Shown: positions 1-64,000 of the stretch, one piece after another
Layout: every line of letters begins with the position of its first letter
Numbering within the stretch: position 1 is the first letter of the stretch
From: Flavobacterium salilacus subsp. salilacus
GTDB lineage: Bacteria; Bacteroidota; Bacteroidia; Flavobacteriales; Flavobacteriaceae
Direction of reading: 5' to 3'
Length of the DNA stretch: 64,000 nt
Assembly (NCBI RefSeq): GCF_004634195.1
Contig: NZ_SKBP01000006.1
Span: 62,001-126,000 of the forward strand
Position numbers and translations under genes: made by a program
Notes under the pieces: generated by a model
What the model was told of the DNA's origin: nothing
The model's database searches: none
What the model saw: the letters and a program-made list of their open reading frames with translations, nothing else

Positions 1-1850
1 CTATGAATATAGACGGTACTGTAATATCCGGAAATACTGCCAGCGGTGCAGGTGCCGACCAAGGTGGTGGAGGTATATATAACCTTAACGGAGGTACACT
101 CACCATAATGAATGCAACAATAAGCAATAACGTAGCAGATGGTGCTGCGGGAAGCGGAGGAGGAATATTAAATGATGTAGGTTCTATGCTTACTGTTACT
201 GATACTGAAATATCAGGCAATACAGCAATGAGAGCCGGTGGCGGTATAGAGGATAACTCCGGTACAAGTACCATAATGCTTACCAACGTAATACTTAACG
301 GAAACATTACTTCGGCAGCTCCCGGTAATGGTGGCGGGCTTCACATAACAGGTAGCGGAAGCGCAATAATCAGCGGTGGTAGCGTAACCAACAATACAGC
401 AGCATTGCAAGGTGGTGGATTGTGGAACGGTACAGGAACAATGACGGTAAGCAATGTAATGATAGACGGCAATACGGCATCGGGGGCAGCAGCAACTGAT
501 GGCGGTGGCGGTATTTTTAATACAAACGGTACTTTGATTGTAGAAAACAGTACTATAACCAATAATATTGCAAACGGTACATCGGGTAACGGTGGTGGTA
601 TATTCAGCGCAGCAGGCGATGTAACCATCGTAAATACCGATATTATGAACAACAGTGCCAACCGTGCAGGAGGTGCTATCGAAATTATAGCAGGCACACT
701 TACCGTTAACGATTCCGAACTTTCAGGCAACGATGTTGATGGCGGTGCAGGAACACCAAACCCCGGTAACGGAGGTGCATTACACGTAAGTGGTGCTGCA
801 ACTATAGTGTTTAACGGCGGTGTGGTAAACAACAATATGGCAGCTCGCGAAGGTGGCGGTTTATGGAACCAAACAGGCAGTGTTATGACTGTAAACAATG
901 TTACCCTTGATGGTAATACTGCAGCAGGTGGCGCATCGGATGATGGTGGTGGTGCCATATTTAATAACGGAGGTACATTAAATGTAAACGGTTCTACCTT
1001 ATCTAATAATGCCGCTACAGGATTACTGGGCAGAGGTGGTGGTATTCACGTGAATGCCGGTACTGCGAATGTGATGCTTACTACTATTTCGGGTAATACA
1101 GCATTAACTAATGGTGGTGGTATATTCAACAATGCCGAACTTAATGTAAATGCTAATACTATAACGCTTAATAGTGCTACTATAAGCGGGGGCGGTATCT
1201 CAAACAGTTCTGCAATGTCGCCAATAATAAAAAACTCTATTATAGCAGGCAACATTGCTGTTGTATCGGGTGCCGATGTTTTTAGTGATGAAGGTATGAT
1301 TTCTTCAAACGGTTATAACCTTATCGGACTTGATGGTTCAGATGCTTTTGATGCCAATGAAGATGATATGGTAGGTACAGCAGGAAGTCCGATTGATGCA
1401 GGACTATTAGCTTTGGCAGATAACGGCGGACCGACATTTACTCACATGTTAAACTGCCCAAGCGTGGCTGCGGATATGGGTGACCCCAATGACAATTTTG
1501 ATGACCAAACGGGAGCTTCTGTATTTAACGGCAGACGTGATATAGGGGCATATGAAGCACAAGAGCCTTGTGTACTTGCCAATGAAAACTTTACAGCAGG
1601 TAACATAGAAAGTGTTATTTACCCTAACCCATCAGTAAACGGATTCTTTAACATAGAGCTGGCTGCTAATCATACAGCAGGTGCAGATGTATTGATTTAT
1701 GAAATTGGTACCGGTAAATTAGTGAAACAAATGAAAGCCGAAAATATGAGTATAGCTATTCCGATGAATGGCTACGCTTCGGGTACGTACATCCTCCAAA
1801 TCATTTCTGATAAAGCTACCGAAACACACAAGGTAGTAATCGCAAACTAA
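1..1850 (+). CDS. T9SS beta-helix surface protein, choice-of-anchor Q type (5' partial)
   Basis: The frame is open from the window edge and shows no signal peptide, so the N-terminus lies upstream. About 430 visible residues are degenerate GNT/GGGI repeats (GGGIYN, GGGLWN, SGNTA), the pattern of Pmp-like right-handed beta helices. They are followed by a choice-of-anchor Q segment (NLIGLDG, DNGGPTFTHML, GRRDIGAYEA). The last ~75 residues form a type A T9SS sorting domain (YPNPS, then GTYILQI, ending KVVIAN). The protein should be exported to the cell surface by T9SS and act as an adhesin or scaffold. The ligand is unknown. Repeat architecture and sorting domain are clear; the function is inference. 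Confidence 0.85.
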   Translation, partial: MNIDGTVISGNTASGAGADQGGGGIYNLNGGTLTIMNATISNNVADGAAGSGGGILNDVGSMLTVTDTEISGNTAMRAGGGIEDNSGTSTIMLTNVILNGNITSAAPGNGGGLHITGSGSAIISGGSVTNNTAALQGGGLWNGTGTMTVSNVMIDGNTASGAAATDGGGGIFNTNGTLIVENSTITNNIANGTSGNGGGIFSAAGDVTIVNTDIMNNSANRAGGAIEIIAGTLTVNDSELSGNDVDGGAGTPNPGNGGALHVSGAATIVFNGGVVNNNMAAREGGGLWNQTGSVMTVNNVTLDGNTAAGGASDDGGGAIFNNGGTLNVNGSTLSNNAATGLLGRGGGIHVNAGTANVMLTTISGNTALTNGGGIFNNAELNVNANTITLNSATISGGGISNSSAMSPIIKNSIIAGNIAVVSGADVFSDEGMISSNGYNLIGLDGSDAFDANEDDMVGTAGSPIDAGLLALADNGGPTFTHMLNCPSVAADMGDPNDNFDDQTGASVFNGRRDIGAYEAQEPCVLANENFTAGNIESVIYPNPSVNGFFNIELAANHTAGADVLIYEIGTGKLVKQMKAENMSIAIPMNGYASGTYILQIISDKATETHKVVIAN

Positions 1851-1933
1851 TGTTGCTTTTTGAGATTGTTGGTAAAGCTCCCCTTGTGGGAGCTTTGCTT
1901 TTTATATAGCGTATCTATTTTTATTGCTATTAA

Positions 1934-2069
1934 AAAGGGCTGTCTCAAAAGTGCTTAAACAAGCATCTTTGTCATTCTGACGAAGGAAGAATCTCTGATT
2001 TATCAAATAATTGAGATTCTTCACTCCATTACATTGCGTTCAGAATGACACTTTTGAGACAGCTCCTTT
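1934..2069. repeat. Nested palindromic (MITE-like) repeat element
   Basis: Two nested inverted repeats are visible. Outer arms 1934-1952 and 2049-2069 share CTGTCTCAAAAGTG. Inner arms 1971-1995 and 2013-2049 carry GTCATTCTGA...GAAGAATCTC and its complement. There is no coding content. The inner GTCATTCTGA/GAAGAATCTC sequence resembles dispersed intergenic palindromes I recall from Bacteroidetes genomes. It lies between the convergent ends of the beta-helix gene and purM, so its RNA would fold on either strand and could serve as a terminator. Confidence 0.7.
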
Positions 2070-2074
2070 GAAAT

Positions 2075-3268
2075 TTAATATATAAAAGTACCGTATTCGC
2101 TTTGTATGGTAAGCTGTTTTGATTTTCCCCCTTCGGGGGTCAGGGGGCTTACCCTTCCCACAATTTGTGCTTCTACATTAAAGGATTTTGAAATGGCTAT
2201 GATATCTTGTGCTATGTTTTCGGGTACATATAACTCCATACGATGACCACAATTAAATACCTGATACATTTCTTTCCAGTCGGTGCCACTTTGTTCCTGT
2301 ATCAATTTAAACAATGGCGGAACAGGGAAAAGGTTGTCTTTTATTACGTGTACATTATCTGTAAAGTGAAGCACTTTAGTTTGCGCACCACCGCTACAAT
2401 GTACCATACCATGAATATCGTTTGGGGTATATTTTTCCAGTATTTTTTTGATGATAGGTGCATAGGTACGTGTTGGCGAAAGTACCAGTTTACCGGCATC
2501 TATAGGGCTGTCTGCTACTTCATCAGTCAGTTTTACATTACCGGAATACACCAACTCATCGGGTACGGAAGCATCAAAACTTTCAGGGTACTTTACAGCG
2601 AGGTATTTGCTAAACACATCATGGCGTGCCGAAGTAAGCCCGTTACTGCCCATTCCGCCATTATAGCCTTTCTCATAACTTGCCTGCCCGAATGATGCTA
2701 AACCTACAATTACATCGCCTGCCTGAATATTGGCGTTATCCACTACATCGCTGCGCTTCATGCGTGCCGTTACGGTAGAATCGACAATTATGGTACGGAC
2801 TAAATCGCCTACATCGGCAGTTTCGCCACCTGTGGAATGTATGGTTACACTAAAGTTTTTCAATTCCTCAATAAGTTCTTCCGTACCGTTAATAATAGCC
2901 GAAATTACCTCGCCCGGAACAAGGTTTTTATTCCTGCCAATAGTAGAAGAAAGCATGATATTATCGGTTGCACCCACACAAAGCAGGTCGTCTATATTCA
3001 TAATCAATGCATCCTGTGCTATACCTTTCCATACCGATATATCGCCTGTTTCTTTCCAGTACATATAGGCAAGTGACGATTTTGTACCTGCACCATCGGC
3101 ATGCATAATAAGGCAATACTCCTCATCGTTGGTTAAGTAATCGGGTACTATTTTACAGAATGCTTTTGGGAACAAGCCCTTATCTATATTTTTTATGGCA
3201 TTGTGTACATCCTCTTTAGAAGCCGAAACCCCTCTTTGGCTGTAGCGTTTACTGGTATCAGAACTCAT
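2075..3268 (-). CDS. purM: Phosphoribosylformylglycinamidine cyclo-ligase (AIR synthase)
   Basis: PurM closes the imidazole ring of formylglycinamidine ribonucleotide using ATP to give AIR in de novo purine synthesis, in the cytoplasm. Family motifs seen are GAGTKSSLAYMY near residue 60, NIDDLLCVGA near 90 and STGGETADVGD near 145. At ~397 residues it is longer than the classical ~345-residue enzyme, as is usual for the Bacteroidetes form. Near the C-terminus, residues SPLTPEGGK are encoded by a GC-rich palindromic repeat (2127-2150) that looks inserted in frame. No other pur gene is adjacent. A good promoter lies just upstream. Confidence 0.95.
   Translation of the reverse strand: MSSDTSKRYSQRGVSASKEDVHNAIKNIDKGLFPKAFCKIVPDYLTNDEEYCLIMHADGAGTKSSLAYMYWKETGDISVWKGIAQDALIMNIDDLLCVGATDNIMLSSTIGRNKNLVPGEVISAIINGTEELIEELKNFSVTIHSTGGETADVGDLVRTIIVDSTVTARMKRSDVVDNANIQAGDVIVGLASFGQASYEKGYNGGMGSNGLTSARHDVFSKYLAVKYPESFDASVPDELVYSGNVKLTDEVADSPIDAGKLVLSPTRTYAPIIKKILEKYTPNDIHGMVHCSGGAQTKVLHFTDNVHVIKDNLFPVPPLFKLIQEQSGTDWKEMYQVFNCGHRMELYVPENIAQDIIAISKSFNVEAQIVGRVSPLTPEGGKSKQLTIQSEYGTFIY
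2127..2150. repeat. GC-rich REP-like hairpin inside the purM 3' end
   Basis: CCCCCTTCGGGGG (2127-2139) is a perfect tight hairpin, followed by a second G run (2143-2147). It stands out from the AT-rich surroundings. It lies within the purM frame and encodes a Pro/Gly-rich stretch before the conserved tail QLTIQSEYGTFIY. The form resembles the CCCCTGACCCCCGAAGGGG-type repeats common in Bacteroidetes intergenic DNA. Confidence 0.6.
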
Positions 3269-3293
3269 GTAGTGTAGTTTGTGTTGTAAAACG

Positions 3294-3324
3294 CAAAGAT
3301 AATGCTAATGGCTTAATGTAACAA
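3294..3324 (-). promoter_or_regulatory. Promoter of purM
   Basis: Read on the minus strand, a TTG (3322-3324) is followed after 20 nt by TATCTTTG (3294-3301). This matches the Bacteroidetes primary sigma consensus TTG-N19..21-TAnnTTTG. The purM ATG lies about 25 nt downstream, giving a short leader. Confidence 0.65.
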
Positions 3325-3346
3325 TTTTATAAGTAGCAATATTAAG

Positions 3347-3407
3347 GCAACCACCCCATCCTTAAGAGGGGAAGGGATTGTTTCTTCGTACCTCCTCACA
3401 ATGACAC
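3347..3407. repeat. Degenerate dispersed repeats (two types)
   Basis: ACCCCATCCTTAAGAGGGGA (about 3351-3370) and ATTGTTTCTTCGTACCTCC continuing to ACAATGACA (3377-3405) follow each other. Both resemble repeat families I recall from Bacteroidetes intergenic DNA (CTTAAGAGGGGA and GTCATTG..GAGG..ACGAAG). They lie between the purM promoter and the end of the OmpA-like gene, with no coding potential. Confidence 0.45.
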
Positions 3408-3457
3408 AATATGAGATAATTGCTACATTAAACTATTATTACATTGGTAAATTGGAC

Positions 3458-4348
3458 TTAAGGGTTCTCAACAACCAATACCTCTACCCTGCGGTTAGCC
3501 GCGCGTTCTTCTTCTGTTTTTTCGGGTAAGGGGTATATTGGGTCGGTAGTACCAAGCCCTTCAAAAGCGGTACGCTCTTTTTCGATACCATTTTGGCGCA
3601 GAAACATTGCTACTGCTTTGGCACGGTCGTAAGACAGCTTGCGCGGGTCGCCGTCTATACAGCAAATGTGCCCCAACAGTTTTATTTTCAGGTTGGGGTT
3701 CGCCTTCATGATTTCCAATAACTCAAATAATCGCGGGCGAGATTCGGGTACTATGGCAAAGGTATTAAGTTGGAAATTCAGGTTTTGAATTTGTAATTTT
3801 TCTCCTGCTTTGGCTTCCCCTACCCGCTTCATAAACTCCACATCCAGCGGAATTTCTTGCCTGCCGCCACGCGGGTCGGTTACATATACCCTATCAGGAT
3901 AATTTATCGGGGCTTTTTTCTTTATGGGTTTCGGCTCTTCTTTTATACCCAGTATCTCATTTTCTTTGGCAAGGTCTTTTTCCTGCAAGTAGTATAATGT
4001 TACTTTTCGGTTCTCGGCTTTTACAGGCGACATTTTGTGCAGTTCGCCAAAACTTCGGGTTTTAAAATCTTCGCGAGTGGGTACATTACCTTTTATAATA
4101 CCAAATACATAACTTACTCTGCGTTGTGCCAGTGTATCGTTTAGCCCTGTTGAGCCATCTTCATCGGTATAACCGTTTATAGCCAGTATTTTAGATGTTG
4201 CATTGGCTTTCATCCATGTATAAAGGCGGTCGGTTTCAGCTTTTGTAAGCTCATGCTTGTTGGTGTCAAAATATACCGAGAATTGTTCCTGTGCCGTAGT
4301 TAGAATGGAAAATAGTAGTAATACAGTATAAAAAACCAGCTTTTTCAT
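3458..4348 (-). CDS. OmpA-family protein with two OmpA-like domains (paralogue 1)
   Basis: The start is set at the ATG at 4346-4348, which opens a signal peptide (MKKLVFYTVLLLFSI); an upstream TTG gives a non-signal prefix. The N-terminal OmpA-like unit has the usual NGYTDEDGS...N..L..RR signature. A linker follows, then a second unit (residues ~195-296) where the usual GHTD is GHICC (residues 226-230), although LSYDRA and ANRRVEV remain. OmpA domains bind peptidoglycan in the periplasm. The next gene upstream is a paralogue in the same direction 52 nt away, so they are probably co-transcribed. Confidence 0.85.
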   Translation of the reverse strand: MKKLVFYTVLLLFSILTTAQEQFSVYFDTNKHELTKAETDRLYTWMKANATSKILAINGYTDEDGSTGLNDTLAQRRVSYVFGIIKGNVPTREDFKTRSFGELHKMSPVKAENRKVTLYYLQEKDLAKENEILGIKEEPKPIKKKAPINYPDRVYVTDPRGGRQEIPLDVEFMKRVGEAKAGEKLQIQNLNFQLNTFAIVPESRPRLFELLEIMKANPNLKIKLLGHICCIDGDPRKLSYDRAKAVAMFLRQNGIEKERTAFEGLGTTDPIYPLPEKTEEERAANRRVEVLVVENP

Positions 4349-4400
4349 TATGCTCTTCGTTATAGTTTGCAAGTTATATAGCAAACTTAACGCTAAAATA

Positions 4401-5168
4401 TTAATTATCTACAATTTCTATTTCTACACGCCGATTAGCCACACGCTCTTCTTCATTTTTTTCGGGCAATGGATAAACAGGTTTGCTGCTGCCAAAACTT
4501 TGATACGTAAGTCGATTGGCATCAATACCATTACCTATAAGATATTTGTATATGGCAACGGCTCTTTTTAATGATATGTTATTTTGTTCTTTATTTTGGC
4601 AACAAATGTGTCCTTGTATGTCTATTTTAAGTTTAGGGTTTTCTTGTAGTATTTTTAAAAGTGTTTTTAATACCGGATAAGACTCTTGTAATATGATATC
4701 CGAATTATCATAAAAATGAAGATTAGGTACTTTAAGCACATCTCCCTTTTTAGCCTCCTTTACCACTTTTACAAAAGGATCTTCTTTCTCTCCTTTGGGT
4801 GGTTTTGTGGTATAATATATTTCTACTCGGCGGTTATCGGCATCATTTTTTTCTTGTTCAAAATTTTCGCCAAAAGCCTTTATTTCTACACTATTTAAAA
4901 TAGACAATCCATTAGCTTTCAATGTATTTAAAACAGTATAAGCACGACGTTTAGATAGTTTTACATTATAAGCATCGGTATCTGCAGCATCGGTGTAACC
5001 ATATATTTTTTGAATTTCAGCTTCCTTATTTTTGGCTATCCACTCTAATAAGTTATGCTGTGAGTTGGTGTTAATTTCGTCGAGAGCAAAATCAAAATAA
5101 ACGGTAAAAACATCTTGTGACCATGCTGTATTAATTGTTAGCAAAAACAGAAGTAATAATTTCTTCAT
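4401..5168 (-). CDS. OmpA-family protein with two OmpA-like domains (paralogue 2)
   Basis: The start is at 5166-5168 (MKKLLLLFLLTINTAWSQ), a clear signal peptide. It has the same plan as the downstream paralogue: an N-terminal unit with YGYTDAADT..N..LSKRRA, then a C-terminal unit with GHICC (residues 186-190) in place of GHTD and ending VANRRVEIEIV. It is probably the first gene of a two-gene unit made by tandem duplication. It should be a periplasmic or outer-membrane-associated peptidoglycan-binding protein. Without a barrel domain it is not a porin. Confidence 0.85.
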   Translation of the reverse strand: MKKLLLLFLLTINTAWSQDVFTVYFDFALDEINTNSQHNLLEWIAKNKEAEIQKIYGYTDAADTDAYNVKLSKRRAYTVLNTLKANGLSILNSVEIKAFGENFEQEKNDADNRRVEIYYTTKPPKGEKEDPFVKVVKEAKKGDVLKVPNLHFYDNSDIILQESYPVLKTLLKILQENPKLKIDIQGHICCQNKEQNNISLKRAVAIYKYLIGNGIDANRLTYQSFGSSKPVYPLPEKNEEERVANRRVEIEIVDN

Positions 5169-5219
5169 TATACTATATTTTAACATTTAACGCTAAAACC
5201 ACCGATTTTAGTACACACA

Positions 5220-5250
5220 ATAAAGCCCGCCATAAAGGCGGGCTTAAAAC
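5220..5250 (-). terminator. Terminator of glnN
   Basis: AAGCCCGCC (5223-5231) and GGCGGGCTT (5237-5245) form a 9-bp GC-rich stem with a 5-nt loop, followed by a T-rich stretch on the minus strand. It sits just after the glnN stop and before the OmpA pair. Confidence 0.8.
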
Positions 5251-5268
5251 AACACAAGTTAGTGTTTA

Positions 5269-7458
5269 TTATCTTGTAAACAGTAATTCTCTGTATTTGG
5301 TAAGTGTCCAAATTTCGTCATCTACCAAAAGTTCCAGTTTGTCACAGTGGTTTCTGATGGTGTCAAAATAAGGTTTAACGTTGTCACAGTATGCGGCTGC
5401 CATTGCTTCGGCTGTATCAAGCTCATTGGCTTTCTTGCGCTCCTCAATCATTGCTTCCACTTTGGTATTGATTCCTGCAATGTGCTCAGAAATTTCTCTT
5501 ATCAGTGCTATTTGCTCTTTACCAATGGTTTCATATTCTTTACCAAATATTTCTTTGAGTCCCTTTACGTTTTCTATAAGTACATTTTGATAACGAATAG
5601 CGGTTGGCACTACATGATTGCGGGCAATGTCGCCCAGTACCCTGCCTTCTATCTGTATTTTCTTAGCATACTCTTCAAGCTCTATTTCATAACGGGCTTC
5701 CATTTCTACATGGTTCATTATGTTAAGCTCTTCAAATAAGTCTAAAGTCTTTTTAGATACTTTTGCTTTAAGTGCCGGTGGTGTAGTTTTGTGGTTACTA
5801 AGTCCGCGCTTTGCAGCTTCCTTTTCCCACTCTTCGCTGTAGCCGTCACCTTCAAAAAGAATAGCTTTAGTTTCTTTTATGTACTCTCTTAGTATATTAA
5901 AGATAGCATCATCTTTTTTCATGCCTTTATCGGCAATAAGTGCATCAACTTCTTTCTTAAAGTCTTTTAGCTGTTTGGCAACAATGGCATTCACTATAGT
6001 CATGGCATTGGCACAATTGGCTGTTGAACCTACTGCTCTAAACTCAAATTTATTTCCTGTAAAGGCAAATGGCGAAGTTCTGTTTCTATCGGTATTATCC
6101 AGTAATACATCCGGAATTTTACCTACTACGTTCAGCTTAAGATCTGTTTTCTCCTGCGGAGAAAGTTTGCCCGACGATACTCCTTCAAGTTCTTCCAGCA
6201 CTTTGGTAAGCTGCTGACCTATGAATACTGATATAATAGCGGGTGGTGCTTCGTTAGCCCCAAGCCTGTGATCGTTTGATGCTGTGGCAATACCTGCTCT
6301 CATCAATTCCTCATTAGTATATACGGCCTTAATGGTGTTGATAAAGAAGGTAAGGAATTGCAGGTTGCTCATCGGGGTTTTACCCGGACCTAAAAGGTTA
6401 ACACCTGTGTCTGTAGCCATAGACCAGTTGTTGTGTTTACCCGAACCGTTTACGCCCTTAAATGGTTTTTCGTGTAACAATACTTTAAAATCATGACGCT
6501 CGGCAACCTTTTGCATCACATCCATAATTAGCGAATTGTGGTCAACGGCAAGGTTGGCTTCTTCAAATATAGGAGCTAACTCAAACTGGTTTGGCGCTAC
6601 TTCGTTATGACGGGTTTTTACAGGAATGCCCAACAGCATACACTCGTTCTCCAGATCCCTCATGTAGTTCAATGCTCTGGTGGGTATAGAACCAAAATAG
6701 TGGTCGTCAAGCTGTTGCCCTTTTGCCGATGTATGCCCCAAAAGCGTGCGCCCTGTAAGCATAATATCAGGTCTTGAATTGGCTAAAGCAGCATCTATAA
6801 GGAAGTACTCCTGCTCCCAGCCTAAGGTTGCAGTAACTTTTTTAACGTTTTTATCAAAATAACGGCATACATCCGTAGCCGCTTCGTCAACAGCGGCAAG
6901 TGCTCTTAGTAAAGGTGTTTTATAGTCTAACGCCTCTCCTGTGTAGGATACAAATATGGTAGGGATACATAATGTTGTACCAAATATAAATGCAGGCGAT
7001 GTAGGATCCCAGGCGGTATAGCCTCGTGCTTCAAATGTGTTTCTGATACCTCCGTTAGGAAAACTTGAGGCATCCGGCTCCTGCTGTACCAGTTGGCTTC
7101 CGCCAAATTTCTCTACTGGCTCGCTACCGTCCGGTGATGTTTCAAAAAAGGCATCGTGCTTTTCGGCAGTAGTACCTGTAAGAGGCTGAAACCAGTGGGT
7201 GTAATGGGTAACGCCTTTTGATAATGCCCACTCTTTCATACCCATGGCGATATAATCGGCAAGTTTACGATCTATTTTTGTTCCATGCTGCACTGCGTTT
7301 CTTACCGCCTTGTAAGCTTCCGGCGTTAAAAATTGACGCATTGCTTTATCATTGAACACGTTACTTCCAAAAATAGCTGATTTTCTATCGAGTTCTTCAA
7401 CCTCAACAGGCTTTCTGCGGGAGGTTTCTTTCAAAGCTTGAAAACGTAATGTTGACAT
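5269..7458 (-). CDS. glnN: Glutamine synthetase type III
   Basis: This ATP-dependent enzyme makes glutamine from glutamate and ammonia in the cytoplasm. Its 729 residues match the GSIII length (~725-730), far above GSI/GSII (~350-470). Typical GSIII features are the N-terminal FGSNVFND, the catalytic-core segments GWEQEYFLID, HNEVAPNQFELAP and SGKHNNWSM, and ASNDHRLGANEAPPAI. The C-terminal ~170 residues are the GSIII-specific helical extension. It stands alone, with a terminator behind it and TATATTTG (7501-7508, minus strand) as a -7 element about 40 nt ahead of the ATG. Confidence 0.97.
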   Translation of the reverse strand: MSTLRFQALKETSRRKPVEVEELDRKSAIFGSNVFNDKAMRQFLTPEAYKAVRNAVQHGTKIDRKLADYIAMGMKEWALSKGVTHYTHWFQPLTGTTAEKHDAFFETSPDGSEPVEKFGGSQLVQQEPDASSFPNGGIRNTFEARGYTAWDPTSPAFIFGTTLCIPTIFVSYTGEALDYKTPLLRALAAVDEAATDVCRYFDKNVKKVTATLGWEQEYFLIDAALANSRPDIMLTGRTLLGHTSAKGQQLDDHYFGSIPTRALNYMRDLENECMLLGIPVKTRHNEVAPNQFELAPIFEEANLAVDHNSLIMDVMQKVAERHDFKVLLHEKPFKGVNGSGKHNNWSMATDTGVNLLGPGKTPMSNLQFLTFFINTIKAVYTNEELMRAGIATASNDHRLGANEAPPAIISVFIGQQLTKVLEELEGVSSGKLSPQEKTDLKLNVVGKIPDVLLDNTDRNRTSPFAFTGNKFEFRAVGSTANCANAMTIVNAIVAKQLKDFKKEVDALIADKGMKKDDAIFNILREYIKETKAILFEGDGYSEEWEKEAAKRGLSNHKTTPPALKAKVSKKTLDLFEELNIMNHVEMEARYEIELEEYAKKIQIEGRVLGDIARNHVVPTAIRYQNVLIENVKGLKEIFGKEYETIGKEQIALIREISEHIAGINTKVEAMIEERKKANELDTAEAMAAAYCDNVKPYFDTIRNHCDKLELLVDDEIWTLTKYRELLFTR

Positions 7459-7500
7459 GAAACTGTATATTTATTTGTTAATAGTTATTTAAATATAGTG

Positions 7501-7508
7501 CAAATATA
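7501..7508 (-). promoter_or_regulatory. -7 element of the glnN promoter
   Basis: TATATTTG on the minus strand fits TAnnTTTG. No good TTG lies at the standard distance, and the hairpin at 7531-7558 occupies the region just upstream. Confidence 0.45.
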
Positions 7509-7530
7509 TAAAATATATATTTAAAAAATA

Positions 7531-7558
7531 AAACACCCCTATTTTTACAGGGGTGTTT
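7531..7558. terminator. Hairpin terminator, possibly bidirectional
   Basis: AAACACCCCT (7531-7540) pairs with AGGGGTGTTT (7549-7558) with T-rich flanks on both strands. No plus-strand gene ends here. It would most simply terminate a minus-strand transcript just upstream of glnN, which is the main support for a small gene at 7575-7646. Confidence 0.65.
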
Positions 7559-7574
7559 TTAAGAAAAATGAATA

Positions 7575-7646
7575 TTACAAAACCTTACCCCATAGTTTAA
7601 ACAGTATATATAGCAGTATCACATATATATTCACTAAAAAGCTCAT
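7575..7646 (-). CDS. Possible tiny membrane protein (23 aa)
   Basis: MSFLVNIYVILLYILFKLWG would be a single hydrophobic helix. An AAGG-type sequence lies upstream of the ATG, and a terminator hairpin follows the stop. A longer reading to 7766 exists but is compositionally poor. No family is recognised. The evidence is only hydrophobicity plus a terminator that otherwise lacks a gene. Confidence 0.2.
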   Translation of the reverse strand: MSFLVNIYVILLYILFKLWGKVL

Positions 7647-7806
7647 GATTTTCTTACCTTGTTTTTTAAAAAAATAAAAAACGTTAATAAAAATATAAAA
7701 AATAGCAAATAAAAAAGTTTTTGTTAAACATTTTACAACAAAAACAACTTTAGTATAACAATTCACTAATTTAGCACTGTAAGTTTAACTTTAAAAACAA
7801 ATAACT

Positions 7807-8070
7807 ATGAGTAATACAAAACGAATAATAGGTATTGCTGCGGGAGTAGCAGCCTTAACAACAGCCGGAATATTAATTTACCGGAGAAATGCTAAAAAAA
7901 CGGCTTTCAGGGCGCAGGTAGAGGAAGCTAAAGATGCTATGAAAGGTAAATTGAATTCTTTGCAAAGAAAGGCAGAGAAAGAAATTAAAAACACAACGGA
8001 AGAAACAAAAACAGCAGTAAACACGGCTAAAGAAAGAGCTAACGAATGGACAAAAGCAGCCAATGCATAA
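7807..8070 (+). CDS. YtxH-like small membrane-anchored protein
   Basis: An 87-residue protein with one N-terminal hydrophobic segment (IIGIAAGVAALTTAGILIY, residues ~7-25), then RR and a long charged, Ala/Lys/Glu-rich helix likely to be a coiled coil. This is the shape of YtxH/general-stress type proteins anchored in the inner membrane. No catalytic motif is visible. It is monocistronic and ends at a perfect palindromic terminator shared with the convergent lipoprotein gene. Confidence 0.75.
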   Translation: MSNTKRIIGIAAGVAALTTAGILIYRRNAKKTAFRAQVEEAKDAMKGKLNSLQRKAEKEIKNTTEETKTAVNTAKERANEWTKAANA

Positions 8071-8086
8071 TAGCATGCTCTGCAAA

Positions 8087-8134
8087 ATAAAAAAACAAAG
8101 CGTTGTGTATATACACAACGCTTTGTTTTTTTAT
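8087..8134. terminator. 48-bp perfect palindrome, bidirectional terminator
   Basis: The sequence from 8087 to 8134 is perfectly self-complementary, centred between 8110 and 8111 (core ACAAAGCGTTGTGTAT and its complement). A and T runs flank the stem, so transcripts on both strands get a strong hairpin plus U-tract. It separates the convergent genes 7807-8070 and 8150-8659. Confidence 0.9.
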
Positions 8135-8149
8135 AGTCTATTTTAGAAA

Positions 8150-8659
8150 TTATCTTGTTTCGATAACCTGAATTTCCTGATTACCTCCGCTTGCACTCAA
8201 GGCGCTCATAACCGCATCATAATCATTTACATTTACCGTATCAGAGAAATAACCCGGTACAATAACAATCCTGAATACCTGATTAAGCGAGAAATCCTGT
8301 CTTAACATAGGATCAAAATCCGCATCAAGATAAATTGAAACACTGTTTACAGAGAAATCTGTAAAATAATCCAATGTTCCCTCTGCAAGGTAATATCTTG
8401 TAGGTACTTGTTCCCAAATGTCAGCACCAAGCGGGTCAATACCGCTCAATCTATATACCAACACCACATCCGAAGAATAAATTTGAGGTTCTAAAGGAAT
8501 AGTAACAGTATAATCGCCTGTTTCGATAAAATTCACGTTTGCCACTTCAAATACCTCGCTTATGGTATCATTATCTACATATACAACATCGTCATCGTTA
8601 TTGCACGATGTAAAAGCAAGTGTACCCACTACAGATAAAAGTAAGAATATCTTTCTCAT
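8150..8659 (-). CDS. Hypothetical lipoprotein
   Basis: This 169-residue protein has a lipoprotein signal (MRKIFLLLSVVGTLAFTSC, Cys at residue 19) followed by NNDDD, an acidic tract seen in many Bacteroidetes lipoproteins. The rest is beta-rich with alternating hydrophobic residues and no recognisable catalytic motif. The predicted location is the outer membrane. It is transcribed alone toward the 8087-8134 palindrome. I do not recognise a named family. Confidence 0.7.
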   Translation of the reverse strand: MRKIFLLLSVVGTLAFTSCNNDDDVVYVDNDTISEVFEVANVNFIETGDYTVTIPLEPQIYSSDVVLVYRLSGIDPLGADIWEQVPTRYYLAEGTLDYFTDFSVNSVSIYLDADFDPMLRQDFSLNQVFRIVIVPGYFSDTVNVNDYDAVMSALSASGGNQEIQVIETR

Positions 8660-8748
8660 GTTTTAATATTTTATTGTTTTGCTTATGTATTTTCAAAAAC
8701 TGAACCAAAAAACGTTTTAACACTAATTTTATTAAATTATTTTTGATA

Positions 8749-8756
8749 TACCTTTG
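8749..8756 (+). promoter_or_regulatory. -7 element giving a near-leaderless mRNA
   Basis: TACCTTTG matches TAnnTTTG and ends 7 nt before the ATG at 8763. If it is used, transcription starts at or within a few bases of the start codon. The -33 TTG is not convincing. Confidence 0.5.
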
Positions 8757-8762
8757 TTCTGT

Positions 8763-10355
8763 ATGGAAGCAAATTTAAAATTATATATGGTTTTACTGGG
8801 CTGCACGCCCAAAGGAAGGCTTACCGAGCAGCATGATATTTTTTTCGGGATAGGCAAATCTGTACAAGAGCTTATACCTGATATGTACACTTTTTGGGCA
8901 GATGGTGGCAGGTTACACATAGATGCCTGGCGCGAGGTTACCCAAGTAGGCAATTATCAAATAAACATTATTCCTAAAACTACGGAACTACAAGATGAAA
9001 AACTTTTCTTTATTAATATGGGTGGCTACAAACCCGGCGATTTTGAGGAATATCATTATAAAACCCTTGCCATAGCCCAAACAATGGGCGAAGCCGTTAA
9101 AGAAGCTAAAGCATCTGCCTTTTATAAACACTATGGTTTTGAAGGTGCAGTATCACACATTGATGATAAATATGCGCTGGATGCCGATGACCTGCACCAT
9201 GTACAGGATATATTACTGCCAAACCTACAGCAACAATATACCATAAAGATAAGCCCTGCCACCCTAACTACAGAAGACGTACTGCACATTGGCTATTTGA
9301 AAATAGGCATATGCGTTAATTATTGTACCTATAAAACCGTAGTAACCCCTAAAAGCGTAGGTATATATAGTTGCCTTATCAACTGCCGTATCCCTATGAA
9401 AAACAATATTGCCTTTATATATTTACTACTACTGTCACTTAATATCTTTGCTCAACGTATAGACAATACCGCATCCTGGCTGGATATAAAAGACGATAAT
9501 TACTTTCGGTTTCATTATGATAATGACTTTTTTACAAGTACAGATCTCAACTATACACAGGGTTATACTTTTGAACTCGTAACCCCTTGGCTGAAAAGAA
9601 ACCCCGTAAATACCCTGTTCCCAAAACTTAAGGAAAGTGAAACCCGTTATGGTATCAGTTTTGAGCAAACGGGTTTTACGCCTGCCAGCATTAGCGCTGA
9701 CGAAATTTTGTATGGCGACAGACCCTATGCTGCTACCATAGCCCTTAAAAGTTTTGTAATCGTTACCGATACGATTCATAAATCACGACTCACAACATCA
9801 TTAACCACAGGAATGATAGGTCCTGCGGCACTGGGTGACGAAATGCAGACAGGCATACACAAATGGATTGATGATGACTTGCCACAGGGGTGGAAATATC
9901 AGATAAAAAATGATATTATACTGGATTATGAGTTAGCGTATGAAAAACAACTGTTTCGATTTAAAGACTATTTTGCCGTAACAGGCAAAGCAAAGGCAAG
10001 GCTGGGAACATTAAATACCAATGTAGCAACAGGGCTTACTTTCAGGCTTGGGCTTATTAACGCACCGTTTGCAAGTACTAAACAAACAAATAAGTTACAA
10101 GTCTATCTTTACGGTCAGCCCATGATAACCGCTGTAGGTTATGATGCCACATTGCAGGGAGGCATTTTCAACAAAAACAGCCCTTACAAACTACCTTATA
10201 GCGATATAGAAAAACTTACGGCACAGTATAATTACGGAATTGTTTTACAATACCAAAGCCTGTTTTTAGAATATTCGCAGGCCCTGCTTACACGCGAGTT
10301 TACTACAGGGCACTCGCATAAATGGGGCGGTTTTAAAATAGGTTTTAAACTTTAA
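8763..10355 (+). CDS. DUF1543 protein reading in frame into LpxR-like sequence
   Basis: The frame starts at MEANLKLYMVLLGCTPKG. Residues ~5-180 are a DUF1543-type protein (LGCTPKGRLTEQHDIFF, YTFWADGGRLHIDAW, GFEGAVSHIDDKYALDADD), soluble and of unknown role. DUF1543 similarity ends near GYLKIG (~9306). A Cys-rich stretch unlike either domain follows, then without any stop the signal peptide and barrel of an LpxR-like protein from 9396. A buried signal peptide makes a working fusion unlikely. A lost stop or small indel, with separate translation of the second part, is more plausible. A sequencing error cannot be excluded. Confidence 0.65.
   Translation: MEANLKLYMVLLGCTPKGRLTEQHDIFFGIGKSVQELIPDMYTFWADGGRLHIDAWREVTQVGNYQINIIPKTTELQDEKLFFINMGGYKPGDFEEYHYKTLAIAQTMGEAVKEAKASAFYKHYGFEGAVSHIDDKYALDADDLHHVQDILLPNLQQQYTIKISPATLTTEDVLHIGYLKIGICVNYCTYKTVVTPKSVGIYSCLINCRIPMKNNIAFIYLLLLSLNIFAQRIDNTASWLDIKDDNYFRFHYDNDFFTSTDLNYTQGYTFELVTPWLKRNPVNTLFPKLKESETRYGISFEQTGFTPASISADEILYGDRPYAATIALKSFVIVTDTIHKSRLTTSLTTGMIGPAALGDEMQTGIHKWIDDDLPQGWKYQIKNDIILDYELAYEKQLFRFKDYFAVTGKAKARLGTLNTNVATGLTFRLGLINAPFASTKQTNKLQVYLYGQPMITAVGYDATLQGGIFNKNSPYKLPYSDIEKLTAQYNYGIVLQYQSLFLEYSQALLTREFTTGHSHKWGGFKIGFKL
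9396..10355 (+). CDS. LpxR-family lipid A 3'-O-deacylase
   Basis: The internal ATG at 9396 opens a textbook signal peptide (MKNNIAFIYLLLLSLNIFAQ) and a 319-residue protein, the usual LpxR/DUF2219 length. The family motif YDNDFFTSTDLNYTQGY lies near residues 41-57 and contains the N-D residues linked to Ca2+ binding and catalysis in LpxR. Later segments alternate like beta-barrel strands, and the protein ends in the aromatic-rich GGFKIGFKL. It should sit in the outer membrane and trim acyl chains of lipid A. It is in frame with the upstream DUF1543 gene; I treat it as a separate gene because of the signal peptide. Confidence 0.75.
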   Translation: MKNNIAFIYLLLLSLNIFAQRIDNTASWLDIKDDNYFRFHYDNDFFTSTDLNYTQGYTFELVTPWLKRNPVNTLFPKLKESETRYGISFEQTGFTPASISADEILYGDRPYAATIALKSFVIVTDTIHKSRLTTSLTTGMIGPAALGDEMQTGIHKWIDDDLPQGWKYQIKNDIILDYELAYEKQLFRFKDYFAVTGKAKARLGTLNTNVATGLTFRLGLINAPFASTKQTNKLQVYLYGQPMITAVGYDATLQGGIFNKNSPYKLPYSDIEKLTAQYNYGIVLQYQSLFLEYSQALLTREFTTGHSHKWGGFKIGFKL

Positions 10356-10415
10356 AAAACACTTTATATTTAAAATTTATAAAAATCCAAAAAGTAAATT
10401 TCCGAATTAATGGTT

Positions 10416-10423
10416 TACCTTTG
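10416..10423 (+). promoter_or_regulatory. -7 element upstream of the pRiA4b ORF-3-like gene
   Basis: TACCTTTG fits TAnnTTTG and lies 24 nt before the ATG at 10448. A -33 TTG at the normal distance is not obvious. Confidence 0.5.
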
Positions 10424-10447
10424 GGCTTTATAAAAATAACTAGATTT

Positions 10448-10984
10448 ATGATTTACAAATTCAGAGTGATACTTGATGCGGAAGAGGATGTCTTTAGAGA
10501 TATTGCCATCCGGGAAGAGGATACACTGGAAGATTTGCACAATGCCATTGTAAATGCTTTTGGTTTTGACGGATTGGAGATTGCCTCTTTTTATACCTGT
10601 GATGATGAATGGAATCAAGAAGACGAAATTCCGCTTTTTGATACCGGCGAGGTACTTGGCGAACAAAAAACAATGGCTGACTACCCCTTGATCACTATTT
10701 TAGATAGTGATAATACCAAGATAATTTATGTGTACGATTTTTTGAACATGTGGACTTTTTTAGTAGAGCTTGGTGCTATAGAAGAACCCGAAATCGATGC
10801 GAGTTATCCTGAACTTTTATTCTCGCATGGCGAAATGCCAAACAGTGCTCCTGATAAAGATTTTAGTGGCAATGAGAATGATATGTTCAGCGAATTTGAC
10901 GATGATTATGATGACGATGACCTGGATATGTTTGACGATGATAACTTTGGCGATCTTGGTCTTGATGACGGAAACTGGAATTAA
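10448..10984 (+). CDS. Plasmid pRiA4b ORF-3-like protein
   Basis: The ATG at 10448 (MIYKFRVILDAEEDVFRDI) is preferred over a TTG at 10421, which overlaps the promoter. The ~120-residue N-terminal part follows the pRiA4b ORF-3 / IS1096 TnpR-like family pattern (IREEDTLEDLHNAIVNAFGF, DYPLITILDSDNTKIIYVYDF). The last ~35 residues are an Asp-rich tail. The function of the family is unknown; it is common in Bacteroidetes chromosomes and need not mark a transposon. A four-helix-bundle cassette follows directly. Confidence 0.85.
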   Translation: MIYKFRVILDAEEDVFRDIAIREEDTLEDLHNAIVNAFGFDGLEIASFYTCDDEWNQEDEIPLFDTGEVLGEQKTMADYPLITILDSDNTKIIYVYDFLNMWTFLVELGAIEEPEIDASYPELLFSHGEMPNSAPDKDFSGNENDMFSEFDDDYDDDDLDMFDDDNFGDLGLDDGNWN

Positions 10985-10986
10985 TA

Positions 10987-11021
10987 CCTTAGCTGCTAAG
11001 AATCTAAGTACCTAAGAAGCT
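10987..11021 (+). repeat. Left direct repeat flanking the S23/IVP gene
   Basis: This 35-bp copy, starting CCTTAGCTGCTAAGAATC, matches 11405-11439 at 32 of 35 positions in the same orientation. It contains short internal palindromes (CTTAG..CTAAG). It begins 3 bp after the stop of the preceding gene. Confidence 0.85.
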
Positions 11022-11027
11022 GAGAAT

Positions 11028-11396
11028 ATGAGAAATTTCAGAAACTTGATAATATGGCAAAAATCTATGGTTCTGGTAACCAAACTTTATCAAGTTACAA
11101 AAGAATTTCCTAAAGATGAACTATTCGGGCTTACATCACAAATAAGGCGTTGCAGCATTTCTATACCCAGTAACATTGCCGAAGGGTGCGGAAGAAATAC
11201 TGATAATGAATTATTAAGATTCCTAAACATTTCGTCAGGCTCTTTATTTGAGTTACAAACACAATTAGAAATAGCAAACAACATACACTACCTTGAAGAA
11301 GCTGTCTTTAAAGAATTATATGATGACACTCGTGAAGTTGAAATCATGTTGGTAAGCTTCATAAAAAAAGTAAAAGAACGTAGTATTATAAAATAA
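11028..11396 (+). CDS. Four-helix-bundle protein (S23 / 23S rRNA intervening-sequence family)
   Basis: A 122-residue helical protein with the family signature FRNLIIWQKSM at the N-terminus, FGLTSQIRRCSISIPSNIAE (residues ~42-61) and GSLFELQTQLEIA. Relatives occur in rRNA intervening sequences and, very often in Bacteroidetes, as isolated intergenic genes. They form pentameric bundles related to the Avd accessory protein of retroelements, but no reverse transcriptase is nearby. The gene is exactly bracketed by two 35-bp direct repeats, suggesting it moved in as a small cassette. The biochemical role is unknown. Confidence 0.9.
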   Translation: MRNFRNLIIWQKSMVLVTKLYQVTKEFPKDELFGLTSQIRRCSISIPSNIAEGCGRNTDNELLRFLNISSGSLFELQTQLEIANNIHYLEEAVFKELYDDTREVEIMLVSFIKKVKERSIIK

Positions 11397-11404
11397 CTAA
11401 ACAC

Positions 11405-11439
11405 CCTTAGTTGCTAAGAATCTAAGTATCTTAGAAGCT
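11405..11439 (+). repeat. Right direct repeat flanking the S23/IVP gene
   Basis: CCTTAGTTGCTAAGAATC... is the partner of 10987-11021, with three mismatches in 35. A further CACCTAAGAACC (11443-11454) echoes part of the unit, hinting at a truncated third copy. Confidence 0.85.
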
Positions 11440-11464
11440 CAACACCTAAGAACCTTTTAAAAAA

Positions 11465-12523
11465 ATGATCAATCTTTTTAATACACACATCGAAACCCTA
11501 TCGATACACAGGGTGGGTAATAAAAGCCGAAATGAGGCTATATTCCTTTCGGAACAGCCTTATGGGCTTAATGATGAAATTGTACCGCTCTTAAAAGAAT
11601 ACTTCTTTAAGCCTTTTAGGGATAAAGAAGAAAATTACTTTCAGTTTGCCCATGATGTTGATTTGGATTATCATGATATGTATAAACTGGCAACGGAAAT
11701 GTTTGATAACCCAAGCGAAGCACATGAGATTTCCAAGAAAATAACCAAACACCTTTTTGAACAGTCCAATCATCCGCATATAAAAAATGGTGAAGTATAT
11801 GTTGCTTACCTTACTAATGTGAGTATTGATAATAATGTAACCGATGCCATAGGCATTTTTAAAAGCGAGATAAAAACCGACTTTCTTCAATTTGAAGAAA
11901 AAGGTTCGCATCTGGAAATGATATTGCAACAAGGTATCAATCTTAATAAACTGGATAAAGGCTGCCTTATCTTTAATTATAAAAAAGAAGAAGGTTATAA
12001 AATACTTACCATAGACAGTAACCGCTATGATGCGCGCTACTGGCTGGAGCATTTCCTTTCGGTAGATGCATTTCAGGACGAAAACTTTATGACAAAAAAA
12101 TACATGAAGTTTGTTCAGGATTTTGCCAAAGATGTAGTGCTGCCTGCCGAAGATAAAAAAGAAGAAGTAATGTTTATGAACCGTTCGGTAAACTATTTTG
12201 CCAAGAACGACGAGTTTGAAGAAACTAATTTTTTAAACGAAGTATTGGATAATCCTGACTTGATTCCGGAATTTAAACACTACAAAACCGAAAAAGCACC
12301 AAAATACAGTATTGAAGATGTTACAAACTTCCCCATTGCCAATGCTGCGGTAACAGATGCCCGCAAGAAAATGAAGAATGTAATAAACCTCGACACCAAC
12401 ATCCAGATAAAACTGGATTTTATAAACCCTGAGAGTGCCGAAAAATTTGTAGAAAAAGGATGGGACGAGGAGAAACAAATGTATTACTACTTAGTATATT
12501 TTAATAAAGAACAAAAAAGCTGA
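11465..12523 (+). CDS. Nucleoid-associated protein (NdpA/YejK, NA37 family)
   Basis: This 352-residue protein has the NA37 layout: N-terminal IETLSIHRVGNKSRNE, the middle GCLIFNYKKEEGYKILTID and the C-terminal IQIKLDFINPESAEKFVEKG. Family members bind DNA in the nucleoid. The in vivo role is poorly defined. It is cytoplasmic, with no membrane segment. It follows the S23 cassette and ends at a strong terminator. Confidence 0.9.
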   Translation: MINLFNTHIETLSIHRVGNKSRNEAIFLSEQPYGLNDEIVPLLKEYFFKPFRDKEENYFQFAHDVDLDYHDMYKLATEMFDNPSEAHEISKKITKHLFEQSNHPHIKNGEVYVAYLTNVSIDNNVTDAIGIFKSEIKTDFLQFEEKGSHLEMILQQGINLNKLDKGCLIFNYKKEEGYKILTIDSNRYDARYWLEHFLSVDAFQDENFMTKKYMKFVQDFAKDVVLPAEDKKEEVMFMNRSVNYFAKNDEFEETNFLNEVLDNPDLIPEFKHYKTEKAPKYSIEDVTNFPIANAAVTDARKKMKNVINLDTNIQIKLDFINPESAEKFVEKGWDEEKQMYYYLVYFNKEQKS

Positions 12524-12544
12524 TATAACAACTGCATATCAACC

Positions 12545-12572
12545 AAAAAAGAGGCTTTAAAGCCTCTTTTTT
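12545..12572 (+). terminator. Terminator of the NdpA-like gene
   Basis: AAAAAAGAGGCTTT / AAAGCCTCTTTTTT is a perfect 28-bp palindrome ending in a T run, 21 bp after the stop. Confidence 0.85.
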
Positions 12573-12658
12573 GTTAATAGAGATATAAACCCTGTAGTAA
12601 AATACTATATTTAGCGTTATTTAGTATTCTAAAACCGAAGAACAAGAGGAGAAGACAG

Positions 12659-14512
12659 ATGCATGTGAGAATAAAATTATTGTTACTACTGCTCTTTTTG
12701 GGAATTGGCTCGGCTACCGCACAAGACAAGCCCAAAAAAAATGATACCGTAAAAGGTAAGCAACAACAGGAAATATACAAAGGCATAGAGAACTACTCTA
12801 AAAGAAGTAAGTTTACTAAAATTTTGCACAAACTGATTTTTAAGTCTGTATCCAATAATAATATCCAAAAATCAAAAACAAGTATTACCGAAATACAGGA
12901 TATATACAGAGAATCTCAAGATAAAATTATCAGAAATATAAAAATTGAAACACTCGACCCATTTGGTTACTCGGTATCAGACACTATGCGAAAGCCTAAG
13001 AATTGGATTGAAAGGTCAGGGAATACTGTACATATAAAAACCAAACAATTCACTATAAGAAATCGTTTATTATTTAAAAAGAACGACCGTTTAGATTCAT
13101 TACTCGTTAAAGAATCGGCACGTTTAATACGTGCCGAACGTTATACCCGCAGGGTATTAATAACACCTGTACCCATCCCTAACAGTAACGATTCGGTAGA
13201 TGTATATATTCGGGTACTGGATTCCTGGAGTCTTACACCAAATCTTTCAGCATCAAATTCGGGTACTAATGTAGAGGTTACAGAGCGTAATCTTTTTGGT
13301 TGGGGACACCAGTTTGGAAACAGCATTGATAAAAACTTCAACACAGGCGAAACTTCTTACCTGGCACAATATAAAGTAGCTAATATAAAAAATACATTTA
13401 TAGATGCTGAGCTGAACTACCAAACCTTAGAATCAGAAAGATCATTAAAAAGTGTTGGGCTCCAACGTATTTTTTTCTCCCCCTATACACGCTGGGCAGG
13501 AGGTATTTATTTTGAAGAACGGTTGGTTCGCGACTCACTACCCGATACTCAAAACCGGTGGGCAAGGCAAAACCGAAAATCAGAAGCACAGGATTTCTGG
13601 GCAGGCTATTCCTTTAAAATATTTAAAGGCTTTAAAGAAAGATACCGTACTACAAACTTAGTAACAACGGGCAGGTTTTTTAATCAGGTATATAAAGAAT
13701 CGCCATCTGTAGAGTACGACTCTGTCGGCTATTATAGCGACGAAAGGCTATATCTTGCCAGTGTGGGCATCACTTCACAAAAATTTATTCAGGATAAATT
13801 TCTTTTCAATTACGATATTATCGAAGACGTACCTGTAGGACGTGTATATTCAACAACATTCGGTATTCAGGATAAAAATAATCAAAACCGATTGTATCTG
13901 GGCGCGCGTTATGCATTTGGGCATAACTATAAATGGGGGTTTTTAAGTATTAATGCCCAAGCAGGATCTTTCTTTCATGAAGGCAAAACAGAAGAAACCG
14001 TAATGCGTTTTGACATCTTATATTTTAGTAAGATTAAAAAATGGGGTAAATGGAGGTTCAGGCATTTTATAAAACCAACACTGGTATTTGGCGATAACCG
14101 CCAGCCCATAATAACCGATTTGCTTAATATTAATGAAGAAAACGGCATACAGGGGTTTAATAACAGAACAATAGTAGGTACAAAAAAAGCACTCCTCACA
14201 TTACAAACACAATCCTACTCCCCATGGAATCTTTTAGGCTTCCGCCTTAACCCTTTTGCCAGTTTTACAATGGGTGTTATTGGAGATGAAGCACGTACAT
14301 TATTTCAAAGTAAAACCTATACAAAAATTGGAGTAGGGCTGCTTATATATAACGATTACCTTGTTTTTAACAGCGTGCAGATTTCATTTGCCTTTTATCC
14401 GGATATACCGGGCGAGGGTACTAACATTTTTAAAAGCAATACTTTTAAAAATACTGACATCACACTGCCTAATTTCCGAATTGATAAGCCTGTTATTGTT
14501 CCCTATAAATAA
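12659..14512 (+). CDS. Outer-membrane POTRA/beta-barrel protein (BamA/TamA-like)
   Basis: A signal peptide (IKLLLLLLFLGIGSATAQ) precedes ~60 linker residues, a POTRA-like segment (residues ~95-190, IIRNIKIETLDPFGYSVSD ... YIRVLDSW) and a long barrel with regular amphipathic strands (YLAQYKVANI, RLYLGARYAFGHNY, VQISFAFYP). It is smaller than BamA and lacks a full five-POTRA array. Bacteroidetes keep several such paralogues of unknown substrate. Location in the outer membrane is well supported; a role in protein or lipid insertion is only by family analogy. No operon partner is visible. Confidence 0.75.
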   Translation: MHVRIKLLLLLLFLGIGSATAQDKPKKNDTVKGKQQQEIYKGIENYSKRSKFTKILHKLIFKSVSNNNIQKSKTSITEIQDIYRESQDKIIRNIKIETLDPFGYSVSDTMRKPKNWIERSGNTVHIKTKQFTIRNRLLFKKNDRLDSLLVKESARLIRAERYTRRVLITPVPIPNSNDSVDVYIRVLDSWSLTPNLSASNSGTNVEVTERNLFGWGHQFGNSIDKNFNTGETSYLAQYKVANIKNTFIDAELNYQTLESERSLKSVGLQRIFFSPYTRWAGGIYFEERLVRDSLPDTQNRWARQNRKSEAQDFWAGYSFKIFKGFKERYRTTNLVTTGRFFNQVYKESPSVEYDSVGYYSDERLYLASVGITSQKFIQDKFLFNYDIIEDVPVGRVYSTTFGIQDKNNQNRLYLGARYAFGHNYKWGFLSINAQAGSFFHEGKTEETVMRFDILYFSKIKKWGKWRFRHFIKPTLVFGDNRQPIITDLLNINEENGIQGFNNRTIVGTKKALLTLQTQSYSPWNLLGFRLNPFASFTMGVIGDEARTLFQSKTYTKIGVGLLIYNDYLVFNSVQISFAFYPDIPGEGTNIFKSNTFKNTDITLPNFRIDKPVIVPYK

Positions 14513-14609
14513 TATTTCTGCACTAAAATTTAAAGTTTGTTATCCTTTCCAGTAACAATATTGGTATATCCTCGTCAAAATAGATAACAAACCTTAATTC
14601 CTTCACACC

Positions 14610-15515
14610 TTGGAAACCATATTAAGCATCAATAACCTCGACAAAAAGTATGGAAACGTACATGCTGTAAAAAACATCTCTTTCGAAATAAAAAAAGGCA
14701 ATGTATATGGCATATTAGGCCCCAACGGTAGCGGAAAATCAACTACACTGGGCATTATATTAAATGTAGTAAATAAAACCTCCGGCAACTACAGTTGGTT
14801 TGGCGGTACAATCAACACACACGAAGCACTAAAAAAAGTGGGAGCTATTATAGAGCGCCCTAATTTTTACCCGTATATGACGGCATACCAAAACCTGAAA
14901 CTGGTATGCGATATTAAAGGGATAAACTACCGTAAAATAGAAGAAAAACTGGAACTTGTGGAGTTACTTGACAGAAAAGACAGTAAATTTCGCACCTACT
15001 CACTGGGTATGAAACAGCGTCTTGCCATAGCCTCGGCACTGCTTAATGATCCTGAAATATTAATACTGGATGAACCTACTAACGGGCTTGACCCGCAAGG
15101 CATTAGGCAGATACGGGATATTATTAAACAAATTGCATCACTGGGTACTACCATACTGCTTGCCTCGCACCTTTTAGATGAAGTAGAAAAAGTATGCAGC
15201 CACGCCATAGTATTACGAAAAGGCGAAATTTTGTATGTGGGCAGCGTAAACGCAATGACCGCAAATGAAGGCTTTTTTGAGTTGCAGACTGATAATAATA
15301 ACGCGCTTAAAGAAGCTTTAGCAGTACATCCTGATATAGAAAAAATTGAAGAAAGCGGAGATAAAATATTAGTTTACCCAAACACCCCTATAGAGGGAGG
15401 CGCGCTAAACCGTTATCTTTTTGATAAAGGTATTTGTATAAATCATATGGTACTGAAACAAAACAGCCTTGAAGAACAGTTTATTCAGCTAACCGCAAAA
15501 AAATCATCCAACTAA
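14610..15515 (+). CDS. ABC transporter ATP-binding protein (ABC-2 exporter)
   Basis: The likely start is the TTG at 14610; an in-frame stop lies just upstream and no ATG precedes the conserved N-terminus (LSINNLDKKYGNVHAVKNIS). Walker A GPNGSGKST is at residues 37-45, the signature is YSLGMKQRLAIA, and Walker B LILDEPTNGLDP is followed by the switch His in LASHLLDE. The C-terminal ~80 residues are the extension typical of CcmA/NatA-like ATPases. It is paired with the permease 14 nt downstream. The substrate is unknown; related pairs confer bacitracin/lantibiotic tolerance. Confidence 0.9.
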   Translation: METILSINNLDKKYGNVHAVKNISFEIKKGNVYGILGPNGSGKSTTLGIILNVVNKTSGNYSWFGGTINTHEALKKVGAIIERPNFYPYMTAYQNLKLVCDIKGINYRKIEEKLELVELLDRKDSKFRTYSLGMKQRLAIASALLNDPEILILDEPTNGLDPQGIRQIRDIIKQIASLGTTILLASHLLDEVEKVCSHAIVLRKGEILYVGSVNAMTANEGFFELQTDNNNALKEALAVHPDIEKIEESGDKILVYPNTPIEGGALNRYLFDKGICINHMVLKQNSLEEQFIQLTAKKSSN

Positions 15516-15529
15516 CCAGTCCCCGCAAT

Positions 15530-16369
15530 ATGAAACGTCTTTTAAATATAGAACTCCAAAAATTATGGAAAAACAGATCAAGCAAAGTATTGATAATAAG
15601 CTACTTTGTACTGTTATCCTTTATAGCCCTGCTGGCATCAGTAAACTTTAAAATAATAGGTATTGATTTCCGCCTTGCCGATCAGGGAATATTTAACTTC
15701 CCTTATATATGGCACTTTAATACCTATATTGCTGCTATATTAAAATTCTTCCTTGCATTGGTTATAGTATCTATGATGGCGAATGAATATACCTACGGCA
15801 CATTAAAGCAAAACCTTATAGATGGTATGAGTAAAAAGGAATTCATACAATCTAAGTTCCTTACGGTACTGTTGTTTGCAGTAGGCTCTACTATTTTTGT
15901 ATTCCTGATGTCGCTAATACTGGGATATTGTTTTTCATCCTATACAGAGACCTCTATAGTATTTTCCGATCTTGAATATATTGGTTATTATTTTTTAAAA
16001 TTAGTAGCTTTTTTCTCTTTCTGCCTGTTTGCCGGTATATTGGTAAAACGATCAGCTTTTGCATTCGGATTTATAATTCTGTGGTATATCGTCGAAATTA
16101 TAATTATTGCCATATTACGCTGGCTGGTTATAAAAGATGCTGATATAACCAACAAAATATTCGATTTTTTCCCATTACAATCTATTGGCAATCTCATAAA
16201 AGAACCTTTTACTAAATTCCAAACCTATAAAGCATTGGAAAACATGAATACAGGTATTGTGAACGAAAAGTTTTACGGAACGCACTGGTATGAAATAGTA
16301 ACAGCATTAGTTTGGACAGCTTTTTTTATTTTTATGTCTTACAGAATACTAAAAAAGAGGGATTTGTAG
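15530..16369 (+). CDS. ABC-2 type permease
   Basis: This 279-residue membrane protein has about six hydrophobic segments (VLIISYFVLLSFIALLA, FLTVLLFAVGSTIFVFLMSL, FGFIILWYIVEIIIIAILRW, IVTALVWTAFFIFMSY). The motif MMANEYTYGTLKQNLIDGMS is typical of ABC-2/NatB-type permeases, where the ATPase docks. It follows its ATPase by 14 nt and forms an exporter with it in the inner membrane. The promoter of the next gene overlaps its stop codon. Confidence 0.88.
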   Translation: MKRLLNIELQKLWKNRSSKVLIISYFVLLSFIALLASVNFKIIGIDFRLADQGIFNFPYIWHFNTYIAAILKFFLALVIVSMMANEYTYGTLKQNLIDGMSKKEFIQSKFLTVLLFAVGSTIFVFLMSLILGYCFSSYTETSIVFSDLEYIGYYFLKLVAFFSFCLFAGILVKRSAFAFGFIILWYIVEIIIIAILRWLVIKDADITNKIFDFFPLQSIGNLIKEPFTKFQTYKALENMNTGIVNEKFYGTHWYEIVTALVWTAFFIFMSYRILKKRDL

Positions 16370-16377
16370 TATCTTTG
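16370..16377 (+). promoter_or_regulatory. -7 element upstream of the first type B T9SS gene
   Basis: TATCTTTG fits TAnnTTTG and begins right after the permease stop, 9 bp before the ATG at 16386. The leader would be only a few nucleotides. Confidence 0.5.
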
Positions 16378-16385
16378 CGACCGCT

Positions 16386-18692
16386 ATGAAAATACGGTTA
16401 GCATATTACACTACTCTTTTATTGCTGTTAATAACGGCATCAACATCAGCACAGTATATACAGGTAAACGATAACTATACCGCACAGCAGCTTGTAGAAG
16501 ACGTTCTGGTTAACAGCCCTTGCGCTTCAGTATCTAACTTTTCGGTATCGGGCGGTAACTTCGAATCAGGTGCTCAAAGCTATGGTTATTTTACGGCAGC
16601 AGGTACATCTTTTCCGTTCGAAAACGGTATTGTTTTAAGCACCGGAAGAGCAGTTGCCGCTCAAGGACCTAACAACTCATTGCTGGATGACGGCGCAGGA
16701 ATGAACTGGCCGGGCGATCAGGATTTAGAACAGGCACTCAACATAAATAATTCAATAAACAGTACAATACTGGAATTTGATTTTGTTCCGTTAGGCAATA
16801 AAATAAGTTTCAATTATATGCTGTCTTCAGAAGAATACCATGATACCGCACCATGCAGCTACTCTGACGGTTTTGCTTTTCTGCTTAAAGAAGCAAACAG
16901 CGATGCCCCATACCAAAATTTAGCCGTTGTGCCCAACACTGATATACCTGTAAAAGTAACCTCTGTACGCCCCAATATACCCGGAGCCTGCGGTCCGGAA
17001 AACGAAGAGTATTTTGATGCATTTAACGGTAACTCGCACCCTACCAACTTTAACGGGCAAACTAAAGTAATGCAGGCACAAGCAGATGTAATTCCCGGCA
17101 TACAATATCACATTAAACTGGTTATTGCCGATGAAGGCAACTACCGATATGATTCCGCAATATTTATAGGCGGAGGCAGCTTTGAAGTTATTACCGATCT
17201 TGGTCGTGACAGGCTACTGGCGAGAGACAACCCTGTTTGCGATGGAAGAACGCTAACATTGGATGCCACTTTCCCCACTGCTATCGGATACCAGTGGTAT
17301 AAAAACGGAACGCCTATTACAGGCGAAAACAACCCTACTTTTACAGTAACATCAGCAGGAGTATATAGTGTAGCGGTACAAATAACGACCGATTGTTTTT
17401 CTAACGGAGAGATAACCATAGAGTATGCCGCTAACCCTGAGCCTGTAACCCGAACACTAATACAGTGTGATGATAATAACGATGGGCTTACCACATTTAA
17501 CCTTCAACTCGGCACACCGCTTGTTACTGATAATAATCCTGACCTGATAGTAAATTATTATGAGAGCTACGAGAATGCCGAAAACGGTATAGACGTTATT
17601 GCAAATACCACATCATATCAAAATACCATACCCAATCAGGAAATATATGCAAGAGTACAAAACCGGTATGCCTGTTATACCATCAGTACTGTTATACTCA
17701 CCACATCGGCAAATGGCGTTACCAACCCCGCCCCTATTGCCAGTTGTGACGAAGACGGTACAGATGATGGCTTTTTTGCACTGGATTTAACTCAGAGAGA
17801 TGCCGAAATACTGCAAGGGCTTCCTCCTAACTTAGAACTGCTGTACTACCTTTCGGTAGAGGATGCTTTAGAAGCGATAAACCCTATTCCTGATCCTACC
17901 GGTTTTACCAATACAGTTTTGGGAGGACAAACGGTATATGCCCGAATTTATAACGGCAGCGAGTGTTATGGCATTGCCGAACTGGAACTTATCATATATA
18001 CATTTGGTGACAGTTTTGCTGTTGAAGACATCTACCTCTGTGATGATAACCCGCTTGTGCTTAACCCCGGCAGCGGATATGCATCATACAAATGGGATAC
18101 CGCACCCGAGCAAACAACCCAAACTATAACCGTAACCGAGCCGGGTAACTATACCGTAACGGTAACTAATAATTTTGGCTGCGAAGGCAGTAAAACCTAT
18201 ACCGTATTACAATCAGGTATAGCAATGAATGCAGAGATACTGATACATGATTTTACAGGAAATAACAACTCAATAACCATTATACCCGAAGGTTTGGGAG
18301 ATTATGAATATTCACTGGATGGCTTAAGATATCAGGATTCTGATACTTTTGAAGAATTAACAGCCGGCGAATATACTATTTACATACGTGATAAAAACGG
18401 CTGTAACCCTGTATATACCGATACGGTTTTTGTATTAGACTATCCTAAGTTCTTTACACCAAACGGTGATGGTGAAAATGAAACCTGGCGCATACCCTAT
18501 ATGAACAGCCGACCTGAAATAACGGTTACCATTTTTGACCGATTCGGTAAAATTATATCCGGTTTTAACGGAAACAGCAACGGATGGGACGGGAATTTAA
18601 ACGGAAGAAAACTCCCTGCCACCGATTATTGGTTTTTAATAACACTCGAAAACGGAAGAATTATCAGAGGACATTTTGCGCTAGTGCGTTAA
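16386..18692 (+). CDS. T9SS type B cargo, choice-of-anchor L, two Cys modules
   Basis: A signal peptide (LLLLITASTSAQ) is followed by a choice-of-anchor L domain (residues ~50-260; GNFESGAQSYGYF, ENGIVLSTGRA, FNYMLSSEEYHDTAPC). Next come an Ig-like unit (GYQWYKNGTPITGENNPTF, ~300) and two ~75-residue Cys-bounded modules (from QCDDNNDGLTTFNL and SCDEDGTDDGFFALDL). A second Ig-like unit, an SprB-type repeat (YEYSLDGLRYQD...GEYTIYIRDKNGC) and the C-terminal type B signal (FFTPNGDGENETW ... FDRFGKII ... GHFALVR) complete it. It should be a surface protein exported by T9SS, possibly an adhesin. It is first of three tandem relatives. Confidence 0.88.
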   Translation: MKIRLAYYTTLLLLLITASTSAQYIQVNDNYTAQQLVEDVLVNSPCASVSNFSVSGGNFESGAQSYGYFTAAGTSFPFENGIVLSTGRAVAAQGPNNSLLDDGAGMNWPGDQDLEQALNINNSINSTILEFDFVPLGNKISFNYMLSSEEYHDTAPCSYSDGFAFLLKEANSDAPYQNLAVVPNTDIPVKVTSVRPNIPGACGPENEEYFDAFNGNSHPTNFNGQTKVMQAQADVIPGIQYHIKLVIADEGNYRYDSAIFIGGGSFEVITDLGRDRLLARDNPVCDGRTLTLDATFPTAIGYQWYKNGTPITGENNPTFTVTSAGVYSVAVQITTDCFSNGEITIEYAANPEPVTRTLIQCDDNNDGLTTFNLQLGTPLVTDNNPDLIVNYYESYENAENGIDVIANTTSYQNTIPNQEIYARVQNRYACYTISTVILTTSANGVTNPAPIASCDEDGTDDGFFALDLTQRDAEILQGLPPNLELLYYLSVEDALEAINPIPDPTGFTNTVLGGQTVYARIYNGSECYGIAELELIIYTFGDSFAVEDIYLCDDNPLVLNPGSGYASYKWDTAPEQTTQTITVTEPGNYTVTVTNNFGCEGSKTYTVLQSGIAMNAEILIHDFTGNNNSITIIPEGLGDYEYSLDGLRYQDSDTFEELTAGEYTIYIRDKNGCNPVYTDTVFVLDYPKFFTPNGDGENETWRIPYMNSRPEITVTIFDRFGKIISGFNGNSNGWDGNLNGRKLPATDYWFLITLENGRIIRGHFALVR

Positions 18693-18721
18693 TTTTTATA
18701 TATTTATAAAAAAATTAACGC
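18686..18721 (+). terminator. Hairpin terminator overlapping the stop of the first type B gene
   Basis: GCGTTAATTTTT (18686-18697) pairs with AAAAATTAACGC (18710-18721), followed by TATTTTT. It overlaps the TAA stop and lies only 10 bp before the next GTG start, so it may attenuate read-through into the second gene. Confidence 0.55.
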
Positions 18722-18730
18722 TATTTTTCC

Positions 18731-21700
18731 GTGAAAGGTATTTTCAGGGCAATATTATCAACCTTCCTATTTACCGCAGGTCTTTACGCTCAAAGCGACT
18801 GCCCTGATGCTATTGTAGTATGTGGTAACCACGACTACTATGGTCTCAACGCAACAGGCATCGGTTTTCAGGAACTCGGTCCAAATGCCTGTTTCAGCCA
18901 AGAAAATAATAGTCTTTGGCTGAAAATAATGATAAAAGAAGGCGGTACGCTCGGCTTTGTTATTACTCCCGAAGAAATAGATGATTTGGTAGTCGATTTC
19001 GACTTTTGGATATTTGGTCCCAATGTTGCCTGCGATAACTTAGGCACTGCTATACGTTGCTCTACCACCAACCCCTTAGCCGCCGGATTGGATTACAATA
19101 CTACAGGGATGAATGAAACAGAAACCGATACATCCGAAGGATTAGGAGCGGATGGAAATTCGTTCATACAATGGATCGAAGTAGAAGATGGAGATATTTA
19201 TTACCTGATTATAGACAGACCTCACGGCGCATCCAACTTTTCGTTGGAATGGACAGGCTCTGCCATTTTTCATGACATACCTGTTTTTAATAACCCCGAT
19301 GAGATACCGCTGGATATTGTGCAGTGCGATAATGACGGTATTGCCGATGATAAAACTACATTTGACCTTACCGTATATGCCGATATGTTTATTGCAAACC
19401 AAACCGGTGTATCGCTTACCTATCATTTAAATGAAAATGATATGACTACAGGAGAAAACCCGATGGAGTCGCCCGAAGCCTTTGTTAACGATACCAATCC
19501 GCAAACCATATATATGAAAATGACGGATGTGGTTACAGGGTGTTATTCTAACGAAATCTTTACGGTATTTGTAACACCGGGCATAGGCGTTCCGCAGGAT
19601 ATAACCATTTGTGATGACGATGGTATTGCCGAATTTGATTTATCGGTTAATGACTTACCATTAGCCAACGGAAGCAACAATGCTGTAATAACCTACTATA
19701 CATCGGAAGAGGAGGCACAAAATGCAACCAATGCAATAGAAACGTTATACCAAAACCAACTGCCCTACCAAAGCGAGCAAATATGGGCAAGACTGGAAAA
19801 AGAAGAAGAAGGCTGTGTTGAGTATGCCTCTTTCATTATAAATGTATTCCAGCTCCCTGTATTTAACACTCCCAATGCTACGCCACCGGATATTACCCTT
19901 TGTGATAATGATGGTATTCCCGATGAATCAGTAATGTTTGATCTTACTGTTAATGAAGCATTGTTAAAAGGAAGTCAGGAAAATATAGTTTTTACCTATT
20001 ATGAAGATATAGCGGCAGGCGAACCTGAATTAAACCCAATAGCTTTTCCTGAAAGTTATAACAACGTACCCAACCCACAAGTGATTCATGTAAAAATGGA
20101 AAACACTCTTACAGGGTGTTACAGTATGGGTACTTTTATGCTTCATGTAACTCCGGGTGCGGGAGAACCCGAAGATTTAACTATTTGTGATGACGATGGT
20201 GTTGCAACATTCAATCTTTCAGTTAATACCGATGCTATTGCCAACGGTAATGACGAGGCAGTAGTAACTTATTACCGAACACAACCGGATGCCGAAAATG
20301 AAGATAATGCACTGGACATGCTTTATGAAAACGAAACCCCTTATACCAGCGAGATAATATGGGCAAGGCTTGATAAAACAGATGAAGGATGTACGGATTA
20401 TACTAACTTTAGCATAACGGCAATTGCACCTCCCGAATTTACAGCAACAAACAATATACCTCCTGACCTGACTTTGTGTGATAATGACGGTGTTGATGAC
20501 GGACTTGTAATTTTTGACCTTACCGTAAACGAAGCTATGTTACAGGGAGCACAGCAGGATATAGTATTTACTTACTATGAAGATGATAACGGAACACCTG
20601 TAGCTACACCAATAGCAATACCTGAAATGTATAACAATATGCTAAACCCGCAAGTGATTCATGTTACTATGACCAATACACTCACAGGGTGTTCTGCAAC
20701 CAGCAGTTTTCATCTTATTGTTATACCGGGCGCAGGCGTTCCCGAAGATTTATATTTATGTAATGCCAACGGCATAGCGGAGTTTGATTTATCGGTAAAC
20801 GATACTGCTGTAGCTAACGGAAACACCAATGCCGTTATAAGCTATTATGCAAGTGAAGAAGATGCTCTAAATGGAACAAACCCTATTGGAAACTTATATG
20901 AAAACACATTGCCGTATGAAAGCGAACAACTGTGGGCACGCAGTGATGTGCTGAATGGTAATTGTTTTGATATAGCACCATTTACTATACATATACTGCA
21001 AGAGCCTGTATTAAACAATCCTGAAAATATTGACATTAATATCACGAAGTGTGATGATGATGGTATTGATGATGTATCTACACTATTTGACCTTACCGAA
21101 CATGCCGAAATGTTCATTGGCAATCAAACCGATATAGAAATATCCTACCATTTAACGCCCGAAGATATGGCAAATGGCGAAAATGCTATTACCAACCCTG
21201 AGGCTTTTACAAATACATCTAATCCGCAAGCTATATACATTCGCCTTACCAATACAATAGCAGGGTGTTATACCGGCGAGAGCTTCTCTGTAAATATTGA
21301 TTATACATTGCCTACAGGCGAACCGAAAGACTTATTACTTTGCGATTTTGAAGAAGATGGCTTTCAACAATTTGACTTAACTGAAAATTCTTATTTAATC
21401 AGTAACGGAAATTCTGATGCTGTTGTTACGTACTACACAAGTCAGGAAGATGCTGAAAATGAAGTTAATCCTATTATAGGTTTATACACAAACACTATGC
21501 CCTATATTAATCAAACCATTTGGGCAAGGCTCGAAAATACTTCGGGTTGTTTTGGTTACGGAATAACATCCTTCACTATTGGCATATTGCCTTTGCCGGA
21601 AATAGACTATACACTAAATGTTGTCGATTTTACAGCTACAGATAATGCTATTACAGTTATAATAAATGAAAATCACGAAGGATATGAATTTTCGATGGAT

Positions 21701-22069
21701 GGTCAGATATTTACTGATATTGCAACTTTTGAGAACCTTACCCCGGGCTTATATACCGTTTACATACGATCAAAAGATAATTGTAAAACCATTGAGGTAG
21801 AAGTACCTATACTAAACTACCCTAAATTTTTTACGCCAAACGGCGATGGTACTAATGAGGTATGGAATGTAAACTTCCTATACTTCTTTCCTGATGCAAG
21901 GGTAACTATTTTTGACAGGTATGGCAAAATCATAAAAAGCTACTTGGGCAAACAACCGGGATGGGACGGAACCTATAATGGATATAACCTGCCGGCTACG
22001 GACTACTGGTTTAAATTAGAGTTTAACAATGGTCGGGTAATTAAAAGCCATTTTTCACTTGTAAGGTAG
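18731..22069 (+). CDS. T9SS type B cargo with eight alternating Cys modules
   Basis: The GTG at 18731 begins a signal peptide (IFRAILSTFLFTAGLYAQ). Residues ~20-180 form an N-terminal beta domain with four Cys. Residues ~196-940 are eight modules of ~75-110 residues in strict alternation: type B (CDNDGI.D..T.FDLTV...NPQ.IYVKM.....GC) and type A (CDDDGIAEFDLSVN..IANG...AVITYY....PY.SE.IWARL). Each module starts and ends with Cys. An SprB-like repeat and the type B sorting signal (FFTPNGDGTNEVW ... FDRYGKII ... SHFSLVR) close it. It is predicted to be a long, acidic, disulfide-stapled fibre on the cell surface. The ligand is unknown. Confidence 0.88.
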   Translation: MKGIFRAILSTFLFTAGLYAQSDCPDAIVVCGNHDYYGLNATGIGFQELGPNACFSQENNSLWLKIMIKEGGTLGFVITPEEIDDLVVDFDFWIFGPNVACDNLGTAIRCSTTNPLAAGLDYNTTGMNETETDTSEGLGADGNSFIQWIEVEDGDIYYLIIDRPHGASNFSLEWTGSAIFHDIPVFNNPDEIPLDIVQCDNDGIADDKTTFDLTVYADMFIANQTGVSLTYHLNENDMTTGENPMESPEAFVNDTNPQTIYMKMTDVVTGCYSNEIFTVFVTPGIGVPQDITICDDDGIAEFDLSVNDLPLANGSNNAVITYYTSEEEAQNATNAIETLYQNQLPYQSEQIWARLEKEEEGCVEYASFIINVFQLPVFNTPNATPPDITLCDNDGIPDESVMFDLTVNEALLKGSQENIVFTYYEDIAAGEPELNPIAFPESYNNVPNPQVIHVKMENTLTGCYSMGTFMLHVTPGAGEPEDLTICDDDGVATFNLSVNTDAIANGNDEAVVTYYRTQPDAENEDNALDMLYENETPYTSEIIWARLDKTDEGCTDYTNFSITAIAPPEFTATNNIPPDLTLCDNDGVDDGLVIFDLTVNEAMLQGAQQDIVFTYYEDDNGTPVATPIAIPEMYNNMLNPQVIHVTMTNTLTGCSATSSFHLIVIPGAGVPEDLYLCNANGIAEFDLSVNDTAVANGNTNAVISYYASEEDALNGTNPIGNLYENTLPYESEQLWARSDVLNGNCFDIAPFTIHILQEPVLNNPENIDINITKCDDDGIDDVSTLFDLTEHAEMFIGNQTDIEISYHLTPEDMANGENAITNPEAFTNTSNPQAIYIRLTNTIAGCYTGESFSVNIDYTLPTGEPKDLLLCDFEEDGFQQFDLTENSYLISNGNSDAVVTYYTSQEDAENEVNPIIGLYTNTMPYINQTIWARLENTSGCFGYGITSFTIGILPLPEIDYTLNVVDFTATDNAITVIINENHEGYEFSMDGQIFTDIATFENLTPGLYTVYIRSKDNCKTIEVEVPILNYPKFFTPNGDGTNEVWNVNFLYFFPDARVTIFDRYGKIIKSYLGKQPGWDGTYNGYNLPATDYWFKLEFNNGRVIKSHFSLVR

Positions 22070-22119
22070 ATTCTAAATCTTTATCGGGAAATACTCATTT
22101 AAAGTTAACAATTAATACT

Positions 22120-22140
22120 TTACCACAATATTTGTGGTAA
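22120..22140. promoter_or_regulatory. Inverted repeat upstream of the third type B gene
   Basis: TTACCACAA-TAT-TTGTGGTAA is a perfect 9-bp-arm inverted repeat, 35 bp ahead of the ATG at 22175 and just upstream of TAATTTTG (22149-22156, fits TAnnTTTG). It lacks a T run, so an operator is as likely as a terminator. Confidence 0.4.
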
Positions 22141-22174
22141 CAATTTGTTAATTTTGAAAGATTAATTTTTTATC

Positions 22175-25100
22175 ATGAAATATTTTACCCCCTTGCTATT
22201 CCTTTTCATTTCATTTTCAGCTTTAGGACAAGGCGAAGCCAATAATTGGTACTTTGGTAACAATGCAGGTATTCAGTTTCTTGAAGACGGTACTGTGGTT
22301 ACCCTTCCGGGCGGAGCAATACAAACAAATGAGGGCTGTAGCAGTATATCTGACCCTGAAGGTAATTTACTTTTTTATACCGATGGTCGTAATGTGTGGG
22401 ACAAAAACCACGTGATTATGCCAAATGGTAATTATAATGGCGGGACAGGGCTGCTGGGCGATCCTTCAAGTACGCAATCAGGTATAATAGTCCCTAAAAA
22501 GGGTGACCCTAATATCTATTATATTTTTACTGTTGATGAGCCTCATCATGAAAATGCCAATGTATATCCTAATCAGTTTACAGGTATTTATTTTGATACT
22601 AATCAAGGCGTGCCTGTGGCTGACGATGGGTTTAATAACGGATTCAATTACTCTATTGTAGATTTATCGGTTACAGGAACAAACGGAAGTATTGGTGATG
22701 TTACCACCCGCAACGTACATCTGGTAACTTATGACCCGGATGATACTGAAGAAATTAAATATCAATGTTCGGAAAAAATTACTGCCGTAAAAAATGGTGA
22801 TAACACAGGGTTTTGGGTTATTACCCATTTTGTTAATAAATTTTATGCTTTTGAAGTTACTAACGATGGTGTAAACGAAACTCCTGTAATTACACAAATC
22901 ACCCCGGCTATACCTACTTCGGGTTACAGGCGTAATGCCATAGGTTATCTGAAAGCTTCGCCCAATGGCGAAAAGCTGGCTATTGCACACAACCAGATTG
23001 GAAGTGTAGAGGGAGGCTCTGTTATAAACGGCTCAGCATACCTCTATGACTTTGATAACACAACAGGGATTATTTCCAATCCTGTTATAATAAAAAACAA
23101 TATTAATCCGTATGGTATTGAATTTTCAGCGGAATCCAAAAAATTATACATGACTTTTTCTGTCAATGCAGATTCAGGGAGTATTACCCAATACAACCTT
23201 GAATCAGCCAATATTGCTGCCTCCGAAGTTGTTATAGCCCCTCTTTCAAGTAACTCTACTGCATTACAATTAGGTCCTAACGGTAAAATATATCGTGCTA
23301 CATTTATCTCTTCATTAGATGTAATTAATAATCCTGAAGAAGATGGCTTAGATTGTAATTATGTGGCAAACGGAGTTTCTTTATCTGCCGGAATGCAGTC
23401 AACATTTGGATTGCCGCCTTTTATCACTTCTATATTCTCTGCCGAAATTATTGCTCAAAATACTTGTCTTGGCGATGTTACAGAATTTGAAGTGAATGCT
23501 TTGGGTAATTTTGACAACATCCTGTGGAATTTTGGCGACGGCACTACTTCTACAGAAACAAATCCGTCACATACCTATACTGCGATAGGAATTTATCCGG
23601 TTAGCGCGGATATAACGCGAAACGGTGAAGTGTATAACATTACAAATGATATTACTATACATAATGTACCTGTTGCCAATACAGCTCTTACGTTAACGGA
23701 ATGTGACCCTGACAATAATGGAGTTACTATTTTTAACCTTACCGGTAATAACAGTGCTATATTAGGAACGCAAAGTGTTGCGGGCTACGAAGTAAAATAT
23801 TTTGAAACACAGGCAGATGCCGACGCTAATATTGCAGCTATAAATGCCACAGCTTATACTAACACTTCAAATCCGCAAACACTGTATGCGAGAGTACAAA
23901 ACAGAAATAATACAAGCTGTTATGCCACTACTTCATTTCAAATAAATGTATCCAACACACCTACTTTTAATGATGATAGCTTTAGTATATGTGATGATGC
24001 CGTTGATGGCGATGATATTAATGGGCAAGCAACTTTTGACCTTACCGAAGTTACTGCTGCATTAGTACAGGATACTGACGACTATACGACACTTTATTAT
24101 GCTACACAAGGCAATGCAGAAGCAGAAACAAATCCGCTGCCGCAAAATTTTTATAACACCACGCCTAACAGCCAAGTTGTTTTTGCACGTGTGGTAAATA
24201 ATACTTTTGCCGATTGCTTTATTATAGCACCCGTTACACTAATTGTAAACCCGTTACCCCCTGTAGTAAATAATGTGGCATTAATACAATGCGATTTGGG
24301 CGTATCGCCCGATGGCATTACTCAATTTAACTTAGAAGAGGCTAATGATTTCTTTACCGCCGGTAATCCCGACCTTACAATGACTTATTATCCCAATGAT
24401 GCCAATGCTACTGCCGATACAAATAATATTACGGGAGCATATACAAATGCCGAAAATCCGCAAACCATTACTGCTAAAGTAACCAATACAGTAACAGGCT
24501 GCTCCAGATTGCTCCCTTTGATACTGCAAGTAAATGTTAATACCACACCTGCTATTACTTTAACACATTGTGACGATGATGGTGTTGAAGACGGGTTGTA
24601 TCTTTTTGACCTTACCGACGCGGGACTGGAAAATGGTACAGATACAATAATATATTATGCCAGTGCCATTGATGCCCTTTTAGAACAAAACCCCGTAGGT
24701 ACAGATTATACTAACACAACACCCTATGAACAAAGCGCTTATGCCCGTATAGAAAACAATAATGACTGTACACTCATTCAGGAAATTCAGCTTGTGGTAT
24801 ATGCGCTGCCCGATATTGATATCGAAGATGAAGCTATAGTATGTAACAACACACAGGAATACATATTGCTTTCATCAGGCGTTACCGGTACCCCTCCGGG
24901 ATTCAGTTATTTATGGTCAACAGGAGCAATAACCAACTCAATTCAGGTAAACGAAGCAGGGGTATATACCGTAACTGTTACGAACCCGAACGGGTGCGAA
25001 AAAGTGCGTACCATTACCGTATCGCCTTCTGATGTGGCAATTATAGACAGTGTTATTGTTACCGACCTTGTTGATAATAATACTGTAATGATAATGGTTT

Positions 25101-25525
25101 CGCCCACAGGCGGAGTAAACACTACTTACCTGTATAGCATTGACATGCCAAACGGACCTTTTACAGAATCTAACTTTTTTGAGAATGTTGAGCCCGGACT
25201 TCATACCGTATATGTATATGACACTAACGGATGTGGTATAGTAGAGCAGGATATATCTGTACTGGCAATACCTAAGTTTTTTACTCCCAATGGCGACGGT
25301 ATAAACGAAACCTGGCAGATAATAGGCATCAGTGCCGAAATTTATGCAAACAGCCGTGTTTATATTTTAGACCGTTACGGTAAGTTCCTTGCCGGCGTAA
25401 ATCCGGGCGGTATTGGGTGGGATGGTATTTATAACGGACGTAAACTGCCTGCCACCGACTACTGGTATGTTATTAACCTTGAAGATGGCAGAACCGTGAA
25501 AGGACATTTTAGTTTGGTGCGATAA
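22175..25525 (+). CDS. T9SS type B cargo with WYFG N-domain, PKD and four Cys modules
   Basis: A signal peptide (YFTPLLFLFISFSALGQ) precedes an N-terminal ~400-residue domain starting NNWYFGNNAGIQF, which reads like a seven-bladed-propeller-type repeat (SDPEGNLLFYTDG, LKASPNGEKLAIAH, LQLGPNGKIYRA). A PKD domain follows (ILWNFGDGTTSTETNPSHTY, ~445-465), then four Cys-bounded modules (residues ~508-870), an Ig-like unit, an SprB-like repeat and the type B signal (FFTPNGDGINETW ... GHFSLVR). It is surface exposed through T9SS. It is the third of the tandem series and is followed 7 nt later by a small hypothetical gene. Confidence 0.88.
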   Translation: MKYFTPLLFLFISFSALGQGEANNWYFGNNAGIQFLEDGTVVTLPGGAIQTNEGCSSISDPEGNLLFYTDGRNVWDKNHVIMPNGNYNGGTGLLGDPSSTQSGIIVPKKGDPNIYYIFTVDEPHHENANVYPNQFTGIYFDTNQGVPVADDGFNNGFNYSIVDLSVTGTNGSIGDVTTRNVHLVTYDPDDTEEIKYQCSEKITAVKNGDNTGFWVITHFVNKFYAFEVTNDGVNETPVITQITPAIPTSGYRRNAIGYLKASPNGEKLAIAHNQIGSVEGGSVINGSAYLYDFDNTTGIISNPVIIKNNINPYGIEFSAESKKLYMTFSVNADSGSITQYNLESANIAASEVVIAPLSSNSTALQLGPNGKIYRATFISSLDVINNPEEDGLDCNYVANGVSLSAGMQSTFGLPPFITSIFSAEIIAQNTCLGDVTEFEVNALGNFDNILWNFGDGTTSTETNPSHTYTAIGIYPVSADITRNGEVYNITNDITIHNVPVANTALTLTECDPDNNGVTIFNLTGNNSAILGTQSVAGYEVKYFETQADADANIAAINATAYTNTSNPQTLYARVQNRNNTSCYATTSFQINVSNTPTFNDDSFSICDDAVDGDDINGQATFDLTEVTAALVQDTDDYTTLYYATQGNAEAETNPLPQNFYNTTPNSQVVFARVVNNTFADCFIIAPVTLIVNPLPPVVNNVALIQCDLGVSPDGITQFNLEEANDFFTAGNPDLTMTYYPNDANATADTNNITGAYTNAENPQTITAKVTNTVTGCSRLLPLILQVNVNTTPAITLTHCDDDGVEDGLYLFDLTDAGLENGTDTIIYYASAIDALLEQNPVGTDYTNTTPYEQSAYARIENNNDCTLIQEIQLVVYALPDIDIEDEAIVCNNTQEYILLSSGVTGTPPGFSYLWSTGAITNSIQVNEAGVYTVTVTNPNGCEKVRTITVSPSDVAIIDSVIVTDLVDNNTVMIMVSPTGGVNTTYLYSIDMPNGPFTESNFFENVEPGLHTVYVYDTNGCGIVEQDISVLAIPKFFTPNGDGINETWQIIGISAEIYANSRVYILDRYGKFLAGVNPGGIGWDGIYNGRKLPATDYWYVINLEDGRTVKGHFSLVR

Positions 25526-25532
25526 TTTATTT

Positions 25533-25898
25533 ATGGAAACAGAAAACAACAACCTGCATAACCTTATTTTTAATAAAGGTTTCGAAAAATTTCAGGATAC
25601 ACTTTCTTCAAAATTTGAATCTTTAGGTATTGATTATCTGTATAGCTATGGTAAAAATGATGACATTGCTTTTTTGAAAGTGTTTCTAAACTTTGGTAAT
25701 ATCCCTGTAAACATTGAAATTTTTGAAAACGGTATTATGCATTTTGATTATTTCAGGGGTGGTAAGCGTATCTCCGAAAAGTTTAAAAATTGTACCGAAA
25801 CAGATTTTCACACCATGTTGGATCATGCCTATTTGTACCTAAAAGAGTATAATTTTGACCGGTATAGTAATTGGTATAAAAATTTAGAAAAGTTATAA
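25533..25898 (+). CDS. Hypothetical cytoplasmic protein
   Basis: A 121-residue soluble protein without a signal or membrane helix, rich in Phe, Tyr, Asn and Lys. The beta-rich middle (IAFLKVFLNFGNIPVNIEIF) and aromatic C-terminus (RYSNWYKNLEKL) show no motif I recognise. It starts 7 nt after the stop of the large T9SS gene, so it is probably co-transcribed with it, and it ends before a strong terminator. Confidence 0.65.
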   Translation: METENNNLHNLIFNKGFEKFQDTLSSKFESLGIDYLYSYGKNDDIAFLKVFLNFGNIPVNIEIFENGIMHFDYFRGGKRISEKFKNCTETDFHTMLDHAYLYLKEYNFDRYSNWYKNLEKL

Positions 25899-25920
25899 TT
25901 ACAGGATTTTAATCTATAAA

Positions 25921-25955
25921 AAAATCCCCTTGCCAAAAGCAAGGGGATTTTTATT
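25921..25955. terminator. Bidirectional terminator between convergent genes
   Basis: AATCCCCTTGC and GCAAGGGGATT form an 11-bp stem around a short CAAAA loop, with A-rich and T-rich flanks on the two sides. It serves the hypothetical gene (plus) and typA (minus). Confidence 0.85.
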
Positions 25956-25991
25956 TAATAACTGTCAACAGGAAACTGTTAACTATATTAA

Positions 25992-27791
25992 TTACGCTAT
26001 TTTAAAACGCTTTCTGTCAGTTTCGTTCAGGTATATTTTACGAAGACGAAGGCTTTTTGGTGTAACCTCTACATATTCATCTTTTTGTATATACTCCAAT
26101 GCTTCTTCCAGTGAGAATTTAACCGCAGGGATAATCCTTGCTTTATCATCAGCTCCTGACGAACGAACGTTACTTAACTTTTTAGTTTTGGTTACGTTTA
26201 CCGTCATATCATCACCACGTGAATTTTCACCAATAACCTGTCCTTCATAAATTTCCTCATTAGGGTCAACAAAAAATTTACCCCTGTCCTGTAATTTATC
26301 AATAGAATAAGGTATTGCCTTACCGTTCTCCATAGAGATGAGCGAACCGCTTATACGTCCCGGTATCTCACCTTTAAAGGGTTGGTATTCTAAAAAACGG
26401 TGTGTCATAATCGCCTCACCTGCTGTAGCAGTAAGCAACTGGTTACGTAACCCGATGATACCACGCGATGGGATAAGGAATTTAACTATCATACGCTCGC
26501 CTTTAGGCTCCATACTCAGCATCTCCCCTTTTCTCATGGTTACAAACTCTACGGCACGACCGGAAAGATTTTCAGGCAAGTCAATAGTAAGCTCTTCAAT
26601 AGGTTCACATTTTTTACCGTCAATTTCTTTGATGATAACCTGTGGCTGACCTATTTGTAACTCATATCCTTCCCTTCTCATCGTTTCTATAAGTACTGAT
26701 AAGTGCAGTACACCACGACCAAATACCATAAATTTATCTGCGCTGTCCGTTTCGGCAACACGAAGTGCAAGGTTTTTTTCAAGTTCTTTCGCCAACCTGT
26801 CTTTAATGTGGCGCGATGTTACGAATTTACCTTCTTTACCAAAGAAAGGCGAATCATTAATCGTAAAAAGCATACTCATGGTAGGCTCATCAATGGCTAT
26901 GGCAGTAAGCGCCTCGGGATTTTCGAAATCGGCAACCGTATCACCAATTTCAAAACTTTCAAGACCTACAATAGCACAAATGTCTCCTGCTATTACTTCG
27001 CTTACTTTTAAACGTCCGAGACCTTCAAAAGTGTGAAGTTCTTTTATTTTAGATTTTATTATTTTACCGTCACGTTTTACTAACGATATGTTCATTCCTT
27101 CTTTCAGCACACCTCTTTGTAAACGACCTATGGCAATACGTCCTGTAAAGCTCGAAAAGTCAAGTGATGTAATAAGCATTTGCGGCGTACCTTCGGATAC
27201 TTTTGGTGCAGGTACATGCGCTACAACCATATCCAGTAAAGGCTCTATATTTTCGGTTTTGTCTTTCCAGTCGGTTGACATCCAGTTTTGTTTTGCCGAA
27301 CCGTAAACAGTCGGAAAATCAAGTTGCCACTCCTCTGCACCCAATTCAAACATAAGGTCAAACACTTTTTCGTGTACCTCTTCCGGAGTACAATTCTCTT
27401 TATCTACCTTATTGATAACCACACATGGCTTTAAACCAAGGTCAATAGCTTTTTGCAGTACAAAACGTGTTTGTGGCATTGGTCCTTCAAAAGCATCAAC
27501 CAAAAGGCAAACACCGTCTGCCATATTCAATACGCGCTCTACCTCTCCCCCAAAGTCGGCGTGACCGGGAGTATCTATGATATTAATTTTAGTTCCCTTA
27601 TACATTACCGAAACGTTTTTCGAAGTAATGGTTATACCACGCTCGCGCTCCAAGTCGTTGTTATCCAGAATAAGATCGCCCGTGTTTTCGTTTTCACGAA
27701 ACAGTTGGCAATGGTACATAATCTTGTCAACCAATGTAGTCTTACCGTGGTCAACGTGAGCAATAATAGCAATGTTTCTAATAGATGTCAT
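25992..27791 (-). CDS. typA: Translational GTPase TypA/BipA
   Basis: A ribosome-associated elongation-factor-like GTPase important for 50S assembly and growth under stress or cold. The start is taken at MTSIRNIAIIAHVDHGKTTL (27789-27791); an upstream in-frame extension is not conserved in character. G1 (AHVDHGKT, residues 11-18), the switch ITITSKN, G3 DTPGHADF and G4 NKVD are all intact. EF-G-like domains III and V and the BipA-specific C-terminal domain follow. The 599 residues match the family (~600). A -7 element TATTTTTG (27811-27818, minus) lies about 20 nt upstream. Confidence 0.97.
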   Translation of the reverse strand: MTSIRNIAIIAHVDHGKTTLVDKIMYHCQLFRENENTGDLILDNNDLERERGITITSKNVSVMYKGTKINIIDTPGHADFGGEVERVLNMADGVCLLVDAFEGPMPQTRFVLQKAIDLGLKPCVVINKVDKENCTPEEVHEKVFDLMFELGAEEWQLDFPTVYGSAKQNWMSTDWKDKTENIEPLLDMVVAHVPAPKVSEGTPQMLITSLDFSSFTGRIAIGRLQRGVLKEGMNISLVKRDGKIIKSKIKELHTFEGLGRLKVSEVIAGDICAIVGLESFEIGDTVADFENPEALTAIAIDEPTMSMLFTINDSPFFGKEGKFVTSRHIKDRLAKELEKNLALRVAETDSADKFMVFGRGVLHLSVLIETMRREGYELQIGQPQVIIKEIDGKKCEPIEELTIDLPENLSGRAVEFVTMRKGEMLSMEPKGERMIVKFLIPSRGIIGLRNQLLTATAGEAIMTHRFLEYQPFKGEIPGRISGSLISMENGKAIPYSIDKLQDRGKFFVDPNEEIYEGQVIGENSRGDDMTVNVTKTKKLSNVRSSGADDKARIIPAVKFSLEEALEYIQKDEYVEVTPKSLRLRKIYLNETDRKRFKIA

Positions 27792-27849
27792 CTCTCTTTT
27801 TTTGAAGCTGCAAAAATACACTTTATTTCGACAAAAAAAACATTCGTTA

Positions 27850-28023
27850 TTAAGGGTTTAGCTTTTATTAACATCATCGCGAAATTTAATAACAAATACA
27901 GGCTGGTATATCGAAAAATGATAACCCTTAAATAGTTAAAGTACAAATAATCATAAGTTTTTGTAAAAAAAGGAAATTCATATTACTTTTTAAACTAAAT
28001 TTGTTTAATCTTTTTACAAAAAC
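27850..28023 (+). promoter_or_regulatory. Control region of the crt locus: nested inverted repeats around the promoter
   Basis: TAAATTTG (27996-28003) fits the -7 consensus. It is embedded in TTAAAC-N7-GTTTAA (27990-28008). A wider pair of perfect 13-bp arms, GTTTTTGTAAAAA (27957-27969) and TTTTTACAAAAAC (28011-28023), encloses the promoter and abuts the ATG. A third 9-bp inverted repeat lies at 27850-27858/27923-27931. The 10-mer TTGTTTAATC (28001-28010) recurs before crtI at 28935-28944. The arrangement suits repression by the adjacent MerR-type protein. Confidence 0.5.
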
Positions 28024-28024
28024 A

Positions 28025-28924
28025 ATGAACAAAGTAAAAACAAAATTCAATATCCGCGATCTGGAAAACCTTTCAGGTATAAAAGCGCATACCATTCGCA
28101 TTTGGGAAAAAAGATATAATATTCTTGAACCCATGCGTACCGAGACAAATATTCGCTTTTATGATATTGAAAATTTGCAGAAACTGCTTAATATATCCAC
28201 ATTACACAATTTTGGGTATAAAATATCCGTCATATCAAAAATGCCGGAAGAAAGGCTGCCTATACTGGTAAAAGAAGTGCTTTCAGAAAAAAACATGTCC
28301 AACCATGTGTTGAACAATTTTAAGCTGGCAATGATGAATTTCGATCAGGCGCTTTTTTTAAACACTTATAATGCAGTGTTGCAGGAAAAATCATTTAGAG
28401 ATATTTTTTATGAATATTTTATTCCGTTGCTTACCGAAATAGGTATTTTGTGGCAAACCAATACTATAACACCTGCCCATGAGCATTTTATAAGTTTCCT
28501 AATCAAACAAAAACTGGCATCGAATATTGAAAAGCTGCTACTGCAACCACCGGTAAAAACAGATATAACTTATGTGCTTTACTTACCTGAAAATGAGATA
28601 CATGAACTGGGACTAATGTTTATAAATTATGAACTGGCATTGAATGGTTGCAAATCTGTTTTTCTTGGAGAGAGTGTTCCTATAAGCAGCCTCAAAGACA
28701 TTAAAAATCACTTTGATAATATAACTTATGTAACTTATATTACAGTAGAACCTTCGATAGAAGAGATAAACGATTATATAGACGATTTAAAAGAAGAACT
28801 TATGAACGATAATAACACCAGATTGTATATATTCGGGAGAAACAGCAATTACATAGATAAGTCAAAATTAAATCCGAAAATATCAATATTCCAAACCATA
28901 AATGATTTTTCAAACAGTTTATAA
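28025..28924 (+). CDS. MerR-family regulator with cobalamin-binding domain (CarH/LitR type)
   Basis: The ATG at 28025 is chosen over an upstream TTG inside the promoter. Residues ~8-75 are a MerR helix-turn-helix (FNIRDLENLSGIKAHTIRIW). The middle part is a B12-binding helical bundle with W143-x9-E153-H154, the diagnostic motif of adenosylcobalamin photoreceptors. The Rossmann part keeps E191-x-H193-x-x-G196, where His is the lower cobalt ligand. In CarH, AdoCbl-bound tetramers repress carotenoid genes in the dark and light breaks the tetramer. It directly precedes crtIBZ, so control of carotenogenesis by light and B12 is a strong inference. Confidence 0.88.
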   Translation: MNKVKTKFNIRDLENLSGIKAHTIRIWEKRYNILEPMRTETNIRFYDIENLQKLLNISTLHNFGYKISVISKMPEERLPILVKEVLSEKNMSNHVLNNFKLAMMNFDQALFLNTYNAVLQEKSFRDIFYEYFIPLLTEIGILWQTNTITPAHEHFISFLIKQKLASNIEKLLLQPPVKTDITYVLYLPENEIHELGLMFINYELALNGCKSVFLGESVPISSLKDIKNHFDNITYVTYITVEPSIEEINDYIDDLKEELMNDNNTRLYIFGRNSNYIDKSKLNPKISIFQTINDFSNSL

Positions 28925-28966
28925 AAACTTTTAATTGTTTAATCATTTTGAATTTTTAATAAACAA

Positions 28967-30463
28967 ATGAGCAAAGAAATAAAAATAATAGGTTCAGGTT
29001 TTTCGTCACTATCCGCAGCATGCTATCTTGCCAAAGCAGGGCACAATGTAACGATATATGAAAAAAACATGACCATAGGCGGAAGGGCAAGACAACTAAA
29101 AAAAGATGGCTTTACTTTCGATATGGGTCCTACCTGGTACTGGATGCCCGATGTTTTTGAGCGTTTCTTTGCCGATTTTGGCAAAAAGCCACATGATTAT
29201 TACAATATAAAAAAATTATCGCCGGCATACCGGGTATATTTCGGGCAAAACGATTATGTAGATATTGCGAATAACCCTAACAACATCATCAATACTTTTG
29301 AAGCTATAGAGCCGGGCAGCGGCAAAGCACTGCAAGATTTTCTTAACGAGGCAAAAAGCAATTATAATATTGCTATAAAAGACTTGGTTTACAGACCCGG
29401 AGAATCGCCATTAGAGTTGGTTACTCCAAAAACTATGATGAAACTGGGGCAGTTTTTCAGTAACATATCCCGCGATGTAAGAAAGAAGTTTAAAAGTAAA
29501 AAACTAATCCAGATACTGGAATTTCCCGTACTTTTTCTTGGGGCAAAACCGTCTGACACGCCTTCGTTTTACAGTTTTATGAACTATGCTGATTTTGGAT
29601 TGGGCACATGGCATCCTGAAGGAGGTATGTATAGTGTGGTACAGGGCATGGAAAACTTGGCTAAATCACTGGGGGTAACTATACAAACCAATGCAACAAT
29701 AGAAAAAATAGGAATAGAAGGCGGTACAGCTAAATGGATGATAATAAATGGTGAAAGGATTACTGCCGATATTATTGTGAGCGGCGCTGACTATCATCAT
29801 ACCGAAACGTTGCTCGACAAGCCTTACAGGACATACAGCGAGGAGTATTGGAACAAGTGCACTTTTGCACCATCTTCATTACTGTTTTATGTAGGTTTTA
29901 ATAAAAAAATTGAGAATGCTGAGCATCATACATTATTTTTTGATACTGATTTTGATGTGCACGCGCAGGATATATACGACAACCCGAAGTGGCCTGATGA
30001 GCCTTTGTTTTATGCCAGTTTCCCATCAAAAACAGATGAGAACAGCGCACCACTAACCAAAGAGGCAGGCATATTCCTTATTCCGCTCGCCCCGGGTATA
30101 GAGGATAATGAAGCGTTAAGAAAAAAATATTTTGATAAAATAATAACTCGGTTAGAAAAACTGACGGGACAAGAGGTTAAAAGCAGTATATTGTTTAACG
30201 AATCATACTGTGTGAATGATTTTGTAAAAGATTACAATTCATATAAAGGTAATGCATACGGGTTGGCTAACACGCTGTTGCAAACTGCTTTTTTAAGACC
30301 TAAGCTAAAAAGCCCAAAAGTAAAGAACCTTTACTTTACAGGACAGCTTACCGTACCGGGACCCGGTGTGCCACCGGCGCTCATTTCGGGCAAGCTGGTA
30401 GCCGGATTGATTGCGAAACAACTAAATAAAGAACTAAAAGTAACCGTAAAGGAAACAATATGA
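28967..30463 (+). CDS. crtI: Phytoene desaturase
   Basis: This FAD-dependent enzyme converts phytoene to lycopene at the membrane. An N-terminal dinucleotide-binding fold (IIGSGFSSLSAACYLAKAGH, then EKNMTIGGRAR) is followed by FDMGPTWYWMPDVF. The C-terminus has the carotenoid-desaturase signature LYFTGQLTVPGPGVPPALIS. The length of 498 residues is normal. The crtB ATG overlaps the stop by 4 nt, implying translational coupling. Confidence 0.95.
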   Translation: MSKEIKIIGSGFSSLSAACYLAKAGHNVTIYEKNMTIGGRARQLKKDGFTFDMGPTWYWMPDVFERFFADFGKKPHDYYNIKKLSPAYRVYFGQNDYVDIANNPNNIINTFEAIEPGSGKALQDFLNEAKSNYNIAIKDLVYRPGESPLELVTPKTMMKLGQFFSNISRDVRKKFKSKKLIQILEFPVLFLGAKPSDTPSFYSFMNYADFGLGTWHPEGGMYSVVQGMENLAKSLGVTIQTNATIEKIGIEGGTAKWMIINGERITADIIVSGADYHHTETLLDKPYRTYSEEYWNKCTFAPSSLLFYVGFNKKIENAEHHTLFFDTDFDVHAQDIYDNPKWPDEPLFYASFPSKTDENSAPLTKEAGIFLIPLAPGIEDNEALRKKYFDKIITRLEKLTGQEVKSSILFNESYCVNDFVKDYNSYKGNAYGLANTLLQTAFLRPKLKSPKVKNLYFTGQLTVPGPGVPPALISGKLVAGLIAKQLNKELKVTVKETI

Positions 30464-31299
30464 AATCTATTTTTGACGAAATATCCCGCCAGTGCAGCCG
30501 TAATGTAACCAAAGCATACAGCACTTCTTTTTCTTCTGCCGTAAAGATGCTTTCACCGCGCATACGCCAGGACATATATAATATATACGGGTTTGTACGT
30601 TTTGCAGATGAGATAGTCGATACTTTTCATGATTATGACAAAGAGAAACTGTTTTCACTTTTTGAAAATGACCTGGATAATGCATTGCAGGACGGTATCA
30701 GCCTAAATCCTGTATTGAATGCCTTTCAGCACACTGCTAGCAAATATAACATACCGAGAGAACTGATAAACAGTTTTATGGACAGCATGAAAATGGACTT
30801 ATACAAAAAAGACTATAAGAGTGTTACGGAATATAATGATTATATTTATGGATCGGCAGATGTTGTGGGGCTTATGTGCCTTAAAGTATTTACGGGCAAC
30901 GATAATTCTAAATATGAAGAACTGAAACAACCGGCAATGCGACTGGGTTCGGCATTCCAAAAAATAAACTTTTTGCGCGACCTGAAAGATGATACCGAAG
31001 GACTGGACAGAAACTATTTTCCTGCTTTGAATATTCAGGAAATGGATGATGTGGTAAAAAGACAAATTGTAGAAGAGATAGAAGCGGATCTGAATGAAGG
31101 GTTTAAAGGAATTATAAAACTGCCAACCGAGGCTAAATTTGGCGTTTATACAGCCTATGTATATTATAAGAAATTACTAAAAAAAATGAAAAGTACACCT
31201 TCGGTCAAAATTAAATCAACACGCATTCGTGTACCCGATTATCAAAAATTAGGGCTGTTGGCAAAATGTTATATCGACTACAGGTTTAATATTATATAG
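30460..31299 (+). CDS. crtB: Phytoene synthase
   Basis: It joins two geranylgeranyl diphosphates head to head into phytoene. Aspartate-rich motifs for Mg2+-diphosphate binding are present: FADEIVDTFHD (residues ~47-57) and RDLKDDTEGLDRNYFP (~173-188). YSTSFSSAVKML near the N-terminus is also family-typical. The length of 279 residues is usual for Bacteroidetes. It overlaps crtI by 4 nt (ATGA) and is followed by crtZ after 10 nt. Confidence 0.95.
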   Translation: MKSIFDEISRQCSRNVTKAYSTSFSSAVKMLSPRIRQDIYNIYGFVRFADEIVDTFHDYDKEKLFSLFENDLDNALQDGISLNPVLNAFQHTASKYNIPRELINSFMDSMKMDLYKKDYKSVTEYNDYIYGSADVVGLMCLKVFTGNDNSKYEELKQPAMRLGSAFQKINFLRDLKDDTEGLDRNYFPALNIQEMDDVVKRQIVEEIEADLNEGFKGIIKLPTEAKFGVYTAYVYYKKLLKKMKSTPSVKIKSTRIRVPDYQKLGLLAKCYIDYRFNII

Positions 31300-31309
31300 T
31301 TTACAATTT

Positions 31310-31759
31310 ATGGCACTTTACATTCACATAATAGTTTTTATCCTCACATTTTTTATGATGGAATTTATGGCGTGGTTTACCCATAAATACGTTATGCATG
31401 GTTTTTTATGGAGTTTGCATAAAGATCATCACCGTAAAGACCACGACTCTTGGTTTGAGCGTAACGATACTTTTTTTATATTTTATGCAGTGGTAAGTAT
31501 CGGCTTCTTTTTACTATGGCAAAACAATATCTTAGAGATTGGTCTTGCCATCGGGCTGGGCATTTTTGCCTATGGGCTTACCTACTTTTTAGTGCATGAT
31601 ATTTTTATACACCAGCGTTTTAAAATATTTCGAAACGCCAATAACCGATATGCCAAAGCAGTACGCAGGGCACACAAAATGCACCATAAGCATTTGGGCA
31701 AAAATAAGGGCGAATGCTTCGGGATGCTCATTGTGCCTTTTAAATATTTTAAGAAATAA
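31310..31759 (+). CDS. crtZ: Beta-carotene hydroxylase
   Basis: A small (149-residue) membrane di-iron hydroxylase of the fatty-acid-hydroxylase superfamily that adds 3/3'-hydroxyls to beta-carotene, giving zeaxanthin. The His clusters HKYVMH, HKDHH, HDIFIH and HKMHHKH are all present, separated by hydrophobic helices. It is the last gene of the crt operon and ends at a strong terminator. Its substrate requires lycopene cyclase, which is not in this window. Confidence 0.93.
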   Translation: MALYIHIIVFILTFFMMEFMAWFTHKYVMHGFLWSLHKDHHRKDHDSWFERNDTFFIFYAVVSIGFFLLWQNNILEIGLAIGLGIFAYGLTYFLVHDIFIHQRFKIFRNANNRYAKAVRRAHKMHHKHLGKNKGECFGMLIVPFKYFKK

Positions 31760-31775
31760 TATACTGTAAAAAAAC

Positions 31776-31804
31776 ATCCCCGAAAGAAAAATTCTTTCGG
31801 GGAT
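31776..31804. terminator. Terminator after crtZ
   Basis: ATCCCCGAAAGAA (31776-31788) and TTCTTTCGGGGAT (31792-31804) form a perfect 13-bp stem with a 3-nt loop. The T run is weak on the plus strand, while A7 upstream gives a good U-tract to the convergent minus-strand DUF4252 operon. Confidence 0.75.
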
Positions 31805-31835
31805 AAACTTACAATTAACCTTTATTATTTTCTGA

Positions 31836-32372
31836 TTATTTCTTCATTATATCCTTCAATGGCTCAAGCTGCTCCAGGTTTAAATTTCCTTTTTGCAATA
31901 ACTGCATCATTGTCATGATATTATTAGGATTCATGTCATCGCCCAACAGGCGTACTACGCCAAAGCCATTATCTTGCCGGTGCATAAACAATACAAACTC
32001 ATCAATATGTACATCTTTACCAACGGCATATATGCAAACACCTTCGTTGTTAGAGCCGTAGCGCATCAACTCTTCATACTGCTCATCTTTCAATAAATTC
32101 TTTACATTGTTTTGCTCTGTTTTATACAACTGAGTATTTAAAGAATCGTTTTCAAAAATAAGTATATTCAGTTTTTTTAGCGATTGCAGTGCTGCTTTCT
32201 CATCGGCTGAGAGCTTAATACTGTCGGTATCTACAAAATTTGGTGCAATATCAAGTGCTACAAAGTTTTTAGTTTGCGACTTTTCTACAAAATATTTTTG
32301 CAGTGATGGTTTATTATCACAAGATGACAACATTACTAATAGCAAACCGGCTATAAAAAATACCTTTTTCAT
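31836..32372 (-). CDS. DUF4252 lipoprotein (third copy)
   Basis: A 178-residue lipoprotein (MKKVFFIAGLLLVMLSSC, Cys 18). DUF4252 features include an N-terminal region for KNFVALDIAP-type strands, an EELMRYGSNNEGVCIYAVG strand and a C-terminal LLGDDMNPNNIMTMMQLLQ. This is the most diverged of three tandem DUF4252 genes and the only one with a lipobox. Its start is 2 nt from the preceding stop, so it is operonic. The function of DUF4252 is unknown. Confidence 0.85.
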   Translation of the reverse strand: MKKVFFIAGLLLVMLSSCDNKPSLQKYFVEKSQTKNFVALDIAPNFVDTDSIKLSADEKAALQSLKKLNILIFENDSLNTQLYKTEQNNVKNLLKDEQYEELMRYGSNNEGVCIYAVGKDVHIDEFVLFMHRQDNGFGVVRLLGDDMNPNNIMTMMQLLQKGNLNLEQLEPLKDIMKK

Positions 32373-32374
32373 AG

Positions 32375-32899
32375 TTACGATTTTTTAGATGCTTTCCTGA
32401 GGTGGTTACCTCCTGGTAAATTCATTTTATCAGTAAGTATCGTTATTTCACTCAAGTCAAAATTACCTGTAAGTGTCATTAACACTGTTTCATCCTTACC
32501 TCCGCCTTCTATGAACATCAATAGCTCTTTTACCTGCGATGACGTACTGCCCGATTTAACGTATATTTTGATAATCTTACCGCTGTCGTTAACACGCATC
32601 AACTCCTCCAGCGGGTACTTTTTCAGGTAAGCCGCTACAGTCGTTTTCATATCGGCTATGGCTTTACCGTCAGATGTGGTAAATATCTTCAGGTTATCCA
32701 GCTTTTTAATCAGGTCAAAATATTGTTGGGCATCCTTATTGTTTTTATCCATCTCTACATTGCCCATCAATTCAAACATTTTTTTGCTCACTATAATAGC
32801 TGTCACGCCATCCTTACCATCAAACTTGTCGAATGCTGACTGTGCAAAGAATAGTGAAGGCATAAGTAGTAGTACAAATGCAATTAATATCTTTTTCAT
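32375..32899 (-). CDS. DUF4252 protein (second copy)
   Basis: The 174-residue secreted protein has a Sec signal (KKILIAFVLLLMPSLFFAQ). It shares with the first copy the motifs FDKFDGKDGVTAIIVSKKMF, YLKKYPLEELMRVND and the LMFIEGG..ETVLMTLTGNFDL ending. A mature region of about 150 residues without enzymatic motifs suggests a periplasmic or surface structural or sensory protein. It lies in the ECF sigma operon, between its two paralogues. Confidence 0.87.
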   Translation of the reverse strand: MKKILIAFVLLLMPSLFFAQSAFDKFDGKDGVTAIIVSKKMFELMGNVEMDKNNKDAQQYFDLIKKLDNLKIFTTSDGKAIADMKTTVAAYLKKYPLEELMRVNDSGKIIKIYVKSGSTSSQVKELLMFIEGGGKDETVLMTLTGNFDLSEITILTDKMNLPGGNHLRKASKKS

Positions 32900-32933
32900 C
32901 TTTATTATCTTTATTCTGTGTTTTGTTAATTTA

Positions 32934-33401
32934 CTAATTTACTTTTTTATCCTCCAAATCTACATTTCCTATAAAAGAGACAAGTACAACCTCATCATCC
33001 TTCTCATTTTCGGTAAAAACAATCAACTCTCTTATTTGTGAGCTCTTTTCACTGGTGGTCATGTAAACATTCACTTTTGTACCTTTATCATTTACAGCTA
33101 CAACTTGCTCCATAGGATGCTTCTTAAGATACGATTTTACCGTTTTCTTCATTTCTTTAGAATGCTTTTTTTCTGATGTGGTAAACACCCTAAAACTTTC
33201 TGTTTCCTTTATGTTGTTCAGATAAGGCTCTGCCTGCTTCACGCCATCCGAAATTTTTATATAGTTAAGGATGTTTATCAGGTTTTCATTAATCACTAAT
33301 CCGTCAATGCCTTCCTGATCCTGAAATTTATCAAAATCTGTCTGGGCAAAGGTAGCAAACGGCATGGCTGCCAGTATTGCTGTAATTATAATTTTTTTCA
33401 T
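32934..33401 (-). CDS. DUF4252 protein (first copy)
   Basis: 155 residues with a Sec signal (KKIIITAILAAMPFATFAQ). FDKFQDQEGIDGLVINENL and YLKKHPMEQVVAVNDKGTKV align by eye with the second copy. Its ATG overlaps the stop of the anti-sigma-like gene by 4 nt, showing translational coupling to the regulators. DUF4252 proteins behind an ECF sigma and membrane anti-sigma are a recurrent Bacteroidetes arrangement. The stimulus is unknown. Confidence 0.87.
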   Translation of the reverse strand: MKKIIITAILAAMPFATFAQTDFDKFQDQEGIDGLVINENLINILNYIKISDGVKQAEPYLNNIKETESFRVFTTSEKKHSKEMKKTVKSYLKKHPMEQVVAVNDKGTKVNVYMTTSEKSSQIRELIVFTENEKDDEVVLVSFIGNVDLEDKKVN

Positions 33402-33850
33402 TTTTTGTTGTCTTTAAAAATTCTGTTTTTAGATTTCTCATATTCGCCTAAATACGCTGCACCTGTTACCCCCACATTAATCTGTCTGGAAAGCATGTTA
33501 AGTGCTTTTTGAGTTTCTCTGAAAGCTACTTCAGGATCATCATAAGTACCCAGCTCTCCTGCTTTAGGAGTTTGCGGAGTAAGGAATAGTGTATAAAGAC
33601 CAAGCATAACAATAAAACTTGCTGCTACCGATAACCACGCTACATATCGTTTTCCGGGTTTTAGTGGTACGGTTTTCTCAAATTTTTCTGTTGCCTGCCG
33701 GGCAAAATATCCAAACATAGGTCGGTACTGCTCCAAATGGGGCGCCACATCAGGAGATGAAAAATAGTTTTTAAGTCTATTCTCCTCGGCAGTACTGGTT
33801 GCTGCATCAAAATATTTTTCCAGTAATTTTTCAATTTCTTTCAATTCCAT
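33398..33850 (-). CDS. Anti-sigma-factor-like membrane protein
   Basis: A 150-residue protein with a cytoplasmic N-terminal ~75 residues (ELKEIEKLLEKYFDAATSTA), one membrane helix (YVAWLSVAASFIVMLGLYTLFL, ~70-91) and a short outer part with EVAFRETQKALNMLS. This topology and its position after an ECF sigma gene (20-nt overlap) fit a single-pass anti-sigma factor. It lacks the ZAS zinc motif, so the assignment rests on context and topology. Confidence 0.75.
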   Translation of the reverse strand: MELKEIEKLLEKYFDAATSTAEENRLKNYFSSPDVAPHLEQYRPMFGYFARQATEKFEKTVPLKPGKRYVAWLSVAASFIVMLGLYTLFLTPQTPKAGELGTYDDPEVAFRETQKALNMLSRQINVGVTGAAYLGEYEKSKNRIFKDNKK

Positions 33851-34346
33851 AGCTATGTTTTTTTGTAAGCTCTTCTCTAATCGTTTTTCTTGCTCTCGAA
33901 AGGGCTACTCGCACAGCCGTTTCGGTCATATCCATCATTTTGGCGATTTCTTCAAACTCATATTGTTCCACATCGCGCATTTGTATTATTATTTTTTGCT
34001 GTTCAGGCAGGGTTTCCATAATTTTTTCTACCCAACTCCAGCTATCACGATCTTCAGCCTGTTTTTCCAAACCGGCTTGCCTGTCAGTAAAATTAGAATG
34101 CACTATACGCATCTCTGTAGCCCGTTTTGATTTCAACTGATCCAAACAATAATTTTTTGTTATCGTTATTGCCAATGCCTCCACACTCGAATAGGTATCC
34201 AGCTTACCCCTGTTCTTCCAAAGCCTCACCAATACCTCCTGTGTGGCATCCTCAGCCTCTTCGGTACTTATCAAAAGGCGTTTTGCCAATCGAAACATCC
34301 TATCTTTAAAGGTATTTGTTACTTTTATGAACTCTGACTGATTCAT
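33831..34346 (-). CDS. ECF-type RNA polymerase sigma factor
   Basis: 171 residues. Region 2 is at ~10-75 (FKDRMFRLAKRLL, AEDATQEVLVRLWKN). Region 4 is at ~105-160 (LPEQQKIIIQMRDVEQYEFE, then MTETAVRVALSRARK). It is the first gene of a five-gene unit with an anti-sigma-like protein and three DUF4252 genes, which it probably autoregulates. No -7 element of the housekeeping type is evident upstream, which would fit self-control. Confidence 0.92.
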   Translation of the reverse strand: MNQSEFIKVTNTFKDRMFRLAKRLLISTEEAEDATQEVLVRLWKNRGKLDTYSSVEALAITITKNYCLDQLKSKRATEMRIVHSNFTDRQAGLEKQAEDRDSWSWVEKIMETLPEQQKIIIQMRDVEQYEFEEIAKMMDMTETAVRVALSRARKTIREELTKKHSYGIERN

Positions 34347-34467
34347 TTATCGGGCGTGGTTTGTTTACCGTTAACAAAAGGAAGACGAACGGTATAATTT
34401 TTTGTTACATATTATATTAAATATATTAAATTTACGTTTTTATATTAAGAAACAATAATTGCAATTA

Positions 34468-35913
34468 ATGAAAAAGATAGGATTACTGCTGGCTCTACTC
34501 ATGGTTACATCGTTAACCTTTCAGAGTTGTGAAGATATGGATGATAATGCCGTTCCTGTTAACGATTTTATATGGAAAGGCTTAAACTTATATTACTTAT
34601 GGCAGGAACAAGTGCCGGAACTTGATGATGACCGTTTCGGGAATCAGGCACAACTCAACACATACCTTGAAGGTTTTTCCAGCCCGGAGTCGCTGTTTCA
34701 AAATCTGCTGTACGAGCCCGGAACTACAGACCGTTTTAGTGTGCTGTTTCCTGATTACAGGGTTTTAGAAAATGCACTGCAAGGCGTTTCTACAAGTAAT
34801 GGTGTAGAGTTTGGACTTGTATATACTGATGAAAGCCAAACCAGTATTTTTGGATATGTTCGTTATATACTGCCTAACTCGGATGCATCGACAAAGGATA
34901 TACAGCGTGGGGATATTTTTTATGCCATAAACGGTACTCCGCTAAACGAGAGTAATTATCAGGCGTTGCTAAGTGAAAACTCTTATACCCTGAACCTTGC
35001 GGATTATGTTGATGGACAAATTGTACCGAACGGCGAAGAGGTTGCCCTGATAAAAACCGAATATGCAGAAAACCCGGTATATACTACCAATGTTGTTACC
35101 GAAGATGAGCATGTAATAGGCTACTTTATGTACAACGGTTTTTTCAGTAACTATGATGAAGAGCTTAATGCAGCCTTTGGACAACTGGCAGGGCAAGGTG
35201 TTAATGAATTGGTACTGGATTTACGATATAACTCTGGCGGATCTGTACAAACAGCTACCTACCTTGCCAGCATGATTACAGGACAATTTAACGGAGAGTT
35301 ATTTTCTAAAGAGCAATGGAATTCTAAACTGCAGGAATATTATGAAAGCAGTAATCCGGGAGTATTAGTAAACAATTTTACCGATAAATTATCTAACGGC
35401 GCTGCAATAAACAGTCTTAATCTTAACAGGGTATATATACTTACTACGCGCTCTACCGCTTCGGCAAGTGAGTTAATTATAAACTGCCTTAAACCTTATA
35501 TCGACGTAGTGGTTATAGGCGATGTTACTACCGGTAAAAATGTAGGATCGGTTACCTTATACGATTCTCGGGATTTTTCAAGAAACGACCGCAGCGGTGT
35601 GCATACCTATGCCATGCAGCCTATTGTACTGAAAATAGTAAACAAAAATAATTTTGGCGACTATGAGCAGGGTATAAATCCTAATATAGAAATTAGGGAA
35701 GATTTTGGAAATTTGGGTATGATAGGCAACCCTAATGAGCCTCTATTTGCAGCAGCAATAGCCGATATAACAGGTAACGGCAGGTTTACACTATATACCG
35801 ATGATACCCATAAATTAATTAAAGACTCTAAAAGCATACGTCGTTTTGGTACTGAAATGTATGTAGATGATGTTCCTGAAGGAGGCTTTAATCTGATAAA
35901 GAATTTACAATAA
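34468..35913 (+). CDS. S41-family peptidase lipoprotein (C-terminal-processing type)
   Basis: The ATG at 34468 gives a signal with a Cys at the end (MKKIGLLLALLMVTSLTFQSC); an upstream TTG is not needed. An N-terminal helical lid (residues ~35-100) leads to a PDZ-like segment (YILPNSDASTKDIQRGDIF, NGTPLNESNYQALL). The S41 core has ELVLDLRYNSGGSV, the serine in TRSTASASELI and the lysine in GDVTTGKNVG, i.e. a Ser-Lys dyad. It should be anchored in the outer membrane or periplasm. The substrate is unknown. Monocistronic. Confidence 0.88.
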   Translation: MKKIGLLLALLMVTSLTFQSCEDMDDNAVPVNDFIWKGLNLYYLWQEQVPELDDDRFGNQAQLNTYLEGFSSPESLFQNLLYEPGTTDRFSVLFPDYRVLENALQGVSTSNGVEFGLVYTDESQTSIFGYVRYILPNSDASTKDIQRGDIFYAINGTPLNESNYQALLSENSYTLNLADYVDGQIVPNGEEVALIKTEYAENPVYTTNVVTEDEHVIGYFMYNGFFSNYDEELNAAFGQLAGQGVNELVLDLRYNSGGSVQTATYLASMITGQFNGELFSKEQWNSKLQEYYESSNPGVLVNNFTDKLSNGAAINSLNLNRVYILTTRSTASASELIINCLKPYIDVVVIGDVTTGKNVGSVTLYDSRDFSRNDRSGVHTYAMQPIVLKIVNKNNFGDYEQGINPNIEIREDFGNLGMIGNPNEPLFAAAIADITGNGRFTLYTDDTHKLIKDSKSIRRFGTEMYVDDVPEGGFNLIKNLQ

Positions 35914-35922
35914 TTACAATAA

Positions 35923-35948
35923 AAAAGAGTGGCTTTCGCCACTCTTTT
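35923..35948. terminator. Bidirectional terminator
   Basis: AAAAGAGTGGC / GCCACTCTTTT is an 11-bp stem with a TTTC loop, flanked by A and T runs. It lies between the convergent S41 peptidase and BtuG-like genes. Confidence 0.85.
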
Positions 35949-36002
35949 CATTTTCACCTGTATGTGGATGTATTATACAGGATACTTACTTAAACAAAAC
36001 AA

Positions 36003-37076
36003 TTAATCATTAAAATAAAAGCCTGCCGGTATTACCCCTACGGTAAATGATTGTTCTATCGATCCTGTAATAGAGTAGACATACACTTTACCGTTAGAAT
36101 TATAATCCATAGCATCGCCTACATATACTTTATCGTCTTTTACCTCAAAAGAATATACGCCATATACACCCTGTGCTGTTGTAGTAAATAACGGCGCAGT
36201 TGGCAAAGCGGCAGCAGTAACATCCATGCTATAAATACCGTCATCTACAGTATAATATAATTTATCATCCTCTATAACAAGATTAGCAGGATGTGCTGTA
36301 TCTGCAAAAGTGTAGTTTCCTGAAACGGTGTTATTAGACAGGTTAACAACCGTTAGCTCCCCGCCTGTCTCCGTACCTGCCCATGATGGTAACCCTTCGC
36401 TCATTACATATAGTCTGTCGTCTTCAACTGCAAGGCTGTTGGGCACATCGCCTACCGTTACGGCAATTTCAAAAGTATTGCTCGAAGCGTTTATTACACT
36501 AACCGTATTACCAAAACCATAGCCCCCTTTGTGAGCTACATATAGCTTACCGTTATTTTCAGTAATAACTTCAGGACCTTCTGCTACACCAATATTTGAT
36601 GTAATTGTATTAGTAGATAAATCTAATACCGCAACATAGTCATCTGTTGCATCAGTAGGATCGCCCCAGTTGGTTACATACCCTTTATTACCCGAAAAAG
36701 CAATATATCTCGGGTTGTCAAGCCCTGCGGTAACTGTTACTACTTTCTCAAAAGTATAACGGTTTACTACTTCAATTTTGTGTGAGTTGTTTACCACAAT
36801 GTAAGCATAGTCGCCATGCAAGCCTATATCCTGCCCTGTATCGCCCAACAGCGCACCACCGTTAACGGTAGAAAATACATTATTTTCCAATTCGTTAGCC
36901 TCTGAAAGGAATGATACCGATGCATTGCCGGCATTAAAACCGCCTTCGTTTAGTATTAATAAGCCGTTATCATAAGCCCCTTTCGGCTCATTGTCAGATG
37001 AATCATCATCACTACTACAAGAAGCGAAAAAGAATGCTCCTGCAAATACTGTTACAATTAGTTTGTTAAGTTTCAT
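36003..37076 (-). CDS. BtuG-like surface beta-propeller lipoprotein (DUF5074/YncE type)
   Basis: A lipoprotein signal (VTVFAGAFFFASC) and an acidic SSDDDSSDNE tract typical of surface-exported Bacteroidetes lipoproteins are followed by about seven propeller blades (LYVAHKGGYGFGNTVSVIN, LYVMSEGLP, LYYTVDDGIYSMD). It lies 7 nt after btuB under the same cobalamin riboswitch. In Bacteroides, BtuG is a propeller lipoprotein that caps BtuB and binds B12 with extreme affinity. The BtuG role here rests on fold plus context; sequence identity was not tested. Confidence 0.82.
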   Translation of the reverse strand: MKLNKLIVTVFAGAFFFASCSSDDDSSDNEPKGAYDNGLLILNEGGFNAGNASVSFLSEANELENNVFSTVNGGALLGDTGQDIGLHGDYAYIVVNNSHKIEVVNRYTFEKVVTVTAGLDNPRYIAFSGNKGYVTNWGDPTDATDDYVAVLDLSTNTITSNIGVAEGPEVITENNGKLYVAHKGGYGFGNTVSVINASSNTFEIAVTVGDVPNSLAVEDDRLYVMSEGLPSWAGTETGGELTVVNLSNNTVSGNYTFADTAHPANLVIEDDKLYYTVDDGIYSMDVTAAALPTAPLFTTTAQGVYGVYSFEVKDDKVYVGDAMDYNSNGKVYVYSITGSIEQSFTVGVIPAGFYFND

Positions 37077-37083
37077 GTTATGA

Positions 37084-38907
37084 TTAGAATTTAAAATTAA
37101 GGTACATAGTATAATTTCGTCCCGGCATGGGGCGCATGGTTACATTTTGGTAAGCCTTGTCCCATAGGTTATGCACCTGCGCGCCTATATCCAGCCCCCG
37201 CATCAGTTTAAAATGATATTCCGCACCAAGTGTGGAAACGTTATAAGCATCAATTTGGGAACTGTTATCAGAGGTATAAAACACTTTACCATTGTACAAA
37301 TGGCGATAGTATGCCGAGATATTTTTATAAGAATATGCCAATGAAGCCGTAGCTTTATGAAACGGCACATAAATAAGTTGGTTGCTATTGCCATCTTCAC
37401 GCGAAACGGTATAGGCATACGTACCGTCAAAAACGAAACGGCTATTGCCAATAGTTTTTTGCCAGTTTATAAGAGATTCTGCGCCATAGGTATTTACTTT
37501 ACCTACATTTTCAGGTCGCCACACATTATTTACAGGTATCCAGCGCAGCATATCGCGTAGCTTTATATAATATCCCGTAAGGGTAAATTTGAAGTTTTTA
37601 GCCTTGAATTCATTTCCTACCTCTGCCTGATACGAACTTTCAGGCTTTAAGTCAGGATTACCACTACCCTGCCAGTACAGGTCATTAAAAGTAGGGATGC
37701 GGAAATTGCGTGAGGTGTTTACTTTTACGGTATAAAATTCAGCCACATCATAGCTCCCTCCAAACGAAAATAGTACAGGACTTTCATAAACATCGGTAAT
37801 CTCTTTGCGAACGCCTACTTCATATTGGAGCTTTTCGGTAACGCTATGTTGTAACAACACACTTCCCGAGCCGATGTTACGCTCCTTAGCCTCAATATCC
37901 GAACCATCGCCTTTGTTATGGGTATAGTTAAGTAATGTGTTTATTTTTAAGTTATCTGTAATATTGTAAGCCAAATCATACGTTCCCAGCCATGTGTTTA
38001 CCTTGCCGAAAGTATAATTGGCATTACCTCGCGCATAATACTTATAATGCTCGGTAAGCAAAGCTGCTTTTAGCTTAGACGTAAAACGCCCGTATAGCCC
38101 TAACCACTCCAGTAAGTTTCTCGAATTGATATCACGATATTTACTATGCGAAGGCGCGACAAGCGTACGCGAAAAATGCCTTTCGCCATCATACACAAAA
38201 CTATACAGGCGTAATATATTCTTTTCGTTGATTTTATACCCAAAAGCGGCATTATAGCTGGTATTATAATACTGCCCGTTTTCGTTTTTTATATCCGAAT
38301 CAGGATACTCATAATCGTTATCGGAATTGTTTCGGCTGATGCTTACATCACTGCTGAATTTACGGGTAGAAGCCTTAAAGTTATAATTGGCATTTACGGT
38401 ATTGTAGCTTCCATACTTTACTAAAAGCGTGTTGTGTATTGTATTATCAAAAGATAAATCGTTATTCAAATGAATACTACCCCCAATAGCACTGCTACCA
38501 TAAATAACACTGCCTCCTCCTGCCCTAACGCTAACCGAGTTGAAGTCGGTTGCATTGATAATATTAAAGTCAGTTTGCCCATTCAGTTGCGAGTTGATGT
38601 TGATACCGTTCCATAGTACCGCCGTTTGCTGTGCCGTAGTGCCGCGAAACGAGGGCGAAGACACCATGCCCAGCCCGTTTTCTTTAAAATAAATAACCGT
38701 ATTATAGTTGAGTAACGCTCCCAGCGAAGCAGGATTTAAGGCAATAACCGAATCGTTAAGTTGTTGTACCGATTGTGAGTTGGAATAATCGCGCAGTTGC
38801 GTGTCGGATAGTACTACCTCCTGCAATTGGGTAATAGTATCGTTTTGCGCACAAAGGTATTGGCACAACAGTAGCGGAGCAATGAAAAATAATTTTTTTA
38901 AAGTCAT
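37084..38907 (-). CDS. btuB: TonB-dependent vitamin B12 receptor
   Basis: 607 residues: signal peptide (LKKLFFIAPLLLCQYLCAQ), TonB-box region (ITQLQEVVLSD), plug domain (FRGTTAQQTAVLWNGININ, GSSAIGGSIHLN) and a 22-strand-type barrel ending in aromatic YTMYLNFKF. This is the length of BtuB (~600) rather than larger SusC-type receptors. A cobalamin riboswitch lies directly upstream, which fixes the substrate as B12 or another corrinoid. The BtuG-like gene follows at 7 nt and an ABC importer is divergent. Confidence 0.93.
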   Translation of the reverse strand: MTLKKLFFIAPLLLCQYLCAQNDTITQLQEVVLSDTQLRDYSNSQSVQQLNDSVIALNPASLGALLNYNTVIYFKENGLGMVSSPSFRGTTAQQTAVLWNGININSQLNGQTDFNIINATDFNSVSVRAGGGSVIYGSSAIGGSIHLNNDLSFDNTIHNTLLVKYGSYNTVNANYNFKASTRKFSSDVSISRNNSDNDYEYPDSDIKNENGQYYNTSYNAAFGYKINEKNILRLYSFVYDGERHFSRTLVAPSHSKYRDINSRNLLEWLGLYGRFTSKLKAALLTEHYKYYARGNANYTFGKVNTWLGTYDLAYNITDNLKINTLLNYTHNKGDGSDIEAKERNIGSGSVLLQHSVTEKLQYEVGVRKEITDVYESPVLFSFGGSYDVAEFYTVKVNTSRNFRIPTFNDLYWQGSGNPDLKPESSYQAEVGNEFKAKNFKFTLTGYYIKLRDMLRWIPVNNVWRPENVGKVNTYGAESLINWQKTIGNSRFVFDGTYAYTVSREDGNSNQLIYVPFHKATASLAYSYKNISAYYRHLYNGKVFYTSDNSSQIDAYNVSTLGAEYHFKLMRGLDIGAQVHNLWDKAYQNVTMRPMPGRNYTMYLNFKF

Positions 38908-38953
38908 AAATCGCAGAACCTTTTTTCCCGAAGGTTCGATATTCGTTATAACT

Positions 38954-39123
38954 AAAGGCAGGTCTCCTGGCTTGCGTACTGTTGTTCACCTTCCCATAGC
39001 TTGCGCTACAGTGGTATGCAGTTAACAACAGCCTCCCTTATCGGGATAAGCTTACAGTTGCGGGAACAGCTCAGGTGTTTAACCTGATTCCCTTTTAATG
39101 TGACGAAATGAAAAACCGCCACA
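38954..39123 (-). ncRNA. Cobalamin riboswitch
   Basis: Read on the minus strand, the region contains the landmark AAAAGGGAATCAGGT, the core GCTGTTCCCGCAACTGTAA, a CATACCACTGT element matching the L5 B12-box neighbourhood, and the 3' block GCAAGCCAGGAGACCTGCC. The order and spacing are those of the AdoCbl-riboswitch family. It ends ~47 nt before the btuB ATG and should shut off btuB and the BtuG-like gene when cobalamin is plentiful. Confidence 0.95.
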
Positions 39124-39171
39124 ACCTAAAGTCGGCACAAATATAGGATTTATATTGAAATATTTAATTTA

Positions 39172-39179
39172 TACATTTG
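39172..39179 (+). promoter_or_regulatory. -7 element for the divergent B12 ABC genes
   Basis: TACATTTG fits TAnnTTTG and lies 20 bp before the ATG at 39199. A TTG at 39155-39157 is closer than ideal. The plus-strand genes are transcribed away from the riboswitch and are not under its direct control. Confidence 0.5.
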
Positions 39180-39198
39180 CAACTGTTGAATATTTTTT

Positions 39199-40338
39199 AT
39201 GAAAAAGCTTACTACTACATTACTGATTATTGTATTGCTAACTGCCTTTGGTTGTAAAAAGCAGCAAAACGACAAGACAGACAACATAACAACAGCTACT
39301 AACATTGTAACGCATGCCAGCGGATTAGAGATTTATCGGTATGATGGTTATTCTGTAGTAAAAGTAACCGCCCCTTGGCCTGATGCCGAAAAAGGTTTTA
39401 CCTATGTAATGCAGCAAAAAGGGGTAACAATACCCGACAGCCTCAGCCAATATAGTATCATACCTGTACCTATAAAAACCGTAGTGGTAACCTCAACTAC
39501 ACACATACCATCTTTAGAAATGTTGGGCGTTGAAAACTCATTGGTAGGCTTTCCCGGAACGAATTATATTTCATCTGAAAAAACAAGGGCGCGAATTGAT
39601 GCCGGCAAGGTACGCGAAGCGGGAGCTAACGAAAGCCTGAATACCGAAGTAATGATAGACCTCTCGCCCGATGCGGTGGTAGGATTTAGTATAAGTGGTG
39701 ATAATAAAACCCTGAGTACTCTGGAAGAAACAGGCACAAAAGTATTATATAACGGCGACTGGACAGAGCAATCGCCATTAGGGAAAGCCGAGTGGATTAA
39801 ATTTTTCGGAGAGCTATACGGTTTACAGGAAAAAGCGGACAGCATATTCAATACAATTGAAAAAGATTATAAATATGCGCAAAACATAGCAAAAAATGCA
39901 AAAAATACCCCTACTGTGCTTAGCGGGGCAATGTATCAGGATCATTGGTATTTGCCGCAAGGCGGAAGTTGGGGCGCATTGTTTATGAAAGATGCGCATG
40001 CAGAGTACCTTTGGGCAGATTCTGACGGAACAGGCAGCCATACCCTATCATTCGAAACGGTATTGGATAAAGCCCAAAATGCTGATTACTGGGTTGGTCC
40101 TTCTCAATTTACATCCTTACACGAAATGGTGAACGACAATCCGCACTATGCGCAGTTTAAAGCATTTCAGGATAAACAGGTATATTCTTTTGCTACCAAA
40201 ACAGGAGCTACTGGAGGTTTACTGTATTATGAAGTTGCCCCTAACCGCCCCGACCTGGTACTGAAAGATCTTGTAAAAATACTGCACCCCGAATTGTTGC
40301 CGGATTATGAACTTCATTTTTTTGAAAAACTAAAATAA
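39199..40338 (+). CDS. ABC-transporter substrate-binding lipoprotein (BtuF-like)
   Basis: A lipoprotein signal (KKLTTTLLIIVLLTAFGC) leads to a class III periplasmic-binding fold: TTHIPSLEMLGVENSLVGFPG in lobe 1, a long helix spanning the lobes, and NADYWVGPSQFTS and FKAFQDKQVYSF in lobe 2. At 379 residues it is longer than E. coli BtuF (~266), like other Bacteroidetes FecB/BtuF proteins. It is followed 6 nt later by the permease. The family also binds ferric siderophores; the riboswitch-controlled btuB next door makes cobalamin the best guess. Confidence 0.87.
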   Translation: MKKLTTTLLIIVLLTAFGCKKQQNDKTDNITTATNIVTHASGLEIYRYDGYSVVKVTAPWPDAEKGFTYVMQQKGVTIPDSLSQYSIIPVPIKTVVVTSTTHIPSLEMLGVENSLVGFPGTNYISSEKTRARIDAGKVREAGANESLNTEVMIDLSPDAVVGFSISGDNKTLSTLEETGTKVLYNGDWTEQSPLGKAEWIKFFGELYGLQEKADSIFNTIEKDYKYAQNIAKNAKNTPTVLSGAMYQDHWYLPQGGSWGALFMKDAHAEYLWADSDGTGSHTLSFETVLDKAQNADYWVGPSQFTSLHEMVNDNPHYAQFKAFQDKQVYSFATKTGATGGLLYYEVAPNRPDLVLKDLVKILHPELLPDYELHFFEKLK

Positions 40339-40344
40339 AGCATA

Positions 40345-41379
40345 TTGCAGTACACAAAGCCATATCGATTTTTATTTTTGGCACTGGGCATTGGCTTAGT
40401 ACTCCTCTTTTTAGCCAATCTCAGCTTGGGGTCGGTAAACATCCCTTTTAAAGATGTGATACAAACCTTAGCGGGAGGCGAAGCTGCCAAAAACAGTTGG
40501 GAATACATTATCCTCAACTACCGCCTGCCCAAAGCCATAACCGCCATTATAGTGGGTATGGGTTTATCATTAAGCGGACTGTTGATGCAAACGCTTTTCC
40601 GTAACCCGCTGGCAGGGCCCTATGTGTTGGGGCTAAGCTCTGGCGCAAGCCTTGGGGTAGCTTTTATTATATTGGGTGCAGGGATATTGCCCGGATTTTT
40701 AGGCAGTATATTCATCTCGTCATATGGGATAATAATAGCGGCTACATTGGGCAGTTTTGCCGTGCTGCTTGCAGTATTGCTGGTAGCCCAACGGCTTAAA
40801 GATACTATGGCAATATTAATAGTAGGCTTAATGTTCGGCAGTTTTACCGGTGCTATAGTAAGTGTGCTTACCTACTTTAGTACCGCACAACAGCTACAAA
40901 AATTTACCTTTTGGGCTATGGGCAGTTTGGGCAGCATCTCATGGAAAAACATAGCTATTTTAGCTATAGTCTGTTTCGTGGGAATCATATTGGCAGCAGC
41001 TTGTATAAAGCCTCTAAATGCTTTACTGCTGGGCGAACGCTATGCTAAAAGTTTAGGTATTAACTTTAGCAAAACACGATTTATCATCATACTGGCAACC
41101 AGCCTGTTGGCAGGAAGCATAACGGCTTTTGCAGGGCCTATAGCCTTTATAGGGCTTGCCGTACCGCATATAGTGAAGTTGATTTTCAGGACAAGCAATC
41201 ACTTAATATTATTTTGGGGTACATTATTATGCGGAGCAATGATAATGCTGCTGTGCGATACCATAACACAACTACCGGGCAGCGACCTGACGTTGCCTAT
41301 TAATGCAGTAACCTCTATAATAGGCGCGCCAATAGTAATATGGTTATTGTTGCGAAAAAGAAAAGGAATATACAGTTAA
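40345..41379 (+). CDS. FecCD/BtuC-family ABC permease
   Basis: 344 residues with about ten membrane segments. Family motifs are RLPKAITAIIVGMGLSLSGL, NPLAGPYVLGLSSGASLG and GPIAFIGLAVPHIVK. The start is the TTG at 40345: an in-frame stop precedes it and the first ATG would remove the first helix. It forms the inner-membrane channel with the ATPase 10 nt downstream and receives its ligand from the lipoprotein upstream. Cobalamin is inferred from context. Confidence 0.9.
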   Translation: MQYTKPYRFLFLALGIGLVLLFLANLSLGSVNIPFKDVIQTLAGGEAAKNSWEYIILNYRLPKAITAIIVGMGLSLSGLLMQTLFRNPLAGPYVLGLSSGASLGVAFIILGAGILPGFLGSIFISSYGIIIAATLGSFAVLLAVLLVAQRLKDTMAILIVGLMFGSFTGAIVSVLTYFSTAQQLQKFTFWAMGSLGSISWKNIAILAIVCFVGIILAAACIKPLNALLLGERYAKSLGINFSKTRFIIILATSLLAGSITAFAGPIAFIGLAVPHIVKLIFRTSNHLILFWGTLLCGAMIMLLCDTITQLPGSDLTLPINAVTSIIGAPIVIWLLLRKRKGIYS

Positions 41380-41389
41380 ACCAATCGCT

Positions 41390-42175
41390 ATGGAGAAAGA
41401 TAACATCATAGTATCGGCAAACGGAATAAGTATTGGCTATACTAATAAAAAAGTTAAAACGGTAATTGCCAATGACGTGACTATTAACCTGAAAGCAGGC
41501 AGTTTCACTGCGCTTATCGGGGCAAATGGTATTGGTAAATCTACATTGTTACGAACCCTTACGGGCATACAACTTCCGCTAAAAGGCGAAGTAATCCTGA
41601 ATGGAAAAAATATAAATAATTATACGGCTAAAGAACTGGCGCAAAACCTCAGCATTGTATTAACAGAAGGTTTACCGCCAAGCAACCTTACTGTTTACGA
41701 ATTGGTCGCATTAGGCAGGCAGCCTTATACGAACTGGCTGGGTACGCTATCTCCCGAAGATGATAGTAAAGTAAACGAAGCCTTAGCACTGACTCAGCTA
41801 ACAGCATTGGCGGATAAGAAACATTATGAAGTTAGTGACGGGCAGTTACAGAGCGTGCTTATTGCACGCGCATTAGCGCAGGATACTCCCGTAATAATAC
41901 TGGACGAACCTACCACCCACCTCGACCTGTTGCACAAAGTGAGCCTGCTGCGACTGTTAAAACAGCTTACCGAGAAAACAGGTAAAAGTATTCTTTACTC
42001 TACGCACGACCTTGACCTTGCGTTACAGCTTAGTGACGAAATTATTGTAATGACACCCGAAGGTACTGTACAAAACACTCCTGAAAAACTTATAGAAAGT
42101 AATGTATTCGATACACTATTTACAGATAGCAGTATTGTGTTCGATAAAAACAAAAATGGTTTTACAGTACTGTAA
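41390..42175 (+). CDS. ABC transporter ATPase (FecE/BtuD-like)
   Basis: 261 residues. Walker A is GANGIGKST (residues 44-52), the Q-loop region has VLTEGLPPSNLTVYELVALG, Walker B is VIILDEPTTHLD and the switch His is in YSTHDLDLA. The signature motif is VSDGQLQ rather than the usual LSGGQ, with Asp at the third position. It is the last gene of the plus-strand B12 import unit. A 28-bp perfect palindrome overlaps the stop. Confidence 0.9.
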   Translation: MEKDNIIVSANGISIGYTNKKVKTVIANDVTINLKAGSFTALIGANGIGKSTLLRTLTGIQLPLKGEVILNGKNINNYTAKELAQNLSIVLTEGLPPSNLTVYELVALGRQPYTNWLGTLSPEDDSKVNEALALTQLTALADKKHYEVSDGQLQSVLIARALAQDTPVIILDEPTTHLDLLHKVSLLRLLKQLTEKTGKSILYSTHDLDLALQLSDEIIVMTPEGTVQNTPEKLIESNVFDTLFTDSSIVFDKNKNGFTVL

Positions 42176-42182
42176 AACCATT
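42155..42182. terminator. 28-bp perfect palindrome at the convergent junction
   Basis: AATGGTTTTACAGT / ACTGTAAAACCATT is perfectly self-complementary and includes the last codons and stop of the ATPase gene. The convergent DUF6526-type gene ends at 42186. There is no strong T run, so it is a likely but atypical bidirectional terminator. Confidence 0.6.
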
Positions 42183-42185
42183 GCC

Positions 42186-42626
42186 TTATACTCTACGGTT
42201 ATCAGCCCGCCAGTTTTTAATTGACTTTTTAATCGCATTGGGCGAAAGGTTTTCGTTTACTGCTTTATCAATCAGTATAACAAGTTCTTCATCAGGAGCA
42301 AAACGCAGTGCAAAAATCTGACCTTGTGATAATTTATCTTCCAAAAGTTCTAAACGTTTTCCCGTTAAAACAAAGTAACGGTAGCGCATTTCGAGCATTA
42401 CCAGCCGGTTTTGCAATGTTAGAGCATAATGCTGTCGTAACATAAATGACAACCAAATAACCGCAACCGTAAGCATTCCCATAAACAACCATAGCTGCTT
42501 ATACTCTTCACTTTTTGATGCGTAATAAGCTGTTGCAGCAAGCAAAATCAGCATCAACGGATAAAATACAAAGTGATGCGGCGGATAAAACCGTATGTGG
42601 TTTTTATAATTCTGTTTTTGTGACAT
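42186..42626 (-). CDS. DUF6526-like membrane protein
   Basis: 146 residues. The N-terminus NYKNHIRFYPPHHFVFYPLM, two membrane helices (LMLILLAATAYYASK, LWLFMGMLTVAVIWLSFML) and a cytoplasmic tail (LEDKLSQGQIFALRFAPDEE, NAIKKSIKNWRADNRRV) match the DUF6526 pattern as I recall it. No function is known. It sits upstream of the B12 ABC genes on the opposite strand and downstream of a HAD gene on the same strand (20-nt gap), possibly in one transcript. Confidence 0.8.
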   Translation of the reverse strand: MSQKQNYKNHIRFYPPHHFVFYPLMLILLAATAYYASKSEEYKQLWLFMGMLTVAVIWLSFMLRQHYALTLQNRLVMLEMRYRYFVLTGKRLELLEDKLSQGQIFALRFAPDEELVILIDKAVNENLSPNAIKKSIKNWRADNRRV

Positions 42627-42646
42627 ATTTACTAAGCATTTACTTG

Positions 42647-43345
42647 TTAGGCACTTTTGGGCAATAATAATGACAGCACTTCGGTTATATTCGCTATTTC
42701 ACTAAAGTTTTCATGTTCAACATTGTGGTCAATCATCTCGTGTGCCCATGTGGTATGGAAAGGCACATGGCAGGCATGACCGCCAATTTCCAATACAGGT
42801 AAAACATCCGATTTTAATGAATTGCCTATCATATAAAACTCTTCAGGAACAATATCCAGCCTTTTTATTAGTTTTCGGTAATCTATTGCCTTTTTATCAG
42901 ACATCACTTCAATATGGTGAAAATAATGCCCTAACCCGGAGTCGTGCAGTTTTCGGTGTTGGTCCTTTAGGTCGCCTTTTGTTGCTACTACCAGTTTATA
43001 ATGCCCTTGTAATGCACTAAGGGTTTGTTCTACCCCTTCGAGTAGTACAATGGGTTTTTGAGTTAGTTCTTTACCGAGGTTTATTATTTTTTGTATGCTG
43101 TTTACAGTCAAAGTACCTTCCGAAATTTTTACGGCAGCTTCTATCATACTAAGTATATACCCCTTAATACCATAACCGTATAAGGGTAAATTGTTTATTT
43201 GAGTAGTAAAAAGCTCCTGCGATATACTTTGGTGCGACAGGTAGTCTTCCATAATACCGCAGAATTTTTTTTCGGTTTCTTCAAAGTAAGGTTCGTTTAT
43301 AAATAGGGTGTCATCTGCATCAAATGCTATTACTTTCAGATTCAT
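42647..43345 (-). CDS. HAD-family hydrolase
   Basis: 232 residues with motif I FDADDTLF (residues 8-15; the two Asp are nucleophile and general acid), motif II near VVATKGD (~117-123) and motif III/IV around K...YMIGNSLKSDVLP. The helical cap is at ~20-85, as in subfamily I. It is probably a small-molecule phosphatase; the substrate cannot be read. TAGATTTG (43365-43372, minus) is a plausible -7 element. Confidence 0.88.
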   Translation of the reverse strand: MNLKVIAFDADDTLFINEPYFEETEKKFCGIMEDYLSHQSISQELFTTQINNLPLYGYGIKGYILSMIEAAVKISEGTLTVNSIQKIINLGKELTQKPIVLLEGVEQTLSALQGHYKLVVATKGDLKDQHRKLHDSGLGHYFHHIEVMSDKKAIDYRKLIKRLDIVPEEFYMIGNSLKSDVLPVLEIGGHACHVPFHTTWAHEMIDHNVEHENFSEIANITEVLSLLLPKSA

Positions 43346-43438
43346 AAATTTAAGAGTTTATTTACAAATCTAATAAAGAATAGTGATATGAAAGAAAGCT
43401 GTATGTTAATAGATGTATAATGTTTTAATCATATTCTA

Positions 43439-44086
43439 TTATTTAAATACTCTATAGGCAACTAAAACCGGTAATACAATCACTGACAGTATCACAATGC
43501 GCTTACCATGTTTCCTGTCGCACTTAGAATAAGTATAAACTTTTTCACCATTAGGAAGTGTCTTATCAGCAGTCCAAATTACATAACCCGTTATCAAGCC
43601 TAAAAGTCCACCCATAAGGGCAAATGCATAACCTGCAATTATCCATGCGGTTTGGTCACTTTCCGGTTTAGCAAGGTCTTCAATACGCCTTTTGTTTAAT
43701 GAGGTTATAAGTTCTTCATCTATTGTTTTACCGCGCTCTTTAAGCAGTCGTATAGCCAGTAAATAATCAAACTCGTTCCACTCATCCTTCTTTACTACAA
43801 CATCAATCAATTCCTCATCCGTAAACTCCAGCAGATAGTAATCATCCGGGAGCTGGTTAACTTCTTCCTTAGCCAGTTCTTCGAGTAGTAATGTAGCTTT
43901 TTCAAAATCAGGTTGTTGTATCTGAATTTCATATTCTTTTTGCATTTCCCCACCAAAAGCAGTACCTAAGCGGGGCGAATTATCAATATAAAGACACTCA
44001 ATATTGTTATCGCTCAAAAACTGCTCCAATCCTTTGGCTTGAGATGCATCAGGATATTTCCTGAAAGAAGTAAAATTATCGCTCAT
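43439..44086 (-). CDS. DUF2007-like N-domain membrane protein
   Basis: 215 residues. The first ~75 (SFRKYPDASQAKGLEQFLSD, then EYEIQIQQPDFEKATLLLEE) resemble the DUF2007 putative signal-transducing domain. A linker with acidic repeats and one or two helical segments follows. Near the C-terminus are two membrane helices (WIIAGYAFALMGGLLGLITG and IVILSVIVLPVLVAYRVF) around a short loop. Function unknown. A -7 element TATATTTG lies at 44108-44115 on the minus strand. Confidence 0.75.
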   Translation of the reverse strand: MSDNFTSFRKYPDASQAKGLEQFLSDNNIECLYIDNSPRLGTAFGGEMQKEYEIQIQQPDFEKATLLLEELAKEEVNQLPDDYYLLEFTDEELIDVVVKKDEWNEFDYLLAIRLLKERGKTIDEELITSLNKRRIEDLAKPESDQTAWIIAGYAFALMGGLLGLITGYVIWTADKTLPNGEKVYTYSKCDRKHGKRIVILSVIVLPVLVAYRVFK

Positions 44087-44195
44087 TAAATATGATTAAG
44101 TATTATCCAAATATATAAAATACTTCTTACCATTAATGATATAAATTCCTTTCCGATATTTTGCTTATTTTTACACTTCAGCAAAAACTTCATCA

Positions 44196-45593
44196 ATGCC
44201 CGAAACCATAACCTTACTACTCGCTTTTGTAATAGCCCTTGCCATAGGAACTTTTATTGGCAAAATTGTTTTTTCCTCAAAATCGGCTTCCGATAAAAAA
44301 GTACTCGAAGAGCGCAACAACAGCCTTAGCTTACAGATAGAACAACTGAAACAGCAGTTTACGAATGAAAAGCTAATAATAGAAAAACAAATACTACAAC
44401 TACAGGAAGAGCGCAATGACCTGCGTATGGCAAAAGACTCTCTTGCTATACAACTCACTAAAAAGGAAACGGATTTTGACAACCTGATGGAGCGCGTTAG
44501 AGAACAGCGTCAGGAAACCGAAGAACTGCGTGAAAAATTCACCAAAGAATTTGAAAATCTTGCCAACAAAATACTGGACGAGAAATCGACCAAATTTACC
44601 GAACAAAACCGCGAAAACATAAAAAATATACTATCGCCATTACAGGAAAAAATACAGCTTTTTGAAAGTAAAGTAGAAAGCACCCACAAAGAAAGTATTG
44701 ACTACCATGCCGCGCTGCGCGAACAAATAGTGGGACTTAGTAAAATGAACGAGCAAATGAGCCGCGAAACACTCAACCTTACCAAAGCATTAAAAGGTGA
44801 CAGTAAAATGCAGGGTAACTGGGGCGAGTTGATACTGGAACGTGTACTGGAAAAATCGGGACTGGAAAAAGACCGCGAATATTTTGTACAGCAAAGCCAT
44901 ACTAACGAAGAAGGCGCGCGTGTACTGCCCGATGTAGTGATAAACCTGCCCGACGGCAAAAAAATGGTAGTAGATAGCAAAGTGTCGCTTGTGGCTTATG
45001 AACGCTATGTGAATGAAGAGGACGACCCATTGCGATTGGTTTATTTAAAAGAGCACGTAAACTCTATAAAACGCCATATAGACCAGCTGGGCGAAAAAAA
45101 TTATCAGGATTTATATAAAATGGAAAGCCCTGATTTTGTATTGCTTTTCATTCCTATAGAATCGGCTTTTGCCAGTGCGCTGAATGAAGATACCACATTG
45201 TACAATAAAGCCTTTGAACGCAATATTGTAATAGTAACGCCAAGTACCCTGCTGGCTACCCTGCGTACTATAGATAGTATGTGGACCAACCAAAAACAAC
45301 AGGAAAATGCCTACGAGATAGCACGACAAGCAGGGGCACTATATGACAAATTTGTCGGGTTTACCGAAGATCTTATCATGGTAGGCAAACGTATGGACGA
45401 AGGTAAAAAAGCCTATGAAGGGGCTATGGGTAAGCTGGTAGGCGGACGTGGCAACATTATAACCAGTATAGGCAAACTGAAAAAAATGGGAGCAAAAGCA
45501 AAAAAATCGCTACCCGAAAATATAGTGAACCGTGCCTTGCAAAATGATGAGCAAAGCACGGAAGATGATACCGATAACCTATTAAACCCATAA
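44196..45593 (+). CDS. rmuC: DNA recombination protein RmuC
   Basis: 465 residues. An N-terminal membrane anchor (ITLLLAFVIALAIGTFIG), a long coiled coil (residues ~30-190) and the RmuC nuclease-like core (GNWGELILERVLEKSGLEKD, LPDVVINLPDGKKMVVDSKV, LLFIPIESAFASALNED) are present. RmuC limits inversions between short inverted repeats and has a restriction-endonuclease-like fold. The thioesterase gene begins 2 nt after its stop, so the two are co-transcribed. Confidence 0.95.
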   Translation: MPETITLLLAFVIALAIGTFIGKIVFSSKSASDKKVLEERNNSLSLQIEQLKQQFTNEKLIIEKQILQLQEERNDLRMAKDSLAIQLTKKETDFDNLMERVREQRQETEELREKFTKEFENLANKILDEKSTKFTEQNRENIKNILSPLQEKIQLFESKVESTHKESIDYHAALREQIVGLSKMNEQMSRETLNLTKALKGDSKMQGNWGELILERVLEKSGLEKDREYFVQQSHTNEEGARVLPDVVINLPDGKKMVVDSKVSLVAYERYVNEEDDPLRLVYLKEHVNSIKRHIDQLGEKNYQDLYKMESPDFVLLFIPIESAFASALNEDTTLYNKAFERNIVIVTPSTLLATLRTIDSMWTNQKQQENAYEIARQAGALYDKFVGFTEDLIMVGKRMDEGKKAYEGAMGKLVGGRGNIITSIGKLKKMGAKAKKSLPENIVNRALQNDEQSTEDDTDNLLNP

Positions 45594-45595
45594 AA

Positions 45596-46147
45596 ATGGA
45601 TAATGGCTACAAAAAACTAAGCACATCACGCATAACAATATCCGAATTGATGCTGCCTTCGCATACCAACTTCAGCGGTAAGATACACGGAGGGTATATC
45701 CTGATGCTGATGGATCAGATAGCATTTGCTTCAGCATCTAAATACTCCGGTAAGTACTGCGTTACCGCATCAGTAGATAAAGTAGATTTTTTAAACCCTA
45801 TAGATGTGGGCGAACTGGTAACTATGAAAGCATCGGTTAACTATGTGGGTAACAGCTCTATGGTAGTAGGCATACGGGTAACCTCTGAGAACATACAAAC
45901 CGGTAAAATAAAACATTGCAACTCATCCTATTTTACTATGGTAGCCAAAGATGATAAAGGGGTAAGCGTTAATGTACCGCGCCCGCTTATAACATCTATG
46001 GAAGAAATTCGCAGGTTTCATAAAGCGATAAAACGTATTGATTCCAGAAAACGACATTACGAAAACACAGAGAATTTTGACCATACCTCTCCCGAAGCTT
46101 ATGAAGCATTAAAAGTACTGAATGTAATGATTGAGATAGAGAGGTAG
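45596..46147 (+). CDS. Acyl-CoA thioesterase (hot-dog fold)
   Basis: 183 residues, with a hot-dog domain at ~10-125: LMLPSHTNFSGKIHGGYILM, DQIAFASASKYSG, VDFLNPIDVGELVTM. This is the YciA/BACH-type acyl-CoA thioesterase pattern, where the Asn/Asp in the N-F-S-G-K-I-H-G-G segment is at the active site. The C-terminal ~50 residues are a charged helix. It follows rmuC by 2 nt. Chain-length preference cannot be inferred. Confidence 0.9.
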   Translation: MDNGYKKLSTSRITISELMLPSHTNFSGKIHGGYILMLMDQIAFASASKYSGKYCVTASVDKVDFLNPIDVGELVTMKASVNYVGNSSMVVGIRVTSENIQTGKIKHCNSSYFTMVAKDDKGVSVNVPRPLITSMEEIRRFHKAIKRIDSRKRHYENTENFDHTSPEAYEALKVLNVMIEIER

Positions 46148-46205
46148 TAATAATATACTATAGTTGTTAAATTATTTTATATTTGTTTCTGTTATATTGT
46201 AAACC

Positions 46206-47297
46206 ATGAAACACAACTACTTCTTCATATCACTATTATTCGTTGTCCTCACAACTACATTATCTTCCTGCGGGTCTGATGATTCCGATACCTATATTGA
46301 GATACCCGAAGAGTCTCCCGTAGTGTTAGACCTTAATGCTGTACCCTATACTACCCTATCAGAATATAACTTTTTTGAAGGCGAACTTAAAAATTTACAA
46401 CCTGTATATAAGGTGATACCTTATGACCTTAACAGTAGCCTTTTTACTGACTATGCCGAGAAAAAAAGATTCATCTGGATGCCTAAAGGCACAAAAGCTA
46501 CTTATACAGCCGATGGAAAAATACCTATATTTCCCGTTGGCACAGTGTTGATAAAGAATTTTTATTATGATGGCGTTGCTCCCGATAATACTACCCGGAT
46601 AATAGAAACGCGCATAATGATAAAAAAAGCAGAAGGCTGGATATTTGTTAATTATGTGTGGAATGATGAGCAAACGGAAGCTGTATTAAATACCCAAAGT
46701 ATAACTACTACTATAAACCGGTATCAAAACGGTGCAGTTACAACTACCAACTACAAAATACCATCTACAGAAGATTGTACTTTGTGCCATACCATTAACG
46801 AAACTTATACCCCGATAGGTGTAAAGCCTCAAAATCTTAACAAATCATTTAACTATACCGACGGTCTAAAAAACCAGTTGGATAAATGGATTGAGGAAGG
46901 TTTTCTGGACACCAAACCTCAAAATATAGTTTCCTCTGTTGATTGGACAGACGAGAGCTATCCCCTCGAAATCAGAGTAAGGTCTTATCTTGATATTAAT
47001 TGTGCCCATTGCCACAGTGCAGGCGCTTCGTGCGACTATACCCCTATGGAACTGTCGTTCAGCCAAAGCGCGCTCCCTGCTAATTTGGGAGTTTGCATCG
47101 AGCCTGTAGATTTTGCAAGTGGCGGTCAAGAATATATTGTATCCGGACAGGATGTAAGAAGTTCTTTAATGCACTTCAGAATAAAAGAAACATCGGCAGC
47201 CGAAATGATGCCGCCTTTAGGTCGTACTGTAACACATCGTGAAGGTTTACAGCTTATTACAGACTGGATTGAAAACATGGAAACAATTTGCCCATAA
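46206..47297 (+). CDS. Diheme c-type cytochrome lipoprotein, SO2930/HNE_0200 family (copy 1)
   Basis: A lipoprotein signal ends at TLSSC (residue ~22) and is followed by acidic DDSD residues. The family segment YDLNSSLFTDYAEKKRFIWM (~77-96) is present. Two CxxCH heme-attachment motifs occur: CTLCH (~196-200) and CAHCH (~267-271), with distal Met candidates in SAAEMMPPLGR. It should be an electron-transfer lipoprotein in the outer membrane or periplasm. It is a tandem paralogue of the next gene, each with its own TATATTTG element (46178-46185 here). Confidence 0.87.
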   Translation: MKHNYFFISLLFVVLTTTLSSCGSDDSDTYIEIPEESPVVLDLNAVPYTTLSEYNFFEGELKNLQPVYKVIPYDLNSSLFTDYAEKKRFIWMPKGTKATYTADGKIPIFPVGTVLIKNFYYDGVAPDNTTRIIETRIMIKKAEGWIFVNYVWNDEQTEAVLNTQSITTTINRYQNGAVTTTNYKIPSTEDCTLCHTINETYTPIGVKPQNLNKSFNYTDGLKNQLDKWIEEGFLDTKPQNIVSSVDWTDESYPLEIRVRSYLDINCAHCHSAGASCDYTPMELSFSQSALPANLGVCIEPVDFASGGQEYIVSGQDVRSSLMHFRIKETSAAEMMPPLGRTVTHREGLQLITDWIENMETICP

Positions 47298-47429
47298 TTC
47301 TTTTAAATTTAACATTTTACCTGATTATACGGCAAAAAAAACAAACATATCTTTTTATGTTAAAAAAAATAAAGTAGGGTTTTTTATTTTATATTTGTTA
47401 TCATTTAATACAAAATATGGGATAAATAC

Positions 47430-48527
47430 ATGAAAAAACACAAATACTTAAAAACTTTACTTTTTTTAACTTTTTTCATATTACTTACCTCTTGCGGAAC
47501 GGACGACGGCGATAATTATACCGAAATACCCGATCCTGTATCGCCTGTGGTGGTAGATCTTGCGACCGTTCCTTACGAGAAATTATCTGAGTATAAATTT
47601 TTTGAAGGGGAAATGAAAAACCAGGAGCCGACTTATAAAGTATTGCCTTATGACCTGAACAGCGGACTATTTACAGATTATGCCCACAAAAAGCGCTTTA
47701 TTTGGATGCCGGAAGGAGTAAGCGCAACATATACAGGCGACTCAGAGATTCTTGACTTTCCTGTCGGTACGGTACTGATAAAAACATTTTATTATGACAA
47801 TGTACTGCCTGCCAACACTACACGTATTATTGAAACCCGGTTACTGATAAAAAAAGGGGATGCCTGGATTTTTGCCAATTACATTTGGAATGAGGATCAG
47901 ACCGAAGCTGTTTTGGATATGGATGGCGGCTACACCAACATATCTTGGAGCGAAAACGGCACAACCAAGTCCGCCGATTACCAAATACCTTCGGCAGCAG
48001 AGTGTCTTACCTGCCATAAAACCAACGATACGCCTATACCTATTGGACCTAAACCCCAAAACCTAAACAAGATGTTTACTTACAGCGATGGGAGTGCTAA
48101 TCAGTTAAGCAAATGGATTCAGGAAGGCTACCTGCAAGATAACCTCCCCGCTGATATAGTGAGTACTATAGACTGGACAGATACCTCACAACCATTAGAG
48201 TTAAGAGTTCGCTCGTACATAGACATTAACTGCGCACACTGCCACAGGGAAAATTCGCACTGCGACTACATGTCAATGCGCTTTGCATTCAGCGAAACAG
48301 GCAATTCGCAGAACCTTGGCATTTGTGTTCCGCCGCAGGATAACATCAATCCGTCGCTTACCTATATTATTGCAAGGAAAAACTCATTGCGTTCAGCATT
48401 GGCCTACAGAATAAAATCAGTCGCCCCGAATGAAAGGATGCCAATATTAGGCAGGACAATCATGCATGAAGAAGCAGTAACAATGATAACCGAATGGATA
48501 AATTCTATGGACAGCCCTTGCCCATAA
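47430..48527 (+). CDS. Diheme c-type cytochrome lipoprotein, SO2930/HNE_0200 family (copy 2)
   Basis: Same plan as the upstream gene: lipobox ending LLTSC, the EKLSEYKFFEGEMKNQEPTY segment, YDLNSGLFTDYAHKKRFIWM, and heme motifs CLTCH and CAHCH. The C-terminal PNERMPILGRTIM again offers Met ligands. It has its own -7 element TATATTTG (47390-47397), and the downstream FG-GAP gene starts 39 nt after its stop, so those two are probably co-transcribed. Codons in its second half look richer in G/C than those of copy 1. Confidence 0.87.
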   Translation: MKKHKYLKTLLFLTFFILLTSCGTDDGDNYTEIPDPVSPVVVDLATVPYEKLSEYKFFEGEMKNQEPTYKVLPYDLNSGLFTDYAHKKRFIWMPEGVSATYTGDSEILDFPVGTVLIKTFYYDNVLPANTTRIIETRLLIKKGDAWIFANYIWNEDQTEAVLDMDGGYTNISWSENGTTKSADYQIPSAAECLTCHKTNDTPIPIGPKPQNLNKMFTYSDGSANQLSKWIQEGYLQDNLPADIVSTIDWTDTSQPLELRVRSYIDINCAHCHRENSHCDYMSMRFAFSETGNSQNLGICVPPQDNINPSLTYIIARKNSLRSALAYRIKSVAPNERMPILGRTIMHEEAVTMITEWINSMDSPCP

Positions 48528-48566
48528 TATTAACTAATAACATTAACTACTAAAAAAAATAACTAT

Positions 48567-50591
48567 ATGAAAAAAGTTTTTACCCTTGTCTCCTTATTGC
48601 TGGGACCGATTGTATTAATGGCACAACAAAACTGCCAGAATGCCCAATCGGTAGAAGCCGGCACGACCGCAGTGTCATTTTCTGCAGGTAGCCAGATCCC
48701 TACACCCATATGCACTGCAGGGCAGAATAACGACCCGGACATGGGTGCATGGTTTGCCTATACCCCTACGGAGCTTTATACAGTAACTGTAAGCACGGCA
48801 GCATCGGGAGAGGACACCAGGGTACACATTTATTCAGGCTCCTGTGGCTCTTTAACATGCGTAGGCGGCGATGATGATAGCGGAGGTGCTCCTGACTATA
48901 GTGCAATTGCCACCTTTACCGCTGAAGCCGGAGTTACCTACTATATTGCTTTTGACAACAACTGGAGCAGTACAAACTTTTCATTTACCCTTACAGAAGC
49001 AGAGTTCGTTGCACCGGCCTTTACGCAGCAATCTGTAACGATAAGCGGAACTCTGAGTTGTGTGGCAGACATGAATGGCGACTACCTTGATGACATTGTA
49101 GGTGTGGATGACGGCGTAGTGCACATACTGTACCAGACAGAGAGTGGCTTTACACCTGTAGATGTTCCTGCCCAAAACTCGGTTATTTCGCCTAGCTGGA
49201 GCATAGCTGCGGGAGACTACAATAAGGATGGGTATAACGACTTGCTGTATGGCAGCGGTAACGGAGCAGCGATAATGATATCTAACAATACCGGAACGGC
49301 ATTTAGCACAAAACTTGAAACACCTGACAGTTTCCTTTCACAGCGTACCAACTTTGTAGACATAAACAATGATGGCGAGCTGGATGCCTTTATATGCGAT
49401 GATAATGCACCTAACGTATATTTCTTGAACGATGGCGCCGGAGGCGGTGAGTTTAAGCGTAGTGGCCTCGATGGTTCGCCCGACCTCGGAACATATGTTT
49501 CCGGTGGCAATTATGCCTCGTTATGGACGGATTATGACAATGATGGCGACATGGATTTGTTTATTGCAAAATGCAGGGGCGCAAATAATGATGCTGCCAA
49601 AGATGAACTGCACCGAAATAACGGGGACGGAACCTTTACGAACGTAGCTCAGGAAATGGACTTTGCTGACTACCACCAGGCGTGGTCGAGCGCATGGGGG
49701 GATTTTGACAATGATGGCTACATGGACGTACTGGTAGGCAGCAATGCCGGGCTTGACGGATCGCTGTTTTCCCAAAAACTGATGAGAAATAATGGCGACG
49801 GGACGTTTACTAATATAACCGAAGGATCAGGACTGGACACTTTTAACGGAACCAGCAGGGATTATGTAACCCACGATTTCAACAACGACGGATATTTGGA
49901 TATCCTTGGCGGCGGTCATTATATTTTATACAACAATGGGGATATGACTTTTACTGTCGCGGATGGAGCACCGGGATCGGGTCCTGTAGGCGACCTTAAC
50001 AACGACGGTTTCCTTGACATACAGAATGGTACTTTACTGCACCTTGGCTATGACAATGGTAACAACTGGCTGAAAGTTCACCTTAAAGGATTGCAAAGTA
50101 ACAGCAACGGTATTGGCGCGCGTGTAGAAGTATATACATCGCCAGATGATAAAATGATTCGGGAAATAAGGAGTGGCGACGGGTTTGAATATATGGGCTC
50201 ACTGAATGCGCATTTTGGACTTGGACAAACCGACGCTATAGACCGGGTTGTTGTAAAATGGCCTTCGGGAATTACAGATGTTATTGAAAATCCTGATATT
50301 AACGAGGCTTTAATGGTAACAGAAGGTTCTTTTATACTTGGTAGAAATGACGTGAACAGCAACATCTTCAGTATATATCCTAACCCTGTAAAAAATGTAA
50401 TACAGTTTAATACTGATGCTAACATAGCAATAACACATGCTTATGTTTATGACCTTTCAGGAAGATTGATAATTTCTCAGGCTGTTACTGCTAAAAGCAT
50501 CCCTGTACAGGAACTTTCGGCAGGTACTTATGTGCTAATTCTAAAAGATGAAAGCGGCAGGCATCATGCTGCAAAAATTGTTAAAGAATAA
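48567..50591 (+). CDS. FG-GAP/VCBS repeat and ASPIC/UnbV protein with T9SS type A tail
   Basis: 674 residues: signal peptide (TLVSLLLGPIVLMAQ); N-terminal beta domain with Cys (~20-145); about seven integrin-like FG-GAP repeats each with a calcium loop (DMNGDYLDD, DYNKDGYND, DINNDGELD, DYDNDGDMD, DFDNDGYMD, DFNNDGYLD, DLNNDGFLD); ASPIC/UnbV domain (~505-585; GIGARVEVYTSPDDKMIREI, FGLGQTDAIDRVVVKWPSG); T9SS signal (IYPNPVKN ... GTYVLIL ... AAKIVKE). It is a secreted propeller-type protein of unknown ligand that follows two cytochrome lipoproteins. Confidence 0.9.
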   Translation: MKKVFTLVSLLLGPIVLMAQQNCQNAQSVEAGTTAVSFSAGSQIPTPICTAGQNNDPDMGAWFAYTPTELYTVTVSTAASGEDTRVHIYSGSCGSLTCVGGDDDSGGAPDYSAIATFTAEAGVTYYIAFDNNWSSTNFSFTLTEAEFVAPAFTQQSVTISGTLSCVADMNGDYLDDIVGVDDGVVHILYQTESGFTPVDVPAQNSVISPSWSIAAGDYNKDGYNDLLYGSGNGAAIMISNNTGTAFSTKLETPDSFLSQRTNFVDINNDGELDAFICDDNAPNVYFLNDGAGGGEFKRSGLDGSPDLGTYVSGGNYASLWTDYDNDGDMDLFIAKCRGANNDAAKDELHRNNGDGTFTNVAQEMDFADYHQAWSSAWGDFDNDGYMDVLVGSNAGLDGSLFSQKLMRNNGDGTFTNITEGSGLDTFNGTSRDYVTHDFNNDGYLDILGGGHYILYNNGDMTFTVADGAPGSGPVGDLNNDGFLDIQNGTLLHLGYDNGNNWLKVHLKGLQSNSNGIGARVEVYTSPDDKMIREIRSGDGFEYMGSLNAHFGLGQTDAIDRVVVKWPSGITDVIENPDINEALMVTEGSFILGRNDVNSNIFSIYPNPVKNVIQFNTDANIAITHAYVYDLSGRLIISQAVTAKSIPVQELSAGTYVLILKDESGRHHAAKIVKE

Positions 50592-50618
50592 ATTTCGCTT
50601 TAATAAATAGTATAAAAC

Positions 50619-50654
50619 AAAAAGCCTGCTCTAAAAGTAAAGAGCAGGCTTTTT
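50619..50654. terminator. Bidirectional terminator
   Basis: AAAAAGCCTGCTCT (50619-50632) pairs perfectly with AGAGCAGGCTTTTT (50641-50654) and is followed by T runs on both strands. It lies between the convergent FG-GAP and cupredoxin genes. Confidence 0.88.
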
Positions 50655-50673
50655 TCGAATTACACACATTTAT

Positions 50674-51249
50674 TTACTTTTTTACTACTGTAATATTTTT
50701 TGATGCTTTTTCGCTGTTTACAGTAACAATATAAGTACCGGCTACAAAAGAGTCCATATATATTTTTACATTAGGAGTATCAGCAGTACTTGTCATAATA
50801 ACTCTTCCTGTCATATCATATACAGTAACTTTGTTTATAATATTACCCGAAGTTATCGTTAAAACATCAGTAACGGGATTAGGATAGTATTGAAAATCAA
50901 TAACCTTGTTATCACCTACTGCGGCAACACTTTGTACAGTAATAGTGCCTTGCATGGAAGCATGAATATTACAACGATAAGAGGTGCTTCCTTCTACTGT
51001 AAAAGTATGAGAAAACTCTTTATCATTCCCCGTAAGCGTACCACTGTTAAACGATTCTGCTCCGCCTGCCTGGCTGGTTACTGTATGTGGCGCAGTATCA
51101 TCCCAAGTCCATTTAACAGTATCGCCCACCTCTATAGTCATGGTCGTCTGACTCGACGGAACTCCCATAAACCAGCTTATCGTATGCGTAGTTTGTGCAC
51201 TAAGCCCTGTGGCTGCCAATAATAATACTAATAGTAATTTTGCTTTCAT
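50674..51249 (-). CDS. Cupredoxin (plastocyanin-like) with T9SS type A tail
   Basis: 191 residues: signal peptide (KLLLVLLLAATGLSAQ), then a blue-copper domain (~20-110) with candidate type 1 copper ligands His in APHTVTS, Cys and His in YRCNIHASM, and Met in the same loop. A T9SS type A signal (YYPNPVTD ... GTYIVTV ... KNITVVKK) follows. It should be a surface or secreted electron carrier or copper binder. Fusion of a complete cupredoxin to a T9SS tail and its place beside the cytochrome cluster suggest extracytoplasmic electron transfer. Confidence 0.9.
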   Translation of the reverse strand: MKAKLLLVLLLAATGLSAQTTHTISWFMGVPSSQTTMTIEVGDTVKWTWDDTAPHTVTSQAGGAESFNSGTLTGNDKEFSHTFTVEGSTSYRCNIHASMQGTITVQSVAAVGDNKVIDFQYYPNPVTDVLTITSGNIINKVTVYDMTGRVIMTSTADTPNVKIYMDSFVAGTYIVTVNSEKASKNITVVKK

Positions 51250-51367
51250 AGCTTTTATTTTTTATTTAATTATATGACAAAGTAATCCTATAATCAAATA
51301 AGAAATTGCAGCTATTTAGTATTAAAGCATTATCAGTTAGTATATACAGGTTACAGCCAAGTATTTG

Positions 51368-52330
51368 CTATAGCGTAACTTTTTTAATGGAACCAATCCT
51401 ATCTAAATGAAGCAATGTTTTAGTATTATCTTTATTTTCTTCATACATCATATCAAACTTCGCCCCGTATATAATTTCCTCAAAGGCATAGGAAGTCCCT
51501 GTAGAAACGGTACTGCTAAAAACATCATCAAAAGCCTTTATATATACAATAATCTCGCCTTCGGTTGTTTCAAAATCTTCTTTGGTGAATCCAAAAAAGG
51601 GGCTGTTTTCGGTAATAGGATGTACCAAAGTCCAGCTTAGCGTAAGGGCATTTATTTTTTGCAATTCAAGCTCAAGCGTATAAAATTTATTTACCATAAC
51701 CCCGTTTTCCTGAATACTCATACCCAGTGTCATACGGGCTTCCGCATCAATCAGGTTGGTATTTTTAAACGGAGCCATGCGTATCATAAACGCCGTTATA
51801 CCTTTATACGGAGCTATTACCGCGTTATGCGAAAACTTTAAAAAAGCACGAGGTCGGCTAAACCTGCCGTAAAATAAGCCTGTAGCTATCGCAAAGCTAA
51901 GCAGCCCTGTTAAAGCCTCAGTAGCGGCAAGCGCACTGGTAAAGAAACCATTGGGGCTTATATGCCCATACCCAACCGTAGTAAAAGTCTGAGCGCTAAA
52001 AAAGTAGGCTTTCCCAAACTTTACCCATTCCGAGCTTGAGGTTGTCTCTATACCATCAAGATATTCTATACCTATGATATAATATAACCCGGCAAATATA
52101 AAATTGATGCCTGCATAGAACAGAAAAAGAATCCCTATAAACTTCCAAGCAGGCAATCCCTGCATGGTATGATACCAACTGGTACGGGCAAGAAAAGATA
52201 CGCCGTGTTTCTCTATATTGGCTGTACCGTTTTTATTAATAAAGCGTCCGCCGTAACTACCCGGATTAGTACCAAATCCTGTACTGCTACTGGTTTTGGC
52301 TTTGGGGTTTATTTTTTTAAATACGTTCAT
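51368..52330 (-). CDS. Inward-rectifier-type potassium channel (KirBac-like)
   Basis: 320 residues. Two membrane helices (FIGILFLFYAGINFIFAGLY and SALAATEALTGLLSFAIATG) flank a pore helix and the K+ selectivity filter TVGYG (ending ~residue 122). The C-terminal ~170 residues are the cytoplasmic immunoglobulin-like Kir domain (FMIRMAPFKNTNLIDAEARM, LSWTLVHPITENSPFFGFT). This is the full KirBac plan in the inner membrane. A -7 element TATATTTG is at 52354-52361 on the minus strand. Monocistronic. Confidence 0.93.
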   Translation of the reverse strand: MNVFKKINPKAKTSSSTGFGTNPGSYGGRFINKNGTANIEKHGVSFLARTSWYHTMQGLPAWKFIGILFLFYAGINFIFAGLYYIIGIEYLDGIETTSSSEWVKFGKAYFFSAQTFTTVGYGHISPNGFFTSALAATEALTGLLSFAIATGLFYGRFSRPRAFLKFSHNAVIAPYKGITAFMIRMAPFKNTNLIDAEARMTLGMSIQENGVMVNKFYTLELELQKINALTLSWTLVHPITENSPFFGFTKEDFETTEGEIIVYIKAFDDVFSSTVSTGTSYAFEEIIYGAKFDMMYEENKDNTKTLLHLDRIGSIKKVTL

Positions 52331-52391
52331 TGGTTATCGTAAAATTAATTCATCAAATATAAAAATTCATTTTTTTCCATTAATAAAAATG

Positions 52392-52425
52392 AAAGGAGCT
52401 GTCTAACTTTTTAGACAGCTCCTTT
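52392..52425 (-). terminator. Terminator of carB, sharing an arm with the 1.9-kb repeat
   Basis: AAAGGAGCTGTCTAA (52392-52406) and TTAGACAGCTCCTTT (52411-52425) form a 15-bp perfect stem with a 4-nt loop, 21 bp after the carB stop. AAAGGAGCTGTCT is also the outer arm of the palindromic element at 1934-2069. Confidence 0.75.
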
Positions 52426-52445
52426 AAATATAAGTACGATATTAA

Positions 52446-55298
52446 CTATCGGCTCAAGTACATTTTTCTGCGTGAGTACAGCTCATAAAACTGGTCGTCT
52501 TTCAAATCTTCTATAAAAAGGATGCTTTCACCCGTACTCTTCATTTCAGGTCCCAGTTTTTTATTTACACCGGGGAATTTATTGAAAGAAAATACCGGTT
52601 GCTTGATTGCATACCCTTTCAGTTGCGGATTAAAAGTAAAATCTTTTACTTTTTTCTCGCCAAGCATAACTTTTGTAGCATAGTTTACATACGGCTCTCC
52701 ATACGCCTTAGCGATAAAGGGTACAGTACGCGATGCCCTTGGGTTGGCTTCTATAATATATACCGTATCATCTTTTATGGCAAATTGTATATTGATAAGC
52801 CCTACTGTACGTAGTGCCAGTGCAATTTTCTTAGTATGATCTTTTATCTGCTGCATTACAAACTCACCAAGATTAAACGGTGGCAATGTAGCATTACTAT
52901 CGCCGGAATGTACACCACAAGGCTCTATATGCTCCATAATACCGATGATGTAAACATCTTCGCCATCACATATAGCATCCGCTTCAGCCTCTATAGCGCC
53001 ATCAAGGTAATGGTCTAACAGTAGCTTGTTGCCCGGTATATTTTTTAATAAGTCAATAACATGCTCTTCAAGTTCTTCCTTGTTGATAACTATTTTCATA
53101 CCCTGCCCGCCCAATACATAGGAAGGACGTACCAGTAATGGAAAATCAAGCTCGTCAGAAAGCTTTACTGCTTCTTCCGCGCTCTCGGCTACCCCGAATT
53201 TAGGGAAAGGAATATGCAGTTCCCTCAATAACTCCGAAAAACGCCCTCTGTCCTCGGCAAGGTCTAAGGCATCATAACTTGTTCCTAATATCTTGATACC
53301 GTAACGGTTTAATTTCTCAGCCAGTTTAAGGGCGGTTTGTCCGCCAAGCTGGACGATAACCCCTTCAGGCTTTTCATGGCGGATAATATCATAGATATGC
53401 TCCCAGAATACAGGCTCAAAGTACAACTTATCTGCCGTATCAAAATCAGTCGATACCGTTTCCGGGTTACAGTTTATCATTATGGTTTCATATCCGCACT
53501 CCGATGCGGCAAGCACACCATGCACACAAGAGTAATCAAACTCGATACCCTGCCCTATTCGGTTAGGACCGGAACCCAGTACTATCACTTTCTTCCTGTC
53601 AGAAACTATACTCTCGTTATGTACATATCTTGTACCGTCAGGTTTTTCTATTTCTGCCTCAAATGTAGAGTAGTAGTAGGGTGTTTGCGCTTTAAATTCG
53701 GCAGCACAGGTATCTACCAGTTTATACACACGCTTTACACCCATTTCCTCACGCTTGTTGTACACCTGGCTCTCCAGGCATCCTATCATGTGGGCTATCT
53801 GCCTGTCGGCAAAACCTTTTTGTTTCGCCTCAAGCAATAGCTCCTTAGATAGCGTTTCTATAGTGTAGTTAGAAACTTCTCTTTCAAGAGCATTCAGTTC
53901 TTCATACTGCTTTAAGAACCACATATCAATTTTAGTAATCTCGTGTATGCGGCTTAACGGAATGCCCATTTGTATGGCATCATAAATAACAAATACCCTG
54001 TCCCAACTTGGGTTGGTAAGTTTTTCTATAATCTGCTCATAATTGGTATATCCTTTACCATCTGCGCCAAGCCCGTTACGTTTAATTTCTAACGATTGGG
54101 TAGCTTTGTGCAGTGCTTCCTGGAACGAACGCCCAATACCCATTACCTCGCCTACCGATTTCATTTGCAGTCCCAATGTTCTGTCAGCGCCTTCAAATTT
54201 ATCAAAGTTCCAACGTGGTATTTTTACAATAACATAGTCTAGCGTTGGCTCAAATAATGCCGAGGTTGATTTGGTAATCTGGTTCATCAATTCATCCAAG
54301 TGATAGCCCAACGCCAGCTTAGAGGCTATCTTGGCAATGGGATATCCCGTAGCTTTGGATGCTAATGCTGATGAGCGTGATACTCTCGGGTTAATTTCGA
54401 TGGCAACAATATCTTCTTTTTCATCAGGGCTTACCGCAAACTGCACGTTACACCCTCCGGCAAAGTTGCCTATGCTTCGCATCATTTTTATTGCCATATC
54501 CCGCATCTTCTGATAGGTAGTATCAGATAAAGTCATTGCCGGTGCTACTGTGATACTATCGCCCGTATGGATACCCATAGGATCCATGTTTTCTATAGAA
54601 CAGATGATAACAACATTATCATTTTTATCGCGCAATAATTCCAATTCATACTCTTTCCAGCCTAATAAGGCTTTATCAATAAGTACCTCGTGTATGGGCG
54701 ATGACTCCAAACCAAAGGTAAGCAAGTCATCAAAATCTTCTTTACGATGCACAAACGCAGCTCCTGAACCTCCCAGCGTAAACGACGGGCGTATTACTAA
54801 AGGAAATCCGAACTCCTGCGCTATTTCTTTTCCTTTCAGGAAAGAGTTAGCTGTTTTTGCAGGGGCGGCAGGTATGCCTATTCTTTCCAAGAGTTGTTTA
54901 AACTGCTCCCTGTCTTCGGTAATGTTAATGGCATTAATATCTACCCCTATAAGTCTTACATTAAAGTCTGACCAAATGCCTTTTTCCTCTGCCTCAAGAC
55001 AAAGGTTTAAAGCGGTTTGCCCGCCCATAGTAGGCAGCACGGCATCAATATTAGGATGTGCCTTTAATATCTCGATAATAGATTTTGTAGTAAGGGGTTT
55101 CAGATATACATAATCTGCCATCGATGGGTCGGTCATTATCGTAGCAGGGTTAGAGTTAATTAATATTACCTCTATCCCTTCTTCTCTTATGGAGCGAGCC
55201 GCTTGCGACCCGGCATAATCAAACTCGCAGGCCTGCCCGATAACGATGGGACCTGAACCGATAATTAAAATAGATTTTATAGAATTGTCTTTCGGCAT
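52446..55298 (-). CDS. carB: Carbamoyl-phosphate synthase large subunit, short form
   Basis: The protein makes carbamoyl phosphate from bicarbonate, ATP and glutamine-derived ammonia for arginine and pyrimidine synthesis. Two homologous ATP-grasp halves are seen: IGSGPIVIGQACEFDYAGSQ near the N-terminus and LGSGPNRIGQGIEFDYSCVH near residue 565, each followed by ATP-grasp motifs (FTLGGSGAAF, YVLGGQGMKI). It stops at ~950 residues, right after the second carbamoyl-phosphate half, without the ~120-residue C-terminal MGS-like allosteric domain of E. coli CarB. I recall this shorter length from other flavobacteria. carA is not adjacent. Confidence 0.95.
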   Translation of the reverse strand: MPKDNSIKSILIIGSGPIVIGQACEFDYAGSQAARSIREEGIEVILINSNPATIMTDPSMADYVYLKPLTTKSIIEILKAHPNIDAVLPTMGGQTALNLCLEAEEKGIWSDFNVRLIGVDINAINITEDREQFKQLLERIGIPAAPAKTANSFLKGKEIAQEFGFPLVIRPSFTLGGSGAAFVHRKEDFDDLLTFGLESSPIHEVLIDKALLGWKEYELELLRDKNDNVVIICSIENMDPMGIHTGDSITVAPAMTLSDTTYQKMRDMAIKMMRSIGNFAGGCNVQFAVSPDEKEDIVAIEINPRVSRSSALASKATGYPIAKIASKLALGYHLDELMNQITKSTSALFEPTLDYVIVKIPRWNFDKFEGADRTLGLQMKSVGEVMGIGRSFQEALHKATQSLEIKRNGLGADGKGYTNYEQIIEKLTNPSWDRVFVIYDAIQMGIPLSRIHEITKIDMWFLKQYEELNALEREVSNYTIETLSKELLLEAKQKGFADRQIAHMIGCLESQVYNKREEMGVKRVYKLVDTCAAEFKAQTPYYYSTFEAEIEKPDGTRYVHNESIVSDRKKVIVLGSGPNRIGQGIEFDYSCVHGVLAASECGYETIMINCNPETVSTDFDTADKLYFEPVFWEHIYDIIRHEKPEGVIVQLGGQTALKLAEKLNRYGIKILGTSYDALDLAEDRGRFSELLRELHIPFPKFGVAESAEEAVKLSDELDFPLLVRPSYVLGGQGMKIVINKEELEEHVIDLLKNIPGNKLLLDHYLDGAIEAEADAICDGEDVYIIGIMEHIEPCGVHSGDSNATLPPFNLGEFVMQQIKDHTKKIALALRTVGLINIQFAIKDDTVYIIEANPRASRTVPFIAKAYGEPYVNYATKVMLGEKKVKDFTFNPQLKGYAIKQPVFSFNKFPGVNKKLGPEMKSTGESILFIEDLKDDQFYELYSRRKMYLSR

Positions 55299-55408
55299 TG
55301 TTGTGTTGTAGTTGTAGTTATATATTGAAGTTGTGCAAATTTACTATTTATTTTAAAAAAATCCCCCTTTGTACCGATAGTCGTAAAGAGGGGAATTTTG
55401 CAGGGTAC

Positions 55409-55445
55409 AAAAAAAGGCGTTACTAAAAATAAGTAACACCTTTAT
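55409..55445 (-). terminator. Terminator of rpmH
   Basis: AAAGGCGTTACT (55413-55424) and AGTAACACCTTT (55432-55443) pair over 12 bp with one G-U. On the minus strand the stem is followed by a 7-8 T run. A second imperfect hairpin with a T7 tail lies at about 55360-55395. Confidence 0.75.
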
Positions 55446-55463
55446 GTATGTTTTATATCAACA

Positions 55464-55625
55464 TTATTTTTTATGTCTTGGCTCACTGGAAACAGTTAGT
55501 TTATGTCTTCCTTTAGCCCTTCTGCGAGCAAGCACTTTTCTACCGTTGGCAGAAGCCATTCTTTCCATAAAACCGTGCTTATTTCTTCTTTTTCTTCTCG
55601 ATGGTTGAAACGTTCTCTTACTCAT
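55464..55625 (-). CDS. rpmH: 50S ribosomal protein L34
   Basis: The 53-residue protein reads [20 protein letters not shown], continuing with [20 protein letters not shown] and a short Bacteroidetes-type tail ending PRHKK. It is the canonical L34, a small basic protein of the large ribosomal subunit. It is easily missed because of its size. It does not sit beside rnpA/dnaA as in many bacteria. A near-ideal promoter lies upstream and a terminator downstream, so it forms a single-gene unit. Confidence 0.98.
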
Positions 55626-55700
55626 TGCTTTGTATCTTTAAAATCTTTATTGAATATCTTGTATGGGATATGCGGAATACCGTTATTCCAAAACCGAGTG

Positions 55701-55730
55701 CAAATATACAAACCTTTTTTTTACACACAA
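55701..55730 (-). promoter_or_regulatory. Promoter of rpmH
   Basis: On the minus strand TTG is followed by exactly 19 nt and TATATTTG (55701-55708), a full match to the Bacteroidetes housekeeping consensus. The leader would be about 70 nt. Confidence 0.8.
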
Positions 55731-55764
55731 GTGGTTTTATAAAAATATTTTTAATTCATTTTCT

Positions 55765-55772
55765 TACCTTTG
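55765..55772 (+). promoter_or_regulatory. -7 element upstream of the TPR-like gene
   Basis: TACCTTTG fits TAnnTTTG and lies 24 bp before the ATG at 55796. It is divergent to the rpmH promoter. Confidence 0.5.
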
Positions 55773-55795
55773 CACCTCAAAATTATACTACTACT

Positions 55796-56335
55796 ATGTT
55801 CAATAAAAACATTAAGCTGGCACTTGCCGTGCTGGCAGTTATAATAGCTGTATGGCAATTTACAGAAAAAAATATAGGCAACGGTATTTTTCTGTTGCTT
55901 CTTTCGGGTATTTTTATATTGTTATACTATAAGAATGAGATAATCCTGATGGCTTTCTTTAAATTAAGAAAACAGGATTTTGACGGGGCTAAAAGATTGC
56001 TTGACAAAATAAAAAACCCACAGGCATCGCTGGTAAGAAAACAGGAGGGGTATTACAACTACCTTAACGGGCTTATGCTGTCGCAAACCAACCTGACCCA
56101 GGCTGAAAAATACCTGAAAAAAGCGGTAGCACTGGGGCTTAATATGAGTCAGGATATGGCGATGGCAAAACTGAACCTTGCCGGTATAGCCATTACTAAA
56201 GGACGAAAGATGGAAGCCACCAACTTGCTTAACGAGGCCAAGAAACTGGATAAACAGAATATGCTGAAAGACCAGATAACCATGATGAAACAGCAGCTGA
56301 AAAAAGGGCCGCAAATGCAACAAAGAAGATATTAA
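55796..56335 (+). CDS. Membrane-anchored TPR-like protein
   Basis: The ATG at 55796 is chosen; the frame is open upstream but runs antisense through rpmH and its promoter. Two N-terminal membrane helices (LALAVLAVIIAVWQF and GIFLLLLSGIFILLYY) are followed by a helical region with TPR character (AEKYLKKAVALGLNMSQDMA, AGIAITKGRKMEATNLLNEA). 179 residues. It is likely an inner-membrane protein with a cytoplasmic protein-interaction domain. The role is unknown. Confidence 0.8.
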   Translation: MFNKNIKLALAVLAVIIAVWQFTEKNIGNGIFLLLLSGIFILLYYKNEIILMAFFKLRKQDFDGAKRLLDKIKNPQASLVRKQEGYYNYLNGLMLSQTNLTQAEKYLKKAVALGLNMSQDMAMAKLNLAGIAITKGRKMEATNLLNEAKKLDKQNMLKDQITMMKQQLKKGPQMQQRRY

Positions 56336-56340
56336 ACAAG

Positions 56341-56364
56341 AAACGCCTTTTAGGGCGTTTTTTT
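56341..56364 (+). terminator. Terminator of the TPR-like gene
   Basis: AAACGCC and GGCGTTT form a 7-bp stem with a short loop followed by a T7 run, a few bases after the stop. Confidence 0.75.
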
Positions 56365-56419
56365 ATACCCGCAATTTATAGCTTCAATTTACTATATTTG
56401 AAAATAATAAAGCCTGAGT

Positions 56420-56998
56420 ATGAACAAGTATAGCCGGATGGAAGCCGTTATAAAAGAAATGATTAACATTTCCGGTCAGGAGATTGATGACCTTACGGAG
56501 TACTGTAGCGTAAAAAAAATCAGTAAAAACGAAATTGTAAGCCCTGTAGATTACATCCCTAACGACATTTTTTTTATCAATACAGGACTATTAAGAGTTA
56601 TTCTTACCGATAAAGAGGGAAATAACCATACTATTCATTTTGCTATGGAAAATCAGTTTATAGCAGATTATTCCTGTTTTATACAACAAATACCTTCGAT
56701 ATACACTATACAGGCTATTGAACCTACAGAGGTTGTGGTACTGCCCCGAAAGGCTGTGGAATGGGGATATAAAAATCTTACCGAAGGCGAAAAGTTAGGA
56801 AGGATTATTGCTGAATTTTATCTGATTTATAAAGATAATCGTATAATGAACTTATATTCTCGTACACCCAAAGAAAGGTATGACGCTATCGGCGAGGTGT
56901 TTCCTAACATACACAACAGGGCTCCTCAGCACATGATAGCCTCCTATCTTGGTATTACACCTGAACACCTCAGCAGGTTAAAAAAAGAAAAAGTATAG
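56420..56998 (+). CDS. Crp/Fnr-family transcriptional regulator
   Basis: 192 residues with an N-terminal cyclic-nucleotide-binding-like beta roll (~25-115; IPNDIFFINTGLLRVILTD, ENQFIADYSCFIQQIPS) and a short C-terminal helix-turn-helix (HMIASYLGITPEHLSRLKKE). The phosphate-binding cassette (PEGxxxxRSA in Crp) is not conserved and no Cys cluster is seen, so neither cAMP nor FeS sensing is supported. Related Bacteroidetes proteins often control a neighbouring gene; here that is the membrane protein 80 nt downstream. TATATTTG (56393-56400) is its -7 element. Confidence 0.9.
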   Translation: MNKYSRMEAVIKEMINISGQEIDDLTEYCSVKKISKNEIVSPVDYIPNDIFFINTGLLRVILTDKEGNNHTIHFAMENQFIADYSCFIQQIPSIYTIQAIEPTEVVVLPRKAVEWGYKNLTEGEKLGRIIAEFYLIYKDNRIMNLYSRTPKERYDAIGEVFPNIHNRAPQHMIASYLGITPEHLSRLKKEKV

Positions 56999-57078
56999 CA
57001 TTTTCTAAACAAATGTTATCGTTTTTATTGTTTTCGATATTGGATATTTGCTAAAGTAAATTTATATCAATAGAGAAT

Positions 57079-57843
57079 ATGTTGTTTATAGAAGCCTTAA
57101 AACAAAGAAATTATCCGTTATTTATTTTCGGGGTTATTAACCTGTTGCTTGCCCTGCTGTTTCTTATACTAAGCAGGGTATCTGATATTCAGGTAGCAGG
57201 AACAAACGCGTGGTACAAACCCTTAAAGTTTGCACTATCCATAGCAACCTACTCCTTTACTATGGGTTGGTATGTACACTATCTTGGTAATACCATAAAT
57301 ATACAGCTATACAACTGGGCGGTAATTATATTGCTTGGGTTCGAAATAGTGTATATTGGTTTACAAGCCGGCAGAGGGCAGCTATCGCATTACAATATGA
57401 GCACTCCCTTTTATTCAGGTTTATATGTGGCTATGGCATTGGCTGCAAGTATTGTTACACTTTATACTGCCTATATAGGCTTGCTATTTTTCAGCCAAAG
57501 TTTTCCTGCACTCCCCAATTATTATGTATGGGCAATACGGCTGGGAATCCTGCTTTTTGTCATTTTTTCATTTGAAGGTTTTGTAATGGGTTCACGACTT
57601 TCGCATACCATAGGTGCTCCTGACGGCGGGGGCGGAATTCCTTTTTTAAACTGGAGCCGACAGTATGGCGACCCGAGAGTAGCTCATTTTATGGGTATGC
57701 ACGCTTTACAGGTATTACCGTTGCTATCCTATTATATACTGAAAAACACAAAACTGACTTTTGCAGTAGCAGTGCTGTATGGCATCATGGCAGTATATGT
57801 ACTGTTACAGGCACTTAACGGAAAACCTTTTATAAGCAGATAA
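57079..57843 (+). CDS. Hypothetical multi-pass membrane protein
   Basis: 254 residues with about seven hydrophobic helices (LFIFGVINLLLALLFLILS, WAVIILLGFEIVYIGLQA, AIRLGILLFVIFSFEGFVMG, LTFAVAVLYGIMAVYVLLQA). Conserved-looking polar loops include WYKPLKFALS, GRGQLSHYN and HTIGAPDGGGGIPFLNWSR. I do not recognise a named family. It follows the Crp/Fnr gene in the same direction and may be its target. Inner membrane. Confidence 0.75.
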   Translation: MLFIEALKQRNYPLFIFGVINLLLALLFLILSRVSDIQVAGTNAWYKPLKFALSIATYSFTMGWYVHYLGNTINIQLYNWAVIILLGFEIVYIGLQAGRGQLSHYNMSTPFYSGLYVAMALAASIVTLYTAYIGLLFFSQSFPALPNYYVWAIRLGILLFVIFSFEGFVMGSRLSHTIGAPDGGGGIPFLNWSRQYGDPRVAHFMGMHALQVLPLLSYYILKNTKLTFAVAVLYGIMAVYVLLQALNGKPFISR

Positions 57844-57865
57844 TACTATGTACTATCCATAAAAT

Positions 57866-57896
57866 AAAAAAGCCGTCTGAATAGACGGCTTTTTTT
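57866..57896. terminator. Bidirectional terminator
   Basis: AAAAAAGCCGTCT and AGACGGCTTTTTT form a 13-bp perfect stem with a 4-nt loop. It lies between the convergent membrane-protein and transglycosylase genes. Confidence 0.88.
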
Positions 57897-57898
57897 GG

Positions 57899-58798
57899 TT
57901 AATATCCCGAAAGCGGTATCTCTACACTGTACTCTTTACCTGAGGTAACATTCAGTTTTCTGTCACGTAACCAAGGGTTATGTATTTTTAATATTTTATA
58001 ATTTATCCCCTGCTCTTTGGCAAACACAGCCAAATCCGGTATGGAAGATGATACCGTTATGTTTTTTACAGGCAATACAGGATACATATCCCCTTCTGCA
58101 AGGTAGAAGTTGTATTTGGCTGGCTCTTTCATTATCTGCTTTAAAGCCAGTATCCTGAATACATAGCGCGAAGTCTCGTCATTTAAAAGCAAATCATAAT
58201 AATCATTTACACCCTGAAATGTTAGCTGCCTGTTAACCCCCGCAAGTCCTGCATTATAAGATGCAGCCGCTAAAGTCCAGGAACCTAATTTTTCTTTTGC
58301 ATTTAACAGGTACTTACAAGCGGCTTCTGTAGATTTTTCTAAATGATAACGTTCATCTATAAGATCATCTATTTCTAAGCCATATTGTTTTCCTGTTTCG
58401 GGCATAAACTGCCATACGCCTCGTGCTCCGGCAGATGAAACGGCATTTACCAGTCCGCTCTCGGCAACAGCAAGATATTTAAAATCGTCAGGCACACCGT
58501 TTTTCTTCAGTATAGGTTCTATAACCGTAAAAGCACGGTTGGCACGCTTAATAATAATCTGAGTGGTTGCATGCAGGTTAGCGTTTACAAGTAGTTCTCT
58601 GTCAAATCTTTCTTTTACATCAGCTACATTCAAAGGCGCAGATTCTCCTGCAAAATCAATCTTGGCAGGAAAGTAAAAAGCGGTTGTAACCTTTTCTTCT
58701 GCTGCTTTTTCTGTCGTTTTGGTCGAAACGGCATTTATAAGTATTCCGCTTACTACTACCACCGACGCTATAACACCCGTTTTCTTAATCCATTTCAT
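57899..58798 (-). CDS. Lytic transglycosylase (SLT family)
   Basis: 299 residues with an N-terminal signal or anchor (TGVIASVVVVSGILINAV). The goose-type lysozyme-like SLT domain (~105-230) has the catalytic Glu in YLAVAESGLVNAVSSAGARG, then GVWQFMPETGKQYGL and the AAASYNAGLAGV motif. Near the C-terminus a LysM-like segment (LAVFAKEQGINYKILKIHNP) may bind peptidoglycan. It should cleave the glycan strands in the periplasm, as MltD does, but is shorter. Confidence 0.9.
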   Translation of the reverse strand: MKWIKKTGVIASVVVVSGILINAVSTKTTEKAAEEKVTTAFYFPAKIDFAGESAPLNVADVKERFDRELLVNANLHATTQIIIKRANRAFTVIEPILKKNGVPDDFKYLAVAESGLVNAVSSAGARGVWQFMPETGKQYGLEIDDLIDERYHLEKSTEAACKYLLNAKEKLGSWTLAAASYNAGLAGVNRQLTFQGVNDYYDLLLNDETSRYVFRILALKQIMKEPAKYNFYLAEGDMYPVLPVKNITVSSSIPDLAVFAKEQGINYKILKIHNPWLRDRKLNVTSGKEYSVEIPLSGY

Positions 58799-58886
58799 AA
58801 TATCGTTCTTTTTAATAATTCATAATTTAAAGTAATAATGAAGCCATTTACTAATGATGTAAAGTTACAAAAACAACAACTAAATA

Positions 58887-59549
58887 TTACTTGCCTGTGA
58901 TAATTTGGGGCAGGTTTTCATTAAACCATTTTGCCTTGTTAATTATCATTATGTGTGTACCTCCCTTTATGGGAATATAATTGCTTAAATATTGTGGAGG
59001 AAAAACCCCGTCGGCATCGCCATGAATATGAATTACCCGAGGATTGGGTTCAACTCTATCCCAAAGTATTATGGTTTTAAATGCCCAGTCGAGATATCTT
59101 TTATCTCTAACCGATAAGTATTTTTCATACAGCTTTAACCGTTTCGCAATAAAACTGTTGCCATTGGCAAAACGAGCCAGCCAGTCAACCCGCTCCATAA
59201 GAGCGGTAGGAAAAACCCTGTATGCTTTTACCAACTTGGCAAAACGCATCCTGCGCGGAAACTCGGTATTACATTTAACACTCGATATAATTATTACTTT
59301 TCTTGGCGTTATCATTTCGGCTATTTCCTGCACTAAAACGCCTCCGAATGAAACTCCTATCAAAACAGGATTTTCGTGCAGTATATTTTCAGCAATACGT
59401 GTGGCATAATGTGCTAAAGATTCTCCCTCTTCAGGGAGTAACCATTCCAAAAAAAACATCTCAAATTTATCTTCGGGCAGCTTTATATTTTCAAAAATAA
59501 TAGGACTCGCTGCGAGTCCCGGCATAAAATAAACTGGAATTCTTTCCAT
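58887..59549 (-). CDS. Alpha/beta hydrolase
   Basis: 220 residues. The nucleophile elbow GVSFGG (~residue 85), an Asp in HGDADGVFP and a His in GGTHIMI complete the catalytic triad in the expected order. YFMPGLAAS near the N-terminus is the oxyanion region. There is no signal peptide, so it is cytoplasmic. The substrate cannot be inferred. It stands alone, divergent from the pirin gene. Confidence 0.85.
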   Translation of the reverse strand: MERIPVYFMPGLAASPIIFENIKLPEDKFEMFFLEWLLPEEGESLAHYATRIAENILHENPVLIGVSFGGVLVQEIAEMITPRKVIIISSVKCNTEFPRRMRFAKLVKAYRVFPTALMERVDWLARFANGNSFIAKRLKLYEKYLSVRDKRYLDWAFKTIILWDRVEPNPRVIHIHGDADGVFPPQYLSNYIPIKGGTHIMIINKAKWFNENLPQIITGK

Positions 59550-59671
59550 ATTATTAGTGTGTTTTAACGCTTTCCCGACGTCATTTGTCGATTTTTATTA
59601 CGAAATTTGTATAAAATTAAAATTTTTATTCCACTTCAAGCGTTCCTATAATCTTAATTTATCAATAAATT

Positions 59672-60394
59672 ATGAAGTCACGATTATTTCCTAAAAGTGA
59701 AAGAGGCACTGCCGATTTCGGGTGGTTACAAGCCAACTTCTCGTTTTCTTTCGGTAATTACTATAATCCTGATATAGTGCAGTTTGGCATGCTCCGCGTT
59801 TTGAATGACGATACTATTGCTGCCGGAATGGGGTTTGGTACGCATCCGCACGATAATATGGAAATTATAACCATACCGCTACAGGGCGGGCTTACACATC
59901 GTGACAGTATGGGCAATGAGGCTACCGTGAGCTTTGGCGAGGTGCAGGTAATGAGTGCCGGAACAGGCATACAACACTCTGAAATGAATGCAAGTAAAAC
60001 CGAAGCTGCCAAAACGCTGCAATTATGGATATTTCCTGACGAGCAGGATGTAGCACCCAGATATGACCAAAAAGGGTTTGACCTGGAAAAAAACAAAAAT
60101 ACTTTTGTTAACATAGTAGCTCCGCAAGGTAAAGACGATAATAATGCTTTATGGATACACCAGCAGGCTTACCTGCATTTAGGAATATTTGATGCCGGGC
60201 AGCAAATAACCTATAATGTTATGATACCCGGCAACGGTATATACCTGTTCCTGATAGAGGGCGAACTGGAAATAGACGGACAAACGGTAAACGAACGCGA
60301 TGCCTATGGCGCTATAGAACTGGAAGAACTTACCATTGAAATAAAAAAATCCTCAAAAATAGTAATGATAGAAGTCCCGATGACTCATAATTAA
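59672..60394 (+). CDS. Pirin family protein
   Basis: 240 residues, bicupin. The N-terminal cupin has the metal ligands FGTHPHDNMEIITIPLQG (two His and a Glu) and a later GTGIQHSEMN with the third His, which are the pirin/YhhW signature. The C-terminal cupin carries no metal motif. YhhW-type pirins act as quercetin 2,3-dioxygenases in vitro. The physiological role is open. Followed 14 nt later by a small GNAT gene in the same direction. Confidence 0.93.
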   Translation: MKSRLFPKSERGTADFGWLQANFSFSFGNYYNPDIVQFGMLRVLNDDTIAAGMGFGTHPHDNMEIITIPLQGGLTHRDSMGNEATVSFGEVQVMSAGTGIQHSEMNASKTEAAKTLQLWIFPDEQDVAPRYDQKGFDLEKNKNTFVNIVAPQGKDDNNALWIHQQAYLHLGIFDAGQQITYNVMIPGNGIYLFLIEGELEIDGQTVNERDAYGAIELEELTIEIKKSSKIVMIEVPMTHN

Positions 60395-60408
60395 GAATTA
60401 AGAAAGCT

Positions 60409-60696
60409 ATGGAAATTAAAGACAATGAATTTCAAAGACAGTTTGAAACCACAATAAATAATAACGTATTGCTATCTGTAGAATATTCCTTGCAAGAACG
60501 AAAACTATTTCTTACTCGTGTTAATATGCCCGAAGGTTTTGAAGATGATGAAGTAATTGCGGAATTTCTTAAAGAAATATTGGCTATAGCCGAAGAAAAG
60601 AGACTAAAAGTAGTACCGGTACACCCCAAAGCAGCGGCTTTTTTTAAAAAAAATCCACAGTACAAGGAGTTACTACCACCGGGAATACGGATATAA
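60409..60696 (+). CDS. Small GNAT-like N-acetyltransferase (YjdJ type)
   Basis: 95 residues. The compact Gcn5-related fold common in Bacteroidetes beside pirin has FLTRVNMPEGFEDDEVIAEF and RLKVVPVHPKAAAFFKKNPQ (CoA-binding and terminal strands). It is about half the size of ordinary GNAT enzymes. The acceptor substrate is unknown. Its stop directly abuts the start of the methyltransferase, suggesting a pirin-GNAT-methyltransferase transcript. Confidence 0.82.
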   Translation: MEIKDNEFQRQFETTINNNVLLSVEYSLQERKLFLTRVNMPEGFEDDEVIAEFLKEILAIAEEKRLKVVPVHPKAAAFFKKNPQYKELLPPGIRI

Positions 60697-61332
60697 ATGT
60701 ATACTTATCGCTGCCCGCTTTGTAATAGCACCGGTGAATCTTATTGCATACATAATAAACGGGAGTTTTTTAAGTGCAGTAATTGCTCGTCTGTTTTTTT
60801 GCATCCAAAACATTACCTTACCTCTACCAAAGAAAAAGCACATTATAATACCCACAACAACGACCCTTTTGATATTCGCTATCAAAATTTTGTAAGTCCT
60901 GTTGTAAATGCTATACTCAACAGCTTTACAAAAAAAGATAAAGGACTTGATTTTGGTTCGGGTACAGGCTCCCCTATTGTAAAAATGCTTAAGGATAATG
61001 AGTATAACATTTCGCAATATGACTTGTTTTTTCATACTGATAAAACGGTGCTGCAACAACAATATAACTATATATCCTGTACCGAAGTTGCCGAGCATTT
61101 TAAAGAACCTTATAAAGAATTTGAATTGCTGCGAAATCTGTTATTACCAAAAGGAAAGTTACTATTAATGACTGTTTTATTTGACGAAAAAAGTGACTTT
61201 TCAACATGGTATTATAAGGACGACCCTACCCACGTATTTTTTTACCACGCAAAAACTTTTGAATGGATAAAGAGTGAATTCGGATTTAAGAGCTTTACTA
61301 TAGATAAAAGAATGATAGTTTTGGAATTGTAA
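60697..61332 (+). CDS. Class I SAM-dependent methyltransferase with N-terminal zinc ribbon
   Basis: 211 residues. Four Cys in two CxxC pairs (YRCPLCNST, FFKCSNCSSV) form a likely zinc ribbon at residues 3-32. A Rossmann methyltransferase core follows with motif I GLDFGSGTGSPIV (~85-97) and CTEVAEHFKEP as the acidic/His motif IV. This matches the 2-polyprenyl-type MTase family with zinc ribbon (Methyltransf_11/23 group). The substrate is not identifiable. It starts immediately after the GNAT stop. Confidence 0.87.
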   Translation: MYTYRCPLCNSTGESYCIHNKREFFKCSNCSSVFLHPKHYLTSTKEKAHYNTHNNDPFDIRYQNFVSPVVNAILNSFTKKDKGLDFGSGTGSPIVKMLKDNEYNISQYDLFFHTDKTVLQQQYNYISCTEVAEHFKEPYKEFELLRNLLLPKGKLLLMTVLFDEKSDFSTWYYKDDPTHVFFYHAKTFEWIKSEFGFKSFTIDKRMIVLEL

Positions 61333-61359
61333 TTTTTATAACTTTATAAAAAATTTGTT

Positions 61360-61587
61360 ATGGATAGTACTGCCTTAAAAAATAATATAATAGCGCGCAT
61401 TAAAAATGCAAGCGACGATTTGTTGCTTGATATTGCAAGGCTTATTAAAGCTGACGATGATGCAAAAATTATTTTTAGCGAAGAGGAAGCAGCTACGATA
61501 CAGGCATCAATAAAGTCATACGAGGAAGGAAACTATCTTACTGATAAAGTTGCGGAACAAGATATTCAGAAATGGCTAAAAGATTAA
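61360..61587 (+). CDS. Antitoxin of a ParE/RelE-type module
   Basis: 75 residues, acidic and helical: LKNNIIARIKNASDDLLLDI and IFSEEEAATIQASIKSYEEG. The fold and size match the small antitoxins that precede ParE/RelE toxins in Bacteroidetes. It overlaps the toxin gene by 16 nt, the usual translational coupling. It should neutralise the toxin through its C-terminal part and may repress the pair. Confidence 0.85.
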   Translation: MDSTALKNNIIARIKNASDDLLLDIARLIKADDDAKIIFSEEEAATIQASIKSYEEGNYLTDKVAEQDIQKWLKD

Positions 61588-61886
61588 TTTGGACTCTTGA
61601 GGCTCAGCAAAACAGGATAGCAATTTTTGAATACTGGAATAACCGGAATAAATCTAAAAACTATAGTCGGAAATTAAACGGCATTTTCAGAATACAAATT
61701 GATTTGTTACTAAAACATCCCCAGATAGGGATTGCCACAAATATTCCCAATGTACGTTGCAGAACCGTAAAAGATTACAAAATTGTTTATTTAACGGAAT
61801 CCAACAAAATAGTACTTTTAGCGATATGGGACACAAGACAGAATCCTGAATTATTGACTGAAAAAATTAAGTCCGTCAACAAATAA
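61572..61886 (+). CDS. ParE/RelE-superfamily toxin
   Basis: 104 residues with the type II toxin fold: an N-terminal strand and helix (RLIWTLEAQQNRIAIFEYWN), PQIGIATNIPNVRCRTVKDY and a final IVLLAIWDTRQNPELL. The WDTRQNP end is typical of ParE-like toxins in this phylum. Whether it poisons gyrase (ParE) or cleaves ribosome-bound mRNA (RelE) cannot be read from sequence. The gene overlaps its antitoxin. Confidence 0.88.
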   Translation: MAKRLIWTLEAQQNRIAIFEYWNNRNKSKNYSRKLNGIFRIQIDLLLKHPQIGIATNIPNVRCRTVKDYKIVYLTESNKIVLLAIWDTRQNPELLTEKIKSVNK

Positions 61887-61903
61887 GTTCCTTTCTTTAA
61901 TTT

Positions 61904-63241
61904 TTATCCTACAAAAACAGGCTCGTTTACAAATTCCAGACGTACAATACCATCGTCATCTATTCTGGTAAGTTTTATTTCGTGCAGTGTGTTTACCAAT
62001 TCAGGATTCCAAGGCGTTTTTACCTTTACATAATTCTCAGTAAAACCGTGAATATAACCTTCCTTATTCTCTCCTTCAAACAATACCGTGCGCGTAGTGC
62101 CCAACTGGCTTTCATAAAAAGCCCTGCGTTTTTTAACCGAAAGTCCACGAAGCATTTTGCTGCGCTTGCTGCGCACATTCATAGGTACTACACCATCCAT
62201 TTCGGCAGCGGGAGTATTATCCCTTTCGCTATAAGTAAATACATGCAGGTAGGAGATATCCAAACTATTCAGGTAGTTGTACGTTTCTAAAAAATGCTCA
62301 TCGGTTTCACCGGGGAAGCCAACAATAACATCTACCCCGATGCAGGCGTGTGGCATTACTTCGCGTATTCTTGCCACGCGCTCGGTATATACTTCACGCA
62401 TATAACGGCGACGCATCAGTTTAAGAATATCATTACTACCGGATTGTAACGGGATATGAAAATGCGGCACAAACGTTCTGCTTTTAGCCACAAAATCAAT
62501 AGTTTCGTTTTTCAACAGGTTAGGCTCTATAGATGATATTCGTAAACGCTCTATCCCTTCTACCTCATCCAATGCCTTTACTAATTCATAAAAAGTATGT
62601 TCGTGCTTTTTATTGCCAAACTCCCCTTTACCATAGTCGCCTATGTTTACGCCTGTAAGCACAATTTCTTTTATATTTTGAGCCGAAATTTCAGCAGCAT
62701 TTTTAAGTACATTTTCCAGTGTATCGCTACGGGAAATACCCCTTGCCAAAGGAATAGTACAGTAGGTACATTTATAATCGCACCCATCCTGCACTTTCAA
62801 AAAAGCACGGGTACGGTCGCCAATAGAATAACTGCCTACATAAAAATCAGCTTCTGATATTTCGCAGGAATGTACCTCGCCCATATCATTTTTAGACAGG
62901 TCGTTTATATAATCGGTAAGTTTAAATTTTTCGGTAGCACCCAAAACAAGGTCAACACCGCCAACGGTAGCAAGCTCTTCGGGTTTAAGCTGTGCATAGC
63001 AGCCTACCGCAGCTACAAAAGCCTTATCATTCTTCTTCAACGCTTTTTTTACTATCTGCTTAAACTGCTTGTCGGCATTCTCGGTAACCGAACAGGTGTT
63101 TATAACATAAATATCCGCAGCATCTTCAAAATCAACACGGTCGAAACCTTCATCCTGAAAATTACGGGCAATAGTAGATGTTTCTGAAAAATTCAGTTTA
63201 CATCCTAGTGTATAAAAAGCGACTTTTTTCTTGTTTTCCAT
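61904..63241 (-). CDS. mtaB: tRNA t6A37 C2-methylthiotransferase MtaB
   Basis: 445 residues, radical-SAM methylthiotransferase that converts t6A to ms2t6A at tRNA position 37. The N-terminal UPF0004 domain has three Cys for one 4Fe-4S cluster (YTLGCKLNFSE, NTCSVTENAD, AAVGCYAQLKP). The radical-SAM CxxxCxxC is in QDGCDYKCTYCTIPLARG. A C-terminal TRAM domain (~380-440) ends the protein. A -7 element TAAATTTG (63304-63311, minus) lies about 65 nt ahead. Confidence 0.95.
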   Translation of the reverse strand: MENKKKVAFYTLGCKLNFSETSTIARNFQDEGFDRVDFEDAADIYVINTCSVTENADKQFKQIVKKALKKNDKAFVAAVGCYAQLKPEELATVGGVDLVLGATEKFKLTDYINDLSKNDMGEVHSCEISEADFYVGSYSIGDRTRAFLKVQDGCDYKCTYCTIPLARGISRSDTLENVLKNAAEISAQNIKEIVLTGVNIGDYGKGEFGNKKHEHTFYELVKALDEVEGIERLRISSIEPNLLKNETIDFVAKSRTFVPHFHIPLQSGSNDILKLMRRRYMREVYTERVARIREVMPHACIGVDVIVGFPGETDEHFLETYNYLNSLDISYLHVFTYSERDNTPAAEMDGVVPMNVRSKRSKMLRGLSVKKRRAFYESQLGTTRTVLFEGENKEGYIHGFTENYVKVKTPWNPELVNTLHEIKLTRIDDDGIVRLEFVNEPVFVG

Positions 63242-63329
63242 TCTCTAAGTTTACTGTAAAGCAGTAACTTTATTTATATTTACCTCTCTTAAAAAAGAGG
63301 TTGCAAATTTACACACAAAAATCGATTTG

Positions 63330-64000
63330 ATGAAATCAATAAGATACTATATATCAATTTGTTGCTTTATATTTCTGTTTACTTCCTGCTCAAAATCAGA
63401 AAAACAAAATCGCGACCACCTTGTTTTCCGATATAACGAAAATGCAGCCGTAAACTCGTTAGATCCTGCTTTTTCACGCATTCGTCCGTCTATATGGGTT
63501 TGTAATCAGCTATTTAACGGACTGGTTCAGCTTGATGATGAGCTGAATATACAACCTGATATTGCAAAAAACTGGAAAATATCACCTGATGGCAAAACCT
63601 ACACTTTCACCCTTCGTGATGATGTATATTTTCATAAAAATGCTGTTTTTGGAGCAGACAGCACCCGAACCGTAGTTGCTGCCGATTTTGAATATAGCCT
63701 CAACCGCTTGCTGGATGAAGATATTGCCGCTCCCGGCAGGTGGATACTGCAAAATGTGGAAAGTTTTAACGCAGTAAACGACAGTACTTTTCAAATACAG
63801 CTCAACAAAACATTTCCTGCTTTTTTAGGGTTGCTCACTATGAAATATGCTTCGGTAGTGCCCCATGAAGCCTTTGAAGCCAAAGGTTATGATTTCCGTG
63901 CTAACCCTATCGGTACAGGACCGTTTCAGTTTAAAATATGGGAAGAAAACATAAAACTGGTATTGCGAAAAAATCCGTTGTACTACGAAAAAGATGAGAA
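63330..64000 (+). CDS. Peptide/nickel ABC transporter substrate-binding lipoprotein (3' partial)
   Basis: The ATG at 63330 opens a lipoprotein signal (ISICCFIFLFTSC, Cys ~20). The family 5 solute-binding fold follows: HLVFRYNENAAVNSLDPAFS, PDIAKNWKISPDGKTYTF, LRDDVYFHKNAVF, VVAADFEYSLNRLLD and NPIGTGPFQFKIWEEN, which is the SBP_bac_5 pattern. At least 223 residues are inside the window and the frame is open at the edge. It is probably an oligopeptide- or dipeptide-binding protein. Confidence 0.9.
   Translation, partial: MKSIRYYISICCFIFLFTSCSKSEKQNRDHLVFRYNENAAVNSLDPAFSRIRPSIWVCNQLFNGLVQLDDELNIQPDIAKNWKISPDGKTYTFTLRDDVYFHKNAVFGADSTRTVVAADFEYSLNRLLDEDIAAPGRWILQNVESFNAVNDSTFQIQLNKTFPAFLGLLTMKYASVVPHEAFEAKGYDFRANPIGTGPFQFKIWEENIKLVLRKNPLYYEKDE

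Follow-up and report, generated by a model that had tools for sequence, protein, structure and literature searches.

A CarH-like MerR regulator with a conserved B12-pocket signature heads the carotenoid operon of Flavobacterium salilacus

Results

The window analyzed here, a 64,000-nucleotide stretch of the Flavobacterium salilacus subsp. salilacus genome (3.01 Mb in 17 contigs, 99.85% complete), carries on its forward strand a carH-like gene (28025..28924, with its ATG at 28025) whose 299-residue product is a MerR-family protein by Pfam. It is followed, after 42 bp, by a gene with an Amino_oxidase domain (28967..30463, +; PF01593, 1.2e-32) that we take from family knowledge to be crtI, encoding phytoene desaturase, then by the phytoene synthase gene crtB (30460..31299, +; PF00494, 1.1e-46), which overlaps crtI by 4 bp, and 10 bp further on by a member of the fatty-acid hydroxylase superfamily (31310..31759, +; PF04116, 6.5e-13), presumably, again from family knowledge, the carotene hydroxylase gene crtZ. 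A terminator-like hairpin of 14 pairs, picked up in a pattern scan and listed on the minus strand (31775..31805), sits between crtZ and a set of convergent DUF4252 genes and is the likely end of the operon. The open reading frame with its coordinates, the two pocket motifs discussed below and the gene’s place ahead of crtI-crtB-crtZ had all been described in the initial annotation and were recovered by ORF calling, translation and Pfam searches. The lycopene cyclase profile PF18916 found no match in this genome, and the pathway’s cyclase was not located; since crtZ implies a cyclic product, the missing enzyme is either of another type or was overlooked. By its carH-like protein, the nearest named isolate is F. 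zepuense (78%), with a Flavobacterium MAG at 80%. Within the genome itself there is no second carH-like copy at E≤0.001, and the one other match to the B12-binding four-helix profile PF02607 lies in a 1416-residue frame that, judged by its size, is probably MetH.

Pfam places the MerR-type DNA-binding domain at residues 9-73 (MerR_1, PF13411, 4.1e-15) and, together with the model, a B12-binding four-helix bundle at about residues 92-171 (PF02607, 2.8e-10); both scores are above cut-off and both profiles matched 32 of 32 family members, while the predicted structure adds a Rossmann domain at about residues 178-299. The corresponding Rossmann B12 profile, PF02310, matched none of the 32 members at E≤0.01, and it is important to note that Thermus thermophilus CarH (TtCarH), run as a control, itself scores under the PF02310 cut-off (23.8 vs. 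32.1 bits). The top match by sequence among solved structures is T. thermophilus LitR/CarH (E 1e-13), and TtCarH is likewise the best Foldseek match of an AlphaFold model built from 32 family sequences (mean pLDDT 87.8, pTM 0.78, residues 171-299 in blocks of at least 90). When Foldseek’s own list was compared with VIA-align 2, the B12-binding half of the model aligned to the TtCarH B12 domain with a Z-score of 21.1 (2.4 Å over 196 residues), to SasPcob with 20.1 (2.4 Å over 200 residues), to CtMerR with 19.5-19.6 and to methionine synthase with 16.5-17.4. The initial annotation had called for a structure prediction, and the model indeed has the CarH fold; as the match to TtCarH includes the Rossmann part, we consider this domain present despite the silence of PF02310. 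That silence was nonetheless counted against a photoreceptor function, as were the model’s weaker stretch at residues 141-150 around Trp143 (pLDDT 79) and the low score in the NCBIfam CarH equivalog model NF052513 (66.4 bits against a cut-off of 400, where the TtCarH control reaches 509.9).

Translation of the gene reveals both motifs of the CarH cobalamin pocket: W143-x9-E153-H154 (28451..28486, +), which in CarH caps the adenosyl group, and E191-x-H193-x-x-G196 (here E191-I-H193-E-L-G196; 28595..28612, +), which supplies the lower axial cobalt ligand. A homologue search of genome contigs returned 42 related loci, and in a first alignment of 42 rows (the window and 41 loci) the W, E, ExH and G positions are invariant and H154 is kept in 39. 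A phylum sample of 395 genomes added 130 with a match at E≤1e-8, among them, by listing, 38 of 41 genomes of the window’s own family; some of the matches from outside the class may be different B12 proteins, and the 60 regions added from the sample are its best-scoring matches without a locus rather than every match. The counts that follow use 123 lineage rows, composed of a Flavobacteriales set of 80 (the window, 41 named loci and 38 phylum-sample rows) and 43 rows from other families, of which 41 belong to the same class and two (L128, L136) to another class of the phylum; L035, fused to an upstream frame, was left out of both the first alignment and these counts, as was L070 (equal to the window) from the latter, and L022 is incomplete. 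W143, E153, E191, H193 and G196 are each present in 80/80 Flavobacteriales rows, down to 32% identity to the window, and H154 in 74/80 (Gln in five, Arg in one), leaving EH complete in 74. All but one of the 123 B12-domain sequences are distinct, yet they are related, so the P values given here overstate independence.

Two observations concern the cap. The rows with Gln for H154 (L036, L038, L043, L090 and L096, two of them named Psychroflexus) and the one with Arg (L103) are a natural test of that residue; they were counted against a photoreceptor, although crt genes are adjacent in all four whose flanks were examined (L036, L038, L043 and L103). Position 152 (28478-28480), where TtCarH has Glu140, is His in 69/80 Flavobacteriales rows (Asn in 10, Gln in one) and in 10/43 others; from the alignment, this residue might serve as another ligand or as part of the cap.

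The invariance of the pocket bears directly on whether the protein might be a CarA-like regulator, free of B12 and light and answering another signal such as an antirepressor, with its motif residues as structural leftovers. Myxococcus xanthus CarA is a CarH paralogue that also controls carotenoids and retains the B12 motif and EH, but it is described as B12-independent and as lacking the Trp of Wx9EH, so that an intact Wx9EH separates CarH from CarA (PMC9304148); by this sequence criterion the protein described here, its Trp143 kept throughout the Flavobacteriales set, is on the CarH side. Relatives that have lost the motifs do exist in other Bacteroidia families, which speaks for the CarA-like option in showing that decay occurs within the class, yet these relatives look different from the window’s protein and make retention of the pocket informative. 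Seven of the 43 other-family rows are degenerate (L129, L144, L145, L146, L147, L150 and L157, all in families f4, f5 and f8) and 36 are pocket-intact; the ligand His193 is lost in 7/7, and at least one more of W, H154 and D/E191 in five, H193 being the sole tested residue lost in L129 and L147. The crtI or crtB gene lies within about 5 kb of 23/36 intact but 0/7 degenerate copies (Fisher P = 0.0024, kinship ignored), and among the first-scan loci crtI is found in the flanks of 36/42, with crtI, crtB and crtZ together in 35. The 13 intact other-family copies away from crt, one of them (L135) at a contig end, were counted against a photoreceptor. With PF02310 unmatched throughout, the classic GG altered and a dimer-contact pair lost (both detailed below) on one side, and a ligand His, Trp and Glu held invariant over such sequence divergence on the other, we judge a CarA-like, B12-free regulator to be quite unlikely.

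In a 76-row tree that samples 24 of the 80 Flavobacteriales rows and has TtCarH and some others on long branches, the 67 included lineage rows form one side of a branch with 100/100 support; the intact or degenerate label changes at least three times, and four of the seven degenerates group together (93/96). An intact copy stands alongside the degenerate one in five genomes (G033, G158, G162, G253 and G320), and in two (G064 and G178) the single match is degenerate. Near L129, L146 and L150 lies a gene that we presume, by eye, to be bshA-like. A distant sequence on a plasmid of Persicobacter sp. JZB09 (L052, 29% identity), in which the Trp is kept, EH reads EN and Asp replaces the ligand His, is by these residues another decayed relative.

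The Rossmann tail had been called less canonical, and this stands with one refinement: in the place of the classic GG lies G271-R272 (28835..28840, +, by alignment), with Gly271 kept in 79/80 rows and the second Gly in 1/80, a deviation common to the family. T237-Y-I239 and G271-R272 together depart from the classic B12 motif in its SxT/V...GG portion, which was also counted against a photoreceptor. The SignatureFinder elements of light-responsive B12 domains are given as GxxW, EH, GxxH and GxxxP (PMC11796333); GxxW, EH and GxxxP are present here, and in GxxH the Gly, found in 6/80 Flavobacteriales and 24/43 other rows, is replaced by Asn190. Strictly applied, the NCBIfam CarH model and the SignatureFinder screen would thus miss the protein, the former because it scores 66 bits and the latter because of Asn190.

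As to cofactor supply, a profile search of the genome identified a PduO-type adenosyltransferase (2e-62) and no CobA/BtuR-type one, and the corrin-ring marker CbiC, the one marker used, is absent; AdoCbl therefore probably derives from imported corrinoid. PF02310 has three matches above cut-off in this genome, all in long frames that by size alone are MetH- and mutase-like. Across the phylum sample, the adenosyltransferase profile PF01923 is found in 129/130 genomes with a carH-like match vs. 163/265 without one, a comparison confounded by lineage. A review gives the share of Bacteroidetes genomes capable of making cobamides de novo as 0.6% (PMC8123684).

A mismatch that the initial annotation did not mention lies next to the capping Trp. 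In TtCarH, this Trp is followed by His132, which serves as upper ligand to the cobalt once the protein is in its light state (PMC8156234, PMC10442372), whereas the window’s protein has Gln144 in its place (28454..28456, +, by alignment). His is found at this position in none of the 123 lineage rows, which have Gln in 79/80 and Gly in 1/80 Flavobacteriales rows and Gln (11), Leu (10), Met (5), Ile (4) and others in the 43 remaining ones; L149, one of eight rows belonging to other classes, does have it. The TtCarH Arg176-Asp201 dimer pair is missing as well, with Ile192 and Ser217 here, so the dimer interface must differ from that of TtCarH; this too was counted against a photoreceptor. Gly192 of the dimer-dimer interface is conserved in 80/80 rows, and Gly160 in none, with Gln in 61/80 (the alignment of this loop is unsure). 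The initial annotation’s statement that the protein keeps the CarH signature consequently holds for the AdoCbl-pocket motifs, the CarH fold and the crt setting, as judged by alignment, predicted structure and comparative genomics, and fails for His132, Arg176-Asp201, the second GG glycine and the GxxH glycine. With the SxT/V...GG motif, the bis-His pair, the NCBIfam score and one SignatureFinder element all departing, we describe the protein as a CarH-like variant and not a Thermus-type CarH.

Loss of His132 raises the question of whether light would release such a protein at all. One study reports that the TtCarH H132A variant remains for the most part a tetramer when illuminated, and acknowledges an earlier report of disassembly (PMC10442372); we counted the replacement against a photoreceptor for this reason. 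The lineage could instead represent an AdoCbl-binding sensor of B12 status, in which plentiful corrinoid represses crt and scarcity releases it with little effect of light, the oligomer surviving photolysis for want of a bis-His switch; the near-uniform Gln of the Flavobacteriales rows and a host that lacks CbiC, and so is probably reliant on outside corrinoid, would suit such a sensor. Yet what the lineage conserves is the W/E/H cap, reported to be crucial for CarH photoreception and AdoCbl specificity (PMC9304148), and the target genes make light-protective pigments. Moreover, SasPcob has Gln at the same position (PMC11796333) and is nevertheless monomeric in light, with a water- or hydroxide-ligated Co(III) and no bis-His ligation (PMC10979010), and CtMerR carries Arg in place of the second His (PMC11796333). 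We regard a pure B12-status sensor as unlikely and, given Gln144 and the light-driven monomerization of SasPcob with Gln, predict by analogy a SasPcob-like light state that would be ligated by water or hydroxide rather than by two histidines.

Comparison with characterized systems delineates how far these analogies reach. With TtCarH (class I LitR; PDB 5C8D/E/F) the protein shares the succession of MerR domain, helix bundle and Rossmann domain, Wx9EH, ExHxxG and adjacent carotenoid genes, but identity is about 20%, and Gln for His132, one Gly for GG, Asn for Gly174, the missing Arg176-Asp201 pair and a score below the NCBIfam CarH cut-off set the two apart. CtMerR (PDB 8JBS/8JBT) is at 16% identity, and its source, Chloracidobacterium thermophilum, belongs to a different phylum. 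Like the window’s protein it lacks the second His, and it is described as a B12 photoreceptor of the MerR family (PMC11796333). The photocobilin SasPcob of Saccharothrix syringae (PDB 8J2W/8J2X) is alike in B12-domain fold, in Gln at position 132 and, as a prediction, in light monomerization without bis-His, whereas its partner domain is a bilin-binding globin-like one where ours is MerR (PMC10979010). The Pseudomonas class II LitR PmlR2 also combines MerR and helix bundle; it is described as missing the Rossmann half and, in Pseudomonas, class II LitR serves a LOV protein (PMC9758184). This last system suggests a further option, namely that the fold binds some other ligand or tetrapyrrole, or takes its light input from a separate photoreceptor, and the match of PF02607 alone recalls the class II proteins that keep only the helix-bundle half (PMC9758184). 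The Rossmann domain with its ligand His is, however, present in the model, and the operon’s neighbors, as far as they were scanned, showed no LOV gene, which makes such a ligand or partner very improbable in our estimation.

The DNA ahead of the gene offers a candidate operator. Promoters of Bacteroidetes have a -7 element of the form TAnnTTTG, and a -7-like element fused to TTTGTTTAA, itself conspicuous on visual inspection, forms the candidate promoter/operator TAAATTTGTTTAA (27996..28008, +), 16 bp ahead of the start codon. Read directly from the window, this site is flanked by the arms of an inverted repeat, TTTTTGTAAAAA on the left (27958..27969, +) and TTTTTACAAAAA on the right, shortly ahead of the start codon (28011..28022, +), and arms similar to TTTTTGTAAAAA/TTTTTACAAAAA are also found in the closest relative (L009). 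After re-anchoring of the genes (129 regions, not including L153 and L154), TTTGTTTAA or its complement occurs within 150 bp upstream of 57/80 family genes vs. 29/253 neighboring genes. The shorter TGTTTAA, on either strand and within the same distance, precedes 13/43 genes of the other families vs. 13/225 neighbors (P = 1.9e-5), and ranks first in an unbiased 7-mer count there (uncorrected for the number of 7-mers). On the gene strand, TAnnTTTGTTTAA is present in 50/80 Flavobacteriales; for 48 of these 50, the distance from its end to the inferred start is exactly 16 bp. As the element overlaps the -7 region, as a repressor operator would, TAnnTTTGTTTAA is a candidate operator over the promoter; being in part a general promoter motif, it may owe its conservation to promoter function. 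Genome-wide it occurs in 12 places vs. 10 for a reversed control, and it is not exclusive to the carH-like gene. Its remaining sites close ahead of a long frame precede genes without a tie to light: by eye from their first residues, an epimerase-like gene beside dnaJ/grpE-like ones and sdhC-like, dps-like, oxidoreductase-like and membrane-protein genes. A search for TAnnTTTGTTTAA thus yielded no light regulon, and the element is absent from the 110 bp shown upstream of two photolyase-like genes (PF03441).

Discussion

From the motifs, fold, operon, conservation, DNA element and adenosyltransferase that computation shows, we infer AdoCbl binding, an oligomeric state, repression, light release and an operator identity that together describe a regulator of the CarH/LitR type: the protein is probably an AdoCbl-dependent dark repressor, released by light, that autoregulates carH-crtIBZ. 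In the dark, scavenged corrinoid would be converted to AdoCbl by the PduO-type adenosyltransferase and the cofactor held between helix bundle and Rossmann domain, the cobalt lying above His193 and the adenosyl group enclosed by Trp143, Glu153 and His154; the holo-oligomer would then sit on TTTGTTTAA over the -7 region and block transcription. In light, breakage of the Co-C bond would let the adenosyl group leave and the oligomer dissociate, and the pigment genes would be turned on.

Beyond this locus, we propose, tentatively and at somewhat less than even odds, that the family is a Bacteroidia-wide lineage of B12 photoreceptors that achieves light release without a bis-His switch and relies on an imported chromophore. 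Carotenoid genes would then be on in light or under corrinoid scarcity, pigmentation would hang on B12 made by others, and several families would hold a second, pocket-less copy comparable to the myxobacterial CarA. If true, this would provide pigmented Flavobacteria with a means of sensing light and tie their pigment to B12 supply. It is also important to note that the need for His132 in DNA release by CarH is disputed (PMC10442372): the present lineage is naturally without this His and holds the adenosyl pocket constant, so a single purified member would help decide the matter.

Within the openly licensed literature, our searches turned up no paper describing a CarH from Bacteroidota. In the passages available to us, PMC8123684 and PMC7435645 mention CarH/LitR in general terms only, and two further papers, in the parts concerned, record that flavobacterial crt genes are accompanied by a MerR-family gene, without linking it to B12 or light. 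Chryseobacterium lacus is reported to make carotenoids on light induction and to be white in the dark, its authors having found no car/lit genes (PMC7064467). The carH-like gene is absent from 8/8 sample genomes of the order’s other family, and together with the C. lacus response this suggests that the order may contain another light system of a different kind.

A further regulatory locus borders the operon. Convergent to crtZ and on the minus strand (31836-34346) lie a gene for an ECF sigma factor, one for a presumed anti-sigma factor without a Pfam match and three DUF4252 genes; within the limited flanks of relatives, the sigma gene is found near the carH-like gene at 20/42 loci and DUF4252 genes at 22/42, including loci whose flanks have no crt (L016, L042) and one with crt on the opposite side of the carH-like gene (L037). 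A CarQ/CarR-like link was considered and rejected for now: the sigma promoter has a conserved pattern of its own, TGTTTAA or its complement occurs there at just 1/20 loci, and the terminator-like hairpin lies in between. By eye, a TGTAAC...TCGTC pattern is conserved ahead of the sigma gene, at 34347-34456 in the window and likewise in 20 relatives. It differs from the TTTGTTTAA element and has the look of a self-regulated ECF promoter.
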